Shown here piece after piece: positions 1 through 64,000 of a DNA stretch of 64,000 nt. The number at the start of each line of letters is the position of its first letter. Position 1 is the stretch's first letter. The DNA lies in assembly GCA_902788095.1 (NCBI GenBank), contig CADAIT010000002.1, positions 119,047 through 183,046 of the forward strand, in the 5' to 3' direction. The notes beneath the pieces were generated by a model. That model had not been told where the DNA came from. It ran no database searches and worked only from the letters and a program-made list of their open reading frames with translations. Position numbers and translations under genes: made by a program. Origin of the DNA: an uncultured Bacteroidia bacterium. Its GTDB lineage: Bacteria > Bacteroidota > Bacteroidia > Bacteroidales > UBA932.

Positions 1-33
1 AGAATGGACCCTCCCAAAAAGAAAGAAGAATAA
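1..33 (+). CDS. 3' end of an upstream gene (partial)
   Basis: An open frame runs from the first base to a TAA at 31-33, three bases before the next start codon. The ten visible residues (RMDPPKKKEE) form a charged lysine/glutamate-rich tail. The tight spacing to the next gene suggests an operon. No function can be assigned from ten residues. Confidence 0.4.
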   Translation, partial: RMDPPKKKEE

Positions 34-36
34 ACG

Positions 37-891
37 ATGATTTTCACACCGGAAGTAGCTGCGGAACTTTTCCCTTTTTTAAGGGGAAAATGGGGAAAAT
101 TGTTGTATAAGCCCAGTATGTACATCTCCGGTATCCGTTATGTAAACCGGATTCACGACGCCGTCGAGAAACAAGGCATAGCCCCAGGACCGGACTTCGC
201 CAAAGGCATCCTGGACCAGATGAAGCTGGAGTTCCTTATCGGCAATCCGGAACGGCTGGCTTTCCCTGAAGGGCCCTTCATCACCATTTCCAACCACGTA
301 TATGGCCATATCGACGGCATCTGTCTGGTTGACATCGTCGGTCATGTGCGTTCCCGGATGAAGGTGATGGTAAACGAAATGCTCATGCCCATCTGGGGGC
401 TTGCACCCAATTTCATCGCCGTGAATCCTACCGTAAACAAGCGCGAAACCACCTCGACCAGCATCGGAGGCATCAGGAGCGCCCTGATGCAGCTGCGGGA
501 AGGGGAACCGCTCTCGCTCTTCCCTTCCGGCGCCGTGGCGGACCTCAAGCCCCGTGAAGGGTGGACGCTCCAGGAAAGGCCCTGGCAGGAAGCGGCCCTC
601 AAGCTCATCCGCAAAGCGAAGGTCCCGGTGATTCCCATCCGCTTTTTCGACCACAACTCCTGGTTCTACTACGCACTGGGACTCATTGACTACCGTCTCC
701 GCTTTGTACGCCTGTTCCATGAAGTGAACAACAAGCAGGGAACGTTTCCGCGCCTGGGTATCGGCGAAACCATTACCGTGGAACAGCAGAACGCCCTTTC
801 CGACGAGGAATTCGGCGCATGCCTGCGTAAAAGCGTCTATGACATGCCTCTTCCCAATCACTTTATAAAACGCTCCTCCCTATGGCAGTAA
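37..891 (+). CDS. Lysophospholipid acyltransferase family protein (PlsC-like)
   Basis: Predicted membrane-associated acyltransferase of the glycerophospholipid acyltransferase superfamily, probably moving an acyl chain onto a lysophospholipid or lipid amine. The catalytic block reads NHVYGHIDG, the HX5D variant typical of Bacteroidota/hemolysin-like members rather than HX4D, and FPSGAVAD resembles the conserved FPEG motif. Length (284 aa) fits the family. The 3' end overlaps the next start by 10 bases, indicating translational coupling. Family is clear; the acyl acceptor is not known. Confidence 0.82.
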   Translation: MIFTPEVAAELFPFLRGKWGKLLYKPSMYISGIRYVNRIHDAVEKQGIAPGPDFAKGILDQMKLEFLIGNPERLAFPEGPFITISNHVYGHIDGICLVDIVGHVRSRMKVMVNEMLMPIWGLAPNFIAVNPTVNKRETTSTSIGGIRSALMQLREGEPLSLFPSGAVADLKPREGWTLQERPWQEAALKLIRKAKVPVIPIRFFDHNSWFYYALGLIDYRLRFVRLFHEVNNKQGTFPRLGIGETITVEQQNALSDEEFGACLRKSVYDMPLPNHFIKRSSLWQ

Positions 892-1691
892 ATGTCGTAT
901 TGATTACCGGCGGCAGCAGCGGCATCGGCGCAGCCACCGCCCGCATCCTGGCCCAAAGCGGCATGAAAGTCTATGCCGCCAGCCGCAGGGGAAAACTTGA
1001 GACACCCTCGACCGATATTATTCCCATCAGCATGGACGTGAATGACTGGGAAGCCACCCAACTTGCCGTGGCGCAGATTCTGCGGGCCGAGGGACACTTG
1101 GACGCCGTGGTTGTCAATGCTGGCAGCGGCATCTACGGCCCTGTTGAAGGAACGCTGGAGAAAGAAGCCCGCAGTCAGTTCGAAACCAACTACTTCGGTG
1201 CGCTCAAAACCATCCAGGCCTGCCTGCCAGTCTTTCGTCAGCAGGGGCACGGCCGCATCATCACCGTCTGTTCGGTCATGTCGGTGCTGCAACTCCCCTT
1301 CCAGGGTTTTTACTCCTCGGTGAAAGCCGCCCTGCTGTCCCTCTCGGAGTCGCTTTCCCTGGAACTGAAGGGAAGCGGCATCCAGTGCTCGGCCATCCTG
1401 CCCGGCGACGTGGCCACCGGCTTCACGGGTGCCCGCAAATTTACGGCCGCCTCCGAAGACCCGGCTTCTCCCTACCGGGAGCAGATGGCCCGAAACCTGA
1501 AAAAAATCGAGGCCGATGAAAGAAACGGCATGTCGCCGGACGTCATCGCAAAAGCCATTCGCAAGCAACTTCTGCGCAAGCACATGGCTGTACGCGTGAT
1601 TCCGCGCCTGGATTACAAACTGGTAGGCTTCTTGGTACGTATTTTGCCTGCAAAATGGGTGTTACATGTCCTTTCACTCCTGTATAATTGA
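882..1691 (+). CDS. SDR family NAD(P)-dependent oxidoreductase
   Basis: Classical short-chain dehydrogenase/reductase of 269 aa. Visible are the N-terminal Rossmann motif TGGSSGIGAA, the NAG motif (NAGSGIYG) and the catalytic YSSVK (YxxxK) preceded by the conserved serine in CSVMS. It begins inside the end of the acyltransferase gene, so the pair is probably co-translated and may act in lipid metabolism (inference). The substrate cannot be read from sequence. Confidence 0.9.
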   Translation: MAVNVVLITGGSSGIGAATARILAQSGMKVYAASRRGKLETPSTDIIPISMDVNDWEATQLAVAQILRAEGHLDAVVVNAGSGIYGPVEGTLEKEARSQFETNYFGALKTIQACLPVFRQQGHGRIITVCSVMSVLQLPFQGFYSSVKAALLSLSESLSLELKGSGIQCSAILPGDVATGFTGARKFTAASEDPASPYREQMARNLKKIEADERNGMSPDVIAKAIRKQLLRKHMAVRVIPRLDYKLVGFLVRILPAKWVLHVLSLLYN

Positions 1692-1714
1692 CCCTATTGC
1701 TCCATAATCATATT

Positions 1715-4228
1715 ATGTCAAAAAGAATCTGGCTCTCTGTGATGCTGCTGGGATTGGCGCTTACCGCCGCAGCCCAGTCAACACGCGTGCGTGGCATCGT
1801 ACGGGACTTCAATACCGGAGAGCCCATTCCTTTCGTAAGCGTATATTTTGACGGAACCACCATCGGCATCTCCACCGATTTGGAAGGGCGTTATTCGCTG
1901 GAAACCCGTTCAAAAGATGCCAAGGTACTTACGGCATCGCTCATCGGCTACGAAAGTCTCTCCTTTCCTGTAACTCCCGGAACGTTCAAAGAAATAGACT
2001 TCCGTCTGAAGGAAGACCCCAAACAACTGAATGCGGCGCTGGTAAAACCGGACGACCGCTATATCAAGAGCATCCTTCGCAAACTGGACCGGAGCCGGGC
2101 CGTCAACGATCCCGACAACGGTCCGGATTATCGTGCCAGACTGTACTCCAAGATTGAATTCGACGTCCAGAACCTGGAAGAGCTCATGCGCATCCGGTCG
2201 CTGAACAAGGCCATCGGTTTCGTCCGCGAGTATGCCGATACTTCCGCCATTACCGGCCGTTCCTTCATCCCCGCCCTTATTTCGGAAAACGTGGCCGATG
2301 TCTATCATTCCAAGGAGCCCTCGTTCAACCGGGAGGTCATGCGCGCCAGCCGCATTTCCGGATTCGAAGAGGACAATGCCCTCCGGCAGTTTACCGGCAG
2401 TTACCTCCTGAAAACCAATTTCTACAAGAACAGCATCGGCGTTTTCAACCTGTCCATCCCCAATCCGGCAGCGGCCAGTTCACACATATTTTACAACTAC
2501 TTCCTGGTTGACAGCCTTCAAGTGGAAGGTCGCAAGACGTATGTTCTACGTTTCCACCCCAAAAAATTGGTCACATCGCCGACGCTGGACGGAGAAATGC
2601 AGATTGACGCGGAAGATTTTGGTATCCGCAGCGTGCATGCCGCCCTCTCCACCGAATCCAATGTAAACTGGATCAGGCACATCAATGTCGAGCTGCAGAA
2701 CCGGCGGATGCCCAACGGACGCTGGTTTTATGGAGAAGAACGCCTGTTCATTGACTTTTCCATTACGGTAAGCGACCAATCCCGCATCCTCGCCCTGCTC
2801 GGAAACCGCCATATCGTGTATGAGGAACCCGTATATGAGCCCGTCACGGACCCGGACGCCCTCACCTCCAGCGAAGCCGTGGTCATGCGCAATGTCATCT
2901 CCGGCGACGAAACCTATTGGGACTCGGTCCGTCCCTACCAGTTGTCGGAACGCGAACGGGGCATTTACAAAATGGTCGATGACATCCAGCAGACCCCTTT
3001 GTACAAATGGACTTACGCCATAACGCGTACCCTTGTCAACAATTACTATGAAGTGAAGCCCTGGCGCTTCGAATTCGGTCACTGGGCACAAACCTTCGCC
3101 TACAACGACACGGAGGGATTCCGCCTCCAGCTGGGCGGCCGTACCCTGAAGGAATTCTCCACCAAGGTGCGCCTGGGCGGCTATGTCGCCTTCGGCTTCA
3201 AGGACCTGAGGCCCAAAGGACAGGTAATGATGGAATGGATGCTCGGACGCGAAAAGACACGAAAACTCACCGTCGATGCGAAATACGATTACGTGCAGTT
3301 CGGCGGCGGCTATGTTTTTACGTCCCAAAATATGTTCTCCTCCTTCCTGTCCCGTTCATCGAGCAGGAAACTGAGCCTTGTCCGGTACATCGACATCAAC
3401 TACGACCACGAGTTTGCCAATTGGCTGAACGCCTCCGTTCAATGGCGGACCCAGCGCGTGTGGAGTTACCTGGGAACCGACCCCAGCATGGATCGCGTAC
3501 GCTTTATTCCATCGTCCATGGAAAACATTCCTGAAAACGCCCAGGAAAGCTTCTCCATGAATTCTCTGCACATCGGGCTCCGTTTTTCCTTTGACGAACG
3601 CGTAAACCGCAACTACTTCCGGAAAACCTACCTTTTCACCAAATATCCCATACTGGAACTGCACCTTACAAAAGGTTTCAAGGGGATTACCAAGGACGAT
3701 TTCAGCTTCCTGAAAACAACGGCCTTTTTAACATGGAAAGTGCCTTCCACGGCTGTCGGCTTTGGAAAACTGACCATGGAGGGCGGTGCAATCTGGGGCA
3801 GCGTACCCTATCCCATGCTCAAACTCCACGAAGGCAACCCTACCTTCTTCCTGGACAAAGGCGCCTACTCATGCATGGATTACTACGAGTTCATGTCGGA
3901 CCGCTGGCTGACGACCTCTTACGAACACAACTTCAACGGTTTCTTCCTGGGAAAAATTCCTTTTATCAAAAAGCTGGACTTGCGTGAAGTTGCCACCGTC
4001 AAGATGATTTGGGGCACCCTGAGCGAGGCTAACCGCAGTGGCGGCGGTGCACCGTTCCACCTCCCCGCCATCAGTAAAACCCTCGAGGTTCCCTATGTCG
4101 AGGTGGGCGTAGGTATTTCCAACATTCTCCGCATTCTGCGCGTGGATGCTTTCTGGCGCGTAACCCATCGCCGGGAAAAGGGCATTGAAAACTTCGCCAT
4201 CAATCTGGGTATCGATGTAGAATTCTGA
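1715..4228 (+). CDS. DUF5686 family outer-membrane protein with carboxypeptidase-like N-domain
   Basis: An 837-residue exported protein. A signal peptide (MSKRIWLSVMLLGLALTAAAQ) leads into a carboxypeptidase-regulatory-like beta-sandwich (RGIVRDFNTGEPIPFVSV..., about residues 24-100), then a long DUF5686 region ending in alternating beta strands and a terminal FINLGIDVEF-type strand, as in outer-membrane barrels. An in-frame TTG lies at 1688, but the ATG at 1715 directly precedes the signal peptide and is preferred. The family is widespread in Bacteroidota and its role is unknown; TonB-independent surface function is a guess. Confidence 0.85.
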   Translation: MSKRIWLSVMLLGLALTAAAQSTRVRGIVRDFNTGEPIPFVSVYFDGTTIGISTDLEGRYSLETRSKDAKVLTASLIGYESLSFPVTPGTFKEIDFRLKEDPKQLNAALVKPDDRYIKSILRKLDRSRAVNDPDNGPDYRARLYSKIEFDVQNLEELMRIRSLNKAIGFVREYADTSAITGRSFIPALISENVADVYHSKEPSFNREVMRASRISGFEEDNALRQFTGSYLLKTNFYKNSIGVFNLSIPNPAAASSHIFYNYFLVDSLQVEGRKTYVLRFHPKKLVTSPTLDGEMQIDAEDFGIRSVHAALSTESNVNWIRHINVELQNRRMPNGRWFYGEERLFIDFSITVSDQSRILALLGNRHIVYEEPVYEPVTDPDALTSSEAVVMRNVISGDETYWDSVRPYQLSERERGIYKMVDDIQQTPLYKWTYAITRTLVNNYYEVKPWRFEFGHWAQTFAYNDTEGFRLQLGGRTLKEFSTKVRLGGYVAFGFKDLRPKGQVMMEWMLGREKTRKLTVDAKYDYVQFGGGYVFTSQNMFSSFLSRSSSRKLSLVRYIDINYDHEFANWLNASVQWRTQRVWSYLGTDPSMDRVRFIPSSMENIPENAQESFSMNSLHIGLRFSFDERVNRNYFRKTYLFTKYPILELHLTKGFKGITKDDFSFLKTTAFLTWKVPSTAVGFGKLTMEGGAIWGSVPYPMLKLHEGNPTFFLDKGAYSCMDYYEFMSDRWLTTSYEHNFNGFFLGKIPFIKKLDLREVATVKMIWGTLSEANRSGGGAPFHLPAISKTLEVPYVEVGVGISNILRILRVDAFWRVTHRREKGIENFAINLGIDVEF

Positions 4229-4230
4229 GC

Positions 4231-4989
4231 ATGACAAACAACACCATCCATATTCATTCGCTGGATTCGAACATAAAAGGAGAAGGGGAACTCCTGATGC
4301 ACCACTACAAAGTCCCGCTATACGCCTTCGCTTACCTGATGGAGGGCGAAGCGCTGGTGGAGATTGACGGCCAGAACATTCTGGTGGGGCCGGGACAGTT
4401 TATTCTCGTGCCGGAGAGCCACTCTATCCTGATACGCCATTTCAACAATTGCAAGGGGGTGGACGGCAGTTTCAGCCTGAGCGCCCTGAAGGATGCCTCC
4501 TACTCCGTATTAAGGTCCGACACCCCCATCGTCCAGAGTTTCTGGTTCGATGACGCCGTCTTCATCGGCGCGCTGGTAAAACGGATGGTCATCGCCTCCG
4601 AAGACAAGGACAATGCCTTTTTGCAAAGTGCCTTGGATCTTATTTTGGGGCAACTCCGCCCGAAAGGCGGAATGGCTGCGGTGCCGGAAAAGTTCCTTCA
4701 ACTGGTTTTCGACCGGGAAAAACAGCCTCTGTCTGTTTCGGAATATGCAGAGATGCTGCATGTTACCGCCAATTACCTGAACAGAACGGTGAAGAGTCAT
4801 ACCCACCGTACGGCTATAGACTGGATAGAAATTGCCCGTTTGAACCTGGCCAAAAAGCTTTTGAAAGACCCTTCCATCCCCATTGTGGACGTGGCTTCCC
4901 GCGCCGGGCTGGACGACCAGTCCTATTTTTCACGCTTCTTCAAAAAGAAAACGGGCATGACCCCGTCTCAATACCGCAACGGCAAATAG
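4231..4989 (+). CDS. AraC family transcriptional regulator
   Basis: A 252-aa regulator. The N-terminal half looks like a cupin-type sensory domain (EGEALVEIDGQNILVGPGQFILVPE). The C-terminal ~95 residues form the double helix-turn-helix of AraC/XylS proteins (LSVSEYAEMLHVTANYLNRTV; IVDVASRAGLDDQSYFSRFFKKKTGMTPSQYR). It starts two bases after the DUF5686 stop, so it is probably in that operon. The last 22 bases overlap the convergent trmO. Its targets and ligand are unknown. Confidence 0.92.
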   Translation: MTNNTIHIHSLDSNIKGEGELLMHHYKVPLYAFAYLMEGEALVEIDGQNILVGPGQFILVPESHSILIRHFNNCKGVDGSFSLSALKDASYSVLRSDTPIVQSFWFDDAVFIGALVKRMVIASEDKDNAFLQSALDLILGQLRPKGGMAAVPEKFLQLVFDREKQPLSVSEYAEMLHVTANYLNRTVKSHTHRTAIDWIEIARLNLAKKLLKDPSIPIVDVASRAGLDDQSYFSRFFKKKTGMTPSQYRNGK

Positions 4990-5645
4990 CCGGTAACCGT
5001 TACCATCCCATCCTTTACCTGAAAGTGCACGTCCGCACCGTCGAAAGGCATGGCATACTCTTTTTCAGGCTGGTCCTGATAGGCGGGACGCGGGTCCAGG
5101 GCCAGAATTTCAGTCAAGGCAAGACGCTGTTCTTCCGTAAAAGGGAGTTCGGCCGGAATATACACCTGCAGACGCCCCTCAGGTGCCTGGGAAGCGAATC
5201 CGCAGCGGGCATCCGGATAACTGTCGGCGTAAGAAATATAGGGCTTGATGTCATAGACGGGCGTTCCGTCCATGAGGTCGGCGCCTTTCACCAGCAATTT
5301 CCCTTTTTCGATGCCCTCAAGTTCTACGCAGGACAATCCCAGCGGATTGGGTCGAAAGGGAGAACGGGTGGCCCAGACACCCATGGCGACATTGCCGCCC
5401 AGACGAGGAGGACGCACCGTAGGCTGCCACTCCTCTTTTGCCGGCTTGTTGGCATGGAAGCCCCACAGCAGCCAGATACGGCTGAAGCCCTCCAGGCCGC
5501 GAAGCGCCTCGGGAACCTGATAACTTTTCTCAAAGACGATGCGTCCGTGGATATGCGTGCTCAGAGAGCTCTGACGGGGTATGCCGAACTTGGAGCCAAA
5601 CGGCCCCCGATAATGTGCAACGGGTTTGAGGATGAGTTCCTCCAT
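4968..5645 (-). CDS. trmO: tRNA (N6-threonylcarbamoyladenosine-N6)-methyltransferase TrmO
   Basis: TrmO/TsaA/YaeB family enzyme that methylates t6A37 in threonine tRNAs using S-adenosylmethionine. The family signature ATRSPFRPNPLGLS is present, preceded by HIHGRIVF and followed by LMDGTPVYDIKPY. Starting at the ATG at 5645 gives 225 aa, the usual length; an upstream in-frame extension to 5696 lies inside the neighbouring gene and is unlikely. The start shares one base with the stop of the SEC-C gene (TGATG), showing translational coupling. It overlaps the convergent araC gene by 22 bases. Confidence 0.9.
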   Translation of the reverse strand: MEELILKPVAHYRGPFGSKFGIPRQSSLSTHIHGRIVFEKSYQVPEALRGLEGFSRIWLLWGFHANKPAKEEWQPTVRPPRLGGNVAMGVWATRSPFRPNPLGLSCVELEGIEKGKLLVKGADLMDGTPVYDIKPYISYADSYPDARCGFASQAPEGRLQVYIPAELPFTEEQRLALTEILALDPRPAYQDQPEKEYAMPFDGADVHFQVKDGMVTVTGYLPLRY

Positions 5646-6874
5646 CAGGACAGGTATTTTCCGTGACAACGGCGATAGCTGAGCCCGCAGCCGCACGGGC
5701 AGGGATCGTCGGGCGCCACATGCGGGATGGCAAAGCCTATGGGAAGATACCCGGCGGCATCCACGTCGGAGGCATAACCGTCGGTCACCGTGGGCTCCGG
5801 CATGCTCCAGTGCGGATACTCATCCGACACATGCGCTTCCTGCTCAGGAACCGACTTCCAGGCTTCCCAGTCGGCCCGGCACAAGCCGGTATCTGCGGCA
5901 TTGCGTCCGCACAGAATCCACTTGGGAACGGAATCCGCATAGGCGCGGACAATCCGGCAGCACTCCAACCAGCTGGCTTCGTCCAGCTCGCGGCACAACG
6001 GACTGTCCATCAGGGGCGAGAACAAGGCGTCGTTCTGCTGCTCGGTATATTGGGCTTCCAGCCAGGTATCGTGCTCCGCCTTCACCAGGTCGAAGCCCTC
6101 GTATCCAAGCCGGCGGTACATTTGCTCCAGCCGCATGCCGTCCGGAGACTTGAGCCATACGGTAAAGTAAGGCGCACCGGCACCGGCATCAAAGGCATCC
6201 TGGAAATCGAACGTCTTGAACTTCTTTTGTTTCAATTGTTTGCGAAGCTCGAAAATTTCCTCTACGTTGTCCACGCAGGGCGAGCAGACATAATCGCCGA
6301 AATTGTCGGTATAGCGGTACATCTTCACCAGAGGACTCTGGTGCAGGAGGCGTGTAAGCAGGCGGAAATCGGCCCCGTATGCCTGTTCGTACCAGCTCAT
6401 AATCAGGTCAACGAACTGCTCTGTGGGGATGATGCCGTACAGGTTCAGATAGCCCAGCCCCACGCGCTCCACTTCATACTGGCCGCTCTTTTCCCCCAGG
6501 CGGAGCACCTTGTCCACTTCCGGAGCGACAATCTCATACATTTCGCGGCTTATCCACACTTTGTGGTAATGCTCGTCGGAGTCGTCGTACTCCACCAGTC
6601 CGGTGGCCTCCAGAAGAGAAGGATAGTCCGCAAAATCCTGATACTGAACCTTCTCCGGACCGGCGTGCACCAGTTCCCTGAGCAGGCGGACATCACGTTC
6701 CATCAGATGCGACATCCACCTGCGCGGCTCCCCGCGCAGGTAGGTGTGCAACTGATCCACCAACTGCGACTTCCTCAGACGGGGACTGAGTTCGTTCCCC
6801 AGTATGCTGCCGAGGTCCTGCAGTTCCATCTTTTGGAATCCGTCCAGTATGGTATGTAACGTCCGTTCTTTCAT
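5645..6874 (-). CDS. SEC-C motif-containing protein of unknown function
   Basis: A 409-aa soluble protein. The only recognisable element is a C-terminal SEC-C zinc-binding motif (DPCPCGCGLSYRRCHG), the module also found at the tail of SecA. The remainder is helical and acidic with no familiar catalytic motif. A -7 promoter box lies just upstream and its stop codon is fused to the trmO start, so the two form a two-gene operon. Function unknown; a link to tRNA modification is only suggested by context. Confidence 0.75.
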   Translation of the reverse strand: MKERTLHTILDGFQKMELQDLGSILGNELSPRLRKSQLVDQLHTYLRGEPRRWMSHLMERDVRLLRELVHAGPEKVQYQDFADYPSLLEATGLVEYDDSDEHYHKVWISREMYEIVAPEVDKVLRLGEKSGQYEVERVGLGYLNLYGIIPTEQFVDLIMSWYEQAYGADFRLLTRLLHQSPLVKMYRYTDNFGDYVCSPCVDNVEEIFELRKQLKQKKFKTFDFQDAFDAGAGAPYFTVWLKSPDGMRLEQMYRRLGYEGFDLVKAEHDTWLEAQYTEQQNDALFSPLMDSPLCRELDEASWLECCRIVRAYADSVPKWILCGRNAADTGLCRADWEAWKSVPEQEAHVSDEYPHWSMPEPTVTDGYASDVDAAGYLPIGFAIPHVAPDDPCPCGCGLSYRRCHGKYLS

Positions 6875-6883
6875 TCAAGGGCA

Positions 6884-6891
6884 CAAAGATA
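6884..6891 (-). promoter_or_regulatory. Predicted -7 box for the SEC-C/trmO operon
   Basis: Reads TATCTTTG on the minus strand, a match to the Bacteroidota -7 consensus TAnnTTTG. It sits directly between the gcvPB stop and the SEC-C start (ATG at 6874), leaving a leader of only a few bases. No clear -33 element was seen. Confidence 0.55.
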
Positions 6892-8295
6892 CTAATTTTC
6901 CTGATATTTCAGGATGGGGTTACGGGCGGCCGTGGTTTCGTCCGGACGCGAGATGGGCGTATTGTGCGGGGCCTCGTGCAGGATATTCGGGTCCCGGGCG
7001 GCCTCCTCGGCAATCTTGCGCATCACGGCGATGAACGCATCAATGGTTTCCTTGCTTTCCGTCTCGGTGGGCTCAATCATGAGCGCCTGATGGAACAGCA
7101 GCGGGAAATAGATGGTGGGGGCGTGGAAACCATAGTCCAGCAGGCGTTTGGCCACATCCAGCGTCGTGGCGCCGGGGACATCGTCATGGGCACCGTCGTT
7201 GATGAGTCCGTCGAACACGAATTCGTGCTTGCAGACGCCTTCGATGGGAAGTTTATACACGTCCTTGAGGCTCTCCTTGATGTAGTTGGCGCTCAGGACC
7301 GCATACTCGCCCACCTTGCGCAGGTGCTCCCGGCCCAGGGACAGGATATAGGCATAGGCGCGCAGGATGACGCCGAAGTTGCCGTGGAAAGCCGAAACGC
7401 GGATGCCGGGAAGGCAATCCACCAGCTTCTGCGCGACACCGACCGGCCCGGAACCGGGACCTCCGCCGCCATGCGGCGTGGAGAAGGTCTTGTGCAGGTT
7501 CAGGTGCATGATGTCGAAGCCCATGTCGCCGGGACGTACCACACCCATGAGCGGGTTCATGTTGGCACCGTCGTAGTACAAGAGTCCGCCGGCGGCATGC
7601 ACCAGCGCGGCGATGGACTTGATTTCCGTTTCAAACAGGCCCAGCGTATTGGGATTGGTCATCATGATGCCGGCTATCTCGTCCGTGAGCAACGGTTTAA
7701 GGGCCTCCACGTCAATCCGGCCGTTTTCCAGCGACTTCACCTCCACCACTTCCAGGCCGCAGACAGCGGCAGAAGCGGGATTGGTGCCATGGGCGCTGTC
7801 CGGGACAATCACCTTGGTACGCTTGAGGTCGCCGCGATTGACGTGGTACTGACGCATGAGCATCAGTCCGGTGAGTTCGCCGTGTGCACCCGCGCAAGGG
7901 GCGAAGGTGAACTTGTACATGCCGGTGATGGCAGCGAGGGCTTTGTCCATTTCCTCGTACACCTTGCAGGCGCCTTCCGTCAGGCGGGCGGGCATGAGCG
8001 GATGCAGGCCGGCAAAGCCCGGCAGGGCGGCCATTTCCTCATTGATTTTGGGATTGTACTTCATGGTGCAGGAGCCCAGCGGATAAAAGCCGGTATCTAC
8101 GCCGAAGTTCATCTGGGACAGGTTGGTATAATGACGCACCACGTCCGGTTCGCTCACCTCCGGGAGGTTGAGCGGAGCCTGGCGGCGGAGTGCCACGGGC
8201 AACTCCCCTGCCGCCGGGAAAGCGTTTTCAGGCAAGGAATAGCCACGACGGCCCTCCTTGGAACATTCGAAAATGAGTTTGTCGTAGTATTTCAT
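6892..8295 (-). CDS. gcvPB: Glycine dehydrogenase (decarboxylating) subunit 2, GcvPB
   Basis: C-terminal half of the P-protein of the glycine cleavage system, in two-subunit form. It is a PLP enzyme that decarboxylates glycine and passes the aminomethyl group to lipoyl-GcvH. The PLP lysine lies in LNLHKTFSTPHGGGGPG, and SAHGTNPASA and the MMTNPNTLG region are typical. Length (467 aa) is normal for the split form. It follows gcvPA with a three-base gap and is last in the five-gene operon. Confidence 0.97.
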   Translation of the reverse strand: MKYYDKLIFECSKEGRRGYSLPENAFPAAGELPVALRRQAPLNLPEVSEPDVVRHYTNLSQMNFGVDTGFYPLGSCTMKYNPKINEEMAALPGFAGLHPLMPARLTEGACKVYEEMDKALAAITGMYKFTFAPCAGAHGELTGLMLMRQYHVNRGDLKRTKVIVPDSAHGTNPASAAVCGLEVVEVKSLENGRIDVEALKPLLTDEIAGIMMTNPNTLGLFETEIKSIAALVHAAGGLLYYDGANMNPLMGVVRPGDMGFDIMHLNLHKTFSTPHGGGGPGSGPVGVAQKLVDCLPGIRVSAFHGNFGVILRAYAYILSLGREHLRKVGEYAVLSANYIKESLKDVYKLPIEGVCKHEFVFDGLINDGAHDDVPGATTLDVAKRLLDYGFHAPTIYFPLLFHQALMIEPTETESKETIDAFIAVMRKIAEEAARDPNILHEAPHNTPISRPDETTAARNPILKYQEN

Positions 8296-8298
8296 GGC

Positions 8299-9621
8299 CT
8301 ATCCCTCCTTCACAGCTTTTACCAGGGCGTCTATTTCCGCCTTGGTCCGTTTTTCCGTAACACAGAAACTCACATAACCCTCCTCCGTGGGAAGGGCGGC
8401 AAAGAATCCGGCTTTCTCCAGGCGTTCCTGCATGCCGGCCTGCTTGGGCTTGAGCACAAATTCCTTCAGGAACGGCTTTCCGGGGAACACTTCCTCGAAG
8501 CAGCCGGTTTTCAGGAGCTCGGCATATAAATAATGGGCGCCGTCGCATGACAGCCGGTTCACTTCCTTGAGACCTTCCGGTCCCATCAGGGACAGATAGA
8601 TGGTAACCCAGAGGGCCATCAGGCTTTCGTTGGAGCAGATGTTGGAGGTGGCTTTCTCCCGCTTGATATGCTGCTCGCGGGCCTGCAGGGTGAGCACGAA
8701 CACGCGGCGGCCGTCTTTGTCCACCGTCTGGCCCACAATGCGGCCGGGCATCTTGCGCATGTGCTCTTTCTTCACGGCCATGAAACCCACATAGGGGCCG
8801 CCGTAGCTCAGGGGCAGGCCCAAAGGCTGTCCGTCGCCGACGGCGATGTCCGCATCCCATTCGCCCGGTGTTTTCACCACAGCCAGCGCGGACGGGTCGC
8901 AGTACTCGACAAGAAGTCCCTTCTCCGCGTGGACGGCATCGGCAAAACCGGTATGGTCCTCCACAATGCCGTAACGGTTGATGGACGGGACGATTACGCC
9001 CGCGACATCGTCCTTGGCGAGTTCCGCCTTGAGGCAGTTGGGGCAGGTCTGGCCGTTCATCACGGGCACGTAGCCAATCTCAACGCCATGGAAGCGGGCA
9101 TAGGTTTCAACCACCTCGATTACATGAGGCAGCAGGCCCTTCGACAGCAGCACACGCGGTTTCTTGCGCGTGCACGCCACGGCCATTTTCATGGCTTCCG
9201 CCGCGGCAGTGGGGCCGTCGTACAATGAGGCATTGGATACGTCCAGCCCTGTGAGGGAGCAGATGAGGCTTTGATACTCAAAGATATAGCGCAGCGTACC
9301 TTGAGAAATCTCGCACTGGTACGGGGTGTACGCCGTAAGGAATTCCGAACGCGAACAAAGGTAAGGAATGACCGCCGGAGTGTAATGGTCGTACGCACCG
9401 GCGCCCACAAACACCTTCAGATGGGCGTTCATGGCTTCCAGGGAGGCAAAGCAGTCGCGGATTTCCTGCTCCGACATGGCGGGCGGAAGGGCATATGCGC
9501 CCTTGTGCAGGAATTCGGCGGGAACGTCGCTGTACAGGTCTTCCAGCTTTTTCACGCCGATTTTATCCAGCATGGCCTGGATATCCGCTTGTGTATGGGG
9601 CAAATACGGTAACTGAGCCAT
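8299..9621 (-). CDS. gcvPA: Glycine dehydrogenase (decarboxylating) subunit 1, GcvPA
   Basis: N-terminal half of split P-protein (440 aa), beginning MAQLPYLPHTQADIQAML. Motifs such as GAGAYDHYTPAVI and YTPYQCEISQGTLRYIFEYQS are characteristic. A TTG at 9633 would extend the frame into gcvH, so the ATG at 9621 is preferred; it falls one base past the gcvH stop and is preceded by GGAGAG. It forms a heterotetramer with GcvPB. Confidence 0.97.
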   Translation of the reverse strand: MAQLPYLPHTQADIQAMLDKIGVKKLEDLYSDVPAEFLHKGAYALPPAMSEQEIRDCFASLEAMNAHLKVFVGAGAYDHYTPAVIPYLCSRSEFLTAYTPYQCEISQGTLRYIFEYQSLICSLTGLDVSNASLYDGPTAAAEAMKMAVACTRKKPRVLLSKGLLPHVIEVVETYARFHGVEIGYVPVMNGQTCPNCLKAELAKDDVAGVIVPSINRYGIVEDHTGFADAVHAEKGLLVEYCDPSALAVVKTPGEWDADIAVGDGQPLGLPLSYGGPYVGFMAVKKEHMRKMPGRIVGQTVDKDGRRVFVLTLQAREQHIKREKATSNICSNESLMALWVTIYLSLMGPEGLKEVNRLSCDGAHYLYAELLKTGCFEEVFPGKPFLKEFVLKPKQAGMQERLEKAGFFAALPTEEGYVSFCVTEKRTKAEIDALVKAVKEG

Positions 9622-9622
9622 C

Positions 9623-10003
9623 TTACTCTCCAATATAAGCCTTGTATGCGTCGGCGTCCATCAGGGCGTCCAGTTCGGAAGGCAGTGACATTTCCACCTT
9701 GATAATCCAGGCGGAATAGGCATCCTCGTTCACCTTCTCGGGTGCATCGGCCAGTTCACCATTGGCCAGGATTACCGTACCGGATACCGGGCAGATAAGC
9801 TCGGAAGAAGCCTTTACGCTCTCCAGGGCACCGAATTCCTCGCCGGCGAGGACATCGTCCCCCTCTTCGGGCATGTCCACATAGGTGATGTCACCCATTT
9901 CCTTCTGGGCGAAATCCGTGACGCCGATATAGGCGATATTACCTTCTACTTTTACCCACTCGTGGGATTCAGAATACTTCAGGCCTTCGATAATTTTAGA
10001 CAT
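9623..10003 (-). CDS. gcvH: Glycine cleavage system H protein
   Basis: A 126-aa lipoyl carrier that shuttles the aminomethyl group between P-, T- and L-proteins. The lipoyl lysine is K64 in GALESVKASSELICPVSG, and the N-terminus SESHEWVKVEG is canonical. It lies between gcvT and gcvPA with gaps of six bases and one base. The E3 partner is probably LpdA, encoded about 31 kb away in this window. Confidence 0.98.
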   Translation of the reverse strand: MSKIIEGLKYSESHEWVKVEGNIAYIGVTDFAQKEMGDITYVDMPEEGDDVLAGEEFGALESVKASSELICPVSGTVILANGELADAPEKVNEDAYSAWIIKVEMSLPSELDALMDADAYKAYIGE

Positions 10004-10009
10004 AATGCG

Positions 10010-11104
10010 TTATTTTTTGTAGTTAGTTTGATAAAATCTCTTTTTGACCACCTTGCCGGGGAACACTTTCTTGCGGATACGGATGCACAGCGGTGTATCC
10101 AAGGCGCTGAACTCCTTGTCCACGAGGGCGAAGCAGATGCTCTTGTCCAGCGAAATGGAATGGTAGCCGGTGGTTACCACGCCTATCTCCCGGCCATCTT
10201 CCGTCTCCACCGGATAGCCGGCACGCGGAATGGCTTTATCCTCTATCTCGATGCCGACCAGTTTGCGGGCGACATTGCCGGCTTTCTGCTCCAGCAGGGC
10301 CTCTTTGCCCACGAAATCTTTCTCGTATTTGCAGAACATGCCGAGACCGGCCATCACGGGGCTGATTTCCGGACTGAGTTCGTCTCCGTACAGCGGAAGA
10401 CCGGCCTCGAAGCGCAGGGTGTCCCGGCAGCCCAGGCCGCAAGGCTGAACGCCCGCCCGGATAAGTTTGTCCCAGATTTCCACAATGTTTTCACAGGTGG
10501 TGTAAAGTTCAAAACCGTCTTCGCCGGTGTAGCCGGTACGGCTCAGGATGAGACGTTCCCCGTTATACTCCACGTCGCAGAAGGTATAGAAGGACAGGTC
10601 CGCCGCTTCCTTGTAACCCAGCACCTCGATGATGGTTTTCTCCGCTTCCGGGCCCTGAACGGCAATCTGGCCGATGCGCGGCGACGCGTTGTCCAGCCGG
10701 CAGTCGTAGCCCTTGGCCTGTTCCTGTATCCACGCAAAATCCTTGTCGATATTGGCGGCATTCACCACAAGGAGAAAGTGGTCGGCCAGGAACTCCCTAT
10801 ATACCAGAAGGTCGTCCACGGTGCCGCCGTCCGGGTAGCACATCATGCCGTAAAGGACCTTGCCGGGTTCGTAGCCGCGGATATCGTTGGTGAAAATATG
10901 ATTGATAAAGGCTTCTGCCTGAGGCCCTTTCACAAAAATTTCGCCCATGTGGGAGACATCGAACATTCCCACATGCTGCCTTACGGCATTGTGTTCTATG
11001 GTTATGGAACTGTACTGGATGGGCATGATGAAGCCGGCGAATGGACTCATTTTGGCGCCAAGTGCCACGTGGGCATCGTACAGGCAGGTTTTCAGTTCTG
11101 ACAT
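10010..11104 (-). CDS. gcvT: Glycine cleavage system aminomethyltransferase (T protein)
   Basis: A 364-aa folate-dependent aminomethyltransferase that releases ammonia and transfers the methylene group to tetrahydrofolate. FDVSHMGEIFVKGPQAEAF, RTGYTGEDGFELY and the later LGCRDTLRFEAGLPLYG block are diagnostic. It starts five bases after the arginase-like gene and precedes gcvH by six bases, so it belongs to the same operon. Confidence 0.97.
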   Translation of the reverse strand: MSELKTCLYDAHVALGAKMSPFAGFIMPIQYSSITIEHNAVRQHVGMFDVSHMGEIFVKGPQAEAFINHIFTNDIRGYEPGKVLYGMMCYPDGGTVDDLLVYREFLADHFLLVVNAANIDKDFAWIQEQAKGYDCRLDNASPRIGQIAVQGPEAEKTIIEVLGYKEAADLSFYTFCDVEYNGERLILSRTGYTGEDGFELYTTCENIVEIWDKLIRAGVQPCGLGCRDTLRFEAGLPLYGDELSPEISPVMAGLGMFCKYEKDFVGKEALLEQKAGNVARKLVGIEIEDKAIPRAGYPVETEDGREIGVVTTGYHSISLDKSICFALVDKEFSALDTPLCIRIRKKVFPGKVVKKRFYQTNYKK

Positions 11105-11108
11105 ACGC

Positions 11109-11792
11109 TTATAAGTGTTTAATTATGTGTGTATAAAGTTCTACGTTGCTTTCCTTGTTTATGCGGAGGTCTTCCGGCGTACCGCCTTTGGACGGCGAAA
11201 TTTCCCCGCAAATGTCAATGGCCGCCACCCGGCTTCCCTCCATGATGCGGGCAAGCATGTCCTTTACCTGCCCCAGCGTATGGGTGCCCTGCGACCAGTC
11301 CGTGCGTGCCCATGTCCGGTCCAGGATGTCCTTGTCCAACGACACGTACACGCGCTCTCCCCTCCTTTGTTCCAGCCAGCCTTCCGGAAGCGTTTCCGGG
11401 CAGCCTTCCGGGCCGATGGAAAGGACGCTCCTGAGCAGCGGGTTCTTCTCCTGCATCACCTTTACCCAAGCGCCGCAGCTCAGGACTTCGCCGAAGGCCG
11501 GCGCCTGATTGTCCGGATGGTGGTCCAGCAGCACCAGGTGGAACGGCTCTTTTTCCCTCAGTGCCAGCAGGTGGCTCATGTAGTGGTAATCTCCACTGTC
11601 GATGAAGCGCAGCTGCGGCAGTTCCGGCGGCAGTCCACGGCCTATCTCCTCCTCTGCATCACAGTAGCAGCAGGTGCCTTCCAAGCCGGTGAAGTCCGCG
11701 TAAACGAGCTCATTCCCAAGCTGTTGCCGAAGCCACGACAGGAAGCCCTGTGAAGCGTACGCCCCGCTGAAATCTGTGAGCAAAACTTTCAT
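11109..11792 (-). CDS. Arginase/agmatinase-like family protein
   Basis: A 227-aa protein resembling the ureohydrolase/arginase fold. Candidate metal ligands are visible in LLDHHPDNQ (DHHxD), YVSLDKDIL (SxDxD variant) and DICGE. It is shorter than typical arginases (about 300 aa), and several loops are missing. It is the first gene of the glycine-cleavage operon, four bases before gcvT, and has its own promoter box. A hydrolase acting on a guanidino or amide compound is possible; no substrate can be assigned. Confidence 0.7.
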   Translation of the reverse strand: MKVLLTDFSGAYASQGFLSWLRQQLGNELVYADFTGLEGTCCYCDAEEEIGRGLPPELPQLRFIDSGDYHYMSHLLALREKEPFHLVLLDHHPDNQAPAFGEVLSCGAWVKVMQEKNPLLRSVLSIGPEGCPETLPEGWLEQRRGERVYVSLDKDILDRTWARTDWSQGTHTLGQVKDMLARIMEGSRVAAIDICGEISPSKGGTPEDLRINKESNVELYTHIIKHL

Positions 11793-11796
11793 CTTT

Positions 11797-11804
11797 CAAA
11801 GATA
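11797..11804 (-). promoter_or_regulatory. Predicted -7 box for the glycine-cleavage operon
   Basis: TATCTTTG on the minus strand, ending five bases before the ATG at 11792 of the arginase-like gene. With normal spacing, transcription would start at or next to the A of the start codon, giving a leaderless or near-leaderless mRNA. No glycine-riboswitch-sized leader is available. Confidence 0.6.
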
Positions 11805-11829
11805 GCAAAAATAATCGGAAGATTTTCAT

Positions 11830-11837
11830 TATCTTTG
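11830..11837 (+). promoter_or_regulatory. Predicted -7 box for the tandem-Rossmann membrane protein
   Basis: TATCTTTG on the plus strand, 23 bases upstream of the ATG at 11861. It lies back to back with the box of the glycine-cleavage operon. Confidence 0.55.
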
Positions 11838-11860
11838 TGAGGATTACAAAACATATAAGC

Positions 11861-13930
11861 ATGCACACTGCCGTTCCTGATTTCCCCGTATCTGTTCCGA
11901 CCATGATTCTTTGGGCTGTCCTGCTTCTTATAATCGGTCTCGCCTTCGTTCATTTCCTGGTGTATCTGAACCGGAAAGGGCACCGCAAAATCATCGGCCT
12001 CACATTCGCGCTCCTGCTCATGGCGGGCACGGCCGTTCATGTGGTGCTCCTCGCCCGCTCCGGCCACACCGTCACGGAAGGCAACTGGATACAGCTGGCG
12101 CTGGTTTCCCTGGTGGCCGGGCTGGAAATGTTTATCGGCCATACCGTTGTCTTTGACGATATCATCGCCGCCGTCATTTTCCGGGAACCGGCGCTCATGA
12201 TAGCCTACCTTACCGTTTTCGTCCTCATCCTGCTGTTCACGCTGAGCATGGTGGTGCTCATCATGCCCCGTCGCCTGAGGGACCGCACCTGGCTGATTCT
12301 CAATGCCTACAAAGCCAGCCGCAACCGCAAAAACCATATTTTCCTGGGGTTGAGCCCGTATTCGAAGCTCCTGGCCAAATCCATTCTGCAGGAATGGGAG
12401 GGCTCTTCACACAAAGGGAAGGGAGAAATCATCTTCGTGGAATTTCCCAGCGCAGACGCCCATCACTCGGAACTCTCCATCGGCGAACTGGTGTCCAGCA
12501 TCTTCGGGCACAAGAAAGAGCTTACGCTGGAGGAGGAACTGGGCAGCGAGCATTTTGTCCTGCTCAAAGGGCATCGGCCCAGCGGAGACGGCGACAACAT
12601 GTGCCACGCCATCGGCCTGGACAAACTGGACAAGTGGCTGCAGAATCCCCGTACCAGCCTGTATATCCTGAACCAGGACGAACAGGAAAACTTCGAGCTC
12701 CTGAAAACCCTGGCCCGCGACAAAAGCGTGCAGGCCAAAGGTTTTTTCTATACGCATGAGCCGGACAGTTTCTTCTCCCTTTTCGCGCACATGGGCAAGC
12801 GCCTGCGCGTGCTGGATTCCCACTACCTGTCGTTCATGCAGATTAAACTGCGCCGGCCGGAGGTGCTTCCCGTCAATTATGTCGATATCGCCACGGACAA
12901 GGACGGAGCGCCGCTGGGCTATGTAAAGGACGGCCTCAAGTCCATGATTGTGGGCTTTGGCGAGTCGGGCCAGGAAGCCCTGCGCTATTTGCTGGAATTC
13001 GGAAGTTTCATCGGCAAGGATTTGGAAGCGGCCCCTTCTTCCATCACGGTCTATGACGACAACCTGGAGAAAAACCGGGGGCACTTCCTCCATCTGGCAC
13101 CGGCCCTCACGGGCGACAAACGCCTGCGCTGGCGTGCGGAAACGGCCGGGACGGATGCTTTCTGGGAGCAGTACGACGCCATGCTGGATGAAGGCCTGCG
13201 TTACATGGTCATCGCCATGGACAAAGGCAACAGAAACGTATCCCTGGCCATTCACCTGCTGCAACGGGCTGCCCAGAAAGGCATGGATTTGCGCAAGATG
13301 ATCATTCTGGTGCGTATCTGGCGCAGCGACCCCAACATCGAAGAACTCATCAATTACTACAATCGGGCCTATGCACCCAAGGATGTGCGGGTTATCCGCA
13401 TTTTCGGACGCATGGAGACCATCTGGAAACCGGATGTCATCAGCGGCCGCAGCCTCAAGCAGACGGCCATCCGCTTCTCGGAAGCCTTCCAGGCTGCAAG
13501 CGGAAACGGCGAAAGCTGGGACGAGCGCCGCGTGCGGCTGAGCAAGCCGGGCGGAAACCCGCTGGCCAAACAGCAGGAACTCATGCGCCGGCAGGCCATG
13601 GAGATTGGCCGTGCCCTCTTCGCCCCCACCCTGCTTCGATTTGCCGCCAAGAATCTGAAAGATGCCGCCAAGGACATCCCTTCGGCATACTCTCAGGAGA
13701 CAGCCTGGCACTATCCCGGGGACAAGGACACCTACACCCGGCTGGAATACCTTGCAGCCGCCGAGCACCTGCACTGGATGTCCCAGCTTGAGGTGAACGG
13801 CTACCAGGACGGCCCGGACGACGAACTGCTCCTCACCCACACCAATATGATTCCCTACAAGGAAATCACTGATCCCGTCCTCCGCCACATGTGCTGGATA
13901 GGCGTCAAGACCGCCCTGACGCTGGAATAG
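11861..13930 (+). CDS. Membrane protein with tandem TrkA-N/RCK-like domains
   Basis: A 689-aa protein of unknown function. Four hydrophobic segments lie in the first ~135 residues. The rest is cytosolic and seems to contain two Rossmann-like nucleotide-binding modules: one starting at HIFLGLSPYSKLLAKSIL with KGEIIFVEF, and a second at SMIVGFGESGQEALRYLL with ITVYDD. This resembles the architecture of RCK-gated ion channels (Castor/Pollux type), but no TVGYG selectivity filter is visible. The ATG at 11861 is preferred over 11837, which overlaps the -7 box. A ligand-gated ion conductance is inference only. Confidence 0.7.
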   Translation: MHTAVPDFPVSVPTMILWAVLLLIIGLAFVHFLVYLNRKGHRKIIGLTFALLLMAGTAVHVVLLARSGHTVTEGNWIQLALVSLVAGLEMFIGHTVVFDDIIAAVIFREPALMIAYLTVFVLILLFTLSMVVLIMPRRLRDRTWLILNAYKASRNRKNHIFLGLSPYSKLLAKSILQEWEGSSHKGKGEIIFVEFPSADAHHSELSIGELVSSIFGHKKELTLEEELGSEHFVLLKGHRPSGDGDNMCHAIGLDKLDKWLQNPRTSLYILNQDEQENFELLKTLARDKSVQAKGFFYTHEPDSFFSLFAHMGKRLRVLDSHYLSFMQIKLRRPEVLPVNYVDIATDKDGAPLGYVKDGLKSMIVGFGESGQEALRYLLEFGSFIGKDLEAAPSSITVYDDNLEKNRGHFLHLAPALTGDKRLRWRAETAGTDAFWEQYDAMLDEGLRYMVIAMDKGNRNVSLAIHLLQRAAQKGMDLRKMIILVRIWRSDPNIEELINYYNRAYAPKDVRVIRIFGRMETIWKPDVISGRSLKQTAIRFSEAFQAASGNGESWDERRVRLSKPGGNPLAKQQELMRRQAMEIGRALFAPTLLRFAAKNLKDAAKDIPSAYSQETAWHYPGDKDTYTRLEYLAAAEHLHWMSQLEVNGYQDGPDDELLLTHTNMIPYKEITDPVLRHMCWIGVKTALTLE

Positions 13931-13999
13931 CAGGAGCGGGTCGTCTGCCTGCTGCAGGTGGATTTAGAATACCCGGAGGGAATTGTCGAAAAGAATCGC

Positions 14000-14007
14000 T
14001 ACCTTTG
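14000..14007 (+). promoter_or_regulatory. Predicted -7 box for obg
   Basis: TACCTTTG, 22 bases upstream of the obg ATG at 14030. It supports the internal start over the longer open frame from 13958, which would begin upstream of the promoter. Confidence 0.55.
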
Positions 14008-14029
14008 CAGGCAGCATAAAGGAAGCGTC

Positions 14030-15022
14030 ATGGCAGAAAGTAACTTCATCGATTATGTACGGATATTCTGTGCCAGCGGGCACGGAGGGGCCGGGAGTGC
14101 GCATTTGCACCGGGCCAAATATGTACCCAAGGGCGGACCGGACGGCGGTGACGGCGGCCGGGGCGGACACATCATCCTCAAGGTGAATCCGCAATTGTGG
14201 ACCCTCATCCACCTGCGCTATCGCAAGGTAGTGCGGGCGGAGAACGGCGGGAATGGGGCAGAAGCCCTCAAACGCGGTAAAAACGGGGCCGATATCGTCC
14301 TGGAGGTTCCTCAGGGCGTGGTCGTGAAGGATGCGGAAACGGAGGAAGTCATCACCGAACTGGTGGAGAAAGACCAGGAGTTCGTCCTCTGCAAAGGGGG
14401 CAGGGGCGGTTGGGGAAACGACCATTTCAAAAGTGCCACCAACCAGACGCCCCGATTTGCCCAGCCCGGCGAGGACGGCCAGGAAGGCTGGTTCATCCTG
14501 GAACTGAAAGTCCTTGCAGACGTGGGTCTGGTAGGATTCCCCAACGCGGGAAAAAGCACGCTGCTTGCCGCCATTACCTCGGCCAAACCCAAGATTGCCA
14601 ACTACGCTTTCACCACGCTGGAGCCCAACCTGGGCATCGTGCGATACTTCGACGACCGTTCCTTCGTGATGGCGGACATACCCGGTATCATTGAAGGGGC
14701 GCACGAGGGAAAAGGTATCGGCATGCGTTTCCTGCGCCACATTGAGCGCAATTCCGTGCTACTGTTCATGGTCGCGGCCGATGAAGCGGATGTCACCAAG
14801 GCCTACAAGGTGCTCCTGAGCGAACTGCAGGAGTACAACCCCGAGCTGCTGGTGAAAGACCGCGTGCTGGCCATTACCAAAACAGACCTTATCGACGAAA
14901 AACAACGGGCCAGAATTGAGAAGAAACTGCCCGCAGACATTCCTCATGTATTTATCTCGTCTGTTGCGCAGACGGGCCTGAACGAACTGAAGGAAGAACT
15001 CTGGAAGGCCTTGAATCCATGA
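14030..15022 (+). CDS. obg: GTPase Obg/CgtA
   Basis: Essential ribosome-associated GTPase (330 aa). The N-terminal Obg fold is glycine-rich ([23 protein letters not shown]). The G domain has G1 [10 protein letters not shown]3 [14 protein letters not shown] and G4 TKTD. The variable C-terminal domain of some homologues is absent, as is common. The start at 14030 ([10 protein letters not shown]) matches the family; upstream residues are not conserved in type. The stop overlaps the start of the PAP2 gene by four bases (ATGA). Confidence 0.96.
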
Positions 15023-15609
15023 GCCTGGAGTCGCTCATACAGTGGGACCAACAGGCCAGCTTGTGGCTGAACAAACTGGGAAATGCCACCTGGGACCCTT
15101 TCTGGCTCATGCTGTCGGACACCCGCTTCTGGTTCCCCGCCTACGGCATCATCATGCTGTTCCTGTTCAGGGAACTGGGCTGGAAAAAGGGGCTGGCCGT
15201 GCTTTTGTCCATCATTGTCATGCTTGTGACCGTAGATCAGAGCTGCAATGGATTCAAAGCCGGGCTGGAACGCTTGCGCCCCTGTTACAACGCATGGATG
15301 ATTGCCCACGACATACGACTTCCATACGGCGTCACGGGCCATTTGTTCGGCTTTTTCAGTGCCCATGCCGCCAACACCTTCGGTTTTGCCGCCACCTCAT
15401 TCCTGGGCTTTCAGCTCAACCGTCCCAAGCGCTCATACCGCGTATATGGCTGGTGCGTTTTTATATGGGCCGCGCTTGTAGCGTACAGCCGTATCATGAT
15501 GGGAGCCCATTTTCTGGGCGATGTGCTGGTCGGTGCATGCTATGGGCTGGCCGTCGGCGCGGCCATCGCCTGCCTGACCCATTACCTGATTGTCAAAGCG
15601 CGGCTATGA
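15019..15609 (+). CDS. PAP2 family phosphatase, membrane-bound
   Basis: A 196-aa integral membrane phosphatase of the PAP2 superfamily. The three motifs are KAGLERLRP (KX6RP), FSAHAANT (serine and histidine kept) and [12 protein letters not shown] (SRX5HX3D). Several hydrophobic segments are present. It probably dephosphorylates undecaprenyl pyrophosphate or another lipid phosphate at the outer face of the inner membrane. It is coupled to obg and overlaps the convergent murF by 17 bases. Confidence 0.88.
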
Positions 15610-16858
15610 CCTTCTCCATCCGGGTGCTGCGGGAACCTTTCACCAGCACCACGCAATCCCGCAACGGATGTTGCTGAAGATAAGCGGCCAAGTCATCGGA
15701 GGTGGCAAAGGCTCGAATGCCGGACCCGGCGGCCGCCTGAATGAACTCCTCTCCTACCAGATACGCTTCTATGCCCTTCAAGCGGGCCACCACCTTGCGG
15801 TGCTCCTCTTCGGACTCCGCCCCCAGCTCGCGCATCGCGCCCAACAGGGCGGCCTTGCGCCCTTCCACCAGCATCAGATTGTCCAGGGCCACCGCCATGG
15901 AAGAAGGGTTGGCGTTATAGGCATCGACAATAAGCGTATTCCTTTCTGTATTAACAAGCTGAGAACGATTATTTGAAGGGACGTATGAAGCGATGGCGGC
16001 CATGGCATCCTTGCGCGGGACGCCGAAGAACCAGCCGATTTTCAAGGCGGCCAGGATGTTGGCGGCGTTATACGCTCCTACCAGATGCGTTTCCAGCAGG
16101 CCGTCCGGGAATTCCATCCTCAGGAACGGATGCCGGGGAGATGACGGGAGCACGGTCACGTCCTTCATGCCATAAGCGATGCAGGACAGTTCCCTCTCCC
16201 ACAACATTTCCTGAAGGACGGCGTCGTCGCCGTTGGCAAAGGCGATACCGTCATGTGCCTTCAGATAGTCATAAAGCAGGCCTTTGGCATGCTTGACGCC
16301 CTCATAGCTGCCGAAGCCTTCCAGGTGCGCCTTTCCCACATTGGTGATGAGGCCGTGGGTGGGCTGGGAGACCGCCAGCAGCGGCCTGAGGTCTTCGGGA
16401 TGACTGGCCCCCATCTCGATGATGGCAATCTGCGCATCGGCCCCAATCCCCAGGACGCTCAGCGGAACGCCGATGTCGTTGTTCAGGTTGCCCTGCGTAG
16501 CCACCACGCGGTATTTTGCCGCCAAGACGCAGCGGATAAGTTCCTTGGTGGTAGTTTTTCCGTTGGTACCGGTGAGGCCGATGACCGGGATGCTGAGCTG
16601 CCGGCGATGGAAAGCCCCCAGTTCCTGCAGGGCTGCCAGCGTATCCGGAACCTTGATGAGGCGCGGGTCTTCCGCCTCCACCGTTTCGTTCACGACGGCA
16701 TAGCAGGCGCCCTGTTCGAGGGCTTGCAGGGCAAAGGTGTTTCCATCGAAATTTTCCCCTTTCAGCGCGATGAAAAGCTGGTTTTCCCGGATGGTGCGGG
16801 TGTCCGTATTCACTCCTGCACTGTGGAGGAAGATATTGTATAAGTCGCTGATGTTCAT
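15593..16858 (-). CDS. murF: UDP-N-acetylmuramoyl-tripeptide--D-alanyl-D-alanine ligase MurF
   Basis: ATP-dependent Mur ligase adding D-Ala-D-Ala to the UDP-MurNAc-tripeptide in the cytosol. Motifs include the P-loop GLTGTNGKTTTKEL, EMGASHPED and NTLIVDAYNANPSSM. The 421-aa length is slightly short but complete. It sits at the end of a tgt-lptF/G-dut-murF gene string, away from the usual division and cell-wall cluster. Confidence 0.95.
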   Translation of the reverse strand: MNISDLYNIFLHSAGVNTDTRTIRENQLFIALKGENFDGNTFALQALEQGACYAVVNETVEAEDPRLIKVPDTLAALQELGAFHRRQLSIPVIGLTGTNGKTTTKELIRCVLAAKYRVVATQGNLNNDIGVPLSVLGIGADAQIAIIEMGASHPEDLRPLLAVSQPTHGLITNVGKAHLEGFGSYEGVKHAKGLLYDYLKAHDGIAFANGDDAVLQEMLWERELSCIAYGMKDVTVLPSSPRHPFLRMEFPDGLLETHLVGAYNAANILAALKIGWFFGVPRKDAMAAIASYVPSNNRSQLVNTERNTLIVDAYNANPSSMAVALDNLMLVEGRKAALLGAMRELGAESEEEHRKVVARLKGIEAYLVGEEFIQAAAGSGIRAFATSDDLAAYLQQHPLRDCVVLVKGSRSTRMEKVIAAL

Positions 16859-16888
16859 AGATTCTTCACTTCGTTCAGAATGACAAGC

Positions 16889-17320
16889 CTATTTCCCGGT
16901 GGAACCGAATCCGCCGGTGCCACGCCGGGTTTCGTCCAAAACTTCCACCTGCTCCCATTCCACCTGCTCATGGCGGGCAATCACCATCTGGGCGATGCGC
17001 TCCCCCGGAACAATCTCAAATGGCTCCTGGCTCAGGTTCACCAGGATGACGCAGACTTCCCCGCGATAATCCGCATCCACGGTGCCGGGCGTATTCAGGA
17101 CAGTGATTCCGTGCTTGATGGCCAGGCCGCTGCGCGGGCGTACCTGCGCCTCATAGCCTTTGGGCAGGGCGATGAACAGGCCCGTGGGCACCAGGGTTCG
17201 CTGCAGGGGCTGCAGTACGACGGGTTCCTTCAGATTGGCCTTCAGGTCCATACCCGCGCTCTGCTCCGTGGCGTATGCCGGGCAAGGATAGGGCGAACGG
17301 TTTACAATTTGTACCTTCAT
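16889..17320 (-). CDS. dut: Deoxyuridine 5'-triphosphate nucleotidohydrolase
   Basis: Trimeric dUTPase (143 aa) that hydrolyses dUTP to dUMP. All five motifs are visible: [37 protein letters not shown] and the C-terminal [10 protein letters not shown] arm. Its start shares one base with the stop of the permease gene, indicating coupling. Confidence 0.97.
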
Positions 17321-18414
17321 TATTTGGGAGCTTTGATATACAAGACGATGGCAATGATGGAATACAGGTAGTTGGGCAACCAGATGGCCACGCCGGCCGG
17401 CAAGGTGTCCGTAATCACGAACATCTCACTGAACTGCATGAACAGGATGTATGAGAAGCCCAAAGCCGTGCCGGCAGCCAGGTTCCAGCCCATGCCGCCT
17501 CGTTTTTTTTTGGTACACAACGCCACGCCGATGATGGTAAGGATGATGGCGCTGAACGGCAGCGAATAGCGGTTGTTCTTCTCGATGAGCGACATGTTCA
17601 CGGATGCGTCGCCCCGCATTTTCTGTGTGGCGATGAGTTCATCCAGCTCCCGCTTGTTCAGTTCCTGGATGGTATAGCGGTTGCGGAAGAAATCGGCCCG
17701 GGTAAGGCTGATGACCGTGTCCAGCTGGCGGCCGGAGCGGATGTGGTCCCCCATGCCCTCGTCATAGTCGCGGATGAACCAGTTACGCAACTTCCATACG
17801 CCTGTAAGCGTATCATACTGAGCACTTTCCGCCGTAAGTTTGGAGGTGAGGCGACCGGTGGAAAGGTCCTCCAGCGTGAAATTATACGCCGTGTTGTTGT
17901 AGGCGCTGAAGCTCTCGATATATACAAAACGGTCGTTCTCCAGCTTGTAATGCATGTCGCGCCCGATTTTTACCTTGTGTCGGGGATTGTACTTTTGTTC
18001 AAACTGGACGCGCGTGGCATTGGCCCCCGGAAGTATCCACATGCTGAGCGTGAGGGACAGCAGGGCGATGAAAACGGCCGAAACCAGATACGGGACCAAA
18101 AGCCGGTGATAACTGATGCCGCTGGACAGCATGGCCACCACTTCCGAATCCTGCGTCATCTTGGACGTGAAGAAAATCACCGTGAGGAATACGAACATGG
18201 GTGAATACATGTTGATGAAATACGGCACCCAGTTCACGTAATAGTCAAAGATGATGGCCCGCATCGGCGCTTCCTTGCGCACGAAATCCTCAATCTTCTC
18301 GCTGATGTCGAAGATGACGATGATGACGGACAGGAAAGCGATGGAGACGAAAAACGTCACCAGGAACTTCCGGATGATATACCAGTCCAGTTTTTGGAGC
18401 CCTTGGATTTTCAT
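17320..18414 (-). CDS. LptF/LptG family (YjgP/YjgQ) permease
   Basis: A 364-aa inner-membrane subunit of the lipopolysaccharide transport ABC system. Three N-terminal hydrophobic segments, a periplasmic jellyroll-like region (about residues 115-260) and three C-terminal segments match LptF/LptG topology. The N-terminal [16 protein letters not shown] motif is typical. In Bacteroidota the F and G paralogues are hard to separate, and only one is in the window. It overlaps tgt by four bases and dut by one base. Confidence 0.88.
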
Positions 18415-19553
18415 AGGCGCTGCATCAGTTTAGGCACCGTTGCGTTTTTCCAGGCCAGAAAATCGCCTTGGACGATGTGCTCGCGGGCCACGCGCACCAA
18501 GTCCAAATAAAATGCCAGGTTGTGTTCGGTAGCCACCATGGCGGCAAACATTTCCTTGGCGATGAACAGGTGATGGATATAGGCCCTGGTGTAATAACTG
18601 TCCACGAAAGAAGTGCCCAGCGGGTCCAGCGGGGAGAAATCGTCCGTCCACTTGGCGTTGCGCATGTTCATGATGCCTTCCCAGGTGAACAGCATGCCGT
18701 TGCGGCCGTTGCGGGTGGGCATCACGCAGTCGAACATGTCTATCCCGCGGGCGATGCCTTCCAGGATGTTGGCCGGCGTTCCTACGCCCATCAGGTAGCG
18801 GGGCTTGTCCTTCGGCAGCAACGGGCAGGTGACCTCCAGCATCTCGTACATTTTCTCGGTGGGCTCCCCTACCGCCAGCCCGCCCACGGCATAACCGCCG
18901 CGGTTGGCATTGTCCAGTGCCAGGGCGTGTTCCACCGCCTGCCTGCGGAGTTCCGGATATACGCAGCCCTGGATGATGGGGAACATGACCTGGGTGTAGC
19001 CGTACAGCGGCTCTGTCTCGTCAAAATGACGGGCGAAACGTTCCAGCCAGCCCTGTGTGAGCCTGAGGGATTTGGCGGCATAGCGCTCGTCGGCATCCCC
19101 GGGGCAGCATTCGTCCAGGGCCATGATGATATCGGCCCCGATGATGCGCTGGGTGTCCACGTTGTTTTCCGGGGTGAAGATGTGCTTGCTGCCGTCGATG
19201 TGGGAAGAGAACTTGCAGCCCTCCTCCGTAAGTTTGCGGATGGGCGCCAGGGAAAACACCTGGAATCCGCCGCTGTCCGTCAGGATGGGGCCGTCCCAAT
19301 GTTCGAATTTATGCAGACCGCCTGCCTTGAACAAGGTGTCCAGGCCGGGCCGGAGATACAGGTGATAGGTATTGCCCAGAATGATTTGGGCCTTGATATC
19401 CTGAGATAAATCCCTGTGATAGACTCCCTTGACCGAGCCGACCGTGCCGACGGGCATAAAGATGGGCGTCCGGATGACGCCGTGGTCAGTGGTAAGAACT
19501 CCCGCACGGGCAGCGGAAGAGGAATCGGTGGCGGAGAGTGTAAAATTGAACAT
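18411..19553 (-). CDS. tgt: Queuine tRNA-ribosyltransferase
   Basis: tRNA-guanine transglycosylase (380 aa) exchanging guanine-34 for a queuosine precursor. The substrate-binding DSGGFQVFSL and the nucleophile/recognition region FDCVMPTRNGRNG are present. The C-terminal zinc site is unusual: where homologues have the CxCxxC cluster, this protein reads PLDPLGTSFVDSYYTRAY with no cysteines, although the later histidine (EHNLAFY) is kept. The ATG at 19553 is preferred; the longer frame to 19631 runs through the divergent promoter region. Confidence 0.95.
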   Translation of the reverse strand: MFNFTLSATDSSSAARAGVLTTDHGVIRTPIFMPVGTVGSVKGVYHRDLSQDIKAQIILGNTYHLYLRPGLDTLFKAGGLHKFEHWDGPILTDSGGFQVFSLAPIRKLTEEGCKFSSHIDGSKHIFTPENNVDTQRIIGADIIMALDECCPGDADERYAAKSLRLTQGWLERFARHFDETEPLYGYTQVMFPIIQGCVYPELRRQAVEHALALDNANRGGYAVGGLAVGEPTEKMYEMLEVTCPLLPKDKPRYLMGVGTPANILEGIARGIDMFDCVMPTRNGRNGMLFTWEGIMNMRNAKWTDDFSPLDPLGTSFVDSYYTRAYIHHLFIAKEMFAAMVATEHNLAFYLDLVRVAREHIVQGDFLAWKNATVPKLMQRL

Positions 19554-19571
19554 CAAAAATAATTTACAGTG

Positions 19572-19579
19572 CAAAAATA
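19572..19579 (-). promoter_or_regulatory. Predicted -7 box for the tgt operon
   Basis: TATTTTTG on the minus strand, 18 bases upstream of the tgt ATG at 19553. It probably drives tgt, lptF/G, dut and murF. Confidence 0.55.
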
Positions 19580-19591
19580 CGCATTTTTTTG

Positions 19592-19599
19592 TACATTTG
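19592..19599 (+). promoter_or_regulatory. Predicted -7 box for the nucleoside transporter
   Basis: TACATTTG on the plus strand, 40 bases upstream of the ATG at 19640. It is divergent from, and 12 bases away from, the tgt box, so the two promoters may interfere. Confidence 0.5.
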
Positions 19600-19639
19600 T
19601 ATGCTTTAATCGCATAACAAATACTAAACACCTACTGAT

Positions 19640-20935
19640 ATGAAAATTAAACCCATTACCCTGAAGCTCATTCTGATGAACTTCCTGGAATTTGCCGTGT
19701 GGGGCGCCTACCTCACATCGTTGGGCCGGTATCTTTTTAATATCGGCATGGGCAACCAGATCAAATGGTTCTTCATGATGCAGGGCATCGTTTCCATTTT
19801 CATGCCCACGCTCATGGGCATCCTGGCCGACAAGAAGATGGAAGCCCAGAAGGTGCTGTCCCTGTGCCACGGCCTTGCCGGCTTGTTCATGGCCGGAGCC
19901 GGCCTGTACTGCATGAGCGCCGGGGCCCAGGTCCAGTTCGGCCCGCTGTTTCTCCTCTACAGCCTCAGCGTCGCCTTCTTCATGCCCACCATCGCCCTGG
20001 TGAATTCCGTGGCCTACAATGCCCTGGGCAAGGAAGGCATGGACCCGGTGAAAGACTTCCCGCCCATCCGCGTATTCGGCACCGTGGGTTTCATCTGCAG
20101 CATGCTCGTCACCAATTTCCTGCACATTGACGGTGTAGCCATGCAGGACAGCTATACCCAGCTCATTTCCTCCGGCGTCCTCTCGCTCATTCTCTGCGGC
20201 TATGCCCTCACCATGCCGGCCTGCCCCGTGGACAAGAGCAAAAAGGATGAGACCCTGGCCGATGCCTTCGGCCTCAAGGCCTTCTCCCTGTTCAAGGACC
20301 CGCAGTTCGCCATCTTCTTCATTTTCTCGATGCTGCTGGGCGCTTCCCTGCAGATCACCAACGGCTACGCCAACACCTTCCTGGGCTCCTTTGCCGGCAA
20401 TCCCGCCTTCACCGACTCCTTCGCCGTCAAGAATTCCAATGCGCTGATTGCCATCTCGCAGGCTTCCGAGACCCTCTGCATCCTGCTCATTCCCTTCTTC
20501 ATGAAACGCTTCGGCATCAAGAAGGTGATGCTCATCTCCATGTTTGCCTGGGTGCTCCGCTTTGCTTTCTTCGGCATGGGCAATCCGGCGATGCCCGGCG
20601 TGCTGTTCTTTGTCCTGAGCTGCATTGTATATGGCATGGCCTTCGATTTCTTCAACATCTCGGGATCCCTCTATGTAGATCAGCGCACCAACAAGGACAT
20701 CCGTTCCAGCGCCCAGGGACTGTTCATGATGATGACCAACGGCTTCGGCGCCACCATCGGCACCTTTGCCGCCGGCGCCGTCGTGGAGGCCTACCATGTG
20801 GCCGACGATGTGAATCCCCAGGTACAGAACTGGCCCACCGTCTGGTACATCTTTGCCGCATACGCCCTGGTGGTGGCCATCCTCTTCTGGCTGCTGTTCA
20901 AGGATCCGCAGAAAACGGCCGTGACAAAAGCCTAA
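19640..20935 (+). CDS. MFS nucleoside:H+ symporter family transporter
   Basis: A 431-aa major facilitator protein with about twelve hydrophobic segments, resembling the NupG/XapB nucleoside permeases. The N-terminus KLILMNFLEFAVWGAYLTSLGRYL and the loop PTLMGILADKKM are typical of this branch. It probably imports nucleosides across the inner membrane with protons. The gene is monocistronic between divergent and convergent neighbours and overlaps the next gene's end by four bases. Confidence 0.85.
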   Translation: MKIKPITLKLILMNFLEFAVWGAYLTSLGRYLFNIGMGNQIKWFFMMQGIVSIFMPTLMGILADKKMEAQKVLSLCHGLAGLFMAGAGLYCMSAGAQVQFGPLFLLYSLSVAFFMPTIALVNSVAYNALGKEGMDPVKDFPPIRVFGTVGFICSMLVTNFLHIDGVAMQDSYTQLISSGVLSLILCGYALTMPACPVDKSKKDETLADAFGLKAFSLFKDPQFAIFFIFSMLLGASLQITNGYANTFLGSFAGNPAFTDSFAVKNSNALIAISQASETLCILLIPFFMKRFGIKKVMLISMFAWVLRFAFFGMGNPAMPGVLFFVLSCIVYGMAFDFFNISGSLYVDQRTNKDIRSSAQGLFMMMTNGFGATIGTFAAGAVVEAYHVADDVNPQVQNWPTVWYIFAAYALVVAILFWLLFKDPQKTAVTKA

Positions 20936-21354
20936 ATCGCCGTATTTCGCAAGGTACCCTTATCCGCATCATCCTCCAGGGTGGTGCGGATAATTTTTTT
21001 TATCCGCGTAGGCGTCTGTTCATAATGGATGTCAAAACAGGCGTACTGGTGATGGATGCCTGACTTCCGGTAAGAAGTCACATAGTCCGGATTGTACCCC
21101 AGGCCCACCAGCGTGAGCCGGTCCAGGGAATTTACGCCCAGGCGCAGCAGTTTGTCAAGGATATTGTGGTTGCGTTCCAGAATGCGCATGACGCGCTGCT
21201 CCACCACTTCCCTTTGCTGGTACTTCTTCCTGTTATGGTACCGGTTCTTGCAAACCGTCCCGCAAAATTTCCGGTCAGGCCTGCCGTTGGGGATTTCCTT
21301 GCCGCAGTTCAGGCAGGATACCGGGTGTTTCATGTCTTCAATCTTATAGGCCAT
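20932..21354 (-). CDS. Small zinc-ribbon protein, hypothetical
   Basis: A 140-aa protein with a probable treble-clef/zinc-ribbon near the N-terminus: CLNCGKEIPNGRPDRKFC and a further cysteine four residues on (C14, C17, C31, C35), followed by basic NRYHNRKK. This resembles DNA- or RNA-binding zinc fingers found in many Bacteroidota hypothetical proteins. The C-terminal half (VNSLDRLTLVGLGYNPDYVTSYR) has no known motif. Role unknown; a nucleic-acid-binding function is inferred. Confidence 0.7.
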   Translation of the reverse strand: MAYKIEDMKHPVSCLNCGKEIPNGRPDRKFCGTVCKNRYHNRKKYQQREVVEQRVMRILERNHNILDKLLRLGVNSLDRLTLVGLGYNPDYVTSYRKSGIHHQYACFDIHYEQTPTRIKKIIRTTLEDDADKGTLRNTAI

Positions 21355-21673
21355 AACGCAATATCATTTGGGGCAAAAGTGCGCAGCCTTCCTCACATTT
21401 CCAAGCATCGTAAGAAAAATTCCCGAAAAAAAACATGTTCCGCTGGAACAACAAAAAACAGCGTTCGAAATAAAGTTTTTTACGACCTGCAACTTTTCTT
21501 GTGAAACAACGGTAGAAAGAGCAAAAAATCGTAAAAAACGTGAAAATCTGACCCTCCACGGGACTTTTGCCAGACGAATCTGCGAAAGCCTCTTTTACTT
21601 TGCTGCCGGACCGGAGCGGACAAGCGCGCACCGCCAGGCCGGCCCGCAAGTCAAACTCCATAATTAAAGAGTC
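21355..21673. other. 319-base intergenic region before the ssb/fimbrial gene string
   Basis: AT-rich between about 21410 and 21550, with runs of A and no convincing open frame. A near-match to the -7 box (TTACTTTG at 21595-21602) could drive the ssb gene, with a leader of roughly 65 bases. No tRNA, riboswitch or strong hairpin was recognised. Confidence 0.4.
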
Positions 21674-22051
21674 ATGGAATTTATTAACAAGATACACATT
21701 CGCGGTGTTGTCGGGAAGGCGGAGATTACTACGTTTCCCAACAACAGCAAGGTGTGCAATTTTTCAGTCGTTACCGAGTATGGAGCGGTCGATAAGGAGG
21801 GTAATCCCTCTCCAGAAGTCACCTGGTTCAATGTATCGGCATGGAGCGGAAAGGATGGGATGGAGAAGGAAGGAATGGCCGATTTCTGCGGCATACAACG
21901 CGGGGTATGGATTGAGGTCGTGGGGCGTCTGCGTATGCGCAGGTATATCAACCAGGCCGGGGAGGAGAGAACCACCACGGAAGTGATTGCACGGAAAGTT
22001 GCCCTTATCCCCAAGGAGGACGATCCGATGCAGGTGCAAAGAGACTGGTAG
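21674..22051 (+). CDS. ssb: Single-stranded DNA-binding protein paralogue
   Basis: A 125-aa OB-fold protein. The N-terminus INKIHIRGVVGKAEI, TWFNVSAWSGKD and WIEVVGRLRMRRYINQAGEERTTTEVIARKVALI match SSB. It lacks the long linker and the acidic DDDIPF-type tail used to recruit partner proteins, so it is probably an accessory SSB rather than the main replication protein. Its stop is two bases before the DUF3575 start, which ties it to the fimbrial string. Confidence 0.87.
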   Translation: MEFINKIHIRGVVGKAEITTFPNNSKVCNFSVVTEYGAVDKEGNPSPEVTWFNVSAWSGKDGMEKEGMADFCGIQRGVWIEVVGRLRMRRYINQAGEERTTTEVIARKVALIPKEDDPMQVQRDW

Positions 22052-22053
22052 CG

Positions 22054-22614
22054 ATGAGAACCGTCGGGATAACACTTTTGGCCGCCTTGCTTTTCAGCGC
22101 AAGCCTTCCGGCGGCCGCCCAGCGCTTCACCGTGGGAACGGATGGCATGGGATGGCTGGCCCTGGGGACGATGAACGCAGATGCTTCCGTGGCCGTGAGC
22201 CAACATGTCTCACTGCACGCAGGCGCCTCGCTCAACCCCTGGACTTTTCGCAAGAATAGCCCGGACAAACAGCTGCAAATCAGGCAGTTCTCCGTCTGGG
22301 GCGGTGCACGCTGGTGGCCTTGGCATGTCTATTCCGGCTGGTGGGCCGGAATGGACGCCCGCTACATGGTTTACAATGCAGGGGGCATCATCAAACGGGA
22401 TACGGAAGAAGGAAATGCGTATGGAGCACGCGTGTGGGGCGGGTATTCCGTGATGTTGTCCGGACATTGGAACCTGGATTTGGGCGTGGGTGCCTGGGGA
22501 GGATGGAAAAAATATACCGTCTATTCCTGCCCGAGCTGCGGAGTCACGCTGGAGCAAGGCGGGAAAGTGTTTGTGCTGCCCGACGCACGGGTTGCCATCC
22601 AATTGATATTCTGA
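22054..22614 (+). CDS. DUF3575 domain-containing exported protein
   Basis: A 186-aa protein with a signal peptide (MRTVGITLLAALLFSASLPAAA) and alternating beta strands ending in VAIQLIF, as in small outer-membrane barrels. WWAGMDARYMVYNAGGI and GARVWGGYSVMLSGHW suit DUF3575. In Bacteroidales this family sits beside an OmpA-like lipoprotein at fimbrillin loci, as it does here. It probably helps outer-membrane assembly of the pilus (inference from context). Confidence 0.82.
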   Translation: MRTVGITLLAALLFSASLPAAAQRFTVGTDGMGWLALGTMNADASVAVSQHVSLHAGASLNPWTFRKNSPDKQLQIRQFSVWGGARWWPWHVYSGWWAGMDARYMVYNAGGIIKRDTEEGNAYGARVWGGYSVMLSGHWNLDLGVGAWGGWKKYTVYSCPSCGVTLEQGGKVFVLPDARVAIQLIF

Positions 22615-22615
22615 T

Positions 22616-24646
22616 ATGGACACGCGCAAACATATCAGGCGGATCGCCCCCGTGGCGATGACCTTGGCGCTTCTCATCGCTTGTGGGCCAACAGGTAAGC
22701 TCGGGCATATCCGCCGGCAGGAACTGGCGGCCACGCTCGCCTTGTCCCGAAATGAAATCGATGAGGAGCGCAAAGTCATCGCGGTATCCCGCAGGGACAC
22801 GCTCACTGTGAAGGACGACAGCGGCAATACGGTGCTCATCATGAAGGCCGTGAAGGATGATGCCTCCGGCGAGATGGTGGCCACGGAAGTATTGGATGCG
22901 GCGGTAATCACCGCCCGCTTCCGGAATGTCGCCGAGCGGAACGGCCGTATCGACCTCCGCTTTGAAATCATTGTCCCGGCCCAGCTGCAGGACACCCGTT
23001 GGCAATTGCGGTTTTATCCGGACATGTTTCTGCTGGAAGATTCCCTTCGCCTGGAACCCGTGCTCATCACGGGAAGTCAGTATCGCCGGCAGCAGCTGAG
23101 AGGGTATCAGCAATATGACAAATTTCTCAGAAGCATCGTCACGGACAGCTGCCGCTTTCTGGACCGCCGCAACCTGGAAATTTTCATCCGGCGCAACATG
23201 CCTCAATTGTATGCCCTCAAAACCGACACGACTTACGTATCGGACGAATCTTTCCGCTCCCTTTACGGCGTGACGGAGGAAAAGGCCGTAGAACACTACA
23301 CCAACCACTTTGGAATAAAACTGAATGAGCGTCGGAAAAGCCGGAAAGACGCCATGTTTGCACAGTATGTCAAATCGCCGATTCTTACCCGTGGCATCCG
23401 GCTGGACACCGTACTGAAGAACGCCGGCGGAGACTTCGTATATCAATATACGCAAAGCATCGCAACCCGTCCCAAACTCAGGAAAGTGGACATCGTCCTC
23501 TCGGGCGACATTTTTGAAGGCGACCAGCGCATCTACAGCATGGCGCGTTCCCAGGCGCTTTCCTTCTATATCAGTTCCCTTTCCTCACTGACGGACGGGA
23601 GCGAGCGGTATCTGACACGCACCATAGAGCGCCGGGCGGCGGCCAACACGGCCTGTTACATCGATTTCCGCAGCGGAAGGGCCGAGGTGGAACCGGCATT
23701 GGGGAACAACCGGGAGGAACTTGCCCGCATACGGGAAAACATCGTGCAGCTGCTGCGCAATACCGCCTTTGAACTGGACTCCATCGTAATCGGCGCGTCT
23801 GCTTCTCCGGAAGGGGCGCAAGCCGCCAACGAAGCCCTATCCCAGAAAAGAGCCTCGTCTGTCGCAGCTTACTTCGACCGTTTTATCCGTTCGTACCGCG
23901 ACTCGGTCCAACGGGAGTTGAACGAAGAAGCCCGAAACAGCTTCACCCTTACGGTGGACGAGCATGGAAAAGAGACGGTGGGGCGCATGAAAGCCCGGAA
24001 AGCCGACCTGCCTGCCATTCCGTTCAACGCCCATTCCGCCGGCGAAAACTGGAGTATGCTCTCGTACCTGGTCGATACCGATTCCGTACTGACTGCGTCG
24101 CAAAAAATAACCTATACCAAATGTCTGGAAATCAAAGATTTGGACCTAAGAGAAAAAGAACTGTCAACCACATCGTTCTATCCCCGCCTACGGGAAATCC
24201 TGTATCCGAAACTCAGGACCGTGCGTTTTGACTTTTACCTCCATCGGCGCGGCATGATAAAGGAATCGGTCCGGACCACCGAACTGGATACCGCTTACAT
24301 GAAAGGAGTTGAAGCCCTGAAAGAAAGGGATTATACCACTGCGCTTACTTACCTGAAGGACTACAAGGACTTCAACACGGCTATTGCCTACGTCTCCCTG
24401 GACTACAACGCGTCCGCGATGGCCATCCTGAAAGACCTGGAGAAGACGGCTCCGGTGAACTACATGCTCGCGCTGCTGTACGCCCGCAACGAGGACGACC
24501 AGAACGCCGTCCAGCACTACCTGACCTCCTGCAAGCAGGACCCTTCATACGTGTTCCGCGGCAACCTGGACCCGGAAATCTATGTCCTCATCCAGCGCTA
24601 CGGCCTGAACAAGCAGGACGACAACGCATTCGCCGACGCGTATTAG
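22616..24646 (+). CDS. OmpA-like lipoprotein with C-terminal TPR, fimbrial-locus type
   Basis: A 676-aa lipoprotein with lipobox LLIAC (C23). The middle contains an OmpA-like peptidoglycan-binding signature (SASPEGAQAANEALSQKRASSVAAYF, split here over about residues 385-420). The C-terminus (YTTALTYLKDYKDFNTAIAYVSL...) looks like TPR repeats. Together with DUF3575 it forms the pair usually found upstream of FimA/Mfa1-type genes. It probably anchors or regulates the outer-membrane pilus machinery; this is not shown by sequence alone. Confidence 0.78.
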   Translation: MDTRKHIRRIAPVAMTLALLIACGPTGKLGHIRRQELAATLALSRNEIDEERKVIAVSRRDTLTVKDDSGNTVLIMKAVKDDASGEMVATEVLDAAVITARFRNVAERNGRIDLRFEIIVPAQLQDTRWQLRFYPDMFLLEDSLRLEPVLITGSQYRRQQLRGYQQYDKFLRSIVTDSCRFLDRRNLEIFIRRNMPQLYALKTDTTYVSDESFRSLYGVTEEKAVEHYTNHFGIKLNERRKSRKDAMFAQYVKSPILTRGIRLDTVLKNAGGDFVYQYTQSIATRPKLRKVDIVLSGDIFEGDQRIYSMARSQALSFYISSLSSLTDGSERYLTRTIERRAAANTACYIDFRSGRAEVEPALGNNREELARIRENIVQLLRNTAFELDSIVIGASASPEGAQAANEALSQKRASSVAAYFDRFIRSYRDSVQRELNEEARNSFTLTVDEHGKETVGRMKARKADLPAIPFNAHSAGENWSMLSYLVDTDSVLTASQKITYTKCLEIKDLDLREKELSTTSFYPRLREILYPKLRTVRFDFYLHRRGMIKESVRTTELDTAYMKGVEALKERDYTTALTYLKDYKDFNTAIAYVSLDYNASAMAILKDLEKTAPVNYMLALLYARNEDDQNAVQHYLTSCKQDPSYVFRGNLDPEIYVLIQRYGLNKQDDNAFADAY

Positions 24647-24702
24647 GCCGCCTGTAAGACAATTTCAATGAAATCATATATCAACCATTAACCCAAATCA
24701 TT

Positions 24703-26019
24703 ATGAAAAAAATTTTCAGCATTTCCTTCGCGGCCCTGTCCGCCATGCTCGTAGGCCTGACCGCCTGCAACAAGACCCCCCAGCCGGTCGTCGTACCGGA
24801 GCCCGAAGTTCCGGGCGGCATGCTTTTCGTGAACCTGACGCCCGACAACGGCGGGACCACCAAGGCTGACGCGGCGTCGCTGACGGCCATGCAGTCAGAG
24901 GTGCGCTCCATCCAGGTGTTCGTCTTCTCTGCCGAGACCAACGCGAGCCTGGGCCTGGTGGCCGACCAGATCGAGACCTCGAAGTTCATCTCCGGCAACA
25001 GTATCAGCAACGCCACGGGCGGCACGGCGACATCCAACCCCATCGCCCTGACGACTTACCTCGGCAAGAAGAAGGTGTTCGCGCTGGTGAACGCCCCGCG
25101 ACAGGACAATGTCACCACCATCTCCCAGCTGATGGGCCGCGTGTCCCACCTGAGCGAGAATTACATCACCGACGCCACCGTGGACGGGATTTCCCGCCAG
25201 GGCATGGTGATGGCCGGCGCCTACGGCTACAACTACACCGCGACGTCTGAGGGAAAGGGCATCGAAATCAGCCCCACAGTCCTGGACGTGGTCAACAAGT
25301 ACGACAGCAAGGACGACACGTCCATCTATGCCGTCGATATCCCGGTGTACCGTCTCGGCGCCCGCATCGAGGTAGGTTCGGTGACCGTCAACTTCAACGA
25401 GACGGACCTTCGCGGCAAGACCCTCACCATCAAGGATATCAAGCTGAAGAACGTAGTGAACGCGGTCACATTCGGCGGCGGCAACTCCGCCCAGCTGAGC
25501 ACGCCGAACTACTGGTCCATGCGTCTGGCGACGACCGGTGCGAACGCCGGCACGTACGTCGATTACAGCGGCGCTTCGGTCTCCGACAAGCTGCAGGATA
25601 CCGGCCTGTCGATTGCCTGCACGGAAGGGACGCCCGTGGCCGTCAACAAGAGCTTCATCGTCTATCCCAATCCCTGCGACGACCCTGCGGGCCTGTCCGC
25701 TCCCGGCTCCAGCGCCGCCACCACGTGGAGCGTCCGCCGCACGCGCCTGGTCATCCACGCCCAGATTGACGGTACCGAGGACACCTACTACGCCTTCGCC
25801 ATTGCCGACCCCGCCAACTTGGCGGGCGGACAGTCCGACAACAACGGCAGTTTCAAATACCTGGTGGGCAACCGCCGTTACGTCATCGACAACATCAACA
25901 TCTCGATGAAAGGCAAGCCCAATGATGACGACGACATGCTCCCCGCCACGGGCCGCATCAGCGCCACCGTCAAGGTACAGGACTGGGCCGGCCAGACCCT
26001 TCTGACCTATCAGTTCTGA
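24703..26019 (+). CDS. Fimbrillin (major pilin, FimA/Mfa1 type)
   Basis: A 438-aa secreted lipoprotein with lipobox GLTAC (C22). A low-complexity PVVVPEPEVPGG linker is followed by an N-terminal beta domain (SEVRSIQVFVFSAETN...) and a C-terminal domain ending in AGQTLLTYQF, as expected for type V pili in which a C-terminal strand completes the next subunit. Arg-gingipain-like processing after the lipobox is plausible. GC and codon choice (GAC, CGC, CTG) are richer than in flanking housekeeping genes. It is followed by a structured 115-base gap, then the anchor gene. Confidence 0.82.
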   Translation: MKKIFSISFAALSAMLVGLTACNKTPQPVVVPEPEVPGGMLFVNLTPDNGGTTKADAASLTAMQSEVRSIQVFVFSAETNASLGLVADQIETSKFISGNSISNATGGTATSNPIALTTYLGKKKVFALVNAPRQDNVTTISQLMGRVSHLSENYITDATVDGISRQGMVMAGAYGYNYTATSEGKGIEISPTVLDVVNKYDSKDDTSIYAVDIPVYRLGARIEVGSVTVNFNETDLRGKTLTIKDIKLKNVVNAVTFGGGNSAQLSTPNYWSMRLATTGANAGTYVDYSGASVSDKLQDTGLSIACTEGTPVAVNKSFIVYPNPCDDPAGLSAPGSSAATTWSVRRTRLVIHAQIDGTEDTYYAFAIADPANLAGGQSDNNGSFKYLVGNRRYVIDNINISMKGKPNDDDDMLPATGRISATVKVQDWAGQTLLTYQF

Positions 26020-26024
26020 TACAA

Positions 26025-26064
26025 GGGCTCCGGATCATCTTTCTTCTTCTCTATGCCGGAGCCC
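26025..26064 (+). terminator. Hairpin downstream of the fimbrillin gene
   Basis: A perfect 9-bp inverted repeat (GGGCTCCGG at 26025-26033, CCGGAGCCC at 26056-26064) with a 22-base pyrimidine-rich loop begins six bases after the fimbrillin stop. It is not followed by a T-run, so it may stabilise the fimbrillin mRNA 3' end or attenuate rather than fully terminate. Confidence 0.55.
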
Positions 26065-26070
26065 TTCCAT

Positions 26071-26130
26071 GGGGGACGGATAAGACACACGAGGACTCCC
26101 CCCGGCGGGTTCGATTCCCGCGTCCCCCGC
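26071..26130 (+). ncRNA. tRNA-like acceptor/T-arm structure (not a complete tRNA)
   Basis: GGGGGAC at 26071-26077 pairs perfectly with GTCCCCC at 26122-26128. Directly inside lies a perfect T-arm: GCGGG, loop TTCGATT, CCCGC (26105-26121). A base equivalent to a discriminator (G) follows. Only 27 bases separate the 5' acceptor strand from the T-stem, and no D-arm or 5-bp anticodon stem can be folded there, so it cannot be a normal tRNA. It ends four bases before the next gene's ATG. It may be a decayed tRNA or a tRNA mimic acting in mRNA processing. Confidence 0.55.
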
Positions 26131-26134
26131 AATA

Positions 26135-27013
26135 ATGATAAAAAACCGATGGAAAATGCGCTATAAGAAAAACATCTTCGGCCCGCTCCTGCTCCTGGCA
26201 GCCCTGGCCACCGGCACGGTTTCCTGCGCCCGCCTCATCCTTGAGGAGCGCAGCGCCTGTCCTGCGTTCCTGTTCTTCGACATCACGAACAGCGAGCTGT
26301 TCGACGTGTCGGAATACACCCACGTCTCGGCGTACAAGTACCCCGAGCAGGAGCTGCTGGCCATCGACACGACGTCGGTGTCGTCCATCCTGGACCGTTC
26401 GTTCTACCTGGAGGTCAAACGCTCGGACTCGGTGACGGGCTACGGCCTGCTGTGCTTCGGCGGCGCCCGGCACGAGGGCACGCTGTGGACCGTGGAACCC
26501 GGGCAGGAGTTCCCTCCCGTCTGGCGGTTCGGCTACAGCTCGCCGGCATTGACCGAGTCCTACATCATCCCCGTCGAAGCGGTCAAGGACCACGCGCGCG
26601 TGGACATGCGCTTCGTGGATGCGGACGGTTATGCGGACACCGGCGGCGAATTTCCCTTCTATATCGTCGCCCGCTCGAACACCTGCGGTATCGACGCACT
26701 GGACGGCCGTCCCGTCAAGGGCGCGTTCCGCTTCGAGCCCTCGGAGTACGGCTCGGGCCGCTTCCGCTTCACGGTGCCCCGCCAGTTCGACCGTTCCCTG
26801 CACATCGAGGTGTGGGGCCGCGACGGCTTCCGGGAAGCGGGCAAGCTGGTGACGGACATCGTGGTGTGGAACCTGCTCCGTTCGGACGGGGACTTCTCGT
26901 GGGAGGCGAAAAACCTCCCGGATATCCAGCTCGAGGTCTGTCTCGTCGAGAACCGTGTCACCATCTCCGTCATGGAATGGAGCGGCGAGACCCATTCAGT
27001 ATATAACAATTAG
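26135..27013 (+). CDS. FimB/Mfa2 family fimbrial anchor lipoprotein
   Basis: A 292-aa lipoprotein with lipobox TVSC (C31 from this start). The segment right after it, LEERSACPAFLFFDI, is the recognisable Mfa2/FimB hallmark. Mfa2-type proteins cap the base of type V pili, terminating polymerisation and fixing the fibre to the outer membrane. An internal ATG at 26156 would give a more usual signal-peptide length, and both starts are possible. It is followed by the DUF4906 gene after 12 bases. Confidence 0.82.
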   Translation: MIKNRWKMRYKKNIFGPLLLLAALATGTVSCARLILEERSACPAFLFFDITNSELFDVSEYTHVSAYKYPEQELLAIDTTSVSSILDRSFYLEVKRSDSVTGYGLLCFGGARHEGTLWTVEPGQEFPPVWRFGYSSPALTESYIIPVEAVKDHARVDMRFVDADGYADTGGEFPFYIVARSNTCGIDALDGRPVKGAFRFEPSEYGSGRFRFTVPRQFDRSLHIEVWGRDGFREAGKLVTDIVVWNLLRSDGDFSWEAKNLPDIQLEVCLVENRVTISVMEWSGETHSVYNN

Positions 27014-27025
27014 TCTATCAGCGTC

Positions 27026-30000
27026 ATGAGAAAGCCTATCAACCATACCACCCTGTGCGTCGCCGTTCTGCTGCCGGCGCTGTCCCTAGCATTTTCCTCC
27101 TGCCTGCAGGAGGCGTCCCATCCCGTCGCGGAGCCCATCACGCGCTCCGTCGCCCCGGACGAGGCGGTCCTCCGCTTCAGCGTCGGCACTCCGTCCGTCC
27201 CTGGCACCAAGAGCGTCATCACGGAGGACCATTTCGAGACGGGCATCCGTTCCATCCTCCTCCTCGTCATGGGCGAGGACGGCAGCTGGAAGACCGTCTA
27301 TCGGGAGGCCTCCTCGGGCTACTTGTCCACGGGCGCCGGGAACGCGGTCCTCACGCTGGACGAAGTGACAGTCAAGGCGCTGACGCAGCGCTACGACGTC
27401 TATGCATTCGTCAACATGGGGAACGTGATGGGGGCGATGCCGTCGGACGCCGCCGGCAGGCCCCTTCCCGAGGCGTTCGTTTACGCCCTGCCCGCCTCCT
27501 ACGCGGGCCTGAACACAAGCGGCCTGCCGATGTGCTCCCGGAGCACGCTGATGGCGGGTTCGGTGGTCCCTTACGGCTCGGGCGGGGCCGTGAACCTGAC
27601 GCTGACGCTCCGCCGCCTGATGGCCAAAGTCATCCTGTCGGTGAACAAGAGCGGGATGACCGGCGAAAACGCCGACGTGCTGCGCAGCGGCGCCGTCCGC
27701 GTCCGTCAGGTGCCGCGCGTATTGCGTCCCTTCGCCACGGGCGGCTCACGCGCCCTGGACAGCGGCGAGCTCTACGGCGGCGCTTCGGCCTCCACCACCG
27801 AAACGGACTACTACGTGTTCAGCGCAGAGGCCGGAGCGACGAGCCACGCGTCCATCACGCTCTACGTCCCGGAGAACTGCCAGGGCATGGGCATAGGGAC
27901 AAGCCAGCAGGAGAAAACACCTGCGTCGGGCCCCGGTGCTCTCGCCACCTACCTGGAGTACACGGCCTCCAAGAACGCCGCCTCGGACGGGGTCGGCGGC
28001 AGCCTCACCTACAAGGCGTACCTTGGCGGGAACGAGACGGACGACTTCAACGTCGTCGGCGACCGGGTGTACGACGCACGTCTGAGCCTGAGCTGGAACG
28101 GCCTGTTCTACGACGGCGACTGGCGCATCGACAACAGCGGAATCAGCGACGGCCGCGTCCTGACGCTCTCGCCGTCCCCGCACACGTCCTCAACCTCCTT
28201 CAGCGATCTGGGGCACCTTCGCCGCAACCAGGCTACTTCGCTGTACGTCAACTTCTCGCGCGACGGCGGCACCACATGGGTTCACTCGGCCAAGGACATC
28301 GACGCCTGGCCGTACGGATGGGAGCTGTACGTGGACGGTGTGAAGCAGCCCGGCGGCGCCACGGGCGCCATCACGTCGAGCGACCTCGCTTGGTCCTACA
28401 CGGGCGCATCGGCCGGCGACCGCCTGGCCATCACGCCGGGACCCGCCTCCGTCACCGCCTCCACACACACCCTGCAGGTGAAGTCCGTGGACGGCCGCGT
28501 GGCCTCCAACGTCGTCAGCTTTGACATCTCGCAGCCCCTGCGGCTGCAGTGGGGCAGCATCTACGGCGCCGACAAGTACGTCGCCCAGTGCGCCCAGATG
28601 ACCGTCGGCGACAAGGAATCCAGCGGACTGACCATCACCTATGCCGACAAGAACGCCACCGGCAAACTCCGGTTCACGGACGGCAGCGAGAACGGTGTCA
28701 CCATCGGCTTCCTCGCCTCGGGCGAGTACACCGTCGTGGCGACCGCCTCCAACGGCCAGACGGGTGAGTTCACTTTCAGCGTGTCCGACCCGACGGTCCG
28801 GCAGCTCAGGACCCTCCTCTCCCTCCAGGTTGACGGGGAGGACTCCGACGCCCTCCTGCGGTACGAAACTGCCGGCGGCACCGAGATGACCGTCGCCGGG
28901 GCCGACTACATGGGCTATGGCACCCGTTTCGCACCGTCCCTGTACGAGACCTGTCTGAAGCCCTCCATCGTATCCATATCGCCTACCGGAGGCTACACGT
29001 TCAACTACAAGCTGCGGAACCTGGTGGAGCTCAACGACAAGCGCATGTACGTCGGCACGCTGCAGATAAACACTGCCGGCAAGCAGATCAAAGTGGCCGA
29101 CTGGCTGGACGAGCACTTCAAGGTAAGCGTCAAGGCAGGCACGGAGGAGCTCGCGTACGAGACCTACTTCAAAAACCCGTTCGCGGACGTGGACAAGAAC
29201 GACCTGAACGCGACGCTCCACGACGTTTCCACCCTGTACGGCCACCTGAACGCCTCACAGTGGAACAATCTCAACCGCTCCATCCCGTTCACCTTCTCGA
29301 CCTCGTCCTCCGGCAGGCTCTACGCCAGTCCCGCGAACGTCCTCGTGCAGACGAGCACCACGCTGGGCGACTACCTGGACGCCCTCTCCGGGACCTACAC
29401 CTCCGGGAGGAACACAATCAGCCTGTCGTTCAGTACCGCCAACAACCAGGAGCACAGCATCGGCCGGAAGAGTGTCTATCTCCACGTCCGCAACAGGCAC
29501 GACGTCACGGCCGGCGGCGGACGGCAGAAGTACAGCATCGCCAAGCAGATAGGCTCGGCCAACATCTACCTTCATGTCGGATGGGCGACATACGTGTGCG
29601 ACCGCAGTGCGAACCTCCCGTCCTTTCTCTCGACTTCTTACAGCAAGCGGAACGCCGGCGACACCTGGGAGGTGGTCGCCCTCGGAGGCGGCTTCGTCGG
29701 GAACGGGGCGATGCTCATCCGCAACGAGGAAGTGGCCAAGCTCGTCAGGACGTTCAGCAACGGGGACCTGTCCGGCGCCTTCTTCCTCACCGCGCGCACA
29801 TCCAACCAAGGCTTCGTCACTGCCGGTACCAACAGTTGGAAACTCAACGACGGCTACGGCTTCATCGGCGTAAACACCTCCCGGCAGAGCCAGTTTGCCT
29901 CGGCCATGATCTATTCCTTCCGTCCGGGCGAGGGCATCTTCCCGCTGGGTTACGCGGTCCTCCGCACCGCCATCCAGCCATTCGTCACAGGCGATACGGG

Positions 30001-30232
30001 CGGCACCATGACCTGGAACCAGTGGAAGGCCTACGAGTACACCTCCCCCTTCATGCGGTGGCGGTCTATGTACGAATACACGGAGGATGTCTGGTCCGAC
30101 AGTCCCAAGGGATATCACTTCAAGCAAACAAGCGCCCCGCTTTCCCCCGCGGACGGCAGCGGAAAGGGCTTCCTTATCGTCCACTACCTGCAGGACCTCC
30201 CGGTCAATGCCAACGGCGGCTACATCGAGTAG
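27026..30232 (+). CDS. DUF4906-type large fimbrial lipoprotein, putative tip subunit
   Basis: A 1068-aa exported lipoprotein with lipobox FSSC (C26). Residues ~40-200 (LRFSVGTPSVPGTKSVITEDHFETGIRSILLLVM) resemble the N-terminal fimbrillin-like domain of accessory pilins. The long remainder is beta-rich with probable Ig-like modules. Large DUF4906 proteins follow FimA/Mfa2 genes in Bacteroidales and are thought to sit at the pilus tip as adhesins. High GC produces long shadow frames on both strands. The family is inferred from general resemblance and position. Confidence 0.7.
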   Translation: MRKPINHTTLCVAVLLPALSLAFSSCLQEASHPVAEPITRSVAPDEAVLRFSVGTPSVPGTKSVITEDHFETGIRSILLLVMGEDGSWKTVYREASSGYLSTGAGNAVLTLDEVTVKALTQRYDVYAFVNMGNVMGAMPSDAAGRPLPEAFVYALPASYAGLNTSGLPMCSRSTLMAGSVVPYGSGGAVNLTLTLRRLMAKVILSVNKSGMTGENADVLRSGAVRVRQVPRVLRPFATGGSRALDSGELYGGASASTTETDYYVFSAEAGATSHASITLYVPENCQGMGIGTSQQEKTPASGPGALATYLEYTASKNAASDGVGGSLTYKAYLGGNETDDFNVVGDRVYDARLSLSWNGLFYDGDWRIDNSGISDGRVLTLSPSPHTSSTSFSDLGHLRRNQATSLYVNFSRDGGTTWVHSAKDIDAWPYGWELYVDGVKQPGGATGAITSSDLAWSYTGASAGDRLAITPGPASVTASTHTLQVKSVDGRVASNVVSFDISQPLRLQWGSIYGADKYVAQCAQMTVGDKESSGLTITYADKNATGKLRFTDGSENGVTIGFLASGEYTVVATASNGQTGEFTFSVSDPTVRQLRTLLSLQVDGEDSDALLRYETAGGTEMTVAGADYMGYGTRFAPSLYETCLKPSIVSISPTGGYTFNYKLRNLVELNDKRMYVGTLQINTAGKQIKVADWLDEHFKVSVKAGTEELAYETYFKNPFADVDKNDLNATLHDVSTLYGHLNASQWNNLNRSIPFTFSTSSSGRLYASPANVLVQTSTTLGDYLDALSGTYTSGRNTISLSFSTANNQEHSIGRKSVYLHVRNRHDVTAGGGRQKYSIAKQIGSANIYLHVGWATYVCDRSANLPSFLSTSYSKRNAGDTWEVVALGGGFVGNGAMLIRNEEVAKLVRTFSNGDLSGAFFLTARTSNQGFVTAGTNSWKLNDGYGFIGVNTSRQSQFASAMIYSFRPGEGIFPLGYAVLRTAIQPFVTGDTGGTMTWNQWKAYEYTSPFMRWRSMYEYTEDVWSDSPKGYHFKQTSAPLSPADGSGKGFLIVHYLQDLPVNANGGYIE

Positions 30233-30267
30233 CCGCCAGGTGGGAATCAGGACGTAAACCCGATGGG

Positions 30268-31347
30268 TTAAGGCTGAGTAATCGAGAGGGTTGGACCGGC
30301 GCCGGCGGCAGGGTCGGTAAGTACGGCCTGTACCTTGGAGGCGTCGTAAGAGATGTACGCATACTGCGGCACGAACTGCTGCTGAGTGCCCTCCGACAGT
30401 ACGGTATCGGGCAGTCCCAGACAAGCTTTGACGCTCAGATTGAAATCTGAAGTGCCGTGCCAGTCGTAGATGGCGTTCTGCCGCGCCGACTCGGTGGTGA
30501 AAGCGCACTTCTCCACATAGATATTGCTATACACGCCATAGCCGATGCAATAGGTGTAGTCGTTGCCGTCGTACAGGCAGTTCACCACATGCACCTTTCC
30601 GAAGCGCACGCGCGGACAGCGCTCGCTGCATCCCTCGCCCCACCAGCAATTGATGAACGTGCAGTTGAGGCGGCCGGCATCGATATCGGCGGTCTTGTTG
30701 CTGTTGCCGATGAGGTTGCTGTTACGGTGATTGTCGTTGCCGCCGCTGCCGCCGGACATGGGGTCTATCAGGTAGCGGAAGCGCGTCCAACTGACACACA
30801 CCTGGTCCGATCCGTCGGTGATGTCCAGATTGCCGTCAATGCCGTCCTGGATATCGCAGTGGTCCACCCACACGCGTGTGGAGCCGGTGATGGATATATT
30901 GTCTGCATAGTTGGCATCAATGTCGTAGGCGCCCGGTCCTTTGAGGGTGAGGTTGCGGATAATCACATTGTCGCTGCCCCTGAGCAGGAAGATACCGGCA
31001 TTCTCGTTGCGGTTCGGGTTGCTCACCGTCGCGCCCGGCAGCCCGAGGATGCTCTTGTTGGAACCAACGGGAAGAATCCCGTCGAGCACGATGGTCCCTT
31101 TCACATAGACGGTCGCCGCCTCGGTTCCGCTCACGGCCTCCGCCAGTTGCCGGGCCGTCGTCACCGTCACTGCATTCTGACCGGCTCCGCCCGTGACATC
31201 GGCACCGAAGCCTACCGGACGGTTCATGTCGTATTCCGACAGTCCCGGAATTTCCCCTGCCTCTTTCGAACATGACAGGATCACGATGGTCGTTGCTACA
31301 ACCATCATAAGGAAAGATACATGAACCCCGATTGCTTTGTATTTCAT
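30268..31347 (-). CDS. Pectate lyase, polysaccharide lyase family 1, lipoprotein
   Basis: A 359-aa exported lipoprotein (lipobox ILSC, C26) with a right-handed parallel beta-helix. VWVDHCDIQDGIDGNLDITDGSDQVCVSW is the calcium-binding vWiDH region, and RCPRVRFGKVHVVNCLYDG carries the RxPxxR catalytic arginine. It would cleave polygalacturonate by beta-elimination at the cell surface. It stands alone with no SusC/SusD pair or other carbohydrate enzymes nearby, so it is not part of a classical utilisation locus. Confidence 0.9.
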   Translation of the reverse strand: MKYKAIGVHVSFLMMVVATTIVILSCSKEAGEIPGLSEYDMNRPVGFGADVTGGAGQNAVTVTTARQLAEAVSGTEAATVYVKGTIVLDGILPVGSNKSILGLPGATVSNPNRNENAGIFLLRGSDNVIIRNLTLKGPGAYDIDANYADNISITGSTRVWVDHCDIQDGIDGNLDITDGSDQVCVSWTRFRYLIDPMSGGSGGNDNHRNSNLIGNSNKTADIDAGRLNCTFINCWWGEGCSERCPRVRFGKVHVVNCLYDGNDYTYCIGYGVYSNIYVEKCAFTTESARQNAIYDWHGTSDFNLSVKACLGLPDTVLSEGTQQQFVPQYAYISYDASKVQAVLTDPAAGAGPTLSITQP

Positions 31348-31381
31348 GACTTTTTGTCTTTTCGTGTATCGATAAATTTAA

Positions 31382-31389
31382 CAAAAGTA
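31382..31389 (-). promoter_or_regulatory. Predicted promoter for the pectate lyase
   Basis: TACTTTTG on the minus strand, with TTG at 31410-31412 placed 20 bases upstream, matching the -33/-7 spacing of Bacteroidota. It overlaps the divergent NlpC/P60 promoter region, so the two genes may be oppositely controlled. Confidence 0.55.
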
Positions 31390-31401
31390 ACGATTTTTCA
31401 T

Positions 31402-31409
31402 TATCTTTG
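31402..31409 (+). promoter_or_regulatory. Predicted -7 box for the NlpC/P60 gene
   Basis: TATCTTTG ending six bases before the ATG at 31416. The transcript would begin at or beside the start codon, suggesting a leaderless mRNA. The box also shows that the TTG at 31407 is not the start. Confidence 0.55.
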
Positions 31410-31415
31410 CAACGT

Positions 31416-32075
31416 ATGTTACGTCGCCTTGCATATATCCTTTTGTCCACCGTAGTGCTGTTTTCCTGCGCCACGGCCAAGAAAACCGCAGGCGGAAGCA
31501 AACAAATGCCGCTGACAAATCCTACGGAAATTGCCCGGTCGGAGCAGCGTGCCCGGCAGGTGATGGATTCCATCGACCGGGCCCGTTCCGGAGCTTCCCG
31601 GGTACAGGCCGACGCTCCCGTGGAGAAGGCGGAAACGCAGTCCGATGCCGCAGCGTCCGCAGGCAATCCGCAGGTAAACAGCGACCAGCTCATTGCCTAT
31701 GCCCGTACCTTTCTGGGGACACCATATAAACTGGGTGCCTCAGGGCCTTCCCGCTTCGATTGTTCCGGCTTCACCCGCTATGTGTATAAACACTTCGGAT
31801 ACGAACTTACGCAGTACAGCGGCGCCCAGTACAAGGAAGGACGCCCTGTTGCCAGTTACTCGGATCTGCAGAAGGGGGACCTCGTATTTTTCGGCAAGCG
31901 CGGCAGCGTCCGGAATATCGGCCATGTGGGAATCGTCGTCTCCATCGACCATTATCGGGGATGCTTCCGCTTCATCCACGCTTCCACTTCCGGCGGCGTC
32001 GTGGAAAGCGAGTCCACCCATCCTTATTACATGATGCGGTATATCGGCGCACGCCGTTTTTTGCCGGACGAATAA
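31416..32075 (+). CDS. NlpC/P60 family endopeptidase lipoprotein
   Basis: A 219-aa lipoprotein (lipobox VLFSC, C18) with a C-terminal NlpC/P60 cysteine peptidase domain. The nucleophile is C116 in SRFDCSGF, and the catalytic histidine is probably H170 in NIGHVGI. Residues 20-90 form a polar, alanine-rich linker. It would cut peptidoglycan stem peptides at the periplasmic side of the envelope. It is the gene immediately upstream of ssrA. Confidence 0.92.
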   Translation: MLRRLAYILLSTVVLFSCATAKKTAGGSKQMPLTNPTEIARSEQRARQVMDSIDRARSGASRVQADAPVEKAETQSDAAASAGNPQVNSDQLIAYARTFLGTPYKLGASGPSRFDCSGFTRYVYKHFGYELTQYSGAQYKEGRPVASYSDLQKGDLVFFGKRGSVRNIGHVGIVVSIDHYRGCFRFIHASTSGGVVESESTHPYYMMRYIGARRFLPDE

Positions 32076-32090
32076 TTTTTATTATTTTTG
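32060..32090 (+). promoter_or_regulatory. ssrA promoter
   Basis: TTTG at 32060-32063, a 19-base spacer, then TATTTTTG at 32083-32090. This is an exact match to the Bacteroidota -33/-7 arrangement. The -33 element lies within the end of the NlpC/P60 coding sequence. The mature tmRNA 5' end is predicted at 32109. Confidence 0.75.
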
Positions 32091-32108
32091 CACCCACGTT
32101 CAGCCTTT

Positions 32109-32503
32109 GGGGGTGTTTTGGTTTTGACAGCGCTGATGCTGGACGGTAAGCATGTCGGGCCTCGGAACCTGTCCCGTAAAACGCAGATTCCAAAAAATCA
32201 GTTGCCAACAACAACTATGCACTCGCTGCTTAATTTGCCAAGCAAATTAACTTAATCCGCGACGCCAAGGCTGCGCCGCCGACGAGTATCCCTCGGCCCT
32301 TCCGCCTCTTAAGGGCCCCTCAAGGGGTATCATTCATTTGGGGCTGCTCCGGCGGACGCCTTTAAAGCCGGCTAAGACTTAAAGGCTAAGGGAAGCTTCG
32401 CCCGCCTTCCGGCAGGGCTTCTTCGAAAACCAAAGGACGGATAAGCATGTAGAAAGCCGCCTGGTGCGACGTTTGGACAGCGGTTCGAGTCCGCTCACCT
32501 CCA
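32109..32503 (+). ncRNA. ssrA: Transfer-messenger RNA (tmRNA)
   Basis: One-piece tmRNA of about 395 bases that rescues stalled ribosomes with SmpB. The acceptor strand GGGGGTG (32109-32115) pairs with CACCTCC (32496-32502), followed by discriminator A. The 3' T-arm contains GGTTCGAGTCC. The 5' side has the usual TTTTGGTTTTGACAGCG stretch. The tag frame reads GCC AAC AAC AAC TAT GCA CTC GCT GCT TAA, giving ANNNYALAA after a CAGTT that resembles the normal UAGUC before the resume codon. The exact resume codon is inferred. CCA is not encoded. Confidence 0.95.
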
Positions 32504-32512
32504 CTTTAATAC

Positions 32513-32634
32513 AGGGGGCTCTGCCCCCTCATACACCCCCGCGGCCTTTCCGCCTTTCCGTATTTGCCTGCGTCAAATACCCGGCCCGGCCGGCGCTCTG
32601 ATGAGCGCTGGGGCTCTGCCCCCTCACACTCCCC
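32513..32634 (+). repeat. Duplicated GC hairpin motif downstream of ssrA
   Basis: Two near-identical units, GGGGGCTCTGCCCCCTCA followed by CACCCCC-like sequence (about 32514-32540 and 32609-32634), lie in the 230-base gap after ssrA. Each can fold as a tight hairpin (GGGGC, loop TCT, GCCCC). The first lies 11 bases after the tmRNA 3' end and could act as a terminator or processing signal, although no T-run follows. Confidence 0.5.
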
Positions 32635-32733
32635 ATTTTTCTTTAGGCCAAGTGCTGTCATGGGTCCAAATATGGGGACGATGACAGCAGTGTGCGTATG
32701 CCCGTTGCGCGCCATTCGGCTTGCGTGGCCGGA

Positions 32734-33063
32734 CTATTTCAGAATGAGCTCCTGGACGAAGGAGGCGGTGCGGTTGTCGGGGGTGAAAAGGTCATCCGCC
32801 GAGAGGAAGGCGTTCATCTTCTCCACCAGGACATCGCGCTGGAAGTACAGTTGGTTGCGGATGACGGAGGAACTGAGGGTGATATAGAGTCTGCCGCCGC
32901 GAAAAAAGCGTTTGAGGGTAAAGGGAGCGGCCCCGGAACAGGCGTCCCAGGCGGCAAAAACCCGCTGGGTGTTTAGTCCCGTGGTGATTTTCATGGATTT
33001 AATGTACTGACGGACAATCTCTTCCATGCCCACCGCCTCTTTTCTATGCAATTTGACCGCCAT
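32734..33063 (-). CDS. DUF721 family protein (DciA-like)
   Basis: A 109-aa protein matching the DUF721 region (VFAAWDACSGAAPFTLKRFFRGGRLYITLSSSVIRNQLYFQRDVLVEKMN). Some members (DciA) load the replicative helicase DnaB in bacteria without DnaC. It starts four bases from the recF stop on the same strand, the neighbour relation seen in many genomes. Whether this copy is a helicase loader is not shown. Confidence 0.82.
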   Translation of the reverse strand: MAVKLHRKEAVGMEEIVRQYIKSMKITTGLNTQRVFAAWDACSGAAPFTLKRFFRGGRLYITLSSSVIRNQLYFQRDVLVEKMNAFLSADDLFTPDNRTASFVQELILK

Positions 33064-33066
33064 AGC

Positions 33067-34161
33067 CTATATGCGTGTAAAAGCCCCGCCGGCAGCGGTG
33101 AAATAGGCCCGGTCGTCCGTAATGCGGTCCACGATGCCGGACAGCCGCGCAGCGTCCGTGTCCGTTATGAAAATCTGACCGAAGTCCTGGCCCGCCACCA
33201 TGCCGATCAGGTTGGAAATGCGGTTAAGGTCCAGCTTGTCAAAGACGTCGTCCAGCAGGAGCATGGGCGCAAAACCATAGGAGCGTTTCATGATTTCGTA
33301 CTGGGCGAACTTGAGCGCCACCAGGAACGACTTCTGCTGTCCCTGCGAGCCGGCACGCCGGATAGGGTGGCCGTTCATGCTGAAGAGAAAGTCGTCCCGC
33401 TGGATACCCGACGCCGTGTAACGCAACCTGAAGTCCTGCTCCCGGTGCGCTTCAAAAACAGCTGATAATGAACCATTGAATAGGTCCGACTTGTACTCGA
33501 TTGACACCTCTTCCCCACCCCCGGAAATAAGTTTGTAATACGCTGCCACCACAGGCTGCAGGTCCTTGGCCAGACGGGCGCGGGCAGCGTGCACGGCAGC
33601 CGCGGGCTTTTCCATCCGGGCATCCAGTACCGAGAGCAGCGCGGGATCCGGCATGGGGTCCTTGAGCACCTTGTTGCGCTGAGCCAGCAAACGGCTGTAA
33701 GCCTGCACGGCGGCCAAGTATTCCCGGTCCATCTGCGAAAGCACCGCATTCGAAAGCCGCCGGCGTTCCTCGCCGGATTCGCTCACCAGGGCGATGTCGC
33801 CGGGCGACACCATCACCAGGGGCAGCAGGCCGATGTGCTCGCTCATGCGCGAACAGGGTTTGTCGTCCCGGACCAATTTTTTCCCTTCACGCGTTACCTG
33901 CAAGGCAATACGCGATTCCAGGCCATTCTCCATGGTGTAGGTGCCGCCCAGGGTGAAGCCGGCCGTCCCGTAACGGAAATTGGCCGCATCCGGGGCAGGA
34001 AAAGCACTCTTCGTCATGGACAGATAGTACACGGCATCCAGCAGATTGGTCTTTCCTTCCCCGTTGTTTCCGCTGATACAGTTGACGTTCGGGCTGAAGG
34101 CAAGTTCCTGAAATGCGATGTTCCGGAAATCCTGTACGACTATTTTATTGAGTGTTGGCAT
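33067..34161 (-). CDS. recF: DNA replication/repair protein RecF
   Basis: A 364-aa SMC-like ATPase that assists RecA loading at gaps. The Walker A motif is GNNGEGKTNLLDA, and the C-terminal signature/Walker B region reads RRAGSQGQQKSFLVALKFAQ...PMLLLDDVFDKLD. The start is placed at the ATG at 34161 (MPTLNKIVVQDFRN); the longer frame to 34455 runs through the divergent promoter and into the TPR gene. It forms an operon with DUF721. Confidence 0.96.
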   Translation of the reverse strand: MPTLNKIVVQDFRNIAFQELAFSPNVNCISGNNGEGKTNLLDAVYYLSMTKSAFPAPDAANFRYGTAGFTLGGTYTMENGLESRIALQVTREGKKLVRDDKPCSRMSEHIGLLPLVMVSPGDIALVSESGEERRRLSNAVLSQMDREYLAAVQAYSRLLAQRNKVLKDPMPDPALLSVLDARMEKPAAAVHAARARLAKDLQPVVAAYYKLISGGGEEVSIEYKSDLFNGSLSAVFEAHREQDFRLRYTASGIQRDDFLFSMNGHPIRRAGSQGQQKSFLVALKFAQYEIMKRSYGFAPMLLLDDVFDKLDLNRISNLIGMVAGQDFGQIFITDTDAARLSGIVDRITDDRAYFTAAGGAFTRI

Positions 34162-34184
34162 AGATTCGGCGAAATAAGCAATTG

Positions 34185-34192
34185 CAAATATA
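34185..34192 (-). promoter_or_regulatory. Predicted -7 box for recF
   Basis: TATATTTG on the minus strand, 23 bases upstream of the recF ATG, within a 96-base divergent intergenic region. Confidence 0.5.
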
Positions 34193-34204
34193 TAATATTT
34201 TTCG

Positions 34205-34212
34205 TAAATTTG
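34205..34212 (+). promoter_or_regulatory. Predicted promoter for the TPR/yebC/export operon
   Basis: TAAATTTG at 34205-34212 with TTG at 34182-34184, 20 bases upstream. It is the only clear promoter ahead of the eight-gene string ending at 40964. Confidence 0.55.
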
Positions 34213-34257
34213 CGGGCTAATTGCAAGCCAAACGATAAGTAAAAACAACAAAATATT

Positions 34258-34938
34258 ATGGCAAAAGTAACAAAAACAGAGGAAGAGCTCCGTCAGCAGA
34301 ACATGCAGGAAGCTGTTTCCAAAACCGAAGAATTCTTCAAAAAGTATGGCAACATGATGTACGGCTGCATCCTGGCCGTTCTCATCGCAGCCTTGGCCGT
34401 TCTGGCCTACAACCGTTTTATCCTTCAGCCCAAGAAGCAGCAGGCCACCGACCAAATGGTCCAGGCCGAACGCTGGTTCCTCTCCGGCGAATACGAACTG
34501 GCGCTCAACGGTGACGACAACGACCCGGGTCTGCTGGAAATCATCGACCAGTATGGTTCCAAGGCCGGTGAAGCCGTGTACATGTATGCCGGTATCGCCG
34601 CACTCAAGACCGGAGACTACGAAAACGCCATCGCCCAGCTCAAGAAATACGACGGGAAAGACCCCATCTTGAAGGGCCGTGCAGAAGCCTGCATCGGTGA
34701 CGCCTACGCAGAACTGCAGGACTACGCAAACGCCATTGCCTACTATCAGAAAGCCGCCAAGACCACGGGCAACGCCCTTGCCGCCACCTATATCCTGAAG
34801 GCCGGCATCATGGCGGAAGAAACCGGCGACAAGGCCCAGGCCCTTTCCTTCTACAAGGAAATCAAGGACAAGTGGGGCAATGCACCCGAGGCCATGGAAA
34901 TTGACAAGTATATTTCTCGCATCGAAATCGCCGAATAA
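34258..34938 (+). CDS. Membrane-anchored TPR protein (YfgM-like)
   Basis: A 226-aa protein with one N-terminal transmembrane helix (about residues 33-52, MMYGCILAVLIAALAVLAY) and a periplasmic region of TPR-like repeats (AVYMYAGIAALKTGDYENAIAQLKKY; AEACIGDAYAELQDYANAIAYYQKA). This layout resembles YfgM, an ancillary SecYEG-associated chaperone factor. It is the first gene of a tightly packed string and lies two bases before yebC. A role in envelope protein biogenesis is inferred. Confidence 0.75.
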   Translation: MAKVTKTEEELRQQNMQEAVSKTEEFFKKYGNMMYGCILAVLIAALAVLAYNRFILQPKKQQATDQMVQAERWFLSGEYELALNGDDNDPGLLEIIDQYGSKAGEAVYMYAGIAALKTGDYENAIAQLKKYDGKDPILKGRAEACIGDAYAELQDYANAIAYYQKAAKTTGNALAATYILKAGIMAEETGDKAQALSFYKEIKDKWGNAPEAMEIDKYISRIEIAE

Positions 34939-34940
34939 TT

Positions 34941-35699
34941 ATGGGAAGAGCGTTTGAATTCCGCAAAGAGCGCAAGATGAAGCGCTGGGGCCACATGGCC
35001 AAAACCTTCACCAAACTGGGCAAGGAAATCACCATCGCCGTCAAGCAAGGTGGCGCGGAAGTAACCGGCAATCCCCGTCTTCGCGCTCTCATCGCAGAGG
35101 CCAAGGCCGAGCAGATGCCCAAGGAAAACATCGAGCGTGCCATCAAGAAGGCCACCGAAGCCAAGACCGGCGACTTCAAGGAGATTGTCTATGAAGGATT
35201 CGGCCCGTTCGGCATCGCCTATCTGGTGGAAGCCGCCACGGACAACAATACCCGCACCGTCGCCAACGTGCGCAGCTACTTTACCAAGTGCGGCGGTTCC
35301 CTGCAAACCAGCGGTTCCGTGGCTTTCATGTTCGACCACAAATGCGTGTTCCGCATCAAGGAGGACCCCGCCAAGCCCATTGACGTGGACGAACTGGAGC
35401 TCGAACTCATCGACTTCGGTGCGGAAGAAGTGTTCAAGCAGGAAGTGGAAGACGAGGACGAGAACGTGCATGTGGAAATTTCCATTTACGGAGACTACAC
35501 CGCATATGGCCAAATCCAGAAATACATCGAGGAAAAAGGCTATGAACTGGTTTCCGGCGGCTTCGAACAAATCCCCAACGTAGACCTCAAGGAAGTAACC
35601 CCCGAACAACGTGCCACGCTGGAGAAACTCACCGGCCTCCTGGAGGACGATGAAGACGTAACAAACGTTTACACCACGATGGCTCCCGAAGCGGAGTAA
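34941..35699 (+). CDS. yebC: YebC/PmpR family protein
   Basis: A 252-aa YebC/TACO1 family protein. The N-terminus MGRAFEFRKERKMKRW and the later PRLRALIAEAKAEQMPKENIERAIKKA are diagnostic. Older annotation calls it a transcriptional regulator; more recent work links family members to translation of difficult proline-rich sequences. The last base of its stop is shared with the start of the esterase gene. Confidence 0.94.
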   Translation: MGRAFEFRKERKMKRWGHMAKTFTKLGKEITIAVKQGGAEVTGNPRLRALIAEAKAEQMPKENIERAIKKATEAKTGDFKEIVYEGFGPFGIAYLVEAATDNNTRTVANVRSYFTKCGGSLQTSGSVAFMFDHKCVFRIKEDPAKPIDVDELELELIDFGAEEVFKQEVEDEDENVHVEISIYGDYTAYGQIQKYIEEKGYELVSGGFEQIPNVDLKEVTPEQRATLEKLTGLLEDDEDVTNVYTTMAPEAE

Positions 35700-36604
35700 T
35701 GCGGAAAGTACTATCAATCATTTATTTAGCAAGCATTCTCACTATGTCGTCCTGCGGCATAGTGAGATTTCGTAATGCACCCACGTACCACGCCGGTCCC
35801 GCACAGAAAGAAAATTACCGGCAGGAGGGTGTCATAGAAGAGGTTTTCGTGGACAGCAGCGTTCCGGGACCCACCCGGCGGCGCATGATTGTTTACCTTC
35901 CCAAAGACTACTACCAATCACAAAAACGCTACCCTGTCTTTTATCTCCTGCACGGAGCCCGCGGCTACGAGACCTCCTGGATCAAGAAAGGATACGTACT
36001 GGAAACGACGGACAGTCTTATACGCCACGGCCTGGCCACTCCCTGCATCGTGGTCATGCCCAATGTCAACCAGTATAATGACGATGAGGATTTTGACAAC
36101 TCCCGCTTCAAAGACGCCTTTGAATCCATTTTCGAGGTAAACGGCATCGCGGAAACCGCTTTCATGCAGGATGTCGTAGCCCGGGTGGACAGCCTCTACC
36201 GTACCATCCCCGACAAGGCACACCGGGCCATTGCCGGTCTTTCCATCGGCGGCTGGCAAAGTGTATGGATTGCCCTCAACAATCCCACGAGCTTCGACTA
36301 TATCGGAGCCTTCTCCCCTTACACCTGGGGGACGAGTTTCCCCAATTCCTACCGAAGACGCTTCTATCGCGGCATGTACCGTAAGCTGAAGGTACAGTTT
36401 CAGGACCCGCCCAAGGGATATTACCTGTACGCCGGCGATTGGGATATCATGCGTCCTTCCACCATCCGCTTTCACCAAATCCTGGAAAAGCGGAAATACC
36501 CTCACATGTATTTTCGTTTTCCGGGGTCGCATGACTGGATTCAGGGATGGATAGATGAATACAAAGACATGTTGCAGCGCGTTTTTAAAGACGAACAGCC
36601 ATGA
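35699..36604 (+). CDS. Alpha/beta-hydrolase esterase lipoprotein
   Basis: A 301-aa exported lipoprotein (MSSC, C19) of the putative esterase/feruloyl-esterase-D-like family. The nucleophile elbow is GLSIGG (S182), and YPVFYLLHGARGY forms the oxyanion region. A C-terminal histidine (GSHDWIQGW) is probably catalytic. It is coupled to yebC and overlaps the GT4 start by four bases. It could deacylate a surface glycan or lipid; the substrate is unknown. Confidence 0.83.
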   Translation: MRKVLSIIYLASILTMSSCGIVRFRNAPTYHAGPAQKENYRQEGVIEEVFVDSSVPGPTRRRMIVYLPKDYYQSQKRYPVFYLLHGARGYETSWIKKGYVLETTDSLIRHGLATPCIVVMPNVNQYNDDEDFDNSRFKDAFESIFEVNGIAETAFMQDVVARVDSLYRTIPDKAHRAIAGLSIGGWQSVWIALNNPTSFDYIGAFSPYTWGTSFPNSYRRRFYRGMYRKLKVQFQDPPKGYYLYAGDWDIMRPSTIRFHQILEKRKYPHMYFRFPGSHDWIQGWIDEYKDMLQRVFKDEQP

Positions 36605-37773
36605 AAATCCTCTTTGTCCTGAATAATATCTACACGTCAGGAAACGGACTGGTTGCATCGGCCCGCCGGACGATTGCCTATTTGAGAGAAGCCGGGCACG
36701 AGGTCCGTATTGTTTCCGGTCCCAACCACAAGAATCCGGAAGAAAAGCCGGACTACCTGCTGCAAGACTATGTCTTCCCCATCGTCCAGCCCATCATCGC
36801 ATCTCAGGGCTACCAATTTTCGCAGAGCAACCTGTCCTTGATGGAGGAGGCGGCAAAATGGGCCGACATCGTCCACCTGGAAGAGCCCTTCGTGATTGAG
36901 GACCGCATGATTAAAATCTGCAAGAAACTGGGCAAGCCCGTCACTTGCACCTACCATCTGCATCCGGAAAACATCACCAACTCGCTGGGGCCGCTGGTAC
37001 ATTGGAAAGCCCTTAACCGGAAAATCCTGACCAGCTGGCGGGACCTCACCTTTAATCACTGCGACTACGTGCAGTGCCCCACGGAAAACGTGCTGGACCG
37101 GCTGCGCCGTTATCACATCAAGACTCCCTGCGAGGTGATTTCCAACGGTCTGGTCCCGGATGCCTGCATCCGCCCGGAAACGCCGCCGGCCGACTACGAG
37201 AGCCCTGAGCGCCCGCTCAAGCTGGTATATATCGGCCGCCTGTCCCGCGAAAAAGACCAGCCCACGCTGCTGGAAGCCATGAAATTCAGCCGCTTTGCCA
37301 AACGCATCCAGCTTTGTTTCGCCGGTTTGGGCCCCTCCAAAAAGAAAATCAAGCGGATGGCCCACAGGCTGTACAAAACAGGTGTTCTGGCCTACGAACC
37401 CATCTTCACCTTCGAGGACCGGGACGGCCTGCGTAAACTCGCTGCGAGCGCGGACCTCTGCGTTCACTGCGCCACCATCGAGGTGGAAGGCCTCTCCATC
37501 ATGGAAGCCATGCAGCAAGGCGCCGTCCCCGTAATCGCCCAGGGCCGATACAGCGGGACCTCCCAGTTTGCGCTGGACCGCCGCAGCGTTTTTCCGGAAC
37601 AGAATCCCGAGGCGCTCGCCAACCGGATCGACTACTGGCTCTCCCACCCCAAGGAACGTTGGGAAATGGGAAAGAAATACGTCCGGCACATGGAAGAATA
37701 CGACATCCGCAAATCCGTGGAGCAACTGGTGGGAATGTTCCAGAAAGCGATTGATTCCAAAGCAAATAAATAA
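36601..37773 (+). CDS. Glycosyltransferase family 4 protein
   Basis: A 390-aa GT-B enzyme. The C-terminal donor-binding domain shows YIGRLSREKDQPTLLEAM and CATIEVEGLSIMEAMQQGAVPVIA, the EX7E-like region of GT4. The N-terminus has the usual LFVLNNIYTSGNGLVASARRTI acceptor loop. It probably adds a hexose to a lipid-linked or membrane acceptor. It is joined by an ATGA overlap to the esterase and lies 13 bases before the HprK-like gene. Confidence 0.88.
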   Translation: MKILFVLNNIYTSGNGLVASARRTIAYLREAGHEVRIVSGPNHKNPEEKPDYLLQDYVFPIVQPIIASQGYQFSQSNLSLMEEAAKWADIVHLEEPFVIEDRMIKICKKLGKPVTCTYHLHPENITNSLGPLVHWKALNRKILTSWRDLTFNHCDYVQCPTENVLDRLRRYHIKTPCEVISNGLVPDACIRPETPPADYESPERPLKLVYIGRLSREKDQPTLLEAMKFSRFAKRIQLCFAGLGPSKKKIKRMAHRLYKTGVLAYEPIFTFEDRDGLRKLAASADLCVHCATIEVEGLSIMEAMQQGAVPVIAQGRYSGTSQFALDRRSVFPEQNPEALANRIDYWLSHPKERWEMGKKYVRHMEEYDIRKSVEQLVGMFQKAIDSKANK

Positions 37774-37786
37774 TAGTTTTGCCATC

Positions 37787-38656
37787 ATGTCCGAAAACAG
37801 CGAATCATACTATAAAGTAGCCGGATTTTGCTTCTGCCTGGAAGCTGTTTCCCAGGTTCCCGACAACTTGGAACCGTTCCGTTGCGAGAAAGAAGCAAAC
37901 ACGCTCTTTACCCTGAAACTGGTGCACAGTCTTCCGCTGCAGCCGACTGCGCCGGTATTCACGACGGACGACGGCCCCGGATTTCCCGAAATCGCCATCG
38001 ACAGCCTGCAGGACGGCGGCTACCGTTTCCGCATGCGTCCCCTGCCCGGCCTGCCGGTAGCGGCGGAACTCCGGACCGATGCAAATTTCTCCCGGGCACA
38101 ACTGCTGTTCATCGAAGGCGATTTCTCCTTCGCGCTCAACAATTCCCTCATGCTGCTGTTCGCCTTTGCATCGGCCTGCCACGGGGTATTGGAAATGCAC
38201 GCCTCCGTCGTCGTGAACGAGGGGAAAGGTTACCTGTTCCTGGGCAGGAGCGGCACCGGAAAAAGCACCCATAGCAGCCTGTGGCTCAAGCATATACCGG
38301 GCACAATGCTGCTTAACGACGACAATCCCGTCCTGCGCCTGATGCCGGACGGGACAGCCCGTGTATATGGCTCCCCGTGGAGCGGGAAAACCCCTTGCTA
38401 CAAAAACCTGGATTTCCCGGCCGGCGCCGTTGTCCGCATCCGCCAGGCCCCGTTTAACAAGATAGAAAAACTCCCACCCATACAGGCCTACGCTTCCCTG
38501 ATGGCATCGGCCTCCAGTTTCCGTCCGTTCAAAACGCTGGCGGAAGGCTGGCATGCCACCCTGGAAGGCCTGGTGGGCACACTCCCCTGCTACGTCCTGG
38601 ACTGCCTGCCGGACCGGGATGCGGCGGAACTTTGCCACAAGACGGTTCATGGATAA
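37787..38656 (+). CDS. HprK-like serine kinase family protein
   Basis: A 289-aa protein related to HPr kinase/PEP carboxykinase-type P-loop enzymes. MHASVVVNEGKGYLFLGRSGTGKST carries Walker A (residues 153-161), and TMLLNDDNPVLRL is the probable Walker B. The first ~130 residues have no clear match. Such HprK-related proteins occur with PqqD-like chaperones outside sugar transport. The ATG at 37787 is chosen because the longer frame runs back into the GT4 gene. It overlaps the next gene by eight bases. Confidence 0.8.
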   Translation: MSENSESYYKVAGFCFCLEAVSQVPDNLEPFRCEKEANTLFTLKLVHSLPLQPTAPVFTTDDGPGFPEIAIDSLQDGGYRFRMRPLPGLPVAAELRTDANFSRAQLLFIEGDFSFALNNSLMLLFAFASACHGVLEMHASVVVNEGKGYLFLGRSGTGKSTHSSLWLKHIPGTMLLNDDNPVLRLMPDGTARVYGSPWSGKTPCYKNLDFPAGAVVRIRQAPFNKIEKLPPIQAYASLMASASSFRPFKTLAEGWHATLEGLVGTLPCYVLDCLPDRDAAELCHKTVHG

Positions 38657-39074
38657 ACGCACTGTCGCCAACGAGATACTGCTGGAAGAAGCGGCAACGC
38701 TCATGCAGGAAGGACGTGATGTCACATTCACGCCCCTCGGGAACAGTATGCTGCCCTTCATCCGCGGCGGAAAAGACGCCGTACGGCTGCACAAGATGGC
38801 CGATGTCAACGTGGGCGACATGCTTCTCGTCCGCCTGGACGGCCGCTATGTCCTGCACCGCTGCATCCGAAAAGAGGAGAACCGGCTTACCCTGATGGGC
38901 GACGGCAACCTGGTCGGTACGGAGCATTGCACCACGGAAGATGTCCTGGGCACGGTCGTCGGCATCATCCGGAACGGAAAAGAACGGAAACCCGGCGACG
39001 GACGCCTCTGGCGCACCACCCTGAAGCCATTCAGAAGATATATTTTAGCTATTTATAGGAGATTGCCCTTATGA
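38649..39074 (+). CDS. S24/S26 (signal peptidase-like) family protein
   Basis: A 141-aa protein with the serine-peptidase box TPLGNSMLPFI (S33), GDMLLVR and YVLHRCIRKEENRLTLMGDGN. The histidine H70 stands where bacterial type I signal peptidases have lysine, as in archaeal/ER (SipW/Sec11, S26B) enzymes, with D85 as a possible third residue. There is no N-terminal membrane anchor; a C-terminal segment (FRRYILAIYRRLPL) is amphipathic. It may process a peptide exported by the neighbouring ABC transporter. A start at 38553 lies inside the kinase gene and is rejected. Confidence 0.75.
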   Translation: MDKRTVANEILLEEAATLMQEGRDVTFTPLGNSMLPFIRGGKDAVRLHKMADVNVGDMLLVRLDGRYVLHRCIRKEENRLTLMGDGNLVGTEHCTTEDVLGTVVGIIRNGKERKPGDGRLWRTTLKPFRRYILAIYRRLPL

Positions 39075-39340
39075 AAATCAAAGAAGGATTCATCCTGCGT
39101 TCCATCTGCGGGGAATTCATCGTGGTAGGCGAAGGCCTGGCCCAAGTAAACTTCAACAAGATGCTTTCCCTGAACGAGAGCGCCGCTTATCTCTGGAAAG
39201 CGGTGGAAGGAAAAGAATTCACCAAGGAAGACCTGGTGAACCTGCTGCTGGAAAAATACGAGGTCAGCGAAGAACAGGCCGCCAAGGATGTGGACCATCT
39301 GACGGAAACCTGGTCAAAGGAGGGCGTGATAGAAGCATAA
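39071..39340 (+). CDS. PqqD-like peptide chaperone (RRE-type fold)
   Basis: An 89-aa protein with the PqqD-family pattern: MKIKEGFILRSICGEFIVVGEG, NESAAYLWKAVEGKEFTKEDLVNLLLEKYEVSEEQAAKDVDHL. PqqD-like RiPP-recognition elements bind leader peptides and present them to modifying enzymes. Here the partners would be the HprK-like kinase and the S26-like peptidase. It overlaps the S26 gene by four bases, and its stop is one base before the ABC gene. No precursor peptide is encoded inside the cluster. Confidence 0.85.
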   Translation: MKIKEGFILRSICGEFIVVGEGLAQVNFNKMLSLNESAAYLWKAVEGKEFTKEDLVNLLLEKYEVSEEQAAKDVDHLTETWSKEGVIEA

Positions 39341-39341
39341 G

Positions 39342-40964
39342 ATGAAGAGTTTCAAGGCCTGCGTCCAAACCATCTGGTCCCTCTCCCGCCCCGTCCGGTG
39401 GCGGGTAGCCATTACCGTGGCGGTGGGGACCTTGGGGGTCGCCGTCTCCCTGGCCTTCGTCTCTTACAGCAAATTCCTGGTAGATATCGTCACCGGGGAA
39501 AGCCAGAAGCCGCTCGGCACCGCCGTCGGCATTTTTATCGGTATCCTGGCCCTGCAGCTTGCCGCCACCATCTTCGCCAACTGGTGGGATGCCTACAACC
39601 AGGTAAAAACGCAGAACACCCTGCGCAAATATCTCTTCGGCCATGTGATGAAAAGCCGCTGGGACGGCCGTGAGCGCTTCCTTTCCGGCGACACCGTAAA
39701 CCGCCTGGAAGAAGACATCCGTGTGGTGTCGGAACTCATCTGCAACCGCATTCCCGGACTTGTGGTAACGCTTATCCAACTGCTGGCTGCCGGCACATAC
39801 CTGCTTGTCCTGGCCCCCAACTTGCTCTGGGTCCTTCTCATTCTGATGGGCGCCGCCGTACTGGGCTCCAAAATGTTCTTCCGCCAGCTCCGGGAACTGA
39901 TGGCCCGCATCCGCGCCCGCGAAAGCGAGCTCCAGCAACTCATGCAGGAAAGCCTGCAGCACCGTGTACTGGTCCTCACCCTCACCAAGGTGGAGCGCGT
40001 ACTGGAAAAGTTCGGCTGGCTACAGGCCGATGTAGAGGACAACACACGCAAACGCCTCAACTACAATGCCGTAGCACGCGGCCTGATGTTCCTGGGTTTC
40101 CAGGCCGGGCATGCCGCCGCCTTCCTTTGGGGCATCTTCGGCATCCGCGCCGGAACCGTCACCTTCGGTACCATGACCGCTTTTCTGCAGCTCGTGGGCC
40201 GTGTACAACGTCCCATCGCCGAGTTCGGCCACCAGATACCGGCCTTCATCACGGCGCTTACCTCCGTGGAACGCCTGATGGAGCTCCTGGAACTGGAGCA
40301 GGAACCGCTGGAAGCACCTGTCCTGCTCACGGGAGCGCCCACCATTTGCGTTTCTCACGTAACTTATTGCTATCCGGGTATTTCCGAACCCGTCATCAAG
40401 GATTTCTCCTGCACCTTCCCGTCCGGCAGCATGACGGCCATCGCCGGCCCTACCGGCATCGGAAAAAGCACCCTCATCCGCATGGTTTTGGGGCTGTTGA
40501 AGCCCACGGAAGGACAGATTCTGATTGATGAGGTTCCTGCCGGAAGTGCGCTCCGGGAGAATTTCATGTATATTCCGCAGGGGAATTCGCTGCTCAGCGG
40601 CACCATACGCACCAACCTGCTGCTCGCCGCTCCCCATGCGTCCGAAAAAGAAATCCGGGAAGCCCTGGACACCGCCATGGCCCAGTTTGTATGGGAGCTC
40701 CCGCAAGGGCTGGAAACCCCCTGCGGAGAAATCGGCAGCGGACTCAGTGAAGGACAGGCCCAGCGTATCGCCATTGCCCGTGCCCTGCTTCGTCCCGGCG
40801 GCGTCCTCATTCTGGACGAGAGCACTTCGGCCCTGGACCCGGAAACGGAAAAACGGCTGTTGGAGAACCTCCACAGCCGTTATCACGGGCGAAAAACCCT
40901 TTTATTCATCTCGCACCGCGAAGCCGTTACCCAATACGCGGATGCAATCGTGCGTCTGGACTAA
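39342..40964 (+). CDS. ABC exporter, fused membrane and ATPase domains
   Basis: A 540-aa half-transporter. The first ~310 residues contain about six transmembrane segments. The ATPase part has Walker A GPTGIGKSTL, signature LSEGQAQRIAIAR, Walker B GGVLILDEST and the H-loop FISHREAV. Type I exporters of this layout move peptides, lipids or lipid-linked glycans and act as dimers. No N-terminal C39 peptidase domain is present. It ends the gapless cluster and overlaps the convergent lpdA by four bases. Confidence 0.92.
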   Translation: MKSFKACVQTIWSLSRPVRWRVAITVAVGTLGVAVSLAFVSYSKFLVDIVTGESQKPLGTAVGIFIGILALQLAATIFANWWDAYNQVKTQNTLRKYLFGHVMKSRWDGRERFLSGDTVNRLEEDIRVVSELICNRIPGLVVTLIQLLAAGTYLLVLAPNLLWVLLILMGAAVLGSKMFFRQLRELMARIRARESELQQLMQESLQHRVLVLTLTKVERVLEKFGWLQADVEDNTRKRLNYNAVARGLMFLGFQAGHAAAFLWGIFGIRAGTVTFGTMTAFLQLVGRVQRPIAEFGHQIPAFITALTSVERLMELLELEQEPLEAPVLLTGAPTICVSHVTYCYPGISEPVIKDFSCTFPSGSMTAIAGPTGIGKSTLIRMVLGLLKPTEGQILIDEVPAGSALRENFMYIPQGNSLLSGTIRTNLLLAAPHASEKEIREALDTAMAQFVWELPQGLETPCGEIGSGLSEGQAQRIAIARALLRPGGVLILDESTSALDPETEKRLLENLHSRYHGRKTLLFISHREAVTQYADAIVRLD

Positions 40965-42313
40965 GCCCGGGCGACGCATTCCTTCAAAATTTCAGACACG
41001 GTAGGGTGCGGGAAAATCACCCGTTCCAGCTGTTCTATGCACATGTGCTGTTCGATGGCCAGCGCCGCACCGTGAATGAGTTCCGAGGCCGGATTGCCCA
41101 GCATATGCACGCCGATAACATGGTCTTCCGCATCCAGCACGACCTTGCACATTCCCTCTCCCCGCTCGTTTTCGGCAACGAAACGGCCGGAGAAAGCCAT
41201 GAGCAGCGAGGCGACGCGGGCGCCTTCCAGGGCACCTACGCCGGCCACTTCGGGATTGGTATAAACAACGCCGGGCACAGCATCGTAGTGCATGCTGTCG
41301 GCCACTCCCAGGATATCGTTCACGGCCACCTCCGCTTCCCGGCTGGCGGTATGGGCCAGCATGGAGAAGCCGGTGACATCTCCGGCGGCGTACACCCCGG
41401 GCACGTTGGTACGCATCTGCGTATCTACCTTAATGCCGTAAGGCCGGCCGGCGGGATTCAAGGCCGGTTCCACGCCGATGCTCTCCAAGCCGATACCCTG
41501 CAGGCGGGCCTTGCGTCCCACGGAAACCAGGATTTTGTCTCCCTGCACACGGCAGGTCTCCCCTTCCGCCGTCTCGTACACGACCTCGTTTCCTTCCACC
41601 GCCACGACTTTGCAGTTCAGGCGGAAGCTGACGCCCTTTTTTTCGTATTGGGCCTGCAGCATGGCACTGAGGTCCGCATCCATCGGCCCAAGAATTTTTG
41701 GAAGCATCTCTATCACAGTCACTTGCGTGCCGATAGAGTTAAAGAAGCTGGCGAACTCCATGCCTATTACACCACCGCCGATCACCACCAGCGAAGCAGG
41801 TTGTTCGGCAAGCGAAAGGATTTCCCGGTTGGTGACCACTACCCCGCCAAGGCCTTCCCGGAGTCCCGGGATGGGCGGAACCACGGCCTCCGAACCCGTA
41901 CAAATGAGTATTTTCCGGGCCTCATAGTCCATATCGTTGCAACGGAGGGTGAAACCGTCGGCGCTGCGTCCGGTAATGATTCCCTCGCCGATGACGGTTT
42001 CCACACCGGCATTGCGCATCTGGACCTTGATACTGCCCACCAGTTTTTTAACCACTTTGGTCTTACGCTTGAAAATAGCGCCGAAATCAATGCCCGCATC
42101 CGCCACCGTAACGCCATAACGGTCTGCATGGCGGGCTGTATCCAGCACTTTGGCGCTGTACAGCAGCGTTTTTGTGGGAATGCAGCCTTCGTTCAGGCAC
42201 ACGCCACCCAACTCATTTTTCTCCATGAGAAGTACTGAAAGGCCGGCTTCACCGGCTTTTCCGGCAGCCACGTATCCGGCAGGGCCGCCGCCAAGAATTG
42301 CAATATCGTACAT
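40961..42313 (-). CDS. lpdA: Dihydrolipoyl dehydrogenase
   Basis: FAD-dependent E3 enzyme (450 aa). The redox disulfide lies in GGVCLNEGCIPTK, FAD binding in DIAILGGGPAGYVAAGKA, NAD binding in LVVIGGGVIGMEFASFF, and the catalytic histidine in FPHPTVSEI. It reoxidises lipoyl groups of GcvH and of 2-oxoacid dehydrogenases. The ATG at 42313 (MYDIAIL) is preferred over the extension to 42331. It stands apart from the gcv operon. Confidence 0.95.
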   Translation of the reverse strand: MYDIAILGGGPAGYVAAGKAGEAGLSVLLMEKNELGGVCLNEGCIPTKTLLYSAKVLDTARHADRYGVTVADAGIDFGAIFKRKTKVVKKLVGSIKVQMRNAGVETVIGEGIITGRSADGFTLRCNDMDYEARKILICTGSEAVVPPIPGLREGLGGVVVTNREILSLAEQPASLVVIGGGVIGMEFASFFNSIGTQVTVIEMLPKILGPMDADLSAMLQAQYEKKGVSFRLNCKVVAVEGNEVVYETAEGETCRVQGDKILVSVGRKARLQGIGLESIGVEPALNPAGRPYGIKVDTQMRTNVPGVYAAGDVTGFSMLAHTASREAEVAVNDILGVADSMHYDAVPGVVYTNPEVAGVGALEGARVASLLMAFSGRFVAENERGEGMCKVVLDAEDHVIGVHMLGNPASELIHGAALAIEQHMCIEQLERVIFPHPTVSEILKECVARA

Positions 42314-42330
42314 AACCAAGATTTGATTCA

Positions 42331-42338
42331 CAAACTTA
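42331..42338 (-). promoter_or_regulatory. Predicted -7 box for lpdA
   Basis: TAAGTTTG on the minus strand, 17 bases upstream of the lpdA ATG at 42313. No -33 match was seen. Confidence 0.5.
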
Positions 42339-42361
42339 ACGAAAATTCGGGAAATAATCCG

Positions 42362-42369
42362 TATTTTTG
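42362..42369 (+). promoter_or_regulatory. Predicted -7 box for the DUF1538 operon
   Basis: TATTTTTG ending four bases before the ATG at 42374, so the transcript is expected to be leaderless. It also argues against the longer open frame from 42323. Confidence 0.5.
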
Positions 42370-42373
42370 TGCT

Positions 42374-43930
42374 ATGAAAGAAAGAGAAGAGATAGTAAAA
42401 GACCTAAAAATTGCGTTGCTGGGCAAATTGAAGGAATCCCTCGTATCCGTTTTCCCTGTCACGCTGCTGGTTTTCGCCCTGTCCATCACCCCCTGGGTGG
42501 ACATATCCTCCAAAGAACTCTGGATTTTCATGGTGTCGGCCATCTTCCTTATTCTGGGCATCGGGCTGTTCAATCTGGGCGCGGATATGGCCATGACACC
42601 CATGGGACAGTATATCGGCGAAGGCCTTACCAAATCCAAAAAGATGGGGATCCTGCTTGGCGTCAGCTTCATCATGGGCCTGTTCATCACCATCGCGGAG
42701 CCGGACCTGTCGGTACTCGCCGGACAGGTGGCGGCTGTCATGAACGGGACCACCCTTGTGTGGACGGTAGGCATCGGAGTCGGACTCATGCTGCTCCTCG
42801 GGGTCCTCAAAATTGTCTTCCACTATGATTTGACCAGCATCCTCCTGTTCGGATACATGATGCTGTTCAGCATGGCCGCAATCACTATCGAACGGGGCAA
42901 CGGTTCCTTGCTGGCCCTGTCCTTCGACTCAGGCGGTGTCACCACCGGTCCCATTACGGTTCCGTTCATCATGGCCCTGGGCGTGGGTATCGCCCTGACC
43001 GTAGGCGGAAGGAACTCCAGCGAGAACAGTTTCGGCCTCATCGCCCTTTGCTCGCTGGGGCCTATCATAGCCGTTCTGGCCCTGTCCATGCTCTCCCAGG
43101 GGAATCTGGACTTCAGCGTTCCGGATTATTCCATGGGCAAAGTCCTGGAAGAGGGCCTGGAGAATCACCTGCAGGAAACCATGTGGGAAGTAGGGAAATC
43201 GCTCGTACTCATCGTGGGCTTCTTCTTTGTGCTGCAGTTCACGGTACTCAAACTCCCGGTCACCAAAATCGGCCAGATTCTGTTCGGCATCCTCTATACC
43301 TTTGCCGGCCTGGTGCTGTTTTTGGCGGCCGTGGAAATGTCTTTCATGCCCATCGGCTACAAGATAGGCCTGCAGCTGTCCCAGCACCACGCGGGCCTGC
43401 TCATCGGTTTTTCCTTCATCATCGGCATGGTGGTTGTGCTGGCAGAACCGGCCGTCCACGTGCTCAACGCGCAGGTGAACGACATTACCGGAGGCGAAGT
43501 GACCCGGACCCAGATGATGACGGCGCTTTCCGTAGGCGTAGGCATCTCCATCGGCCTGTCCGTTCTCCGCGTTTACTACGGATTCTCCGTGTTGTACTAC
43601 CTGGTTCCCGGCTATCTCCTGTCCCTGGGACTTTCCTTCTTCGTTCCCAAGTTATATACAGCCATCGCCTTCGACTCCGGCGGCGTGGCCAGCGGTCCCC
43701 TCACCTCCAGCTTCATCCTGCCCATGGTCGTAGGCTCCTGCGTTACCCTTCAGGGCGCCGGCAGCGTGCTGGACTTCGCTTTCGGCGTGGTGGCCATGGT
43801 GGCCATGACCCCGCTTATCACCATCCAGACGCTGGGCTTCAAGTCGGTACTGGCCACACGCCGCCGCAAGAGACTGGCCATGCAACGCATCCTGGCCGCC
43901 GCAGACGACCAAATCATCTATTTCGAGTAG
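42374..43930 (+). CDS. DUF1538 family membrane transporter, two-repeat fusion
   Basis: A 518-aa polytopic membrane protein made of two homologous halves. Each half repeats GLFNLGADMAMTPMGQYIG / AAVEMSFMPIGYKIG, then GFSFIIGMVVVLAEPAVHVLNAQV-like and FDSGGVTTGPITVPFI / FDSGGVASGPLTSSFI. DUF1538 proteins in Halomonas (UmpA/UmpB) were described, as I recall, as a two-component Na+(Li+,K+)/H+ antiporter; here the two components appear fused. Two PII-like proteins follow with gaps of six and four bases, implying ligand-controlled transport. The ion carried is not known. Confidence 0.82.
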   Translation: MKEREEIVKDLKIALLGKLKESLVSVFPVTLLVFALSITPWVDISSKELWIFMVSAIFLILGIGLFNLGADMAMTPMGQYIGEGLTKSKKMGILLGVSFIMGLFITIAEPDLSVLAGQVAAVMNGTTLVWTVGIGVGLMLLLGVLKIVFHYDLTSILLFGYMMLFSMAAITIERGNGSLLALSFDSGGVTTGPITVPFIMALGVGIALTVGGRNSSENSFGLIALCSLGPIIAVLALSMLSQGNLDFSVPDYSMGKVLEEGLENHLQETMWEVGKSLVLIVGFFFVLQFTVLKLPVTKIGQILFGILYTFAGLVLFLAAVEMSFMPIGYKIGLQLSQHHAGLLIGFSFIIGMVVVLAEPAVHVLNAQVNDITGGEVTRTQMMTALSVGVGISIGLSVLRVYYGFSVLYYLVPGYLLSLGLSFFVPKLYTAIAFDSGGVASGPLTSSFILPMVVGSCVTLQGAGSVLDFAFGVVAMVAMTPLITIQTLGFKSVLATRRRKRLAMQRILAAADDQIIYFE

Positions 43931-43936
43931 CTAATT

Positions 43937-44308
43937 ATGGAAGGATCAAGAAATATCGCCCCCGTAAAACTGGAAATGCTTATGGCCGTTGTCCATAACA
44001 GCAAGCTGGCCTACTATTGCAGCGTCATCCAGTCACATCAGGCCAACATGCAATTCACGGTGGCCGCCAAAGGTACCACCCACCTCATCCTGAACTACCT
44101 GGGCCTCTCGGCCGACCGTCCCAAATCCCTAATCCTCTCCGTGGTACGGGCCGACGAAGCCGGACCGCTCATCGGACTGCTCAAGGAGACCTTCCAGAAA
44201 GGCGGAGACTACAAAGGCGTCGCCTTCACCGTACGGCTCACCAGCACGATAGGCGCCCTGGCTTACGGTTTCCTGGCGAATGAAAAAAGTGTAAAAGAAG
44301 AACTATAG
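43937..44308 (+). CDS. PII-like signalling protein (first of pair)
   Basis: A 123-aa protein whose spacing and strand pattern fit a GlnB-like ferredoxin fold: PVKLEMLMAVVHNSKLAYYCSVIQSH, FTVAAKGTTHLILNYLGL, SLILSVVRADEAGPLIGLLKETF. It lacks the canonical T-loop tyrosine context and so is a divergent member. It is the middle gene of the DUF1538 operon. It probably binds the transporter and responds to a small ligand. Confidence 0.72.
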   Translation: MEGSRNIAPVKLEMLMAVVHNSKLAYYCSVIQSHQANMQFTVAAKGTTHLILNYLGLSADRPKSLILSVVRADEAGPLIGLLKETFQKGGDYKGVAFTVRLTSTIGALAYGFLANEKSVKEEL

Positions 44309-44312
44309 AGAT

Positions 44313-44615
44313 ATGGCTAAATTTCAACTGCTTGTCTGCATTGTAAACGCAGGTTTTTCCCAGAATGTAATGGAAGCGGCCCGTTCGGCCGGTGCCCGGG
44401 GCGGGTCCATCATCCGCGGCCGCGGCTCCGCCAATCCGGAAGCCGAAGAGTTCTTCAACATCACCATCCAGCCGGACAAGGAAGTCATCCTTATCCTGGT
44501 AACGGACGATATCAAAGACGCAGTCATGACCGCCGTCTTCAAGAACAGCGGTCTGTCCACCGAGGGACAAGGCATCGCCTTCTCCCTGCCGGTGGAACGT
44601 ACTACATTTGATTAA
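44313..44615 (+). CDS. P-II family nitrogen-regulator-like protein (second of pair)
   Basis: A 100-aa PII-like protein. KFQLLVCIVNAGFSQNVMEAARSAGARGGSIIRGRGSAN resembles the PII beta1-alpha1-beta2 unit and nucleotide-binding GxxGGTxxxGRG region, with VILILVTDDIKDAVMTAVFKNSGL as alpha2. The T-loop is short. It lies four bases after the first PII-like gene, and its end overlaps the convergent M48 gene by four bases. Confidence 0.8.
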   Translation: MAKFQLLVCIVNAGFSQNVMEAARSAGARGGSIIRGRGSANPEAEEFFNITIQPDKEVILILVTDDIKDAVMTAVFKNSGLSTEGQGIAFSLPVERTTFD

Positions 44616-45388
44616 GGACGTTTGTATCCGTCCTGAAGGCAGCGCTGCGTAAGGTGTTCTATGCGTTTGCCGGTGTCCGGATGTGAGGAGAACAGATTGC
44701 TCACAGGACCGCTCTGGCTGCTGCCGGAAAGTTTCTGGAGTTTCTCAAAGGATTTCACCATCGACCAGGGATTCTTTCCTGCCTGGCAAAGGTAATTGTA
44801 GCCGTAGTCGTCGGCTTCCGTTTCCATGTCGCGGGAGAACTTGGCGTTCATGATTACCTCCCCCAGTGCGCCGAGCTGTGAATCCGTAAGGGCGGCTATT
44901 TTGTCTCCGGTGGAGGCCAGCCCCTGCAGCGCGGCCGAGGTGAGCATGGATTTCTGCATCTGCTTGCGCGTATGGTGCAGGGCGACATGGCCCATTTCGT
45001 GGCCGAGCACACCCAGAAGTTCGTCGTCCGTCATGGCATCCATGATTCCGGTATATACACGTACGCTGCCGTCGGCACAGGCGAAGGCGTTCACCTCATT
45101 CTTCTGGTAAACCTTGAAATTCAGGGGGCGTTCGTTCACGCCGTCCAGGTTTTGCGTAAGTCTGCGCAGACGCTGGGTATAAGGGCTGGATTCCGGCAAC
45201 ACCTTGCTTTGGGCATCCATCTGTGCAATGTACTGGGAAACATACGCTTCCACCTGGGAATCACTCAGGGTCAGGGCCTGTAAGGCATACACACCGCCTT
45301 GCAGCAGGCGGTCGCTGCTGAGGTTGGACATAACGCCGCAGGAACTGAGCACCAGGACGGCGGCAATGAGGCTAAAGAACTTCTTCAT
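44612..45388 (-). CDS. M48 family metallopeptidase lipoprotein
   Basis: A 258-aa lipoprotein (VLSSC, C17) with the zinc motif HEMGH (H130, E131, H134) in GVLGHEMGHVALHHTRKQ. The third ligand is probably the glutamate in METEADDYGYNYL. It resembles periplasmic BepA/LoiP-type proteases involved in outer-membrane protein quality control. It is a single gene with its own promoter. Confidence 0.93.
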   Translation of the reverse strand: MKKFFSLIAAVLVLSSCGVMSNLSSDRLLQGGVYALQALTLSDSQVEAYVSQYIAQMDAQSKVLPESSPYTQRLRRLTQNLDGVNERPLNFKVYQKNEVNAFACADGSVRVYTGIMDAMTDDELLGVLGHEMGHVALHHTRKQMQKSMLTSAALQGLASTGDKIAALTDSQLGALGEVIMNAKFSRDMETEADDYGYNYLCQAGKNPWSMVKSFEKLQKLSGSSQSGPVSNLFSSHPDTGKRIEHLTQRCLQDGYKRP

Positions 45389-45411
45389 GGCAATTCATAT
45401 AACAAGTATGA

Positions 45412-45419
45412 CAAAAATA
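45412..45419 (-). promoter_or_regulatory. Predicted promoter for the M48 peptidase
   Basis: TATTTTTG on the minus strand, with TTTG (45440-45443) exactly 20 bases upstream. Both elements match the Bacteroidota consensus and lie in the gap before the neighbouring terminator. Confidence 0.65.
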
Positions 45420-45447
45420 CATTTTTTCCCGCAGATTACCAAAAGAC

Positions 45448-45482
45448 AAAAAGGGTTCGCGCAAAAAACGCCAACCCTTTTT
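45448..45482 (-). terminator. Intrinsic terminator downstream of the NCS2/DUF5020 genes
   Basis: The inverted repeat AAAAAGGGTT (45448-45457) and AACCCTTTTT (45473-45482) forms a hairpin with flanking A/T tracts. It lies 20 bases past the stop of the NCS2 permease and upstream of the M48 gene, so it insulates the two. Confidence 0.75.
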
Positions 45483-45502
45483 CCGAAACTGCAGCAGAAA
45501 AG

Positions 45503-46834
45503 CTAAATGAAAATGTATTTGCAGATAAACAGGGCCGCCAGAATCCACATGGTGACGGAGATGTCCTTGAAGCGGCCGGCGACGGCGTGGCAGGCCACAT
45601 AGGTGATGACACCGATGAGGATACCGTCGGAGATGCTGTAGGCCAGCGGCATGAGGATGATGGTCATGAAAGCCGGGATGGCCTTGCAATAATCGTCCCA
45701 GTGGATACGGGAGACGGAGTGCATCATCATCACGCCCACAATGATGAGGGCGGGGGCCGTAGCGGCGCCGGGGATGGCGAGGAACAGCGGGCTGAAGAAC
45801 AGGGCCAGGGCGAAGCAAAGGGCTGTCGAGAAGGCTGTGAGGCCGGTTCGGCCGCCTTCACCCACGCCGGCTGCGCTCTCCACATAAGTGGTGGTGGTGG
45901 AAGTACCAAGGCAGGCGCCGGCCACCGTGCCGATGGCATCGGCCAGGAACATCTTTTCCATGCCGGGGATGTCGTCCCTGCGGTTTCCTTCCGGGACCAG
46001 GTCGGCGCCATGATGCACACCGATAATGGTTCCCATGGTGTCGAACATGTCAATGAACAGGAAGGTGAAAACGACCACCAGCATATCCAGGGAGAAGATA
46101 TTGTGCCACTCGAACTGGAAGGCGATGGGCTTCACGCTATCCGGCAAGGATACGACGCCGTTCAACTTGGTGATGGCTTCACCCGTCGCCGGGTCCTTGA
46201 TTAAAAGACCCAGGAGGGTGGTGGCCAGGATACCCCACAGCATGCCGCCGCGGACCTTGGCCATGACCAGGCCTGCGGTGATGAACAGGCCGATCATCCC
46301 CAGCAGGGCCTTCCCTTCCGTAATCTCGCCCAGGGAAACCAGGGTGGCATCGTTGTTCACGATGATACCGGCATTCTGCATGCCGATAAAGGCGATGAAC
46401 AGGCCGATGCCGGCGCCAATGGCCTTTTTCAGGGTTCCCGGAATGGCATTGATGAGCCAGGTGCGCACCTTGGTGAGCGTCAGGATAATGAAGAGGATAC
46501 CTTCAATGAGCACGGCTGTAAGAGCGAACTGCCAGCTGTAACCCATACCCAGGCACACGGTGTACACGAAGAAGGCGTTCAAGCCCATACCGGGAGCCAG
46601 GCCGAAAGGTTTCTTGGCATAGAGGGCCATCACCAGCGTACCGATAATGGAGGCGACGGCCGTCGCGGTGAATACGGCGCCGCCGGGCATGCCGTCCAAA
46701 GCGCTGAAAATGGCAGGGTTCACGGCCAGGATATAGGCCATGGTGAGGAAAGTGGTGATGCCGGCCAGAATCTCCGTACGGACATTGTTCACCTTGGAAT
46801 CAAAACCGAACAGTTTTTCGAATGCAGGTTTCAT
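45503..46834 (-). CDS. NCS2 family permease, AzgA-like (purine transport)
   Basis: A 443-aa permease with about twelve hydrophobic segments. The N-terminus EILAGITTFLTMAYILAVNPAIFSALDGMPGG and FTFLFIDMFDTMGTIIGV are typical of the AzgA/PbuG branch, which takes up adenine, guanine or hypoxanthine with protons. It starts 17 bases after the Tsx-like gene and has an unusually strong Shine-Dalgarno sequence for this phylum. Confidence 0.92.
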   Translation of the reverse strand: MKPAFEKLFGFDSKVNNVRTEILAGITTFLTMAYILAVNPAIFSALDGMPGGAVFTATAVASIIGTLVMALYAKKPFGLAPGMGLNAFFVYTVCLGMGYSWQFALTAVLIEGILFIILTLTKVRTWLINAIPGTLKKAIGAGIGLFIAFIGMQNAGIIVNNDATLVSLGEITEGKALLGMIGLFITAGLVMAKVRGGMLWGILATTLLGLLIKDPATGEAITKLNGVVSLPDSVKPIAFQFEWHNIFSLDMLVVVFTFLFIDMFDTMGTIIGVHHGADLVPEGNRRDDIPGMEKMFLADAIGTVAGACLGTSTTTTYVESAAGVGEGGRTGLTAFSTALCFALALFFSPLFLAIPGAATAPALIIVGVMMMHSVSRIHWDDYCKAIPAFMTIILMPLAYSISDGILIGVITYVACHAVAGRFKDISVTMWILAALFICKYIFI

Positions 46835-46842
46835 GGGACGTT

Positions 46843-46848
46843 CCTCCT
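46843..46848 (-). promoter_or_regulatory. Strong Shine-Dalgarno site of the NCS2 permease
   Basis: AGGAGG on the minus strand, eight bases before the ATG at 46834. Bacteroidota genes rarely use such sites, so this one fixes the start and suggests enhanced translation of the distal gene. Confidence 0.55.
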
Positions 46849-46851
46849 ATA

Positions 46852-47652
46852 TTAGAAGACCCACTTGGCACCCAGGCAAGGACGGGCACGGAAACCTTTC
46901 AGCGTACCGAAGTTCACGCTCAATTCCACCTCGCCGCCGATATTCAGGTTGGGAACGCCGAACCACTGGCCCACGTTGTACCAGAGCTGGGGCTCGGAAA
47001 TGAACACCACCTGAGAAGTCTCGGCCTTGGTCCAGTCACGATATCCTGCATTTTTGTCATTCAGCCAAGGGCAGACGGTGTGGCTCTCCCACCAGAAATC
47101 GGCAAAGCCGCTGAAGCGGAGACCTTTGAGGCCGAACAAATCCTGCATGCCCCACACCAGGGTAAACTGCATGGGAACCGCACTGTGCACTTTTTTGCCG
47201 TTGGCATCCAAAGCGCCACCGTAGTCAATCCACTTGTAGAGGACCTTGACATTCAAGGTATTCTTGTAGTCCTTGCTGTGGAAGAAGTAGTCCAGTCCGG
47301 CCAGTACGGCATGGTTGATGGAATACTCGTTGTAGATGCCGCCGTTGTACTCGACATGGGCGCTCAGGCCGCCCAGTTTGGTATTCTGCCAGAAATTCAG
47401 GCAGCGGGCGATTTCCATGTACGTGCCGTTCGGGGAAATAATCTTGCCGTTGTTTGCGCGATTATTGAAGTCATGGTCCACGAAGAAGAAGGTGTTACCC
47501 CACTTGTCCCCGTAAAAACCTTCGATGGTGGTGGTGACGTACTGACGATCCTGGGCGAAATCGTAGAACACCTGAATGTTGGTCTGGGCTTTGGCCAGCT
47601 GGCCGAAAGCAAGCGTTGCCACAGCAACGGCGAGAATAGTTTTTTTTGACAT
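46852..47652 (-). CDS. DUF5020 family, Tsx-like outer-membrane protein
   Basis: A 266-aa exported protein with signal peptide MSKKTILAVAVATLAFGQLAKA. Its beta-strand pattern (NIQVFYDFAQDRQYVTTTIEGFYGDKWGNTFFFVDHDF, ending in LGAKWVF) resembles nucleoside-specific Tsx channels. It lies between a uracil/xanthine and a purine permease, so it probably lets nucleosides or nucleobases through the outer membrane. Family assignment is by resemblance plus context. Confidence 0.8.
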   Translation of the reverse strand: MSKKTILAVAVATLAFGQLAKAQTNIQVFYDFAQDRQYVTTTIEGFYGDKWGNTFFFVDHDFNNRANNGKIISPNGTYMEIARCLNFWQNTKLGGLSAHVEYNGGIYNEYSINHAVLAGLDYFFHSKDYKNTLNVKVLYKWIDYGGALDANGKKVHSAVPMQFTLVWGMQDLFGLKGLRFSGFADFWWESHTVCPWLNDKNAGYRDWTKAETSQVVFISEPQLWYNVGQWFGVPNLNIGGEVELSVNFGTLKGFRARPCLGAKWVF

Positions 47653-47684
47653 AAATAAAACGTAGTTTATGAATGTTGTGTATG

Positions 47685-47721
47685 GTAAAAATATTTACAC
47701 CCGGTCATGTAGGCCGGGTGT
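47685..47721 (-). terminator. Terminator/attenuator after the uracil-xanthine permease
   Basis: On the minus strand, ACACCCGG and CCGGGTGT (47714-47721 and 47697-47704) form an 8-bp stem, followed by AAATATTTTT. It lies just past the permease stop at 47726 and before the DUF5020 gene, so it may end or attenuate transcription into the next two genes, for which no good -7 box was found. Confidence 0.6.
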
Positions 47722-47725
47722 TATG

Positions 47726-49078
47726 CTACTTGCGGAGTGAAGGGTTAATCTCAAAATTCACAGCCTTGTCGGCATCGGGATTGGCACCGAATTCATAGTC
47801 CTTGCCGGGCAGGACGGCATTCAGGAGAACGCCCACCAGGGCAGCAACGGCCAAGCCGCTCAGCGAGGTGAAGCCCAGGTTGATGGCGTCGCCCGCACCG
47901 TATTTGATGCCGATGGCCAGCACCAGGATGAGCGCCATCACGATCACGTTGCGGCTCTTGGTGAAATCCACCCGGTTCTCCACGACGTTGCGCACGCCCA
48001 CGGCGGAAATCATACCGTAAAGCACCAGAGACACGCCGCCGATGGTAGAAGCGGGCATGCAGGCAATCAGGGCGCTGAATTTGGGGCAGAAACTCAGGAG
48101 GATGGCGAACAGGGCCGCAATGCGAATGACGCGCGGGTCGTACACCTTGGTGAGGTTGAGCACGCCGGTGTTCTCGCCGTAGGTGGTATTGGCCGGAGCG
48201 CCGAACAGGGACGCCAGCATGGTGGCCAGGCCGTCGCCCATCAGGGTACGGTGCAAACCGGGATCCTCCAGGTAATTCTCACCGACCGTGGAAGAGATGG
48301 CGCACATGTCGCCGATGTGCTCCATCATGGTGGCCAGCGAAATCGGCACGATGGCGATGATGGCACTCAGGACGAGCCCCCAGTTGGGATTGGAGAACAC
48401 ATGGAAAGCCGTATTCTCCCACTGGAAAGGAACCCCCAGCCAGGCGGCTTCCTTCACGGCGGTAAAGTCGCAGAGGCCGAAGCAGGCAGCCACCAGATAG
48501 GAGCCCAGTACGCCCAGCAGGATGGGAATAATTTTAACCATGCCCTTGCCCCAGATGTTGCACACGATGATGATGCCGATGGCCAGCAAGGCAATCCACC
48601 AGTTGCTGTTGCAATTCTGGATGGCGCTTCCCGACAGCGTAAGACCAATCGCAATGATGATGGGTCCGGTCACGATGGGCGGGAAGAAACGCATCACCTT
48701 CTTGGCGCCGAATGCGGCGATGAACCCGGCCAGCACAAAATAAAGAATGCCTGCCGAGAAAACTCCGATGCAGGCATAAGGAAGTGATTCCGAGGCTGTG
48801 AGTCCTTGCTGGGCTCCCAAGGCGACAACGGCTGCGTAACCGCCGAGGAAAGCGAAGGACGAGCCCAGGAATGCCGGAACCCGCATTTTGGTGAGAAAGT
48901 GAAAAATAAAAGTGCCCAAACCCGCGAAAAGGAGAGTGGCACTCATCGAAAGACCTGTGATTACAGGGACCAGAACTGTGGCTCCGAACATGGCGAACAT
49001 GTGCTGGAGACCGAGGGTAAGCATCTTGCCCTTCCCAAGGGAACGGGCATCATAGATACCTTGCTGAGATTTTGTCAT
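47726..49078 (-). CDS. NCS2 uracil-xanthine permease (UraA-like)
   Basis: A 450-aa permease of the nucleobase-ascorbate/UraA branch. LGLQHMFAMFGATVLVPVITGLSMSATLLFAGLGTFIFHFL and GENYLEDPGLHRTLMGDGLATMLASLFGAPANTTYGENTGVL are characteristic; the latter carries the QN-like substrate region of NCS2. It probably carries uracil with protons. It has its own promoter and begins a pyrimidine/purine uptake gene string. Confidence 0.93.
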   Translation of the reverse strand: MTKSQQGIYDARSLGKGKMLTLGLQHMFAMFGATVLVPVITGLSMSATLLFAGLGTFIFHFLTKMRVPAFLGSSFAFLGGYAAVVALGAQQGLTASESLPYACIGVFSAGILYFVLAGFIAAFGAKKVMRFFPPIVTGPIIIAIGLTLSGSAIQNCNSNWWIALLAIGIIIVCNIWGKGMVKIIPILLGVLGSYLVAACFGLCDFTAVKEAAWLGVPFQWENTAFHVFSNPNWGLVLSAIIAIVPISLATMMEHIGDMCAISSTVGENYLEDPGLHRTLMGDGLATMLASLFGAPANTTYGENTGVLNLTKVYDPRVIRIAALFAILLSFCPKFSALIACMPASTIGGVSLVLYGMISAVGVRNVVENRVDFTKSRNVIVMALILVLAIGIKYGAGDAINLGFTSLSGLAVAALVGVLLNAVLPGKDYEFGANPDADKAVNFEINPSLRK

Positions 49079-49132
49079 AAATATAAAGGTTTGTTAAGTA
49101 TTGTCCTACCCTACAGGCCCATTATGACCGTG

Positions 49133-49163
49133 CAAAGGTAAATAATAAAAATTCTTATTACAA
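49133..49163 (-). promoter_or_regulatory. Predicted promoter for the uracil-xanthine permease
   Basis: TACCTTTG at 49133-49140 on the minus strand with TTG (49161-49163) 20 bases upstream. It leaves a leader of about 50 bases before the ATG at 49078. Confidence 0.6.
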
Positions 49164-49215
49164 CAGTTCCTATGCAAATTGCCGAAAAAGTTTTCAACAA
49201 GACTTATCAACAAGC

Positions 49216-49241
49216 ACAAAAAAAGAGCCTCTAAACGAGGC
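49216..49241 (-). terminator. Intrinsic terminator overlapping the secA stop codon
   Basis: On the minus strand the last codons of secA form the left arm: GCCTC (49237-49241), loop GTTTA that includes part of the TAG stop, GAGGC (49227-49231), then a run of seven or more T. The hairpin therefore starts inside the coding sequence. Confidence 0.75.
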
Positions 49242-52200
49242 CCTTTCCATGACAGTTCTTATATTTGAGGCCGCTGCCGCAGGGACAGGGGTCGTTGCGG
49301 CCCACATGCTTGTCCACGCGAACCGGCATCCGGCTCTTCTGTTCACCGTTGGTGGACAACTGCGAAGGGTCGTTGGTGCGCATCTGCTGCATATTGCGGT
49401 TGGGCTGGGTGGCCGGACGGGCTTCACGGGCGTCCGCAGCGTCCCGCAGCGGGATAAAGGCGCGGAGCAGGAAGGTAAGCACATCCTCGTTCAGTTTCTC
49501 CAGCATCTCCGTGAACAGGTTGTAGCTTTCCAGCTTGTACACCACCAGCGGATCCTTCTGTTCGTAGGCTGCGTTCTGCACGCTCTGGCGAAGGTCGTCC
49601 ATGTCTCTCAGGTGCTGCTTCCAGTAATCGTCGATATAGTACAGGATGATGCTGCGGCTCAGGGCCTTGGCAATTTCCCTGCTCTCCGACTCGTAGGCTT
49701 TCTTCAGGTTCACGGACAGGGTGAGCTGCCGCTTGCCGTTGGTAATGGGAATGGCGATGTTCTCATACATGTTCCCCTGCTTCTCGAACACGGTCTTGAT
49801 AACGGGATTCACCTTCTCTATCATGGTGTTCATGCGGCGGTCGTACACTTCCTTCATGTGCTGGGCCAGCTTTTCGGCGATGGCGTCCTGCTTGGCATCG
49901 GCATAGAAGGCCTCGTCGAAACCCAGGTCGATGGAAAGCTTGGCAATGACGAACTCCTCGAATTCCGCATAACTCATTCCCTCGCTCTGCTGGGCCAGGA
50001 TGGTCGCGGTGTCCTGCATCATGTTCTGCACGTCAATCTCGATGCGTTCGCCGGAGAGGGCGTTGCGGCGGCGGGCGTACACAGCCTCACGCTGGTAGTT
50101 CATCACATCGTCGTATTCCAAGGTGCGTTTACGCCAGCCGAAATGGTTCTCTTCCACCTTCTTCTGGGCGTTTTCGATGGCATTGGACAGCATGCCGCTC
50201 ACCAGCGCCTCGTCCTCCTGCATGCCCAGTTTGTCCACCACGCCGGCAATGCGTTCGGAGCCGAACTTACGCATGAGGTCATCTTCCAGGGAGATATAGA
50301 AGCAGGAACTGCCCGGGTCTCCCTGACGACCGGCACGGCCGCGGAGCTGACGGTCCACGCGGCGGCTGTCGTGGCGTGTGGTGCCGATGATGGCCAGACC
50401 GCCCGCGTCCTTCACCTCCTGGGTAAGCTTGATATCCGTACCACGGCCTGCCATGTTGGTGGCTATGGTGACACGGCCCTTGTGACCGGCCTGTGCCACG
50501 ATTTCCGCCTCGCGGGCGTGCTCCTTGGCGTTCAGCACATTGGCGGTGATGCCGCGGATACGCATCATGCGGGCCAGCAGTTCCGACGTTTCCACGTCCG
50601 TGGTACCCACCAGCACCGGACGTCCGGCGTTGGAGAGTTCCACCACCTTGTCGATGACGGCGTTGAACTTGGCCTTCTTGGTCTTGTAGATGATGTCGTT
50701 CTGGTCGTCGCGGATAACCGGACGGTTGGTGGGAATGACCACCACGTCCAGTTTGTAGATATCCCAGAACTCCCCTGCCTCCGTTTCAGCCGTACCGGTC
50801 ATGCCGGCCAGCTTGTGGTACATGCGGAAGTAGTTCTGCAGGGTTACCGTGGCAAAGGTCTGCGTGGCGGCTTCCACCTTCACGTTTTCCTTGGCTTCCA
50901 CGGCCTGGTGCAGACCGTCGGACCAGCGGCGGCCTTCCATGATACGGCCGGTGCTCTCGTCCACAATCTTCACCTTGTTGTCCACAATCACGTAATCCAC
51001 GTCCTTGGTGAACATGGCATAGGCCTTCAGCAGCTGAATGACCGTATGCACGCGCTCGCTCTTGAGGGAGAAGTCCTCCATGAGGGCGTCTTTCTTCTCC
51101 GCTTTTTCCGCAGCGCTCAGCGAAGCGTCATTGGTAATCTCCGCAATGGCGCTGCCCATGTCCGGGAGCACGAAGAAGTTGGGATCCGATACGCTGCCGG
51201 CCAGGGTGTCATGGCCCTTGTCCGTCATATCCACGGAGTTAAGCACCTCATTGATAACGAAGTACAACGGGTCCGTCACGGTGGGCATCTCACGCTCGTT
51301 GTCCTGCATGTAATAGGCCTCCGTCTTCTGCATGAGCTGTTTCATGCCGGGTTCGCTGAGGAACTTGATAAGCGGCTGATACTTGGGAAGTCCCTTGAAG
51401 CAGCGGTACAGCAGCAGGCCGCCGTCTTTCTCGTTGCCCTCCGCGATGAGTTTCTTGGCCTCGTTCAGGGTTTGGGTGATGAGCGAACGCTGCTTGTTGT
51501 ACAGGTTCTCCACATAGGGCCGATATTCCATGAACTGCTCGTCGCCCACGGCTTTTTCCATGGGGCCGGAAATGATGAGGGGCGTACGGGCGTCGTCGAT
51601 GAGCACGGAGTCCACCTCGTCCACGATGGCGTAATGGTGTTTGCGCTGCACCAGGTCGCTCATGCGGGAGCACATGTTGTCGCGCAGATAGTCGAAGCCG
51701 AACTCATTGTTGGTACCGAAGGTGATGTCGCAGTCATAAGCGGCCTTGCGGGCTGCGGAGTTGGGCTGGTGCTTGTCGATGCAGTCCACGGACAGGCCAT
51801 GGAACATGTACAGCGGGCCCATCCACTCGGAGTCACGCTTGGACAGGTAGTCGTTCACGGTAACCACGTGTACGCCCTTGCCCGCGAGCGCATTCAGGAA
51901 TACAGGGAGCGTGGCAACCAAGGTTTTACCTTCACCGGTGGCCATTTCCGCAATCATGCCGCGCTGTTCCTTGTTGGTTTTGACGCCGCCGTTCAGGACG
52001 ATGCCGCCGATGAGCTGGACATCGTAATGCACCATGTCCCAGGTGATTTCGTTGCCGCCGGCCACCCAATGGTTGTGCCAGATGGCTTTGTCACCCTGGA
52101 TTTCCACAAAATCGCGGCCCTGTGCGGCCAGCAGCTTGTCGAATTCCGACGCCGTCACTTCCACGGACTCGTTCTGGGCAAAGCGGCGGGCGGTGCTCTT

Positions 52201-52545
52201 CACGATGGCAAAAGCCTCGGGAAGCAGCTCGTTCAGAATGGCTTCGATGGCGTCATCCTCGTCCTTGACCAACTTGTCGCTCTCCGTTGCCAGCGCTTCC
52301 TTTTCCTCCACGGGGATGTCCTTCTCCATCTCCAGTTTAATCTGGGCGAGACGGTCCTCGAAGGGCTTCTCCACCGCGGCGATTTTGTTTTTCAGCTCCT
52401 GGCTGTGCGCACGGAGCTCGTCATTGGAAAGTTTGTCGATGTCCGGGTATATCGCAAGTATCTGATTCAAAACGGGACGGATGACCTTCATGTCCCGGTC
52501 GCTCTTGCTGCCGAAAATTTTCTTGAGAATATCTGCTATTGCCAT
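49231..52545 (-). CDS. secA: Preprotein translocase ATPase SecA
   Basis: A 1104-aa motor of the Sec pathway. The DEAD-motor Walker A is [25 protein letters not shown], Walker B lies in the [23 protein letters not shown] region, and the second motor has [14 protein letters not shown]. The C-terminus is the zinc SEC-C motif [21 protein letters not shown]. It is longer than E. coli SecA (about 900 aa) through insertions, as is usual in Bacteroidota. Single gene with its own promoter and terminator. Confidence 0.98.
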
Positions 52546-52569
52546 TTTGACATATAAACTTAAATCTTA

Positions 52570-52601
52570 CAAAGATAATCAACTTCGGCCGATATAACAA
52601 A
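52570..52601 (-). promoter_or_regulatory. secA promoter
   Basis: TATCTTTG at 52570-52577 on the minus strand with TTTG (52598-52601) 20 bases upstream: a full match to the Bacteroidota -33/-7 pattern. Transcription would start about 20 bases ahead of the ATG at 52545. Confidence 0.7.
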
Positions 52602-52603
52602 TT

Positions 52604-53566
52604 TTATACCTGACGGCCGCGACATCGGCGGATGGCAGGAAATTGGTGACAAATCTGCCAAAAGTACTTGAAGGGCAGCAGGCTGCCGTATTTTACGCTT
52701 TTTACCAGCGTAAACAGGCACACGAACGCAAATCGCTCCCACAGCGGGCGGTTGGGGTCGCACAGGCGGACAAGCGAGCCGATGTAGTAGTTCCGCCGAA
52801 TCACCTTCTGCCTGGCTTCCTGCCGCTGTGCGCGGTCATGCACGGCCTTGGCGTCCGGCACTATGCCCACTTTCAGCTTATGATACCGTGCCCGGTTGCA
52901 CCAGTCGTCGTCCTGCCCATAGAGCGGAAACAGTTCCTCCTCGAACGGCCCAATGGTCTTCAGGGCCGATACCGGCACCAGCCAGTGCGCCGCCATCACA
53001 CGCTTTACCTCGATAGGCTCTGCGGAGGGTATGGGGTTACAAACCCATGGCCACCCTCGGCCGTGTAAGAGGGAGGGGCCCACAGCCGCGTCGTCAGACG
53101 CGCTGCGAGTTGGGAGGGGCCGGAGCGAAGCGGAGGCGGTTTGTAACCCCATACCCTCCGCAGAGCCAGCATACAGTTTGGAAAATTGGACGTCGAGGGC
53201 CTTGTAGCCGTCCTGGTACTGGAGGGGGCTCAGGACGGCGTAGTCCGAGTGGGCCTCGGCGGCGGCAACGAGGGCCTCCAGGGCGCCGGGGGCCAGCCAG
53301 GCATCCTGGTTGAGGAGGTACACGTAGTCGTAGCCCCGTTCAAGGGCATATTTGAAGCCCAGGTTGTTGGCCTTGGAGAAGCCCAGGTTCTCCGCGCTGC
53401 GCACCAGACGCGCCTGCGGGAAACGGGCGGCCACGTCGTCTGCGCTGCCGTCGGTGCTGTCGTTGTCCACCACGAACACATCGGCCCACGAGGGGACGGA
53501 GCCGAGGCAACGGTCCAGCCACTGGCGGCCGTTGTAGGTAACTACGATGACAAGGACGCGTTTCAT
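52604..53566 (-). CDS. Glycosyltransferase family 2 with an in-frame palindromic insertion
   Basis: A 320-aa GT-A enzyme, rhamnosyltransferase-like. The N-terminus VLVIVVTYNGRQWLDRCLGSV and VVDNDSTDGS bind the nucleotide sugar, and YVYLLNQDAWL is the DxD-like region. Residues 134-184 (starting GSAEGMGLQT, ending CNPIPSAEP) are encoded by a 152-bp palindromic element; removing 153 bases rejoins KLYA to IEVKRVMAAHWLVP in frame. The insertion lies before the predicted acceptor/catalytic region, so activity is uncertain. It overlaps the next GT gene by four bases. Confidence 0.85.
   Translation of the reverse strand: MKRVLVIVVTYNGRQWLDRCLGSVPSWADVFVVDNDSTDGSADDVAARFPQARLVRSAENLGFSKANNLGFKYALERGYDYVYLLNQDAWLAPGALEALVAAAEAHSDYAVLSPLQYQDGYKALDVQFSKLYAGSAEGMGLQTASASLRPLPTRSASDDAAVGPSLLHGRGWPWVCNPIPSAEPIEVKRVMAAHWLVPVSALKTIGPFEEELFPLYGQDDDWCNRARYHKLKVGIVPDAKAVHDRAQRQEARQKVIRRNYYIGSLVRLCDPNRPLWERFAFVCLFTLVKSVKYGSLLPFKYFWQICHQFPAIRRCRGRQV
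53016..53167. mobile_element. 152-bp palindromic element inserted in a coding gene
   Basis: Two perfect 30-bp inverted arms (53016-53045 and 53138-53167, beginning GGCTCTGCGGAGGGTATGGG) enclose about 92 bases. Inside, GGGAGGGGCC occurs twice (about 53071 and 53112), with smaller inverted pairs. The element is open in the host frame and adds 51 codons together with one flanking base. No transposase is encoded, as in MITE- or RPE-type elements. No clear target duplication beyond a single base is visible. Confidence 0.8.
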
Positions 53567-54375
53567 GCGAACATCTTTCTATAAAGCACACGCAGTTTCC
53601 ACAGCAAGGACCAGCGGGAGGCCTTGCGGAAAGCGCGTTCCAAACGCGTGTATTCCACCGTCTGGAGCGGGTCACAGAAGTATTTGCCATAAAGGGCCCT
53701 GTGCTTTTCCCACAGCTGGCGGCGGATGTCCCGCAGCGCCTCGTCCGTCACGCCTTTGTTCCGGGAATGGCGGCGCGTACGGTAGCGGAAACACAGGGAG
53801 GGCAGCTGCAGCACCTTGGGCCGGGGAACGCGCTCCAGCAAGCCGAGCCAGAAGTCCCAGTCTTCGAACCCCGTGGTAAAAGCTGGGTCGAAAGCCAGCT
53901 CCCCGGAAAGGTCCATTTTCCGAAAGAAACAGCTGATGTACAGGCAGTTTCTGGCAAGCATGGTTTCCATCGAAAAGGCCGGAAGGTCCCAGGTTTTCTC
54001 CGCGCCGAAGCGCTCTCCCCTGCCATACACCACGGTGAGGGACGGGTCCGCATCCAGGGCCGCCACCGCTTCTTCCATATACCGGGGAGTGATGAGGTCG
54101 TCGGCATCCAGAAACAAAATATACTGCCCCCGTGCCCGTTCCAGCCCATGGTTACGGGCAGCCGCGACGCCCTTGTTCCCGGTGAACGCCGCCATCACAA
54201 AACGGGGGTCGGCCTCGCAGAAAGTTTGGACGATACTTGCCGACCCGTCCGTGGAACCATTCTCCACCACAATGCACTCCCAGTCCGTGAAGGTCTGTGC
54301 CGACACGCTCCGAAGGGTTTCCGGCAGGTATTTTCCCAGGTTGTAACTGGGGACGATGACGCTTACTTTCGGCAT
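53563..54375 (-). CDS. Glycosyltransferase family 2 protein
   Basis: A 270-aa GT-A enzyme. KVSVIVPSYNLGKYLPETLRSVSAQ and CIVVENGSTDGS form the nucleotide-binding part, and YILFLDADDLITPRYMEEA holds the DADD metal motif. FEDWDFWLGLLERV is the typical ED region. It lies between two other glycosyltransferase genes with short overlaps on both sides, so the three form one polysaccharide operon. Confidence 0.92.
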   Translation of the reverse strand: MPKVSVIVPSYNLGKYLPETLRSVSAQTFTDWECIVVENGSTDGSASIVQTFCEADPRFVMAAFTGNKGVAAARNHGLERARGQYILFLDADDLITPRYMEEAVAALDADPSLTVVYGRGERFGAEKTWDLPAFSMETMLARNCLYISCFFRKMDLSGELAFDPAFTTGFEDWDFWLGLLERVPRPKVLQLPSLCFRYRTRRHSRNKGVTDEALRDIRRQLWEKHRALYGKYFCDPLQTVEYTRLERAFRKASRWSLLWKLRVLYRKMFA

Positions 54376-55337
54376 AGATGGTCTTTCACTTTTAATAAAA
54401 ATTCCAAGAGCGAGCGTTTGCCCTGGAAGTAGCGCTCACGCATCCAGCGGTATCGGCGGGTGCGGAAAAAATATACTTCTTCTCCTGCAAACACTTGAGT
54501 CATACGGGCATAACCCTTGAACGGGTCTGCCATCACCGCCTCTATTTCCGGCGTAAGGCCGCCGCTTTCCCGCATGCGCAGAAGGACGTTACGGTCGTTC
54601 AACAAATACAGCCGGTCCAACTTTCCGCCGGCCAGGTTGGTCACCATATAATGAACAATGAAAGCGTCCTTGAGGTAGCGGACGCCGTTTTGCACCTCCA
54701 CGTTCCAGACATCCGGCAGACAGGCTATCTGACCGCCGCTGCCGGTTTGGGCCAGCGACGGCTGGTCCGGACGGATGCCTTTGGCAAAGCCCTCCAGGTA
54801 ATGCTGCTGCCAGCGGCGGAAAAAGGCGTGGTTGGCAGCCGTATCGCGCACCAGAAGCACGCCGGAGTTGTAGTAGTATTCGTCCCCGGAAGGGTCGTAG
54901 CCCAATTTCCTGCACATGTTGATGGTGGCCTGCCGATGCGGATGCTCCGCAAAACGGGCATGCAAGTCCGGGGCTGCCGCCAGAGGGGCGGGAAATGCGT
55001 CGATTTCCGCGAGGGAACGGGCCACGACGGTATCGGCGTCGATAAAGAGAAAATCCCCCTCCACATACGCCCGCATGCCGGTTTTCAGCAAACGCGAGCG
55101 TTGCATGCGCGAGAGCGAGGCGTCCAGGTCCACCACCTTGATTTCCTTGAAAAGCGCCTTGAACGGAGCCGAGAGAGGACTCTCCTGCAGCCAGCCGTCG
55201 GCCGTCACTTTATCCGTGAGCAGGACGAGCGTAGCGTCCGGATTGTGCCGGGCGCAGGTGGTGGCGCTCACATAGGCCTGCTCCATGTAAACGTCGGCAG
55301 GTCCGCTGACAAGCAAATATAAACACTTCGTTTTCAT
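54363..55337 (-). CDS. Glycosyltransferase (GT8-like/nucleotide-sugar transferase)
   Basis: A 324-aa protein. CLYLLVSGPADVYMEQAYVSATTCARHNPDATLVLLTDK opens the fold, LFIDADTVVARSL carries the DAD metal motif, and EYYYNSGVLLVRDTAANHAFFRRWQQ is the downstream acceptor/NSG motif. This resembles GT8-type or related polysaccharide transferases. The ATG at 55337 is preferred to a GTG six bases upstream. It is first in the three-gene minus-strand operon. Confidence 0.8.
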   Translation of the reverse strand: MKTKCLYLLVSGPADVYMEQAYVSATTCARHNPDATLVLLTDKVTADGWLQESPLSAPFKALFKEIKVVDLDASLSRMQRSRLLKTGMRAYVEGDFLFIDADTVVARSLAEIDAFPAPLAAAPDLHARFAEHPHRQATINMCRKLGYDPSGDEYYYNSGVLLVRDTAANHAFFRRWQQHYLEGFAKGIRPDQPSLAQTGSGGQIACLPDVWNVEVQNGVRYLKDAFIVHYMVTNLAGGKLDRLYLLNDRNVLLRMRESGGLTPEIEAVMADPFKGYARMTQVFAGEEVYFFRTRRYRWMRERYFQGKRSLLEFLLKVKDHLCRK

Positions 55338-55386
55338 GTACACTCTCTATAAACCCGGGAGCTTCCTCCACTTTTTCATGCCGATA

Positions 55387-55417
55387 CAAAATTAACATTT
55401 TGCAAGGAAAGCACAAA
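55387..55417 (-). promoter_or_regulatory. Promoter for the minus-strand glycosyltransferase operon
   Basis: TAATTTTG at 55387-55394 on the minus strand, with TTTG (55414-55417) 19 bases upstream. It overlaps the divergent promoter, so the two transferase operons may share regulation. Confidence 0.65.
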
Positions 55418-55430
55418 ATCAGTATCTTTG
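55399..55430 (+). promoter_or_regulatory. Promoter for the plus-strand glycosyltransferase/flippase pair
   Basis: TTTG at 55399-55402, 20-base spacer, TATCTTTG at 55423-55430. The ATG follows at 55440, leaving at most a few leader bases. Confidence 0.65.
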
Positions 55431-55439
55431 TTTCTTGTT

Positions 55440-56282
55440 ATGACCGGATTCGTTGTTCTCCATTATCTGGCGTACGAAATGACGCTGCAATGTACGGAAA
55501 GTCTCCTGGCGCTTTCCGGGGAGAAACATATCGTCCTGGTGGACAACGCCTCCCCCAACGGTTCCGGTCAAAAACTGGCGGAGCATTATGCCGGCCATCC
55601 GGAAGTGACGGTGCTCCCAAGCCCGCAGAACCAGGGATTCGCCCGTGGCAACAACCTGGGCTACAACTACTTGCGGGAGCATTTTTCCTGCGAGTTCATC
55701 CTTGTTCTCAACAACGACGTACTCATTCCGGATACGGCCTTCATCGGCAAGGTGAAGGCCATTTATGAGAAGACGCCCTTTGCCGTTCTCGGGCCGGACA
55801 TCCTGAACCCGAGAAGCGGCGAGCATCAAAATCCGGCACTCCCCCGCGGATTCAGCCGGGAAGAAGTGCTCGCGCTCCGCAGCCGCTATCAAAAAGACCT
55901 GGCGCACTTCTACTGGCGCCGGTTCAAATGGAGCCTCAAAAAATGGTTCGTCCATAAGCCGGAGCCGGTACAGAAGCCGTGGCGGGAACCGGCACGCAAT
56001 GTCGTATTGCACGGGTCCTGCTACATTTTTTCGCAGGAGTTCATCCGGGTCCGGGAACACGCTTTCAACCCGCGCACCTTCCTCTATTTTGAGGAGGACA
56101 TCCTGCACTACGAATGCCTGCAGCAAGGACTTGTCCTGCTGTACAGCCCCGAGGTTCAAATTCTGCACCTGGAGGATGTCGCCACCGACAAGGCCTATCG
56201 GACCCCGGCCCGGAAAGAAAAGATGAAACTGCAGGAATCCATCCGCTCCATGGACGTCCTGCTCAAGCTGATGAACCCCTGA
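55440..56282 (+). CDS. Glycosyltransferase family 2 protein
   Basis: A 280-aa GT-A enzyme. TGFVVLHYLAYEMTLQCTESLL and ILVDNASPNGSGQKLAEHY form the start of the fold, and FILVLNNDVLIPDTAFIGKV is the DxD-equivalent NND. The late FYFEEDILHYECLQQG holds an EED motif. The start is the ATG at 55440; the frame from 55428 begins inside the -7 box. It is followed by the flippase after three bases. Confidence 0.92.
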   Translation: MTGFVVLHYLAYEMTLQCTESLLALSGEKHIVLVDNASPNGSGQKLAEHYAGHPEVTVLPSPQNQGFARGNNLGYNYLREHFSCEFILVLNNDVLIPDTAFIGKVKAIYEKTPFAVLGPDILNPRSGEHQNPALPRGFSREEVLALRSRYQKDLAHFYWRRFKWSLKKWFVHKPEPVQKPWREPARNVVLHGSCYIFSQEFIRVREHAFNPRTFLYFEEDILHYECLQQGLVLLYSPEVQILHLEDVATDKAYRTPARKEKMKLQESIRSMDVLLKLMNP

Positions 56283-56285
56283 CGC

Positions 56286-57713
56286 ATGGCCACTTCCTCC
56301 ATCAAAAATGCGGTTTACCTGAATGCCGCCGCCCGTTATTCCACACTGGTCCTTCGCCTGCTGTTCAATGCGGCGCTGGCCCGTATCCTGGTGCCGGAAG
56401 ACTTTGGCATCGTGGCAGTTACCATGGTGTTCACTACTTTCTTCAGCCTGCTGTCGGACATGGGACTGGGCGCCGGCATCATCCAGAACAAGGAACTGAG
56501 CCGGGACGATGTCGGCAGCATCTTTGCCTTTTCGCTGCGCCTGGGTCTGGTGCTGATGGGCGCCTTTGCGTTCTTTTCCTTCCCTATGGCCCATTTTTAC
56601 GACAAGCGGGCGCTGGTACCGGTGGGCATGCTGCTGTCTGTCCAGCTGTTTTTCAATACGCTCAACGTGGTTCCCAATGCGCTGCTGCTCAAGCAGAAGG
56701 AGTTCAAGAAGGTGGCGTTGCGCATCCTCTGCGCCTGCCTTGTCTCCGGCACGGTCGGCATCGGCCTGGCTCTTGCCGGCCTTAAATACTATGCGCTGGT
56801 GGTGCAGGCCATCCTGGACGCCGTGTTCATCTTTGGCTGGAACTATTTTTCCACGCGGCCGCCCATGGCCCGGAAGCCCCGGCGGGAGAGTTTGGACAAA
56901 ATCCGCAGTTACTCCGGCTACCTCTTCGGCTTCAACCTCATCAACTACTTTGCCCGCAACCTGGATAACCTCCTGATAGGCAAGGTAATGGGCACCGCGC
57001 AGCTGGGCCATTACGACAAATCCTACAAACTGATGCTGTACCCGGTGAACAACCTCACCCACGTAATTACGCCGGTGCTGCATCCCATCCTCTCGGAACA
57101 CCAGAACGACAAAGCGTATATCTACGGGAAATACTTGCAGGTCGTGAAGGTACTGTCCCTGCTGGGGGCATTCATAACGCCGTTTTTCTGGTTTGCCAGC
57201 GAGGAAATCATCCGCATCCTGTACGGCGGGCAGTGGCTCCCGGCCATTCCCTGTCTCCGATGGATGTCGCTGGCCATGTGGGCCCAGATGATTCTGTCCT
57301 CTTCCGGCACCATTTTCCAAAGCCTGGGCGACACCCGGCGCCTGCTGTGGAGCGGCGGCATGAACGCCGTCCTGGTGGTTGTCTTCATCATCGCCGGTCT
57401 GGTGGAAGGAAGCATCGAGGCCGTGGCGCGGAACGTCGCCGCCGCCTACAACCTGCAATTCGTGGCCACCTTCTACATCCTGGTGCACCTGTCCTTCGGC
57501 TTTTCTACACGGAACTTCCTGAAACGCCTGCTGCCGGATTTGGGCGTCATGGCCGCCGTAGCCTGCGCCGGATATGCCTGCACTTTCCTGCCGGAACTGC
57601 CGCTGGCGGGCGCCTTTGCCGCCAAAACCGCCGCCATGGGCGCGGCATACCTGCTGGCCCTCGCGCTCACCCGCCAGTTAAAGCCGTTTATCGGCCTGCT
57701 TTTCCGTAAATAA
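56286..57713 (+). CDS. Polysaccharide flippase (Wzx/PST, MATE-like)
   Basis: A 475-aa membrane protein with about twelve to fourteen hydrophobic segments. NAAARYSTLVLRLLFNAALARILVPEDFGIVAVTMVFTTFFSLLSDMGLGAGIIQ is typical of Wzx/lipid-linked oligosaccharide flippases. FARNLDNLLIGKVMGTAQLGHYDKSYKLMLYPVNNL is the central conserved region. It probably moves undecaprenyl-linked repeat units to the periplasm. It works with the four transferases on either side. Confidence 0.9.
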   Translation: MATSSIKNAVYLNAAARYSTLVLRLLFNAALARILVPEDFGIVAVTMVFTTFFSLLSDMGLGAGIIQNKELSRDDVGSIFAFSLRLGLVLMGAFAFFSFPMAHFYDKRALVPVGMLLSVQLFFNTLNVVPNALLLKQKEFKKVALRILCACLVSGTVGIGLALAGLKYYALVVQAILDAVFIFGWNYFSTRPPMARKPRRESLDKIRSYSGYLFGFNLINYFARNLDNLLIGKVMGTAQLGHYDKSYKLMLYPVNNLTHVITPVLHPILSEHQNDKAYIYGKYLQVVKVLSLLGAFITPFFWFASEEIIRILYGGQWLPAIPCLRWMSLAMWAQMILSSSGTIFQSLGDTRRLLWSGGMNAVLVVVFIIAGLVEGSIEAVARNVAAAYNLQFVATFYILVHLSFGFSTRNFLKRLLPDLGVMAAVACAGYACTFLPELPLAGAFAAKTAAMGAAYLLALALTRQLKPFIGLLFRK

Positions 57714-57745
57714 AAGCCCCTTCATCCGCGGGACGAAAGGGGCTT
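57714..57745. terminator. Bidirectional terminator between flippase and glnS
   Basis: AAGCCCCTT (57714-57722) and AAGGGGCTT (57737-57745) form a 9-bp stem with a 14-base loop, lying between the two convergent stop codons. Confidence 0.7.
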
Positions 57746-57765
57746 GATAGTCAGTCATTAAAGAA

Positions 57766-59400
<1,635 letters not shown>

Positions 59401-59421
59401 AATTACATATAAAATAACTTC

Positions 59422-59429
59422 CAAAGGTA
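59422..59429 (-). promoter_or_regulatory. Predicted -7 box for glnS
   Basis: TACCTTTG on the minus strand, 21 bases upstream of the glnS ATG at 59400. Confidence 0.5.
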
Positions 59430-59470
59430 CGAAAAAATCCCCACAAATATGCAGATAAGAAAAAAATTAG

Positions 59471-59478
59471 TATTTTTG
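59471..59478 (+). promoter_or_regulatory. Predicted -7 box for the spt-like gene
   Basis: TATTTTTG on the plus strand, 32 bases ahead of the ATG at 59511, in the divergent region shared with glnS. Confidence 0.5.
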
Positions 59479-59510
59479 CACGATAAAACAGACTAAAACC
59501 TATTATAAAT

Positions 59511-60701
59511 ATGGGACTTTTACACGCGCGCCTGGCCAAGTATGACCTTCCGCAGAAAATGCAGGAAAAAGGAATTTATCCTTATTTCCGCCAAATAACC
59601 AGTAAACAGGGCACCGAAGTAACCATGGACGGGAAGCAAATCCTCATGTTCGGTTCCAATGCATATACGGGCCTTACCGGAGACGAACGCGTCATCAACG
59701 CCGGTATCGAAGCCCTCAAGAAATATGGTTCCGGATGTGCCGGTTCCCGTTTTCTGAACGGAACGCTGGATATTCACGTTCAACTGGAAAAAGAACTCGC
59801 CGCATTTGTAGGCAAGGACGAAGCCCTGGTGTTCTCTACGGGTTTCACCGTGAACAGCGGTGTCATCCCCCAGCTGCTCACCAAAGACGATTTCATCATT
59901 TGTGACGACCGCGACCATGCTTCCATCGTGGACGGCCGCCGCCTGTCTTTCGCCAAGGGTCTGCACTACAAGCACAACGACATGAAAGACCTGGAGCGCT
60001 GCATCAAACGTTGCCCCAAGAATGCCGTGAAGCTCATTGTGGTGGACGGCGTGTTCTCCATGGAAGGAGACCTGGCCAAACTGCCGGAGATTGTGGAGCT
60101 CAAGCACAAATACGACAATGTCGCCATCATGGTGGACGAAGCCCACGGCCTGGGCGTCTTCGGCAAGCAGGGCCGCGGCGTTTGCGACCACTTCCACCTC
60201 TCCAAGGAGATTGACCTCATCATGGGCACCTTCTCCAAGAGCCTGGCGGCCATCGGCGGTTTCATTGCCGCGGACAGCGTCATAATCAATTACTTGCGCC
60301 ACACCGCCCGTACGTACATCTTCCAGGCTTCGGATACGCCCGCTGCCACGGCATCGGCCCTGGAGGCGCTGCACATTATCCAGAAGGAGCCCAAGCGCAT
60401 CACCAACCTGTGGGATGTCACCAACTATGCATTGCGCCGTTTCAAAGAGGCCGGTTTCGAGATTGGCGATACGGAAAGCCCCATTATCCCGCTGTATGTG
60501 CGTGACATGGAGAAAACCTTCATCGTCACCAAGCGGGCCTTTGACGAAGGCGTATTCATCAACTCGGTGATTCCGCCGGCATGTGCCCCGGAGGATACGC
60601 TCATCCGTTTCTCCCTGATGTCCACGCATACCCGCGAACAAGTGGACCGCGCCGTTGACGCCCTCACCAAAGTGTTCAAGGAAGAAGGCATCATCAAATA
60701 A
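59511..60701 (+). CDS. spt: Serine palmitoyltransferase-like alpha-oxoamine synthase
   Basis: A 396-aa PLP enzyme of the alpha-oxoamine synthase family. The PLP lysine is in GTFSKSLAAIGGF, with DEAHGLGVFG upstream and GAGSRFLNGT-like CAGSRFLNGTLDIH. The N-terminus (LLHARLAKYDLPQKMQEKGIYPYFR) closely resembles the Bacteroides serine palmitoyltransferase as I remember it, which condenses serine with an acyl-CoA to begin sphingolipid synthesis. 2-Amino-3-ketobutyrate CoA ligase is the main alternative. Confidence 0.85.
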   Translation: MGLLHARLAKYDLPQKMQEKGIYPYFRQITSKQGTEVTMDGKQILMFGSNAYTGLTGDERVINAGIEALKKYGSGCAGSRFLNGTLDIHVQLEKELAAFVGKDEALVFSTGFTVNSGVIPQLLTKDDFIICDDRDHASIVDGRRLSFAKGLHYKHNDMKDLERCIKRCPKNAVKLIVVDGVFSMEGDLAKLPEIVELKHKYDNVAIMVDEAHGLGVFGKQGRGVCDHFHLSKEIDLIMGTFSKSLAAIGGFIAADSVIINYLRHTARTYIFQASDTPAATASALEALHIIQKEPKRITNLWDVTNYALRRFKEAGFEIGDTESPIIPLYVRDMEKTFIVTKRAFDEGVFINSVIPPACAPEDTLIRFSLMSTHTREQVDRAVDALTKVFKEEGIIK

Positions 60702-60705
60702 TAAT

Positions 60706-60743
60706 AAAAAACCGGGGCACACTCAAGTGAACCCCGGTTTTTT
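60706..60743. terminator. Bidirectional terminator between spt and the aspartokinase-like gene
   Basis: AAAAAACCGGGG and CCCCGGTTTTTT form a strong stem with a 14-base loop and a T-run. The hairpin lies between the two convergent genes and touches the stop of the minus-strand gene. Confidence 0.8.
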
Positions 60744-61999
60744 TATTGCAGCAGGCCGGCCGCTTTGTCCACGTCTTTGGCGGCCACGACCACCGAGATA
60801 CTCAGTTCTTCCCCGCCCTGGGCACTGGCGATAATGTTGATTCCGGCCGCACCGAGCGCGCTGAAGACCGCCCCGGACATTCCGGGCAGGTTGCGCATGC
60901 GGCTGCCGAACACGGTGATGATGCCCACGGACTTGTTCAGCACGACAACATCGTCCAGCGGAAGCAGCGGATTGGCTTTGAAAAGTCCGCGGATGGCCTT
61001 CAGGGCCCGTTCTTTCTCTTCGGAACGGATGGCGAAGCTGATGGAATACTCCGAAGAAGTCTGGGCGATGAACCGCACGTTGACACCCACGGTAGCCAGG
61101 CAGGAGAAGATGGCGCCCGACATGCCCACGCGTCCCAGCAGACCGGTACCATATACGGTGATGAGGTCCAGGTTTTTGTCGGCCAGGACGGCGGTCTTGT
61201 GCGCGGAACCGGTCGAGATGAGCGTTCCGTCAAAGGTTTCGTCCTCGATATCCTTTACAAGAATGGGAATGCCCGCATTTTTGGCCGGCCAGAGGGCCGA
61301 TGAGGAGAACGGCGCCCGCTCCGAGGCGCAGTAGTGGGCGGCTTCGTCATAGGTGATGGCGCTCAAGCCTTCCACTCCGTGTGCTTCCACGTGCAGTTCG
61401 ATGGTGTCGGCCTTGAAAACGGCGGCAATGAGGGCGGCCATCAGGTGCGCGCCATCCTTTCCCACGCGAACCACGTAACCGGAAGTGAGACGGCCGTATC
61501 CGCCGGATATCACCAGCGGGCCATCGCCTTTGCAACGCTTGCGGATTTGCTGTTCCGAGGCGGTCCAGTCGAAGTGTTGCTCGCCTTTTGCGTCGCTGGT
61601 ACAAATCATGAGTTCCGTACCGTCCAGCAGTTTGCCCCGGACGTACTGATTCACCGCCTCGGCACACAGACGGGCGCATTTGGCCATCACGTAATCCTCG
61701 ATGGCGACGGAAGCGGTTTGCACGTACATGGCCTCCCGCAGATAGGTGGAAACGGTATCCACCGTCATCTCCACGGTTTCCTTGTAGGCCGGCGTAACGG
61801 CCATGGCCAGGAAATACTCCCGGATGGCATCCAAATCCTCCCTGGCCGACTTTTTTTCCTGAATCGTTTTGCGAACGGCCTCGCGGAACATGCCTTCAAT
61901 GGTACGTTGCGGCCGGATGACGGCGATGGTGCCGGGGGCGCACATGCTTGCAATCTTTCCGATGGAATGTTGCTTAAGGACAAAGGCTTTTACTATCAT
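60743..61999 (-). CDS. Aspartokinase-like protein with degenerate catalytic site and two ACT domains
   Basis: A 418-aa protein whose middle and C-terminus follow aspartate kinase: GADTIELHVEAHGVEG-type strand region, IPILVKDIEDETFDGTLIS, then two ACT domains (LITVYGTGLLGRVGMSGAIFSCLATVGVNVRFIAQTSSEYSISFAI; IITVFGSRMRNLPGMSGAVFSALGAAGINIIASAQGGEELSISVVV). However, KFGGTS at the N-terminus is absent (MIVKAFVLKQHS), GRGGSD reads RVGKDG, and LHP reads ALWP. It is probably not a normal aspartokinase; a regulatory role or altered chemistry is possible. Confidence 0.7.
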   Translation of the reverse strand: MIVKAFVLKQHSIGKIASMCAPGTIAVIRPQRTIEGMFREAVRKTIQEKKSAREDLDAIREYFLAMAVTPAYKETVEMTVDTVSTYLREAMYVQTASVAIEDYVMAKCARLCAEAVNQYVRGKLLDGTELMICTSDAKGEQHFDWTASEQQIRKRCKGDGPLVISGGYGRLTSGYVVRVGKDGAHLMAALIAAVFKADTIELHVEAHGVEGLSAITYDEAAHYCASERAPFSSSALWPAKNAGIPILVKDIEDETFDGTLISTGSAHKTAVLADKNLDLITVYGTGLLGRVGMSGAIFSCLATVGVNVRFIAQTSSEYSISFAIRSEEKERALKAIRGLFKANPLLPLDDVVVLNKSVGIITVFGSRMRNLPGMSGAVFSALGAAGINIIASAQGGEELSISVVVAAKDVDKAAGLLQ

Positions 62000-62024
62000 C
62001 TCTCAGTGTTTGTTGTTGCTCTTA

Positions 62025-62032
62025 CAAAGATA
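62025..62032 (-). promoter_or_regulatory. Predicted -7 box for the aspartokinase-like gene
   Basis: TATCTTTG on the minus strand, 25 bases upstream of the ATG at 61999. Confidence 0.5.
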
Positions 62033-62041
62033 CAAAAGCAA

Positions 62042-62079
62042 AAAAAGAAATCCAAGCAGCGACGCCCGGATTTCTTTTT
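62042..62079 (-). terminator. Terminator downstream of the ECF sigma operon
   Basis: AAAAAGAAATCC (62042-62053) and GGATTTCTTTTT (62068-62079) form a perfect 12-bp stem with a 14-base loop and A/T tracts. It lies past the last gene of the minus-strand sigma operon. Confidence 0.7.
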
Positions 62080-62113
62080 AGTAGCGGAGGCTGCCAAAAG
62101 GCAACCATCGTTT

Positions 62114-62153
62114 TTTAGTAGACCAAACACTCCGAATCTCGAACCTCGCATTC
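62114..62153. repeat. Direct repeat, copy 1
   Basis: A 40-base unit beginning TTTAGTAGACCAAACACTCC. A second copy at 63712-63751 matches it at 36 of 40 positions in the same orientation. The pair brackets the three-gene ECF sigma operon. A shorter TTTTTAGTAG also occurs at about 62075. Confidence 0.7.
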
Positions 62154-62212
62154 ATCGTAGGGCTGCTCCAACTTCAATCATTCATTGATAAGCTTGACCG
62201 AGAAAATGGAAT

Positions 62213-62572
62213 CTATCTGCCAATCAACGAGTGAAGCCTGAAAGAGAAATAACCTTTTCCATCCAGATATGCGAGTGCATCATTCAAGAGCGCAGCCTTC
62301 TGGTCTTCTCCCAAATCCGAATGGAAAATGATGTCGATGAATGTCTCCAGACCGTGGTCAGAGATCTTTTCGGCTTCTACAAGATACCAGACAGGATTCT
62401 TCTGCTCAAGCAAGGCGTACAGGTCGATCGGGCAAGCTGCTTTGTCGAACTCGTGTTTGACTTCCGCCAGGGAATAATCCGGCGTGTCTCCGTCCAGCAG
62501 TCCTAGCCTGCGGGCGATCATCAGCAGCATCTCGCACAGGCGGTCAATCTCTCTGAGGATAAAATCTTCCAT
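62213..62572 (-). CDS. Hypothetical protein in the ECF sigma operon
   Basis: A 119-aa soluble protein (MEDFILREIDRLCEMLLMIARRLGLLDGD...) rich in helix-forming and acidic residues with no recognised domain and no signal peptide. It is one base downstream of the membrane-protein gene and shares its operon with the sigma factor. Function unknown; a role as regulator of the neighbouring membrane protein or sigma factor is speculation. Confidence 0.6.
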   Translation of the reverse strand: MEDFILREIDRLCEMLLMIARRLGLLDGDTPDYSLAEVKHEFDKAACPIDLYALLEQKNPVWYLVEAEKISDHGLETFIDIIFHSDLGEDQKAALLNDALAYLDGKGYFSFRLHSLIGR

Positions 62573-62573
62573 C

Positions 62574-63167
62574 TTATTCGTCTTTCATTTTGAGGCGCTC
62601 GATGATAGCGTCGCAGGCGCTTAACAGTCGCTTGGCAGAGTAATACTCCAGGATCAATGTCCCCACACATAAAAGAGCAATGATAATACCCCTTCTCCAC
62701 ATCAGTTCGGCGCTGATATTCATCGAGGTCATATAGAAGGTCGCCAGAATCACGAAAAGAAAGAAAAGAACGCAGATTCCCGTCACCAGAATGACATACC
62801 TTTTCTTGAATTCTCTCAGAGACTCTGTCGTTGACAGGATGTCGCCATTGTAAATATCTTCTTCCCGGATTCCCTTATATACCCAGAATATGCCCGGGAT
62901 GGTCAGTAAGCCGTAAATGATAAGGGAGAGCGGAACCCACCAGTCAAATCCCTGGACATAACATAGGATGACCGCGATAATGAATAATGCGATTGTCACA
63001 GGAATCGATTTCTTTGAAAGGAACAGCCTGCGAATATCCTTTTTCATCGCATTCTGTATCAGTTGCTTGTTGATGATCTGCTGCTTGTCGAACCGTTCCT
63101 TCAGCGCAGCATAATCCTGCCGCATCTGTTCCAGTTCCTGATCAATATTACGTTCTTCTTTGTTCAT
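62574..63167 (-). CDS. Membrane protein of the ECF sigma operon (candidate anti-sigma partner)
   Basis: A 197-aa protein with a charged coiled-coil-like cytosolic N-terminus (residues 1-45) and four hydrophobic segments in two pairs (IPVTIALFIIAVILCYVQGF and VPLSLIIYGLLTIPGIFWVY; YVILVTGICVLFFLFVILATFYM and GIIIALLCVGTLILEYYSA). Its position right after the sigma gene (11 bases) suggests an anti-sigma or signalling role, but no zinc anti-sigma motif is seen. Confidence 0.6.
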   Translation of the reverse strand: MNKEERNIDQELEQMRQDYAALKERFDKQQIINKQLIQNAMKKDIRRLFLSKKSIPVTIALFIIAVILCYVQGFDWWVPLSLIIYGLLTIPGIFWVYKGIREEDIYNGDILSTTESLREFKKRYVILVTGICVLFFLFVILATFYMTSMNISAELMWRRGIIIALLCVGTLILEYYSAKRLLSACDAIIERLKMKDE

Positions 63168-63178
63168 GGCACGAGTGA

Positions 63179-63664
63179 TTAAAGATTGGACTTTTTGAGT
63201 TCTTCTTTGATTCGATGCAACTGGAAAGAAACATTCTTCACCGATATGCCCATGATGGCCCCAATCTCCTCGTAGCTCAGACCTTCAAGCCAAAGAAGAA
63301 TGATGCCGCGGTCCACCAGACCCAGCCGATTGATGCGGGCATACAGGCGCTTGGTCTGCAGCGCCCTGTCGTCCGTATCCTCAAAGGGGTCAATGTCCAC
63401 GCTGAGGGGCACCCGTTCGCTGCCCCGCCGTCGTTTCTTGTCGGCGTTGAGGCAGCAGTTGAGCGCAACCCGGTAAATCCAGGTCCGGACATCGGACTCC
63501 GCGCGGAAAGAATCGTAGCCCTTCCAGAGCCTGATCAGAATCTCCTGGAAGAGATCGTCGATCTCGTCCGTGTCCTTCGAGAACATGTAGCACACCGAGT
63601 AGATGGTGCTCTTGTGCTCCCGGACCAATTGGGTGAATACTTGTTCATTGTTATCCATTTTCAA
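63179..63664 (-). CDS. ECF-type RNA polymerase sigma factor
   Basis: A 161-aa group IV sigma-70 factor. Region 2 (FTQLVREHKSTIYSVCYMFSKDTDEIDDLFQEILIRLWKGYDSFR...VRTWIYRVALNCCLN) and region 4 (DRGIILLWLEGLSYEEIGAIMGISVKNVSFQLHRIKEELKK) are both intact. It is the first gene of a three-gene operon with a membrane protein. GTCTAAC upstream may be an autoregulated promoter element. Its regulon is unknown. Confidence 0.93.
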   Translation of the reverse strand: MKMDNNEQVFTQLVREHKSTIYSVCYMFSKDTDEIDDLFQEILIRLWKGYDSFRAESDVRTWIYRVALNCCLNADKKRRRGSERVPLSVDIDPFEDTDDRALQTKRLYARINRLGLVDRGIILLWLEGLSYEEIGAIMGISVKNVSFQLHRIKEELKKSNL

Positions 63665-63711
63665 TCGAATCTACACCCGTTAGACAACAAAACTTGCGAA
63701 AAACTATATAT

Positions 63712-63751
63712 TTTAGTAGACCAAGCACTCCGAATCTCTAACCTATCATTC
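63712..63751. repeat. Direct repeat, copy 2
   Basis: Second copy of the 40-base unit at 62114-62153 (TTTAGTAGACCAAGCACTCC start), 36 of 40 identical. It lies between the sigma operon and the Fic gene. Confidence 0.7.
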
Positions 63752-63782
63752 TTTGAGAGACTGGCACTGATTCAGTCTTTTA

Positions 63783-64000
63783 TCAGTACTTAACTTTAAA
63801 ATAGTCAAGAAGTGCCTTGTAGTTGTCCTGGGCCGTGAGGCAAGTGTCAGTCAGATAACCGTTGATGTGTCCCCATTCACGAAGGCCACGATAGTAGAAA
63901 TACTTGAGGTCGTCCGTAATGATAAACGGAACGATACCGTTGGCCAGGCATTCCTTGAACATCACCAGACGCCCGACTCGTCCGTTTCCGTCCTGGAAAG
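63783..64000 (-). CDS. Fic family protein, C-terminal part (truncated by window end)
   Basis: The frame is open from the window edge to a stop at 63783. The first visible residues, FQDGNGRVGRLVMFKE, match the Fic core motif HPFxDGNGRxxR, so the histidine lies just outside the window. Fic proteins usually AMPylate target proteins. About 72 residues are visible, ending YKALLDYFKVKY. Whether an inhibitory helix or antitoxin is present upstream cannot be seen. Confidence 0.85.
   Translation of the reverse strand, partial: FQDGNGRVGRLVMFKECLANGIVPFIITDDLKYFYYRGLREWGHINGYLTDTCLTAQDNYKALLDYFKVKY

What the first reader, a model, noticed from the sequence alone, without database searches (positions are those of the whole stretch)
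53016..53167. Palindromic element inserted in frame inside a glycosyltransferase gene
Seen: perfect 30-bp inverted arms around a 152-bp segment in the middle of a GT2 gene. Removing 153 bases (element plus one) restores a continuous GT2 frame (KLYA joined to IEVKRVMAAHWLVP), while the element itself has no stop codon in the host frame and adds 51 residues. Established: such coding-compatible palindromes are known from Rickettsia (RPE), and MITE-like elements without transposase occur widely. Inference: this lineage may carry a family of mini-elements able to land in genes without breaking them, creating new protein segments.
Basis: partly seen in the sequence, partly recalled or inferred. Interest (0 to 1): 0.82.

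Follow-up and report, generated by a model that had tools for sequence, protein, structure and literature searches.

The report
Invertible hairpin element inside bacterial genes
The palindrome is one copy of a family of small DNA inserts in rumen Bacteroidales genomes that sit in frame inside ordinary genes, appear to build their matching ends by copying the neighbouring gene sequence backwards, and often differ in orientation between relatives.

Summary
In detail: perfect 30-bp arms around a 92-bp core, in frame in a GT2 gene. Of 125 copies tested, 89 had gene homology on both flanks and 71 of those are in frame and open, in both orientations, in genes such as ksgA, rsmH and a Mur ligase. The core has covarying helices and a loop whose variants match a downstream partner, as a pseudoknot would require. 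The long arms are not the family's signature: mostly only the inner 5-12 bp are shared. Unoccupied orthologs indicate that one arm is native host sequence and the other its inverted copy. Of 32 orthologous pairs with conserved arms, 14 have the core flipped, including this gene. Best reading: a protein-coding palindromic element, like Rickettsia RPEs in effect, that gains its long inverted repeat at each site by fold-back copying of host DNA and is then inverted. The mobilising enzyme is unknown; divergent Y1/RAYT-like transposases are present but unlinked. Family, frame and inversion are well supported; the copying mechanism is inference.

The parts
52604..53566 (-). host gene, GT2-family glycosyltransferase, open frame of 320 aa through the element
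53016..53045 (+). left arm of the element (30 bp); inferred to be the templated inverted copy. Inner 5 bp AAACC (53041-53045) belong to the family's own end
   Evidence: arm conservation by position; native-arm comparison (inference)
53046..53137 (+). conserved core, 92 nt; family orientation is the plus strand, antisense to the gene
53046..53065 (+). helix P2: CATGGCC / loop ACCCTC / GGCCGTG
53054..53058 (+). proposed pseudoknot 5' strand CCCTC, in the P2 loop
53069..53073 (+). proposed pseudoknot 3' strand GAGGG
53079..53114 (+). variable helix P3, closed by CCC (53079-53081) and GGG (53112-53114)
53120..53136 (+). P4 hairpin region CCGGAGCGAAGCGGAGG
53138..53167 (+). right arm (30 bp); read on the minus strand it encodes GSAEGMGLQT and is inferred to be native gene sequence. 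Inner GGTTT (53138-53142) is the family's own end
   Evidence: inference

Best explanation
A small non-autonomous mobile element. Shown: a conserved, structured core of about 60-140 nt with short complementary ends (RAAYC...GRTTY in most copies) occurs at many sites; inside genes it usually keeps the frame; the outer arms are largely specific to the site; core orientation differs between orthologs that share their arms. Inferred: the core inserts next to a host sequence, its short ends pair, and the 3' end folds back and primes synthesis along the adjacent host strand for about 20-25 nt. This makes an inverted copy of the host flank, so one arm is host and the other is the copy. The long inverted repeat then undergoes known consequences of template switching: arm homogenisation and inversion of the spacer. 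In-frame copies persist because frame-breaking ones in needed genes are lost. In the GT2 gene the arm at 53138-53167 is taken as native, 53016-53045 as the copy, and the core as flipped since the split from G005.
For: Family. Structure: 97.1% of cells paired against 75.3% shuffled, 548 double-change cells against 156; loop/partner pairs CCCTC/GAGGG (146), CCCCC/GGGGG (5), CCCGT/ACGGG (2), CCCGC/GCGGG (1), CCCAT/ATGGG (1) all match. Arms largely not carried with the core: 14 same-genome pairs with core identity above 0.88 agree at arm positions 1-5 (0.79-1.00) and average about 0.45 at positions 6-20, against 0.38 for unrelated pairs and about 0.77 for close orthologs; in G014, L250 and L252 have identical cores (0 of 69 differences) but share only an inner run of 5 bp and 11 of 20 arm bases. 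One arm native: in the DPM-type GT2 gene 24 of 24 parsed unoccupied orthologs (6 of 30 not parsed) give a net insertion of 108-111 nt, against 102 for core plus one arm and 131 for two; in the Mur ligase gene the left arm IPEGIHTPE corresponds to VPEGVDTTG (G019), IPEDIGSVQ (G028) and IPEGVSVP (G034); nrnA against G000 gives 87 nt, predicted 88. Copying polarity: at arm positions 8-18 there are 53 left-G/right-T, 12 T/G, 4 A/C, 4 C/A and 15 other mispairs against 1276 Watson-Crick pairs, with the same bias in sense and antisense copies. Inversion: 14 of 32 orthologous pairs with both arms at least 0.77 identical are flipped; G000 against G005 and G019 in this gene. Precedent, in passages read: short foldback inverted duplications at yeast breaks (PMC11724301); arm homogenisation and spacer inversion by template switching (PMC8604942).
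Against: In G061 the GT2 site lacks the inner 18 bp of the arm (net 147 nt, closer to two arms). In DPM the native-arm model leaves 6 nt unexplained. Loops of ksgA, the Mur ligase and nrnA vary in length, so 'closer to one arm' is weak there: ksgA 23 of 27 for each of two insertions, Mur ligase 16 of 17 parsed (13 of 30 not parsed), nrnA 24 of 24 parsed (6 of 30 not parsed) but mostly because their loops are longer. rsmH was inconclusive. Recent copies share more than 5 bp of arm in part: G014 L250 and L253 share 18 of 20 arm bases, L250 and L251 an inner run of 12; the G016 trio L237-L239 share 14-15 of 20; G016 L243-L249 share arms as part of a larger repeat. The arms have a weak consensus (about GGAGGGTRT...YYC) that plain host copying does not predict. 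The mispair asymmetry could reflect selection on the folded strand; inner against outer positions is not significant after reducing redundancy (p 0.08). A few coreless inverted repeats with similar arms exist (L162:2504, L145:285). No enzyme, no transposition event and no strain-level empty site was observed.
Confidence: 0.55

Rival explanations
1. Both arms are the element's own P1 stem of an RNA or single-stranded DNA hairpin, inserted whole, and evolve fast by compensatory change because structure on the element's top strand is selected; cores stay similar by gene conversion between copies.
For: P1 pairs 97.6% with 21 of 22 pairs changed on both sides; G-T/T-G mispairs exceed A-C/C-A 65 to 8 at positions 8-18; L012 has arms identical to its ortholog L081 but a core piece of about 58 nt shared with L014, which looks like core exchange; weak arm consensus; partial arm sharing in recent G014 and G016 copies.
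Against: Identical cores with arms at 11-12 of 20 bases (L250/L252, L253/L254) need arms that change far faster than the core. Net insertions match one arm in DPM, 24 of 24 parsed. Native-like peptides in the Mur ligase gene.
Confidence: 0.28
2. A REPIN-like system: hairpins mobilised as single-stranded DNA by a RAYT/Y1 transposase encoded elsewhere in the genome (this could also supply the first step of the best explanation).
For: G000 has three proteins of 290-323 aa found by a Y1_Tnp search, one of them below the family cut-off; two reach Y1_Tnp in Pfam and match REP_Tyr_transpos below its cut-off (43.4 and 24.8 bits, cut-off 80). Element orientation does not follow the host gene.
Against: No core-like sequence in the 12 fetched stretches of 3.2-3.3 kb around such genes. 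Among 23 genus genomes, elements occur in 12 of 16 with and 3 of 7 without a Y1 match (Fisher p 0.18). REPs have conserved rather than site-specific arms (recalled).
Confidence: 0.3
3. A site-specific invertible switch like the Bacteroides invertons, selected for phase variation.
For: Frequent inversion; both orientations are open in frame in the GT2 gene.
Against: Invertons share recombinase sites across loci (recalled); here arms differ between loci. Several hosts are housekeeping genes. The flipped share is similar at all divergences.
Confidence: 0.08
4. Assembly artefact of metagenome-assembled genomes (false inverted duplications).
For: The named records are MAGs or uncultured assemblies; inverted repeats are hard for short reads.
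Against: The same sites recur in independent assemblies with conserved arms; frame is usually kept.
Confidence: 0.03

Closest known systems
Rickettsia palindromic elements (RPE) and Wolbachia relatives
   Same: 100-150 bp palindromic repeats, intergenic and fused in frame in conserved proteins, shared at orthologous sites (PMC2229807 and PMC3767692, passages read)
   Different: No sequence relation was tested. Here the arms are largely site-specific, the core has a loop/partner pair that covaries like a pseudoknot, and orientation differs between orthologs; the RPE passages read mention none of these.
REPIN/RAYT systems
   Same: short hairpin elements in many copies, possibly moved by a Y1/HUH transposase; divergent Y1/RAYT-like genes present
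   Different: inside genes in frame, long site-specific arms, no linkage to the transposase gene in the 12 loci examined
Bacterial MITEs (ERIC, RUP, Correia/NEMIS)
   Same: small, non-autonomous, inverted repeats, some with open frames (PMC2229807, passages)
   Different: only short shared ends and no clear target-site duplication by eye in 14 displayed junctions
Foldback / template-switch inverted duplications
   Same: short templated inverted copies next to a junction, arm homogenisation, spacer inversion (PMC11724301 and PMC8604942, passages; PMC8794818, abstract and outline)
   Different: those are sporadic mutations, in yeast or in reconstructed RNA gene histories; here the same outcome is tied to a repeated mobile core

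Membership tests
Rickettsia palindromic element | short palindromic repeat fused in frame in conserved protein genes | tested here: met
   71 of 89 in frame and open; RrnaAD, Mur ligase, MraW, DHHA1 and GT2 domains found in five filled genes besides the window gene
Rickettsia palindromic element | sequence homology to a described RPE family | not tested
   no RPE sequence was fetched; the relation claimed is functional analogy only
MITE | terminal inverted repeats shared by all copies | tested here: not met
   5 bp shared across the family, up to 12 bp in some recent pairs; arms differ beyond that
MITE | direct target-site duplication | tested here: inconclusive
   no consistent duplication by eye in 14 displayed G014/G016 junctions; short candidate repeats at L089 and L178
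MITE | parent transposon with the same ends | tested here: inconclusive
   none around the 12 Y1-like genes; no systematic search for a parent was made
REPIN/RAYT | RAYT gene flanked by the repeats | tested here: not met
   no core-like motif in 12 loci around Y1-like genes; not every Y1-like gene was examined
Inverton | shared recombinase recognition arms | tested here: not met
   arms are largely site-specific
Known structured RNA (Rfam 15) | match at or above a family's gathering score | tested here: not met
   9 matches in 13 loci at E up to 5, all below gathering scores

The most novel reading that the evidence does not exclude
A mobile element class without fixed long terminal repeats: a pseudoknotted core inserts, then uses its short ends to fold back and copy 20-25 nt of host DNA in reverse, so that each insertion carries an inverted duplication of its own target. 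The resulting host-derived palindrome makes the core a reversible in-frame switch inside housekeeping proteins, and target choice may be guided by pairing or by a RAYT-like enzyme.
Probability: 0.33. Interest if true: 0.9.

Novelty: new variant of a known kind. Interest (0 to 1): 0.78.

Why it matters
It adds rumen Bacteroidales to the groups with coding-compatible palindromic repeats (Rickettsia and Wolbachia in passages read; enterobacteria and Methanocaldococcus seen only in a listing and a reference list), and it offers a possible answer to a puzzle: how separate insertions of one core each get a near-perfect but different inverted repeat. If one arm really is host and the other its copy, the insertion signature (inverted rather than direct target duplication) is unusual and searchable elsewhere. 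Inversion means the same gene can encode two different inserted peptides, which makes the origin and tolerance of new protein segments testable in several housekeeping enzymes.

Tried and rejected
Rfam search gave nothing usable. A sequence-defined arm family was rejected because arms differ between copies. Host-mRNA selection as the cause of the G-U bias was rejected: sense 25 G-U-type against 7 A-C-type mispairs, antisense 28 against 4, other copies 35 against 2. Insertion of the core into pre-existing coreless hairpins found little support but is not excluded: the scan listed mostly variant cores, terminator-like repeats and other families, with a few coreless repeats whose arms look similar (L162:2504, L145:285). 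L254 flanks were not syntenic enough for empty sites. rsmH and most nrnA comparisons were ambiguous. Dyad symmetry inside the arms was weak. Pairing of the core loop ACCCTC with the arm motif GAGGGT as target recognition was looked at by eye in a few variant cores and not supported. Gene names: truA, truB, trmB, mtaB, yggS and ligA are my reading of translations, not database calls; Pfam gives RrnaAD for what I call ksgA, Mur ligase domains for murE, MraW for rsmH, DHHA1 for nrnA, and GT2 for the window gene and the DPM-type gene. The genus was not named by any tool.

Because arm sharing is larger than first written, I lowered the best explanation from 0.60 to 0.55 and the novel case from 0.35 to 0.33, and raised the first rival from 0.25 to 0.28.

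Papers: PMC2229807, PMC3767692, PMC8604942 and PMC11724301 as passages, PMC8794818 as abstract and outline; all others only as search listings. I found no report of this family in those nine searches; most subscription papers are not held.

Full report
The arms at 53016-53045 and 53138-53167 are perfect 30-mers around 92 nt, inside an open 320-aa GT2 frame on the minus strand. The single strand folds far better than shuffled sequence (z -8.95).

The core is repeated, the long arm is not. A search of the own genome with the element found 15 matches, one the element itself and two of them its arms pairing with each other; the covariance model gave 15 hits at E up to 1e-4. Near copies occur in 22 of 61 genomes searched, all 22 among the 37 of the same genus; 15 of those 37 and all 24 from other families had none. 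With the model, 3 of 149 genomes drawn from the order match: this genome, another genus of the family (5 hits) and one genome of another family (1 hit); a second genome of the own genus had none (strict filters). The scan pattern fixed part of the core, so conservation of those bases is inflated in that set.

Parsing the loci held at that point gave 134 copies; 124 have arms of at least 20 bp, 107 of these with at most 2 mismatches and 67 with none, G-T counted as paired. On a 53-copy alignment the proposed structure pairs in 97.1% of cells against 75.3% in shuffles and 37-47% in slid versions, with 548 double-change cells against 156; the count of further pair types, however, is not exceptional (89 against 84.9, reached by 61 of 500 shuffles). 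Much of the signal comes from the arms, which I believe are copied, so it is not proof of RNA function. The core gives separate evidence: pairs at the base of P2, in P3 and in P4 change on both sides, although the outer variable P3 pairs fail in 9-10 of 53 copies. The proposed pseudoknot does not vary in that alignment; in a wider pattern search 155 of 157 hits, which I count as true cores, have a P2 loop CCCNN that matches the downstream NNGGG. Only nine of these, in four combinations, differ from CCCTC/GAGGG, so the test rests on those nine. The two remaining hits, in L164 and L184, look spurious and also match.

Insertion in genes. Of 125 copies tested, 89 had a homologous gene running across both flanks: 71 are in frame and open (32 sense, 39 antisense), 16 frame-shifted, 2 in frame with a stop; 36 had no such gene. 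Some of the 18 exceptions lie between genes (L089), but I did not check each one.

Inversion. In this gene G005 and G019 carry the element at the same site with the core in the opposite orientation to G000. Across 177 pairs with an element between matching flanks, 76 are in opposite orientation: 10 of 25 above 85% flank identity, 18 of 34 at 80-85, 25 of 57 at 75-80, 21 of 57 at 70-75, 2 of 4 below. Some of these may be separate insertions in the same loop. Among the 32 pairs whose two arms are each at least 0.77 identical, which are more surely one insertion, 14 are flipped. Pairs are not independent.

The arms belong largely to the site. Same-genome pairs with core identity above 0.88 (14 pairs) agree at arm positions 1-5 and average about 0.45 at positions 6-20, against 0.38 for unrelated pairs and about 0.77 for close orthologs. 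In G014 six cores (L250-L254, two of them in L253) carry four arm types; the five compared differ at no more than 2 of 69 core positions. L250 and L252 have identical cores and share 11 of 20 arm bases, L253 and L254 identical cores and 12 of 20. But L250 and L253 share 18 of 20, and L250 and L251 an inner run of 12; two further G014 copies (L255) have a variant core. In G016 the trio L237-L239 has nearly identical cores and 14-15 of 20 arm bases alike, and L243-L249 share arms as part of a larger repeat. So the shared end is longer than 5 bp in some recent groups.

One arm is native. I collected unoccupied orthologs for five genes plus this one. In the DPM-type GT2 gene the unoccupied loop is nearly constant in length and the net insertion is 108-111 nt in 24 of 24 parsed orthologs (6 of 30 not parsed by that pattern), against 102 for core plus one arm and 131 for core plus two. 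In the Mur ligase gene the residues of one arm align with host residues of G019, G028 and G034, less well with G000, and 16 of 17 parsed orthologs are closer to one arm (13 of 30 not parsed). nrnA against G000 gives 87 nt, predicted 88; all 24 parsed are closer to one arm, but most because their loops are longer (6 of 30 not parsed), and for G000 either arm could be the native one. For the two ksgA insertions 23 of 27 each are closer to one arm, after leaving out three orthologs with inserts of their own (L281, L289, L295). For the window gene 5 of 6 are closer to one arm (1 of 7 not parsed); G061 is not, and I read it as a secondary loss between short GAG repeats because the more distant G019 is occupied. 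rsmH could not be decided.

Copying direction. Mispairs at arm positions 8-18 are strongly one-sided: left G with right T 53, T with G 12, A with C 4, C with A 4, other 15; after reducing redundancy 28 G-U type against 3 A-C type. At positions 25 and beyond the bias is gone (4 against 9), though the inner/outer contrast is not significant in the reduced set (p 0.08). The bias is the same for sense and antisense insertions, so it is not set by the host transcript. Either the right arm is copied from the left with wobble errors, or the folded top strand is selected. Published work describes short foldback inverted duplications at breaks (PMC11724301, passages), spacer inversion and arm homogenisation by template switching (PMC8604942, passages) and creation of perfect stems by the same process (PMC8794818, abstract).

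Mobilisation remains open. Genomes of the genus carry about 300-aa proteins with weak Y1/RAYT similarity, but no element lies in the 12 stretches around them that I fetched, and presence does not separate genomes with and without elements (12 of 16 against 3 of 7; Fisher p 0.18). Core exchange between loci also seems to occur: L012 keeps the arms of its ortholog L081 while part of its core resembles L014.

Conclusion: a family, not found in the papers searched, of protein-coding palindromic elements with largely site-specific, probably host-templated arms and a frequently inverted core. Family, frame and inversion are firm; the native-arm claim is well supported in two or three genes; the foldback step is inference.

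Noticed in passing
L341 (G019 rsmH) and L404 (G019 nrnA): A much shorter insert sharing the residues ASLR-D/E-PVRANAP, with site-specific arms, seems to be a deletion derivative or second family that retains little more than a P4-like hairpin.
   Followed up: partly
L342 (G000 rsmH), L051, L050, L061 (GT2 orthologs): Other repeat-like inserts or segments (SLDFARDDKEG, SSVISSGVERSREIS, SSVISSEVEKS, SCPAPTSSCPAPT) occur in the same proteins, several in the same loops.
   Followed up: no
L289 (G023 ksgA), L295 (G015 ksgA), L102, L112: The same ksgA loop carries different versions of the element in several species while most relatives examined are empty, which suggests repeated insertion at a permissive spot.
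   Followed up: partly
L012 and L014 (own genome, contig C1): Both cores carry a similar piece of about 58 nt in place of TAAGA, absent from the L012 orthologs L081 and L086.
   Followed up: partly
L162:2504 and L145:285: Inverted repeats of 27 and 22 bp with short spacers and no core, whose arms resemble family arms; possibly deleted copies or pre-existing hairpins.
   Followed up: no
L002:2055-2227 and L015:2503-2642: Another inverted-repeat family (ATCCTCGTTCAAA) in the own genome.
   Followed up: no
L102, L112: GGACCAGGTCC-type palindromic repeats in inverted pairs.
   Followed up: no
L150: A core pattern match in a contig labelled Lachnospiraceae, probably misbinned.
   Followed up: no
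window 32109-32504: tmRNA gene, tag ADSKKSVANNNYALAA.
   Followed up: no
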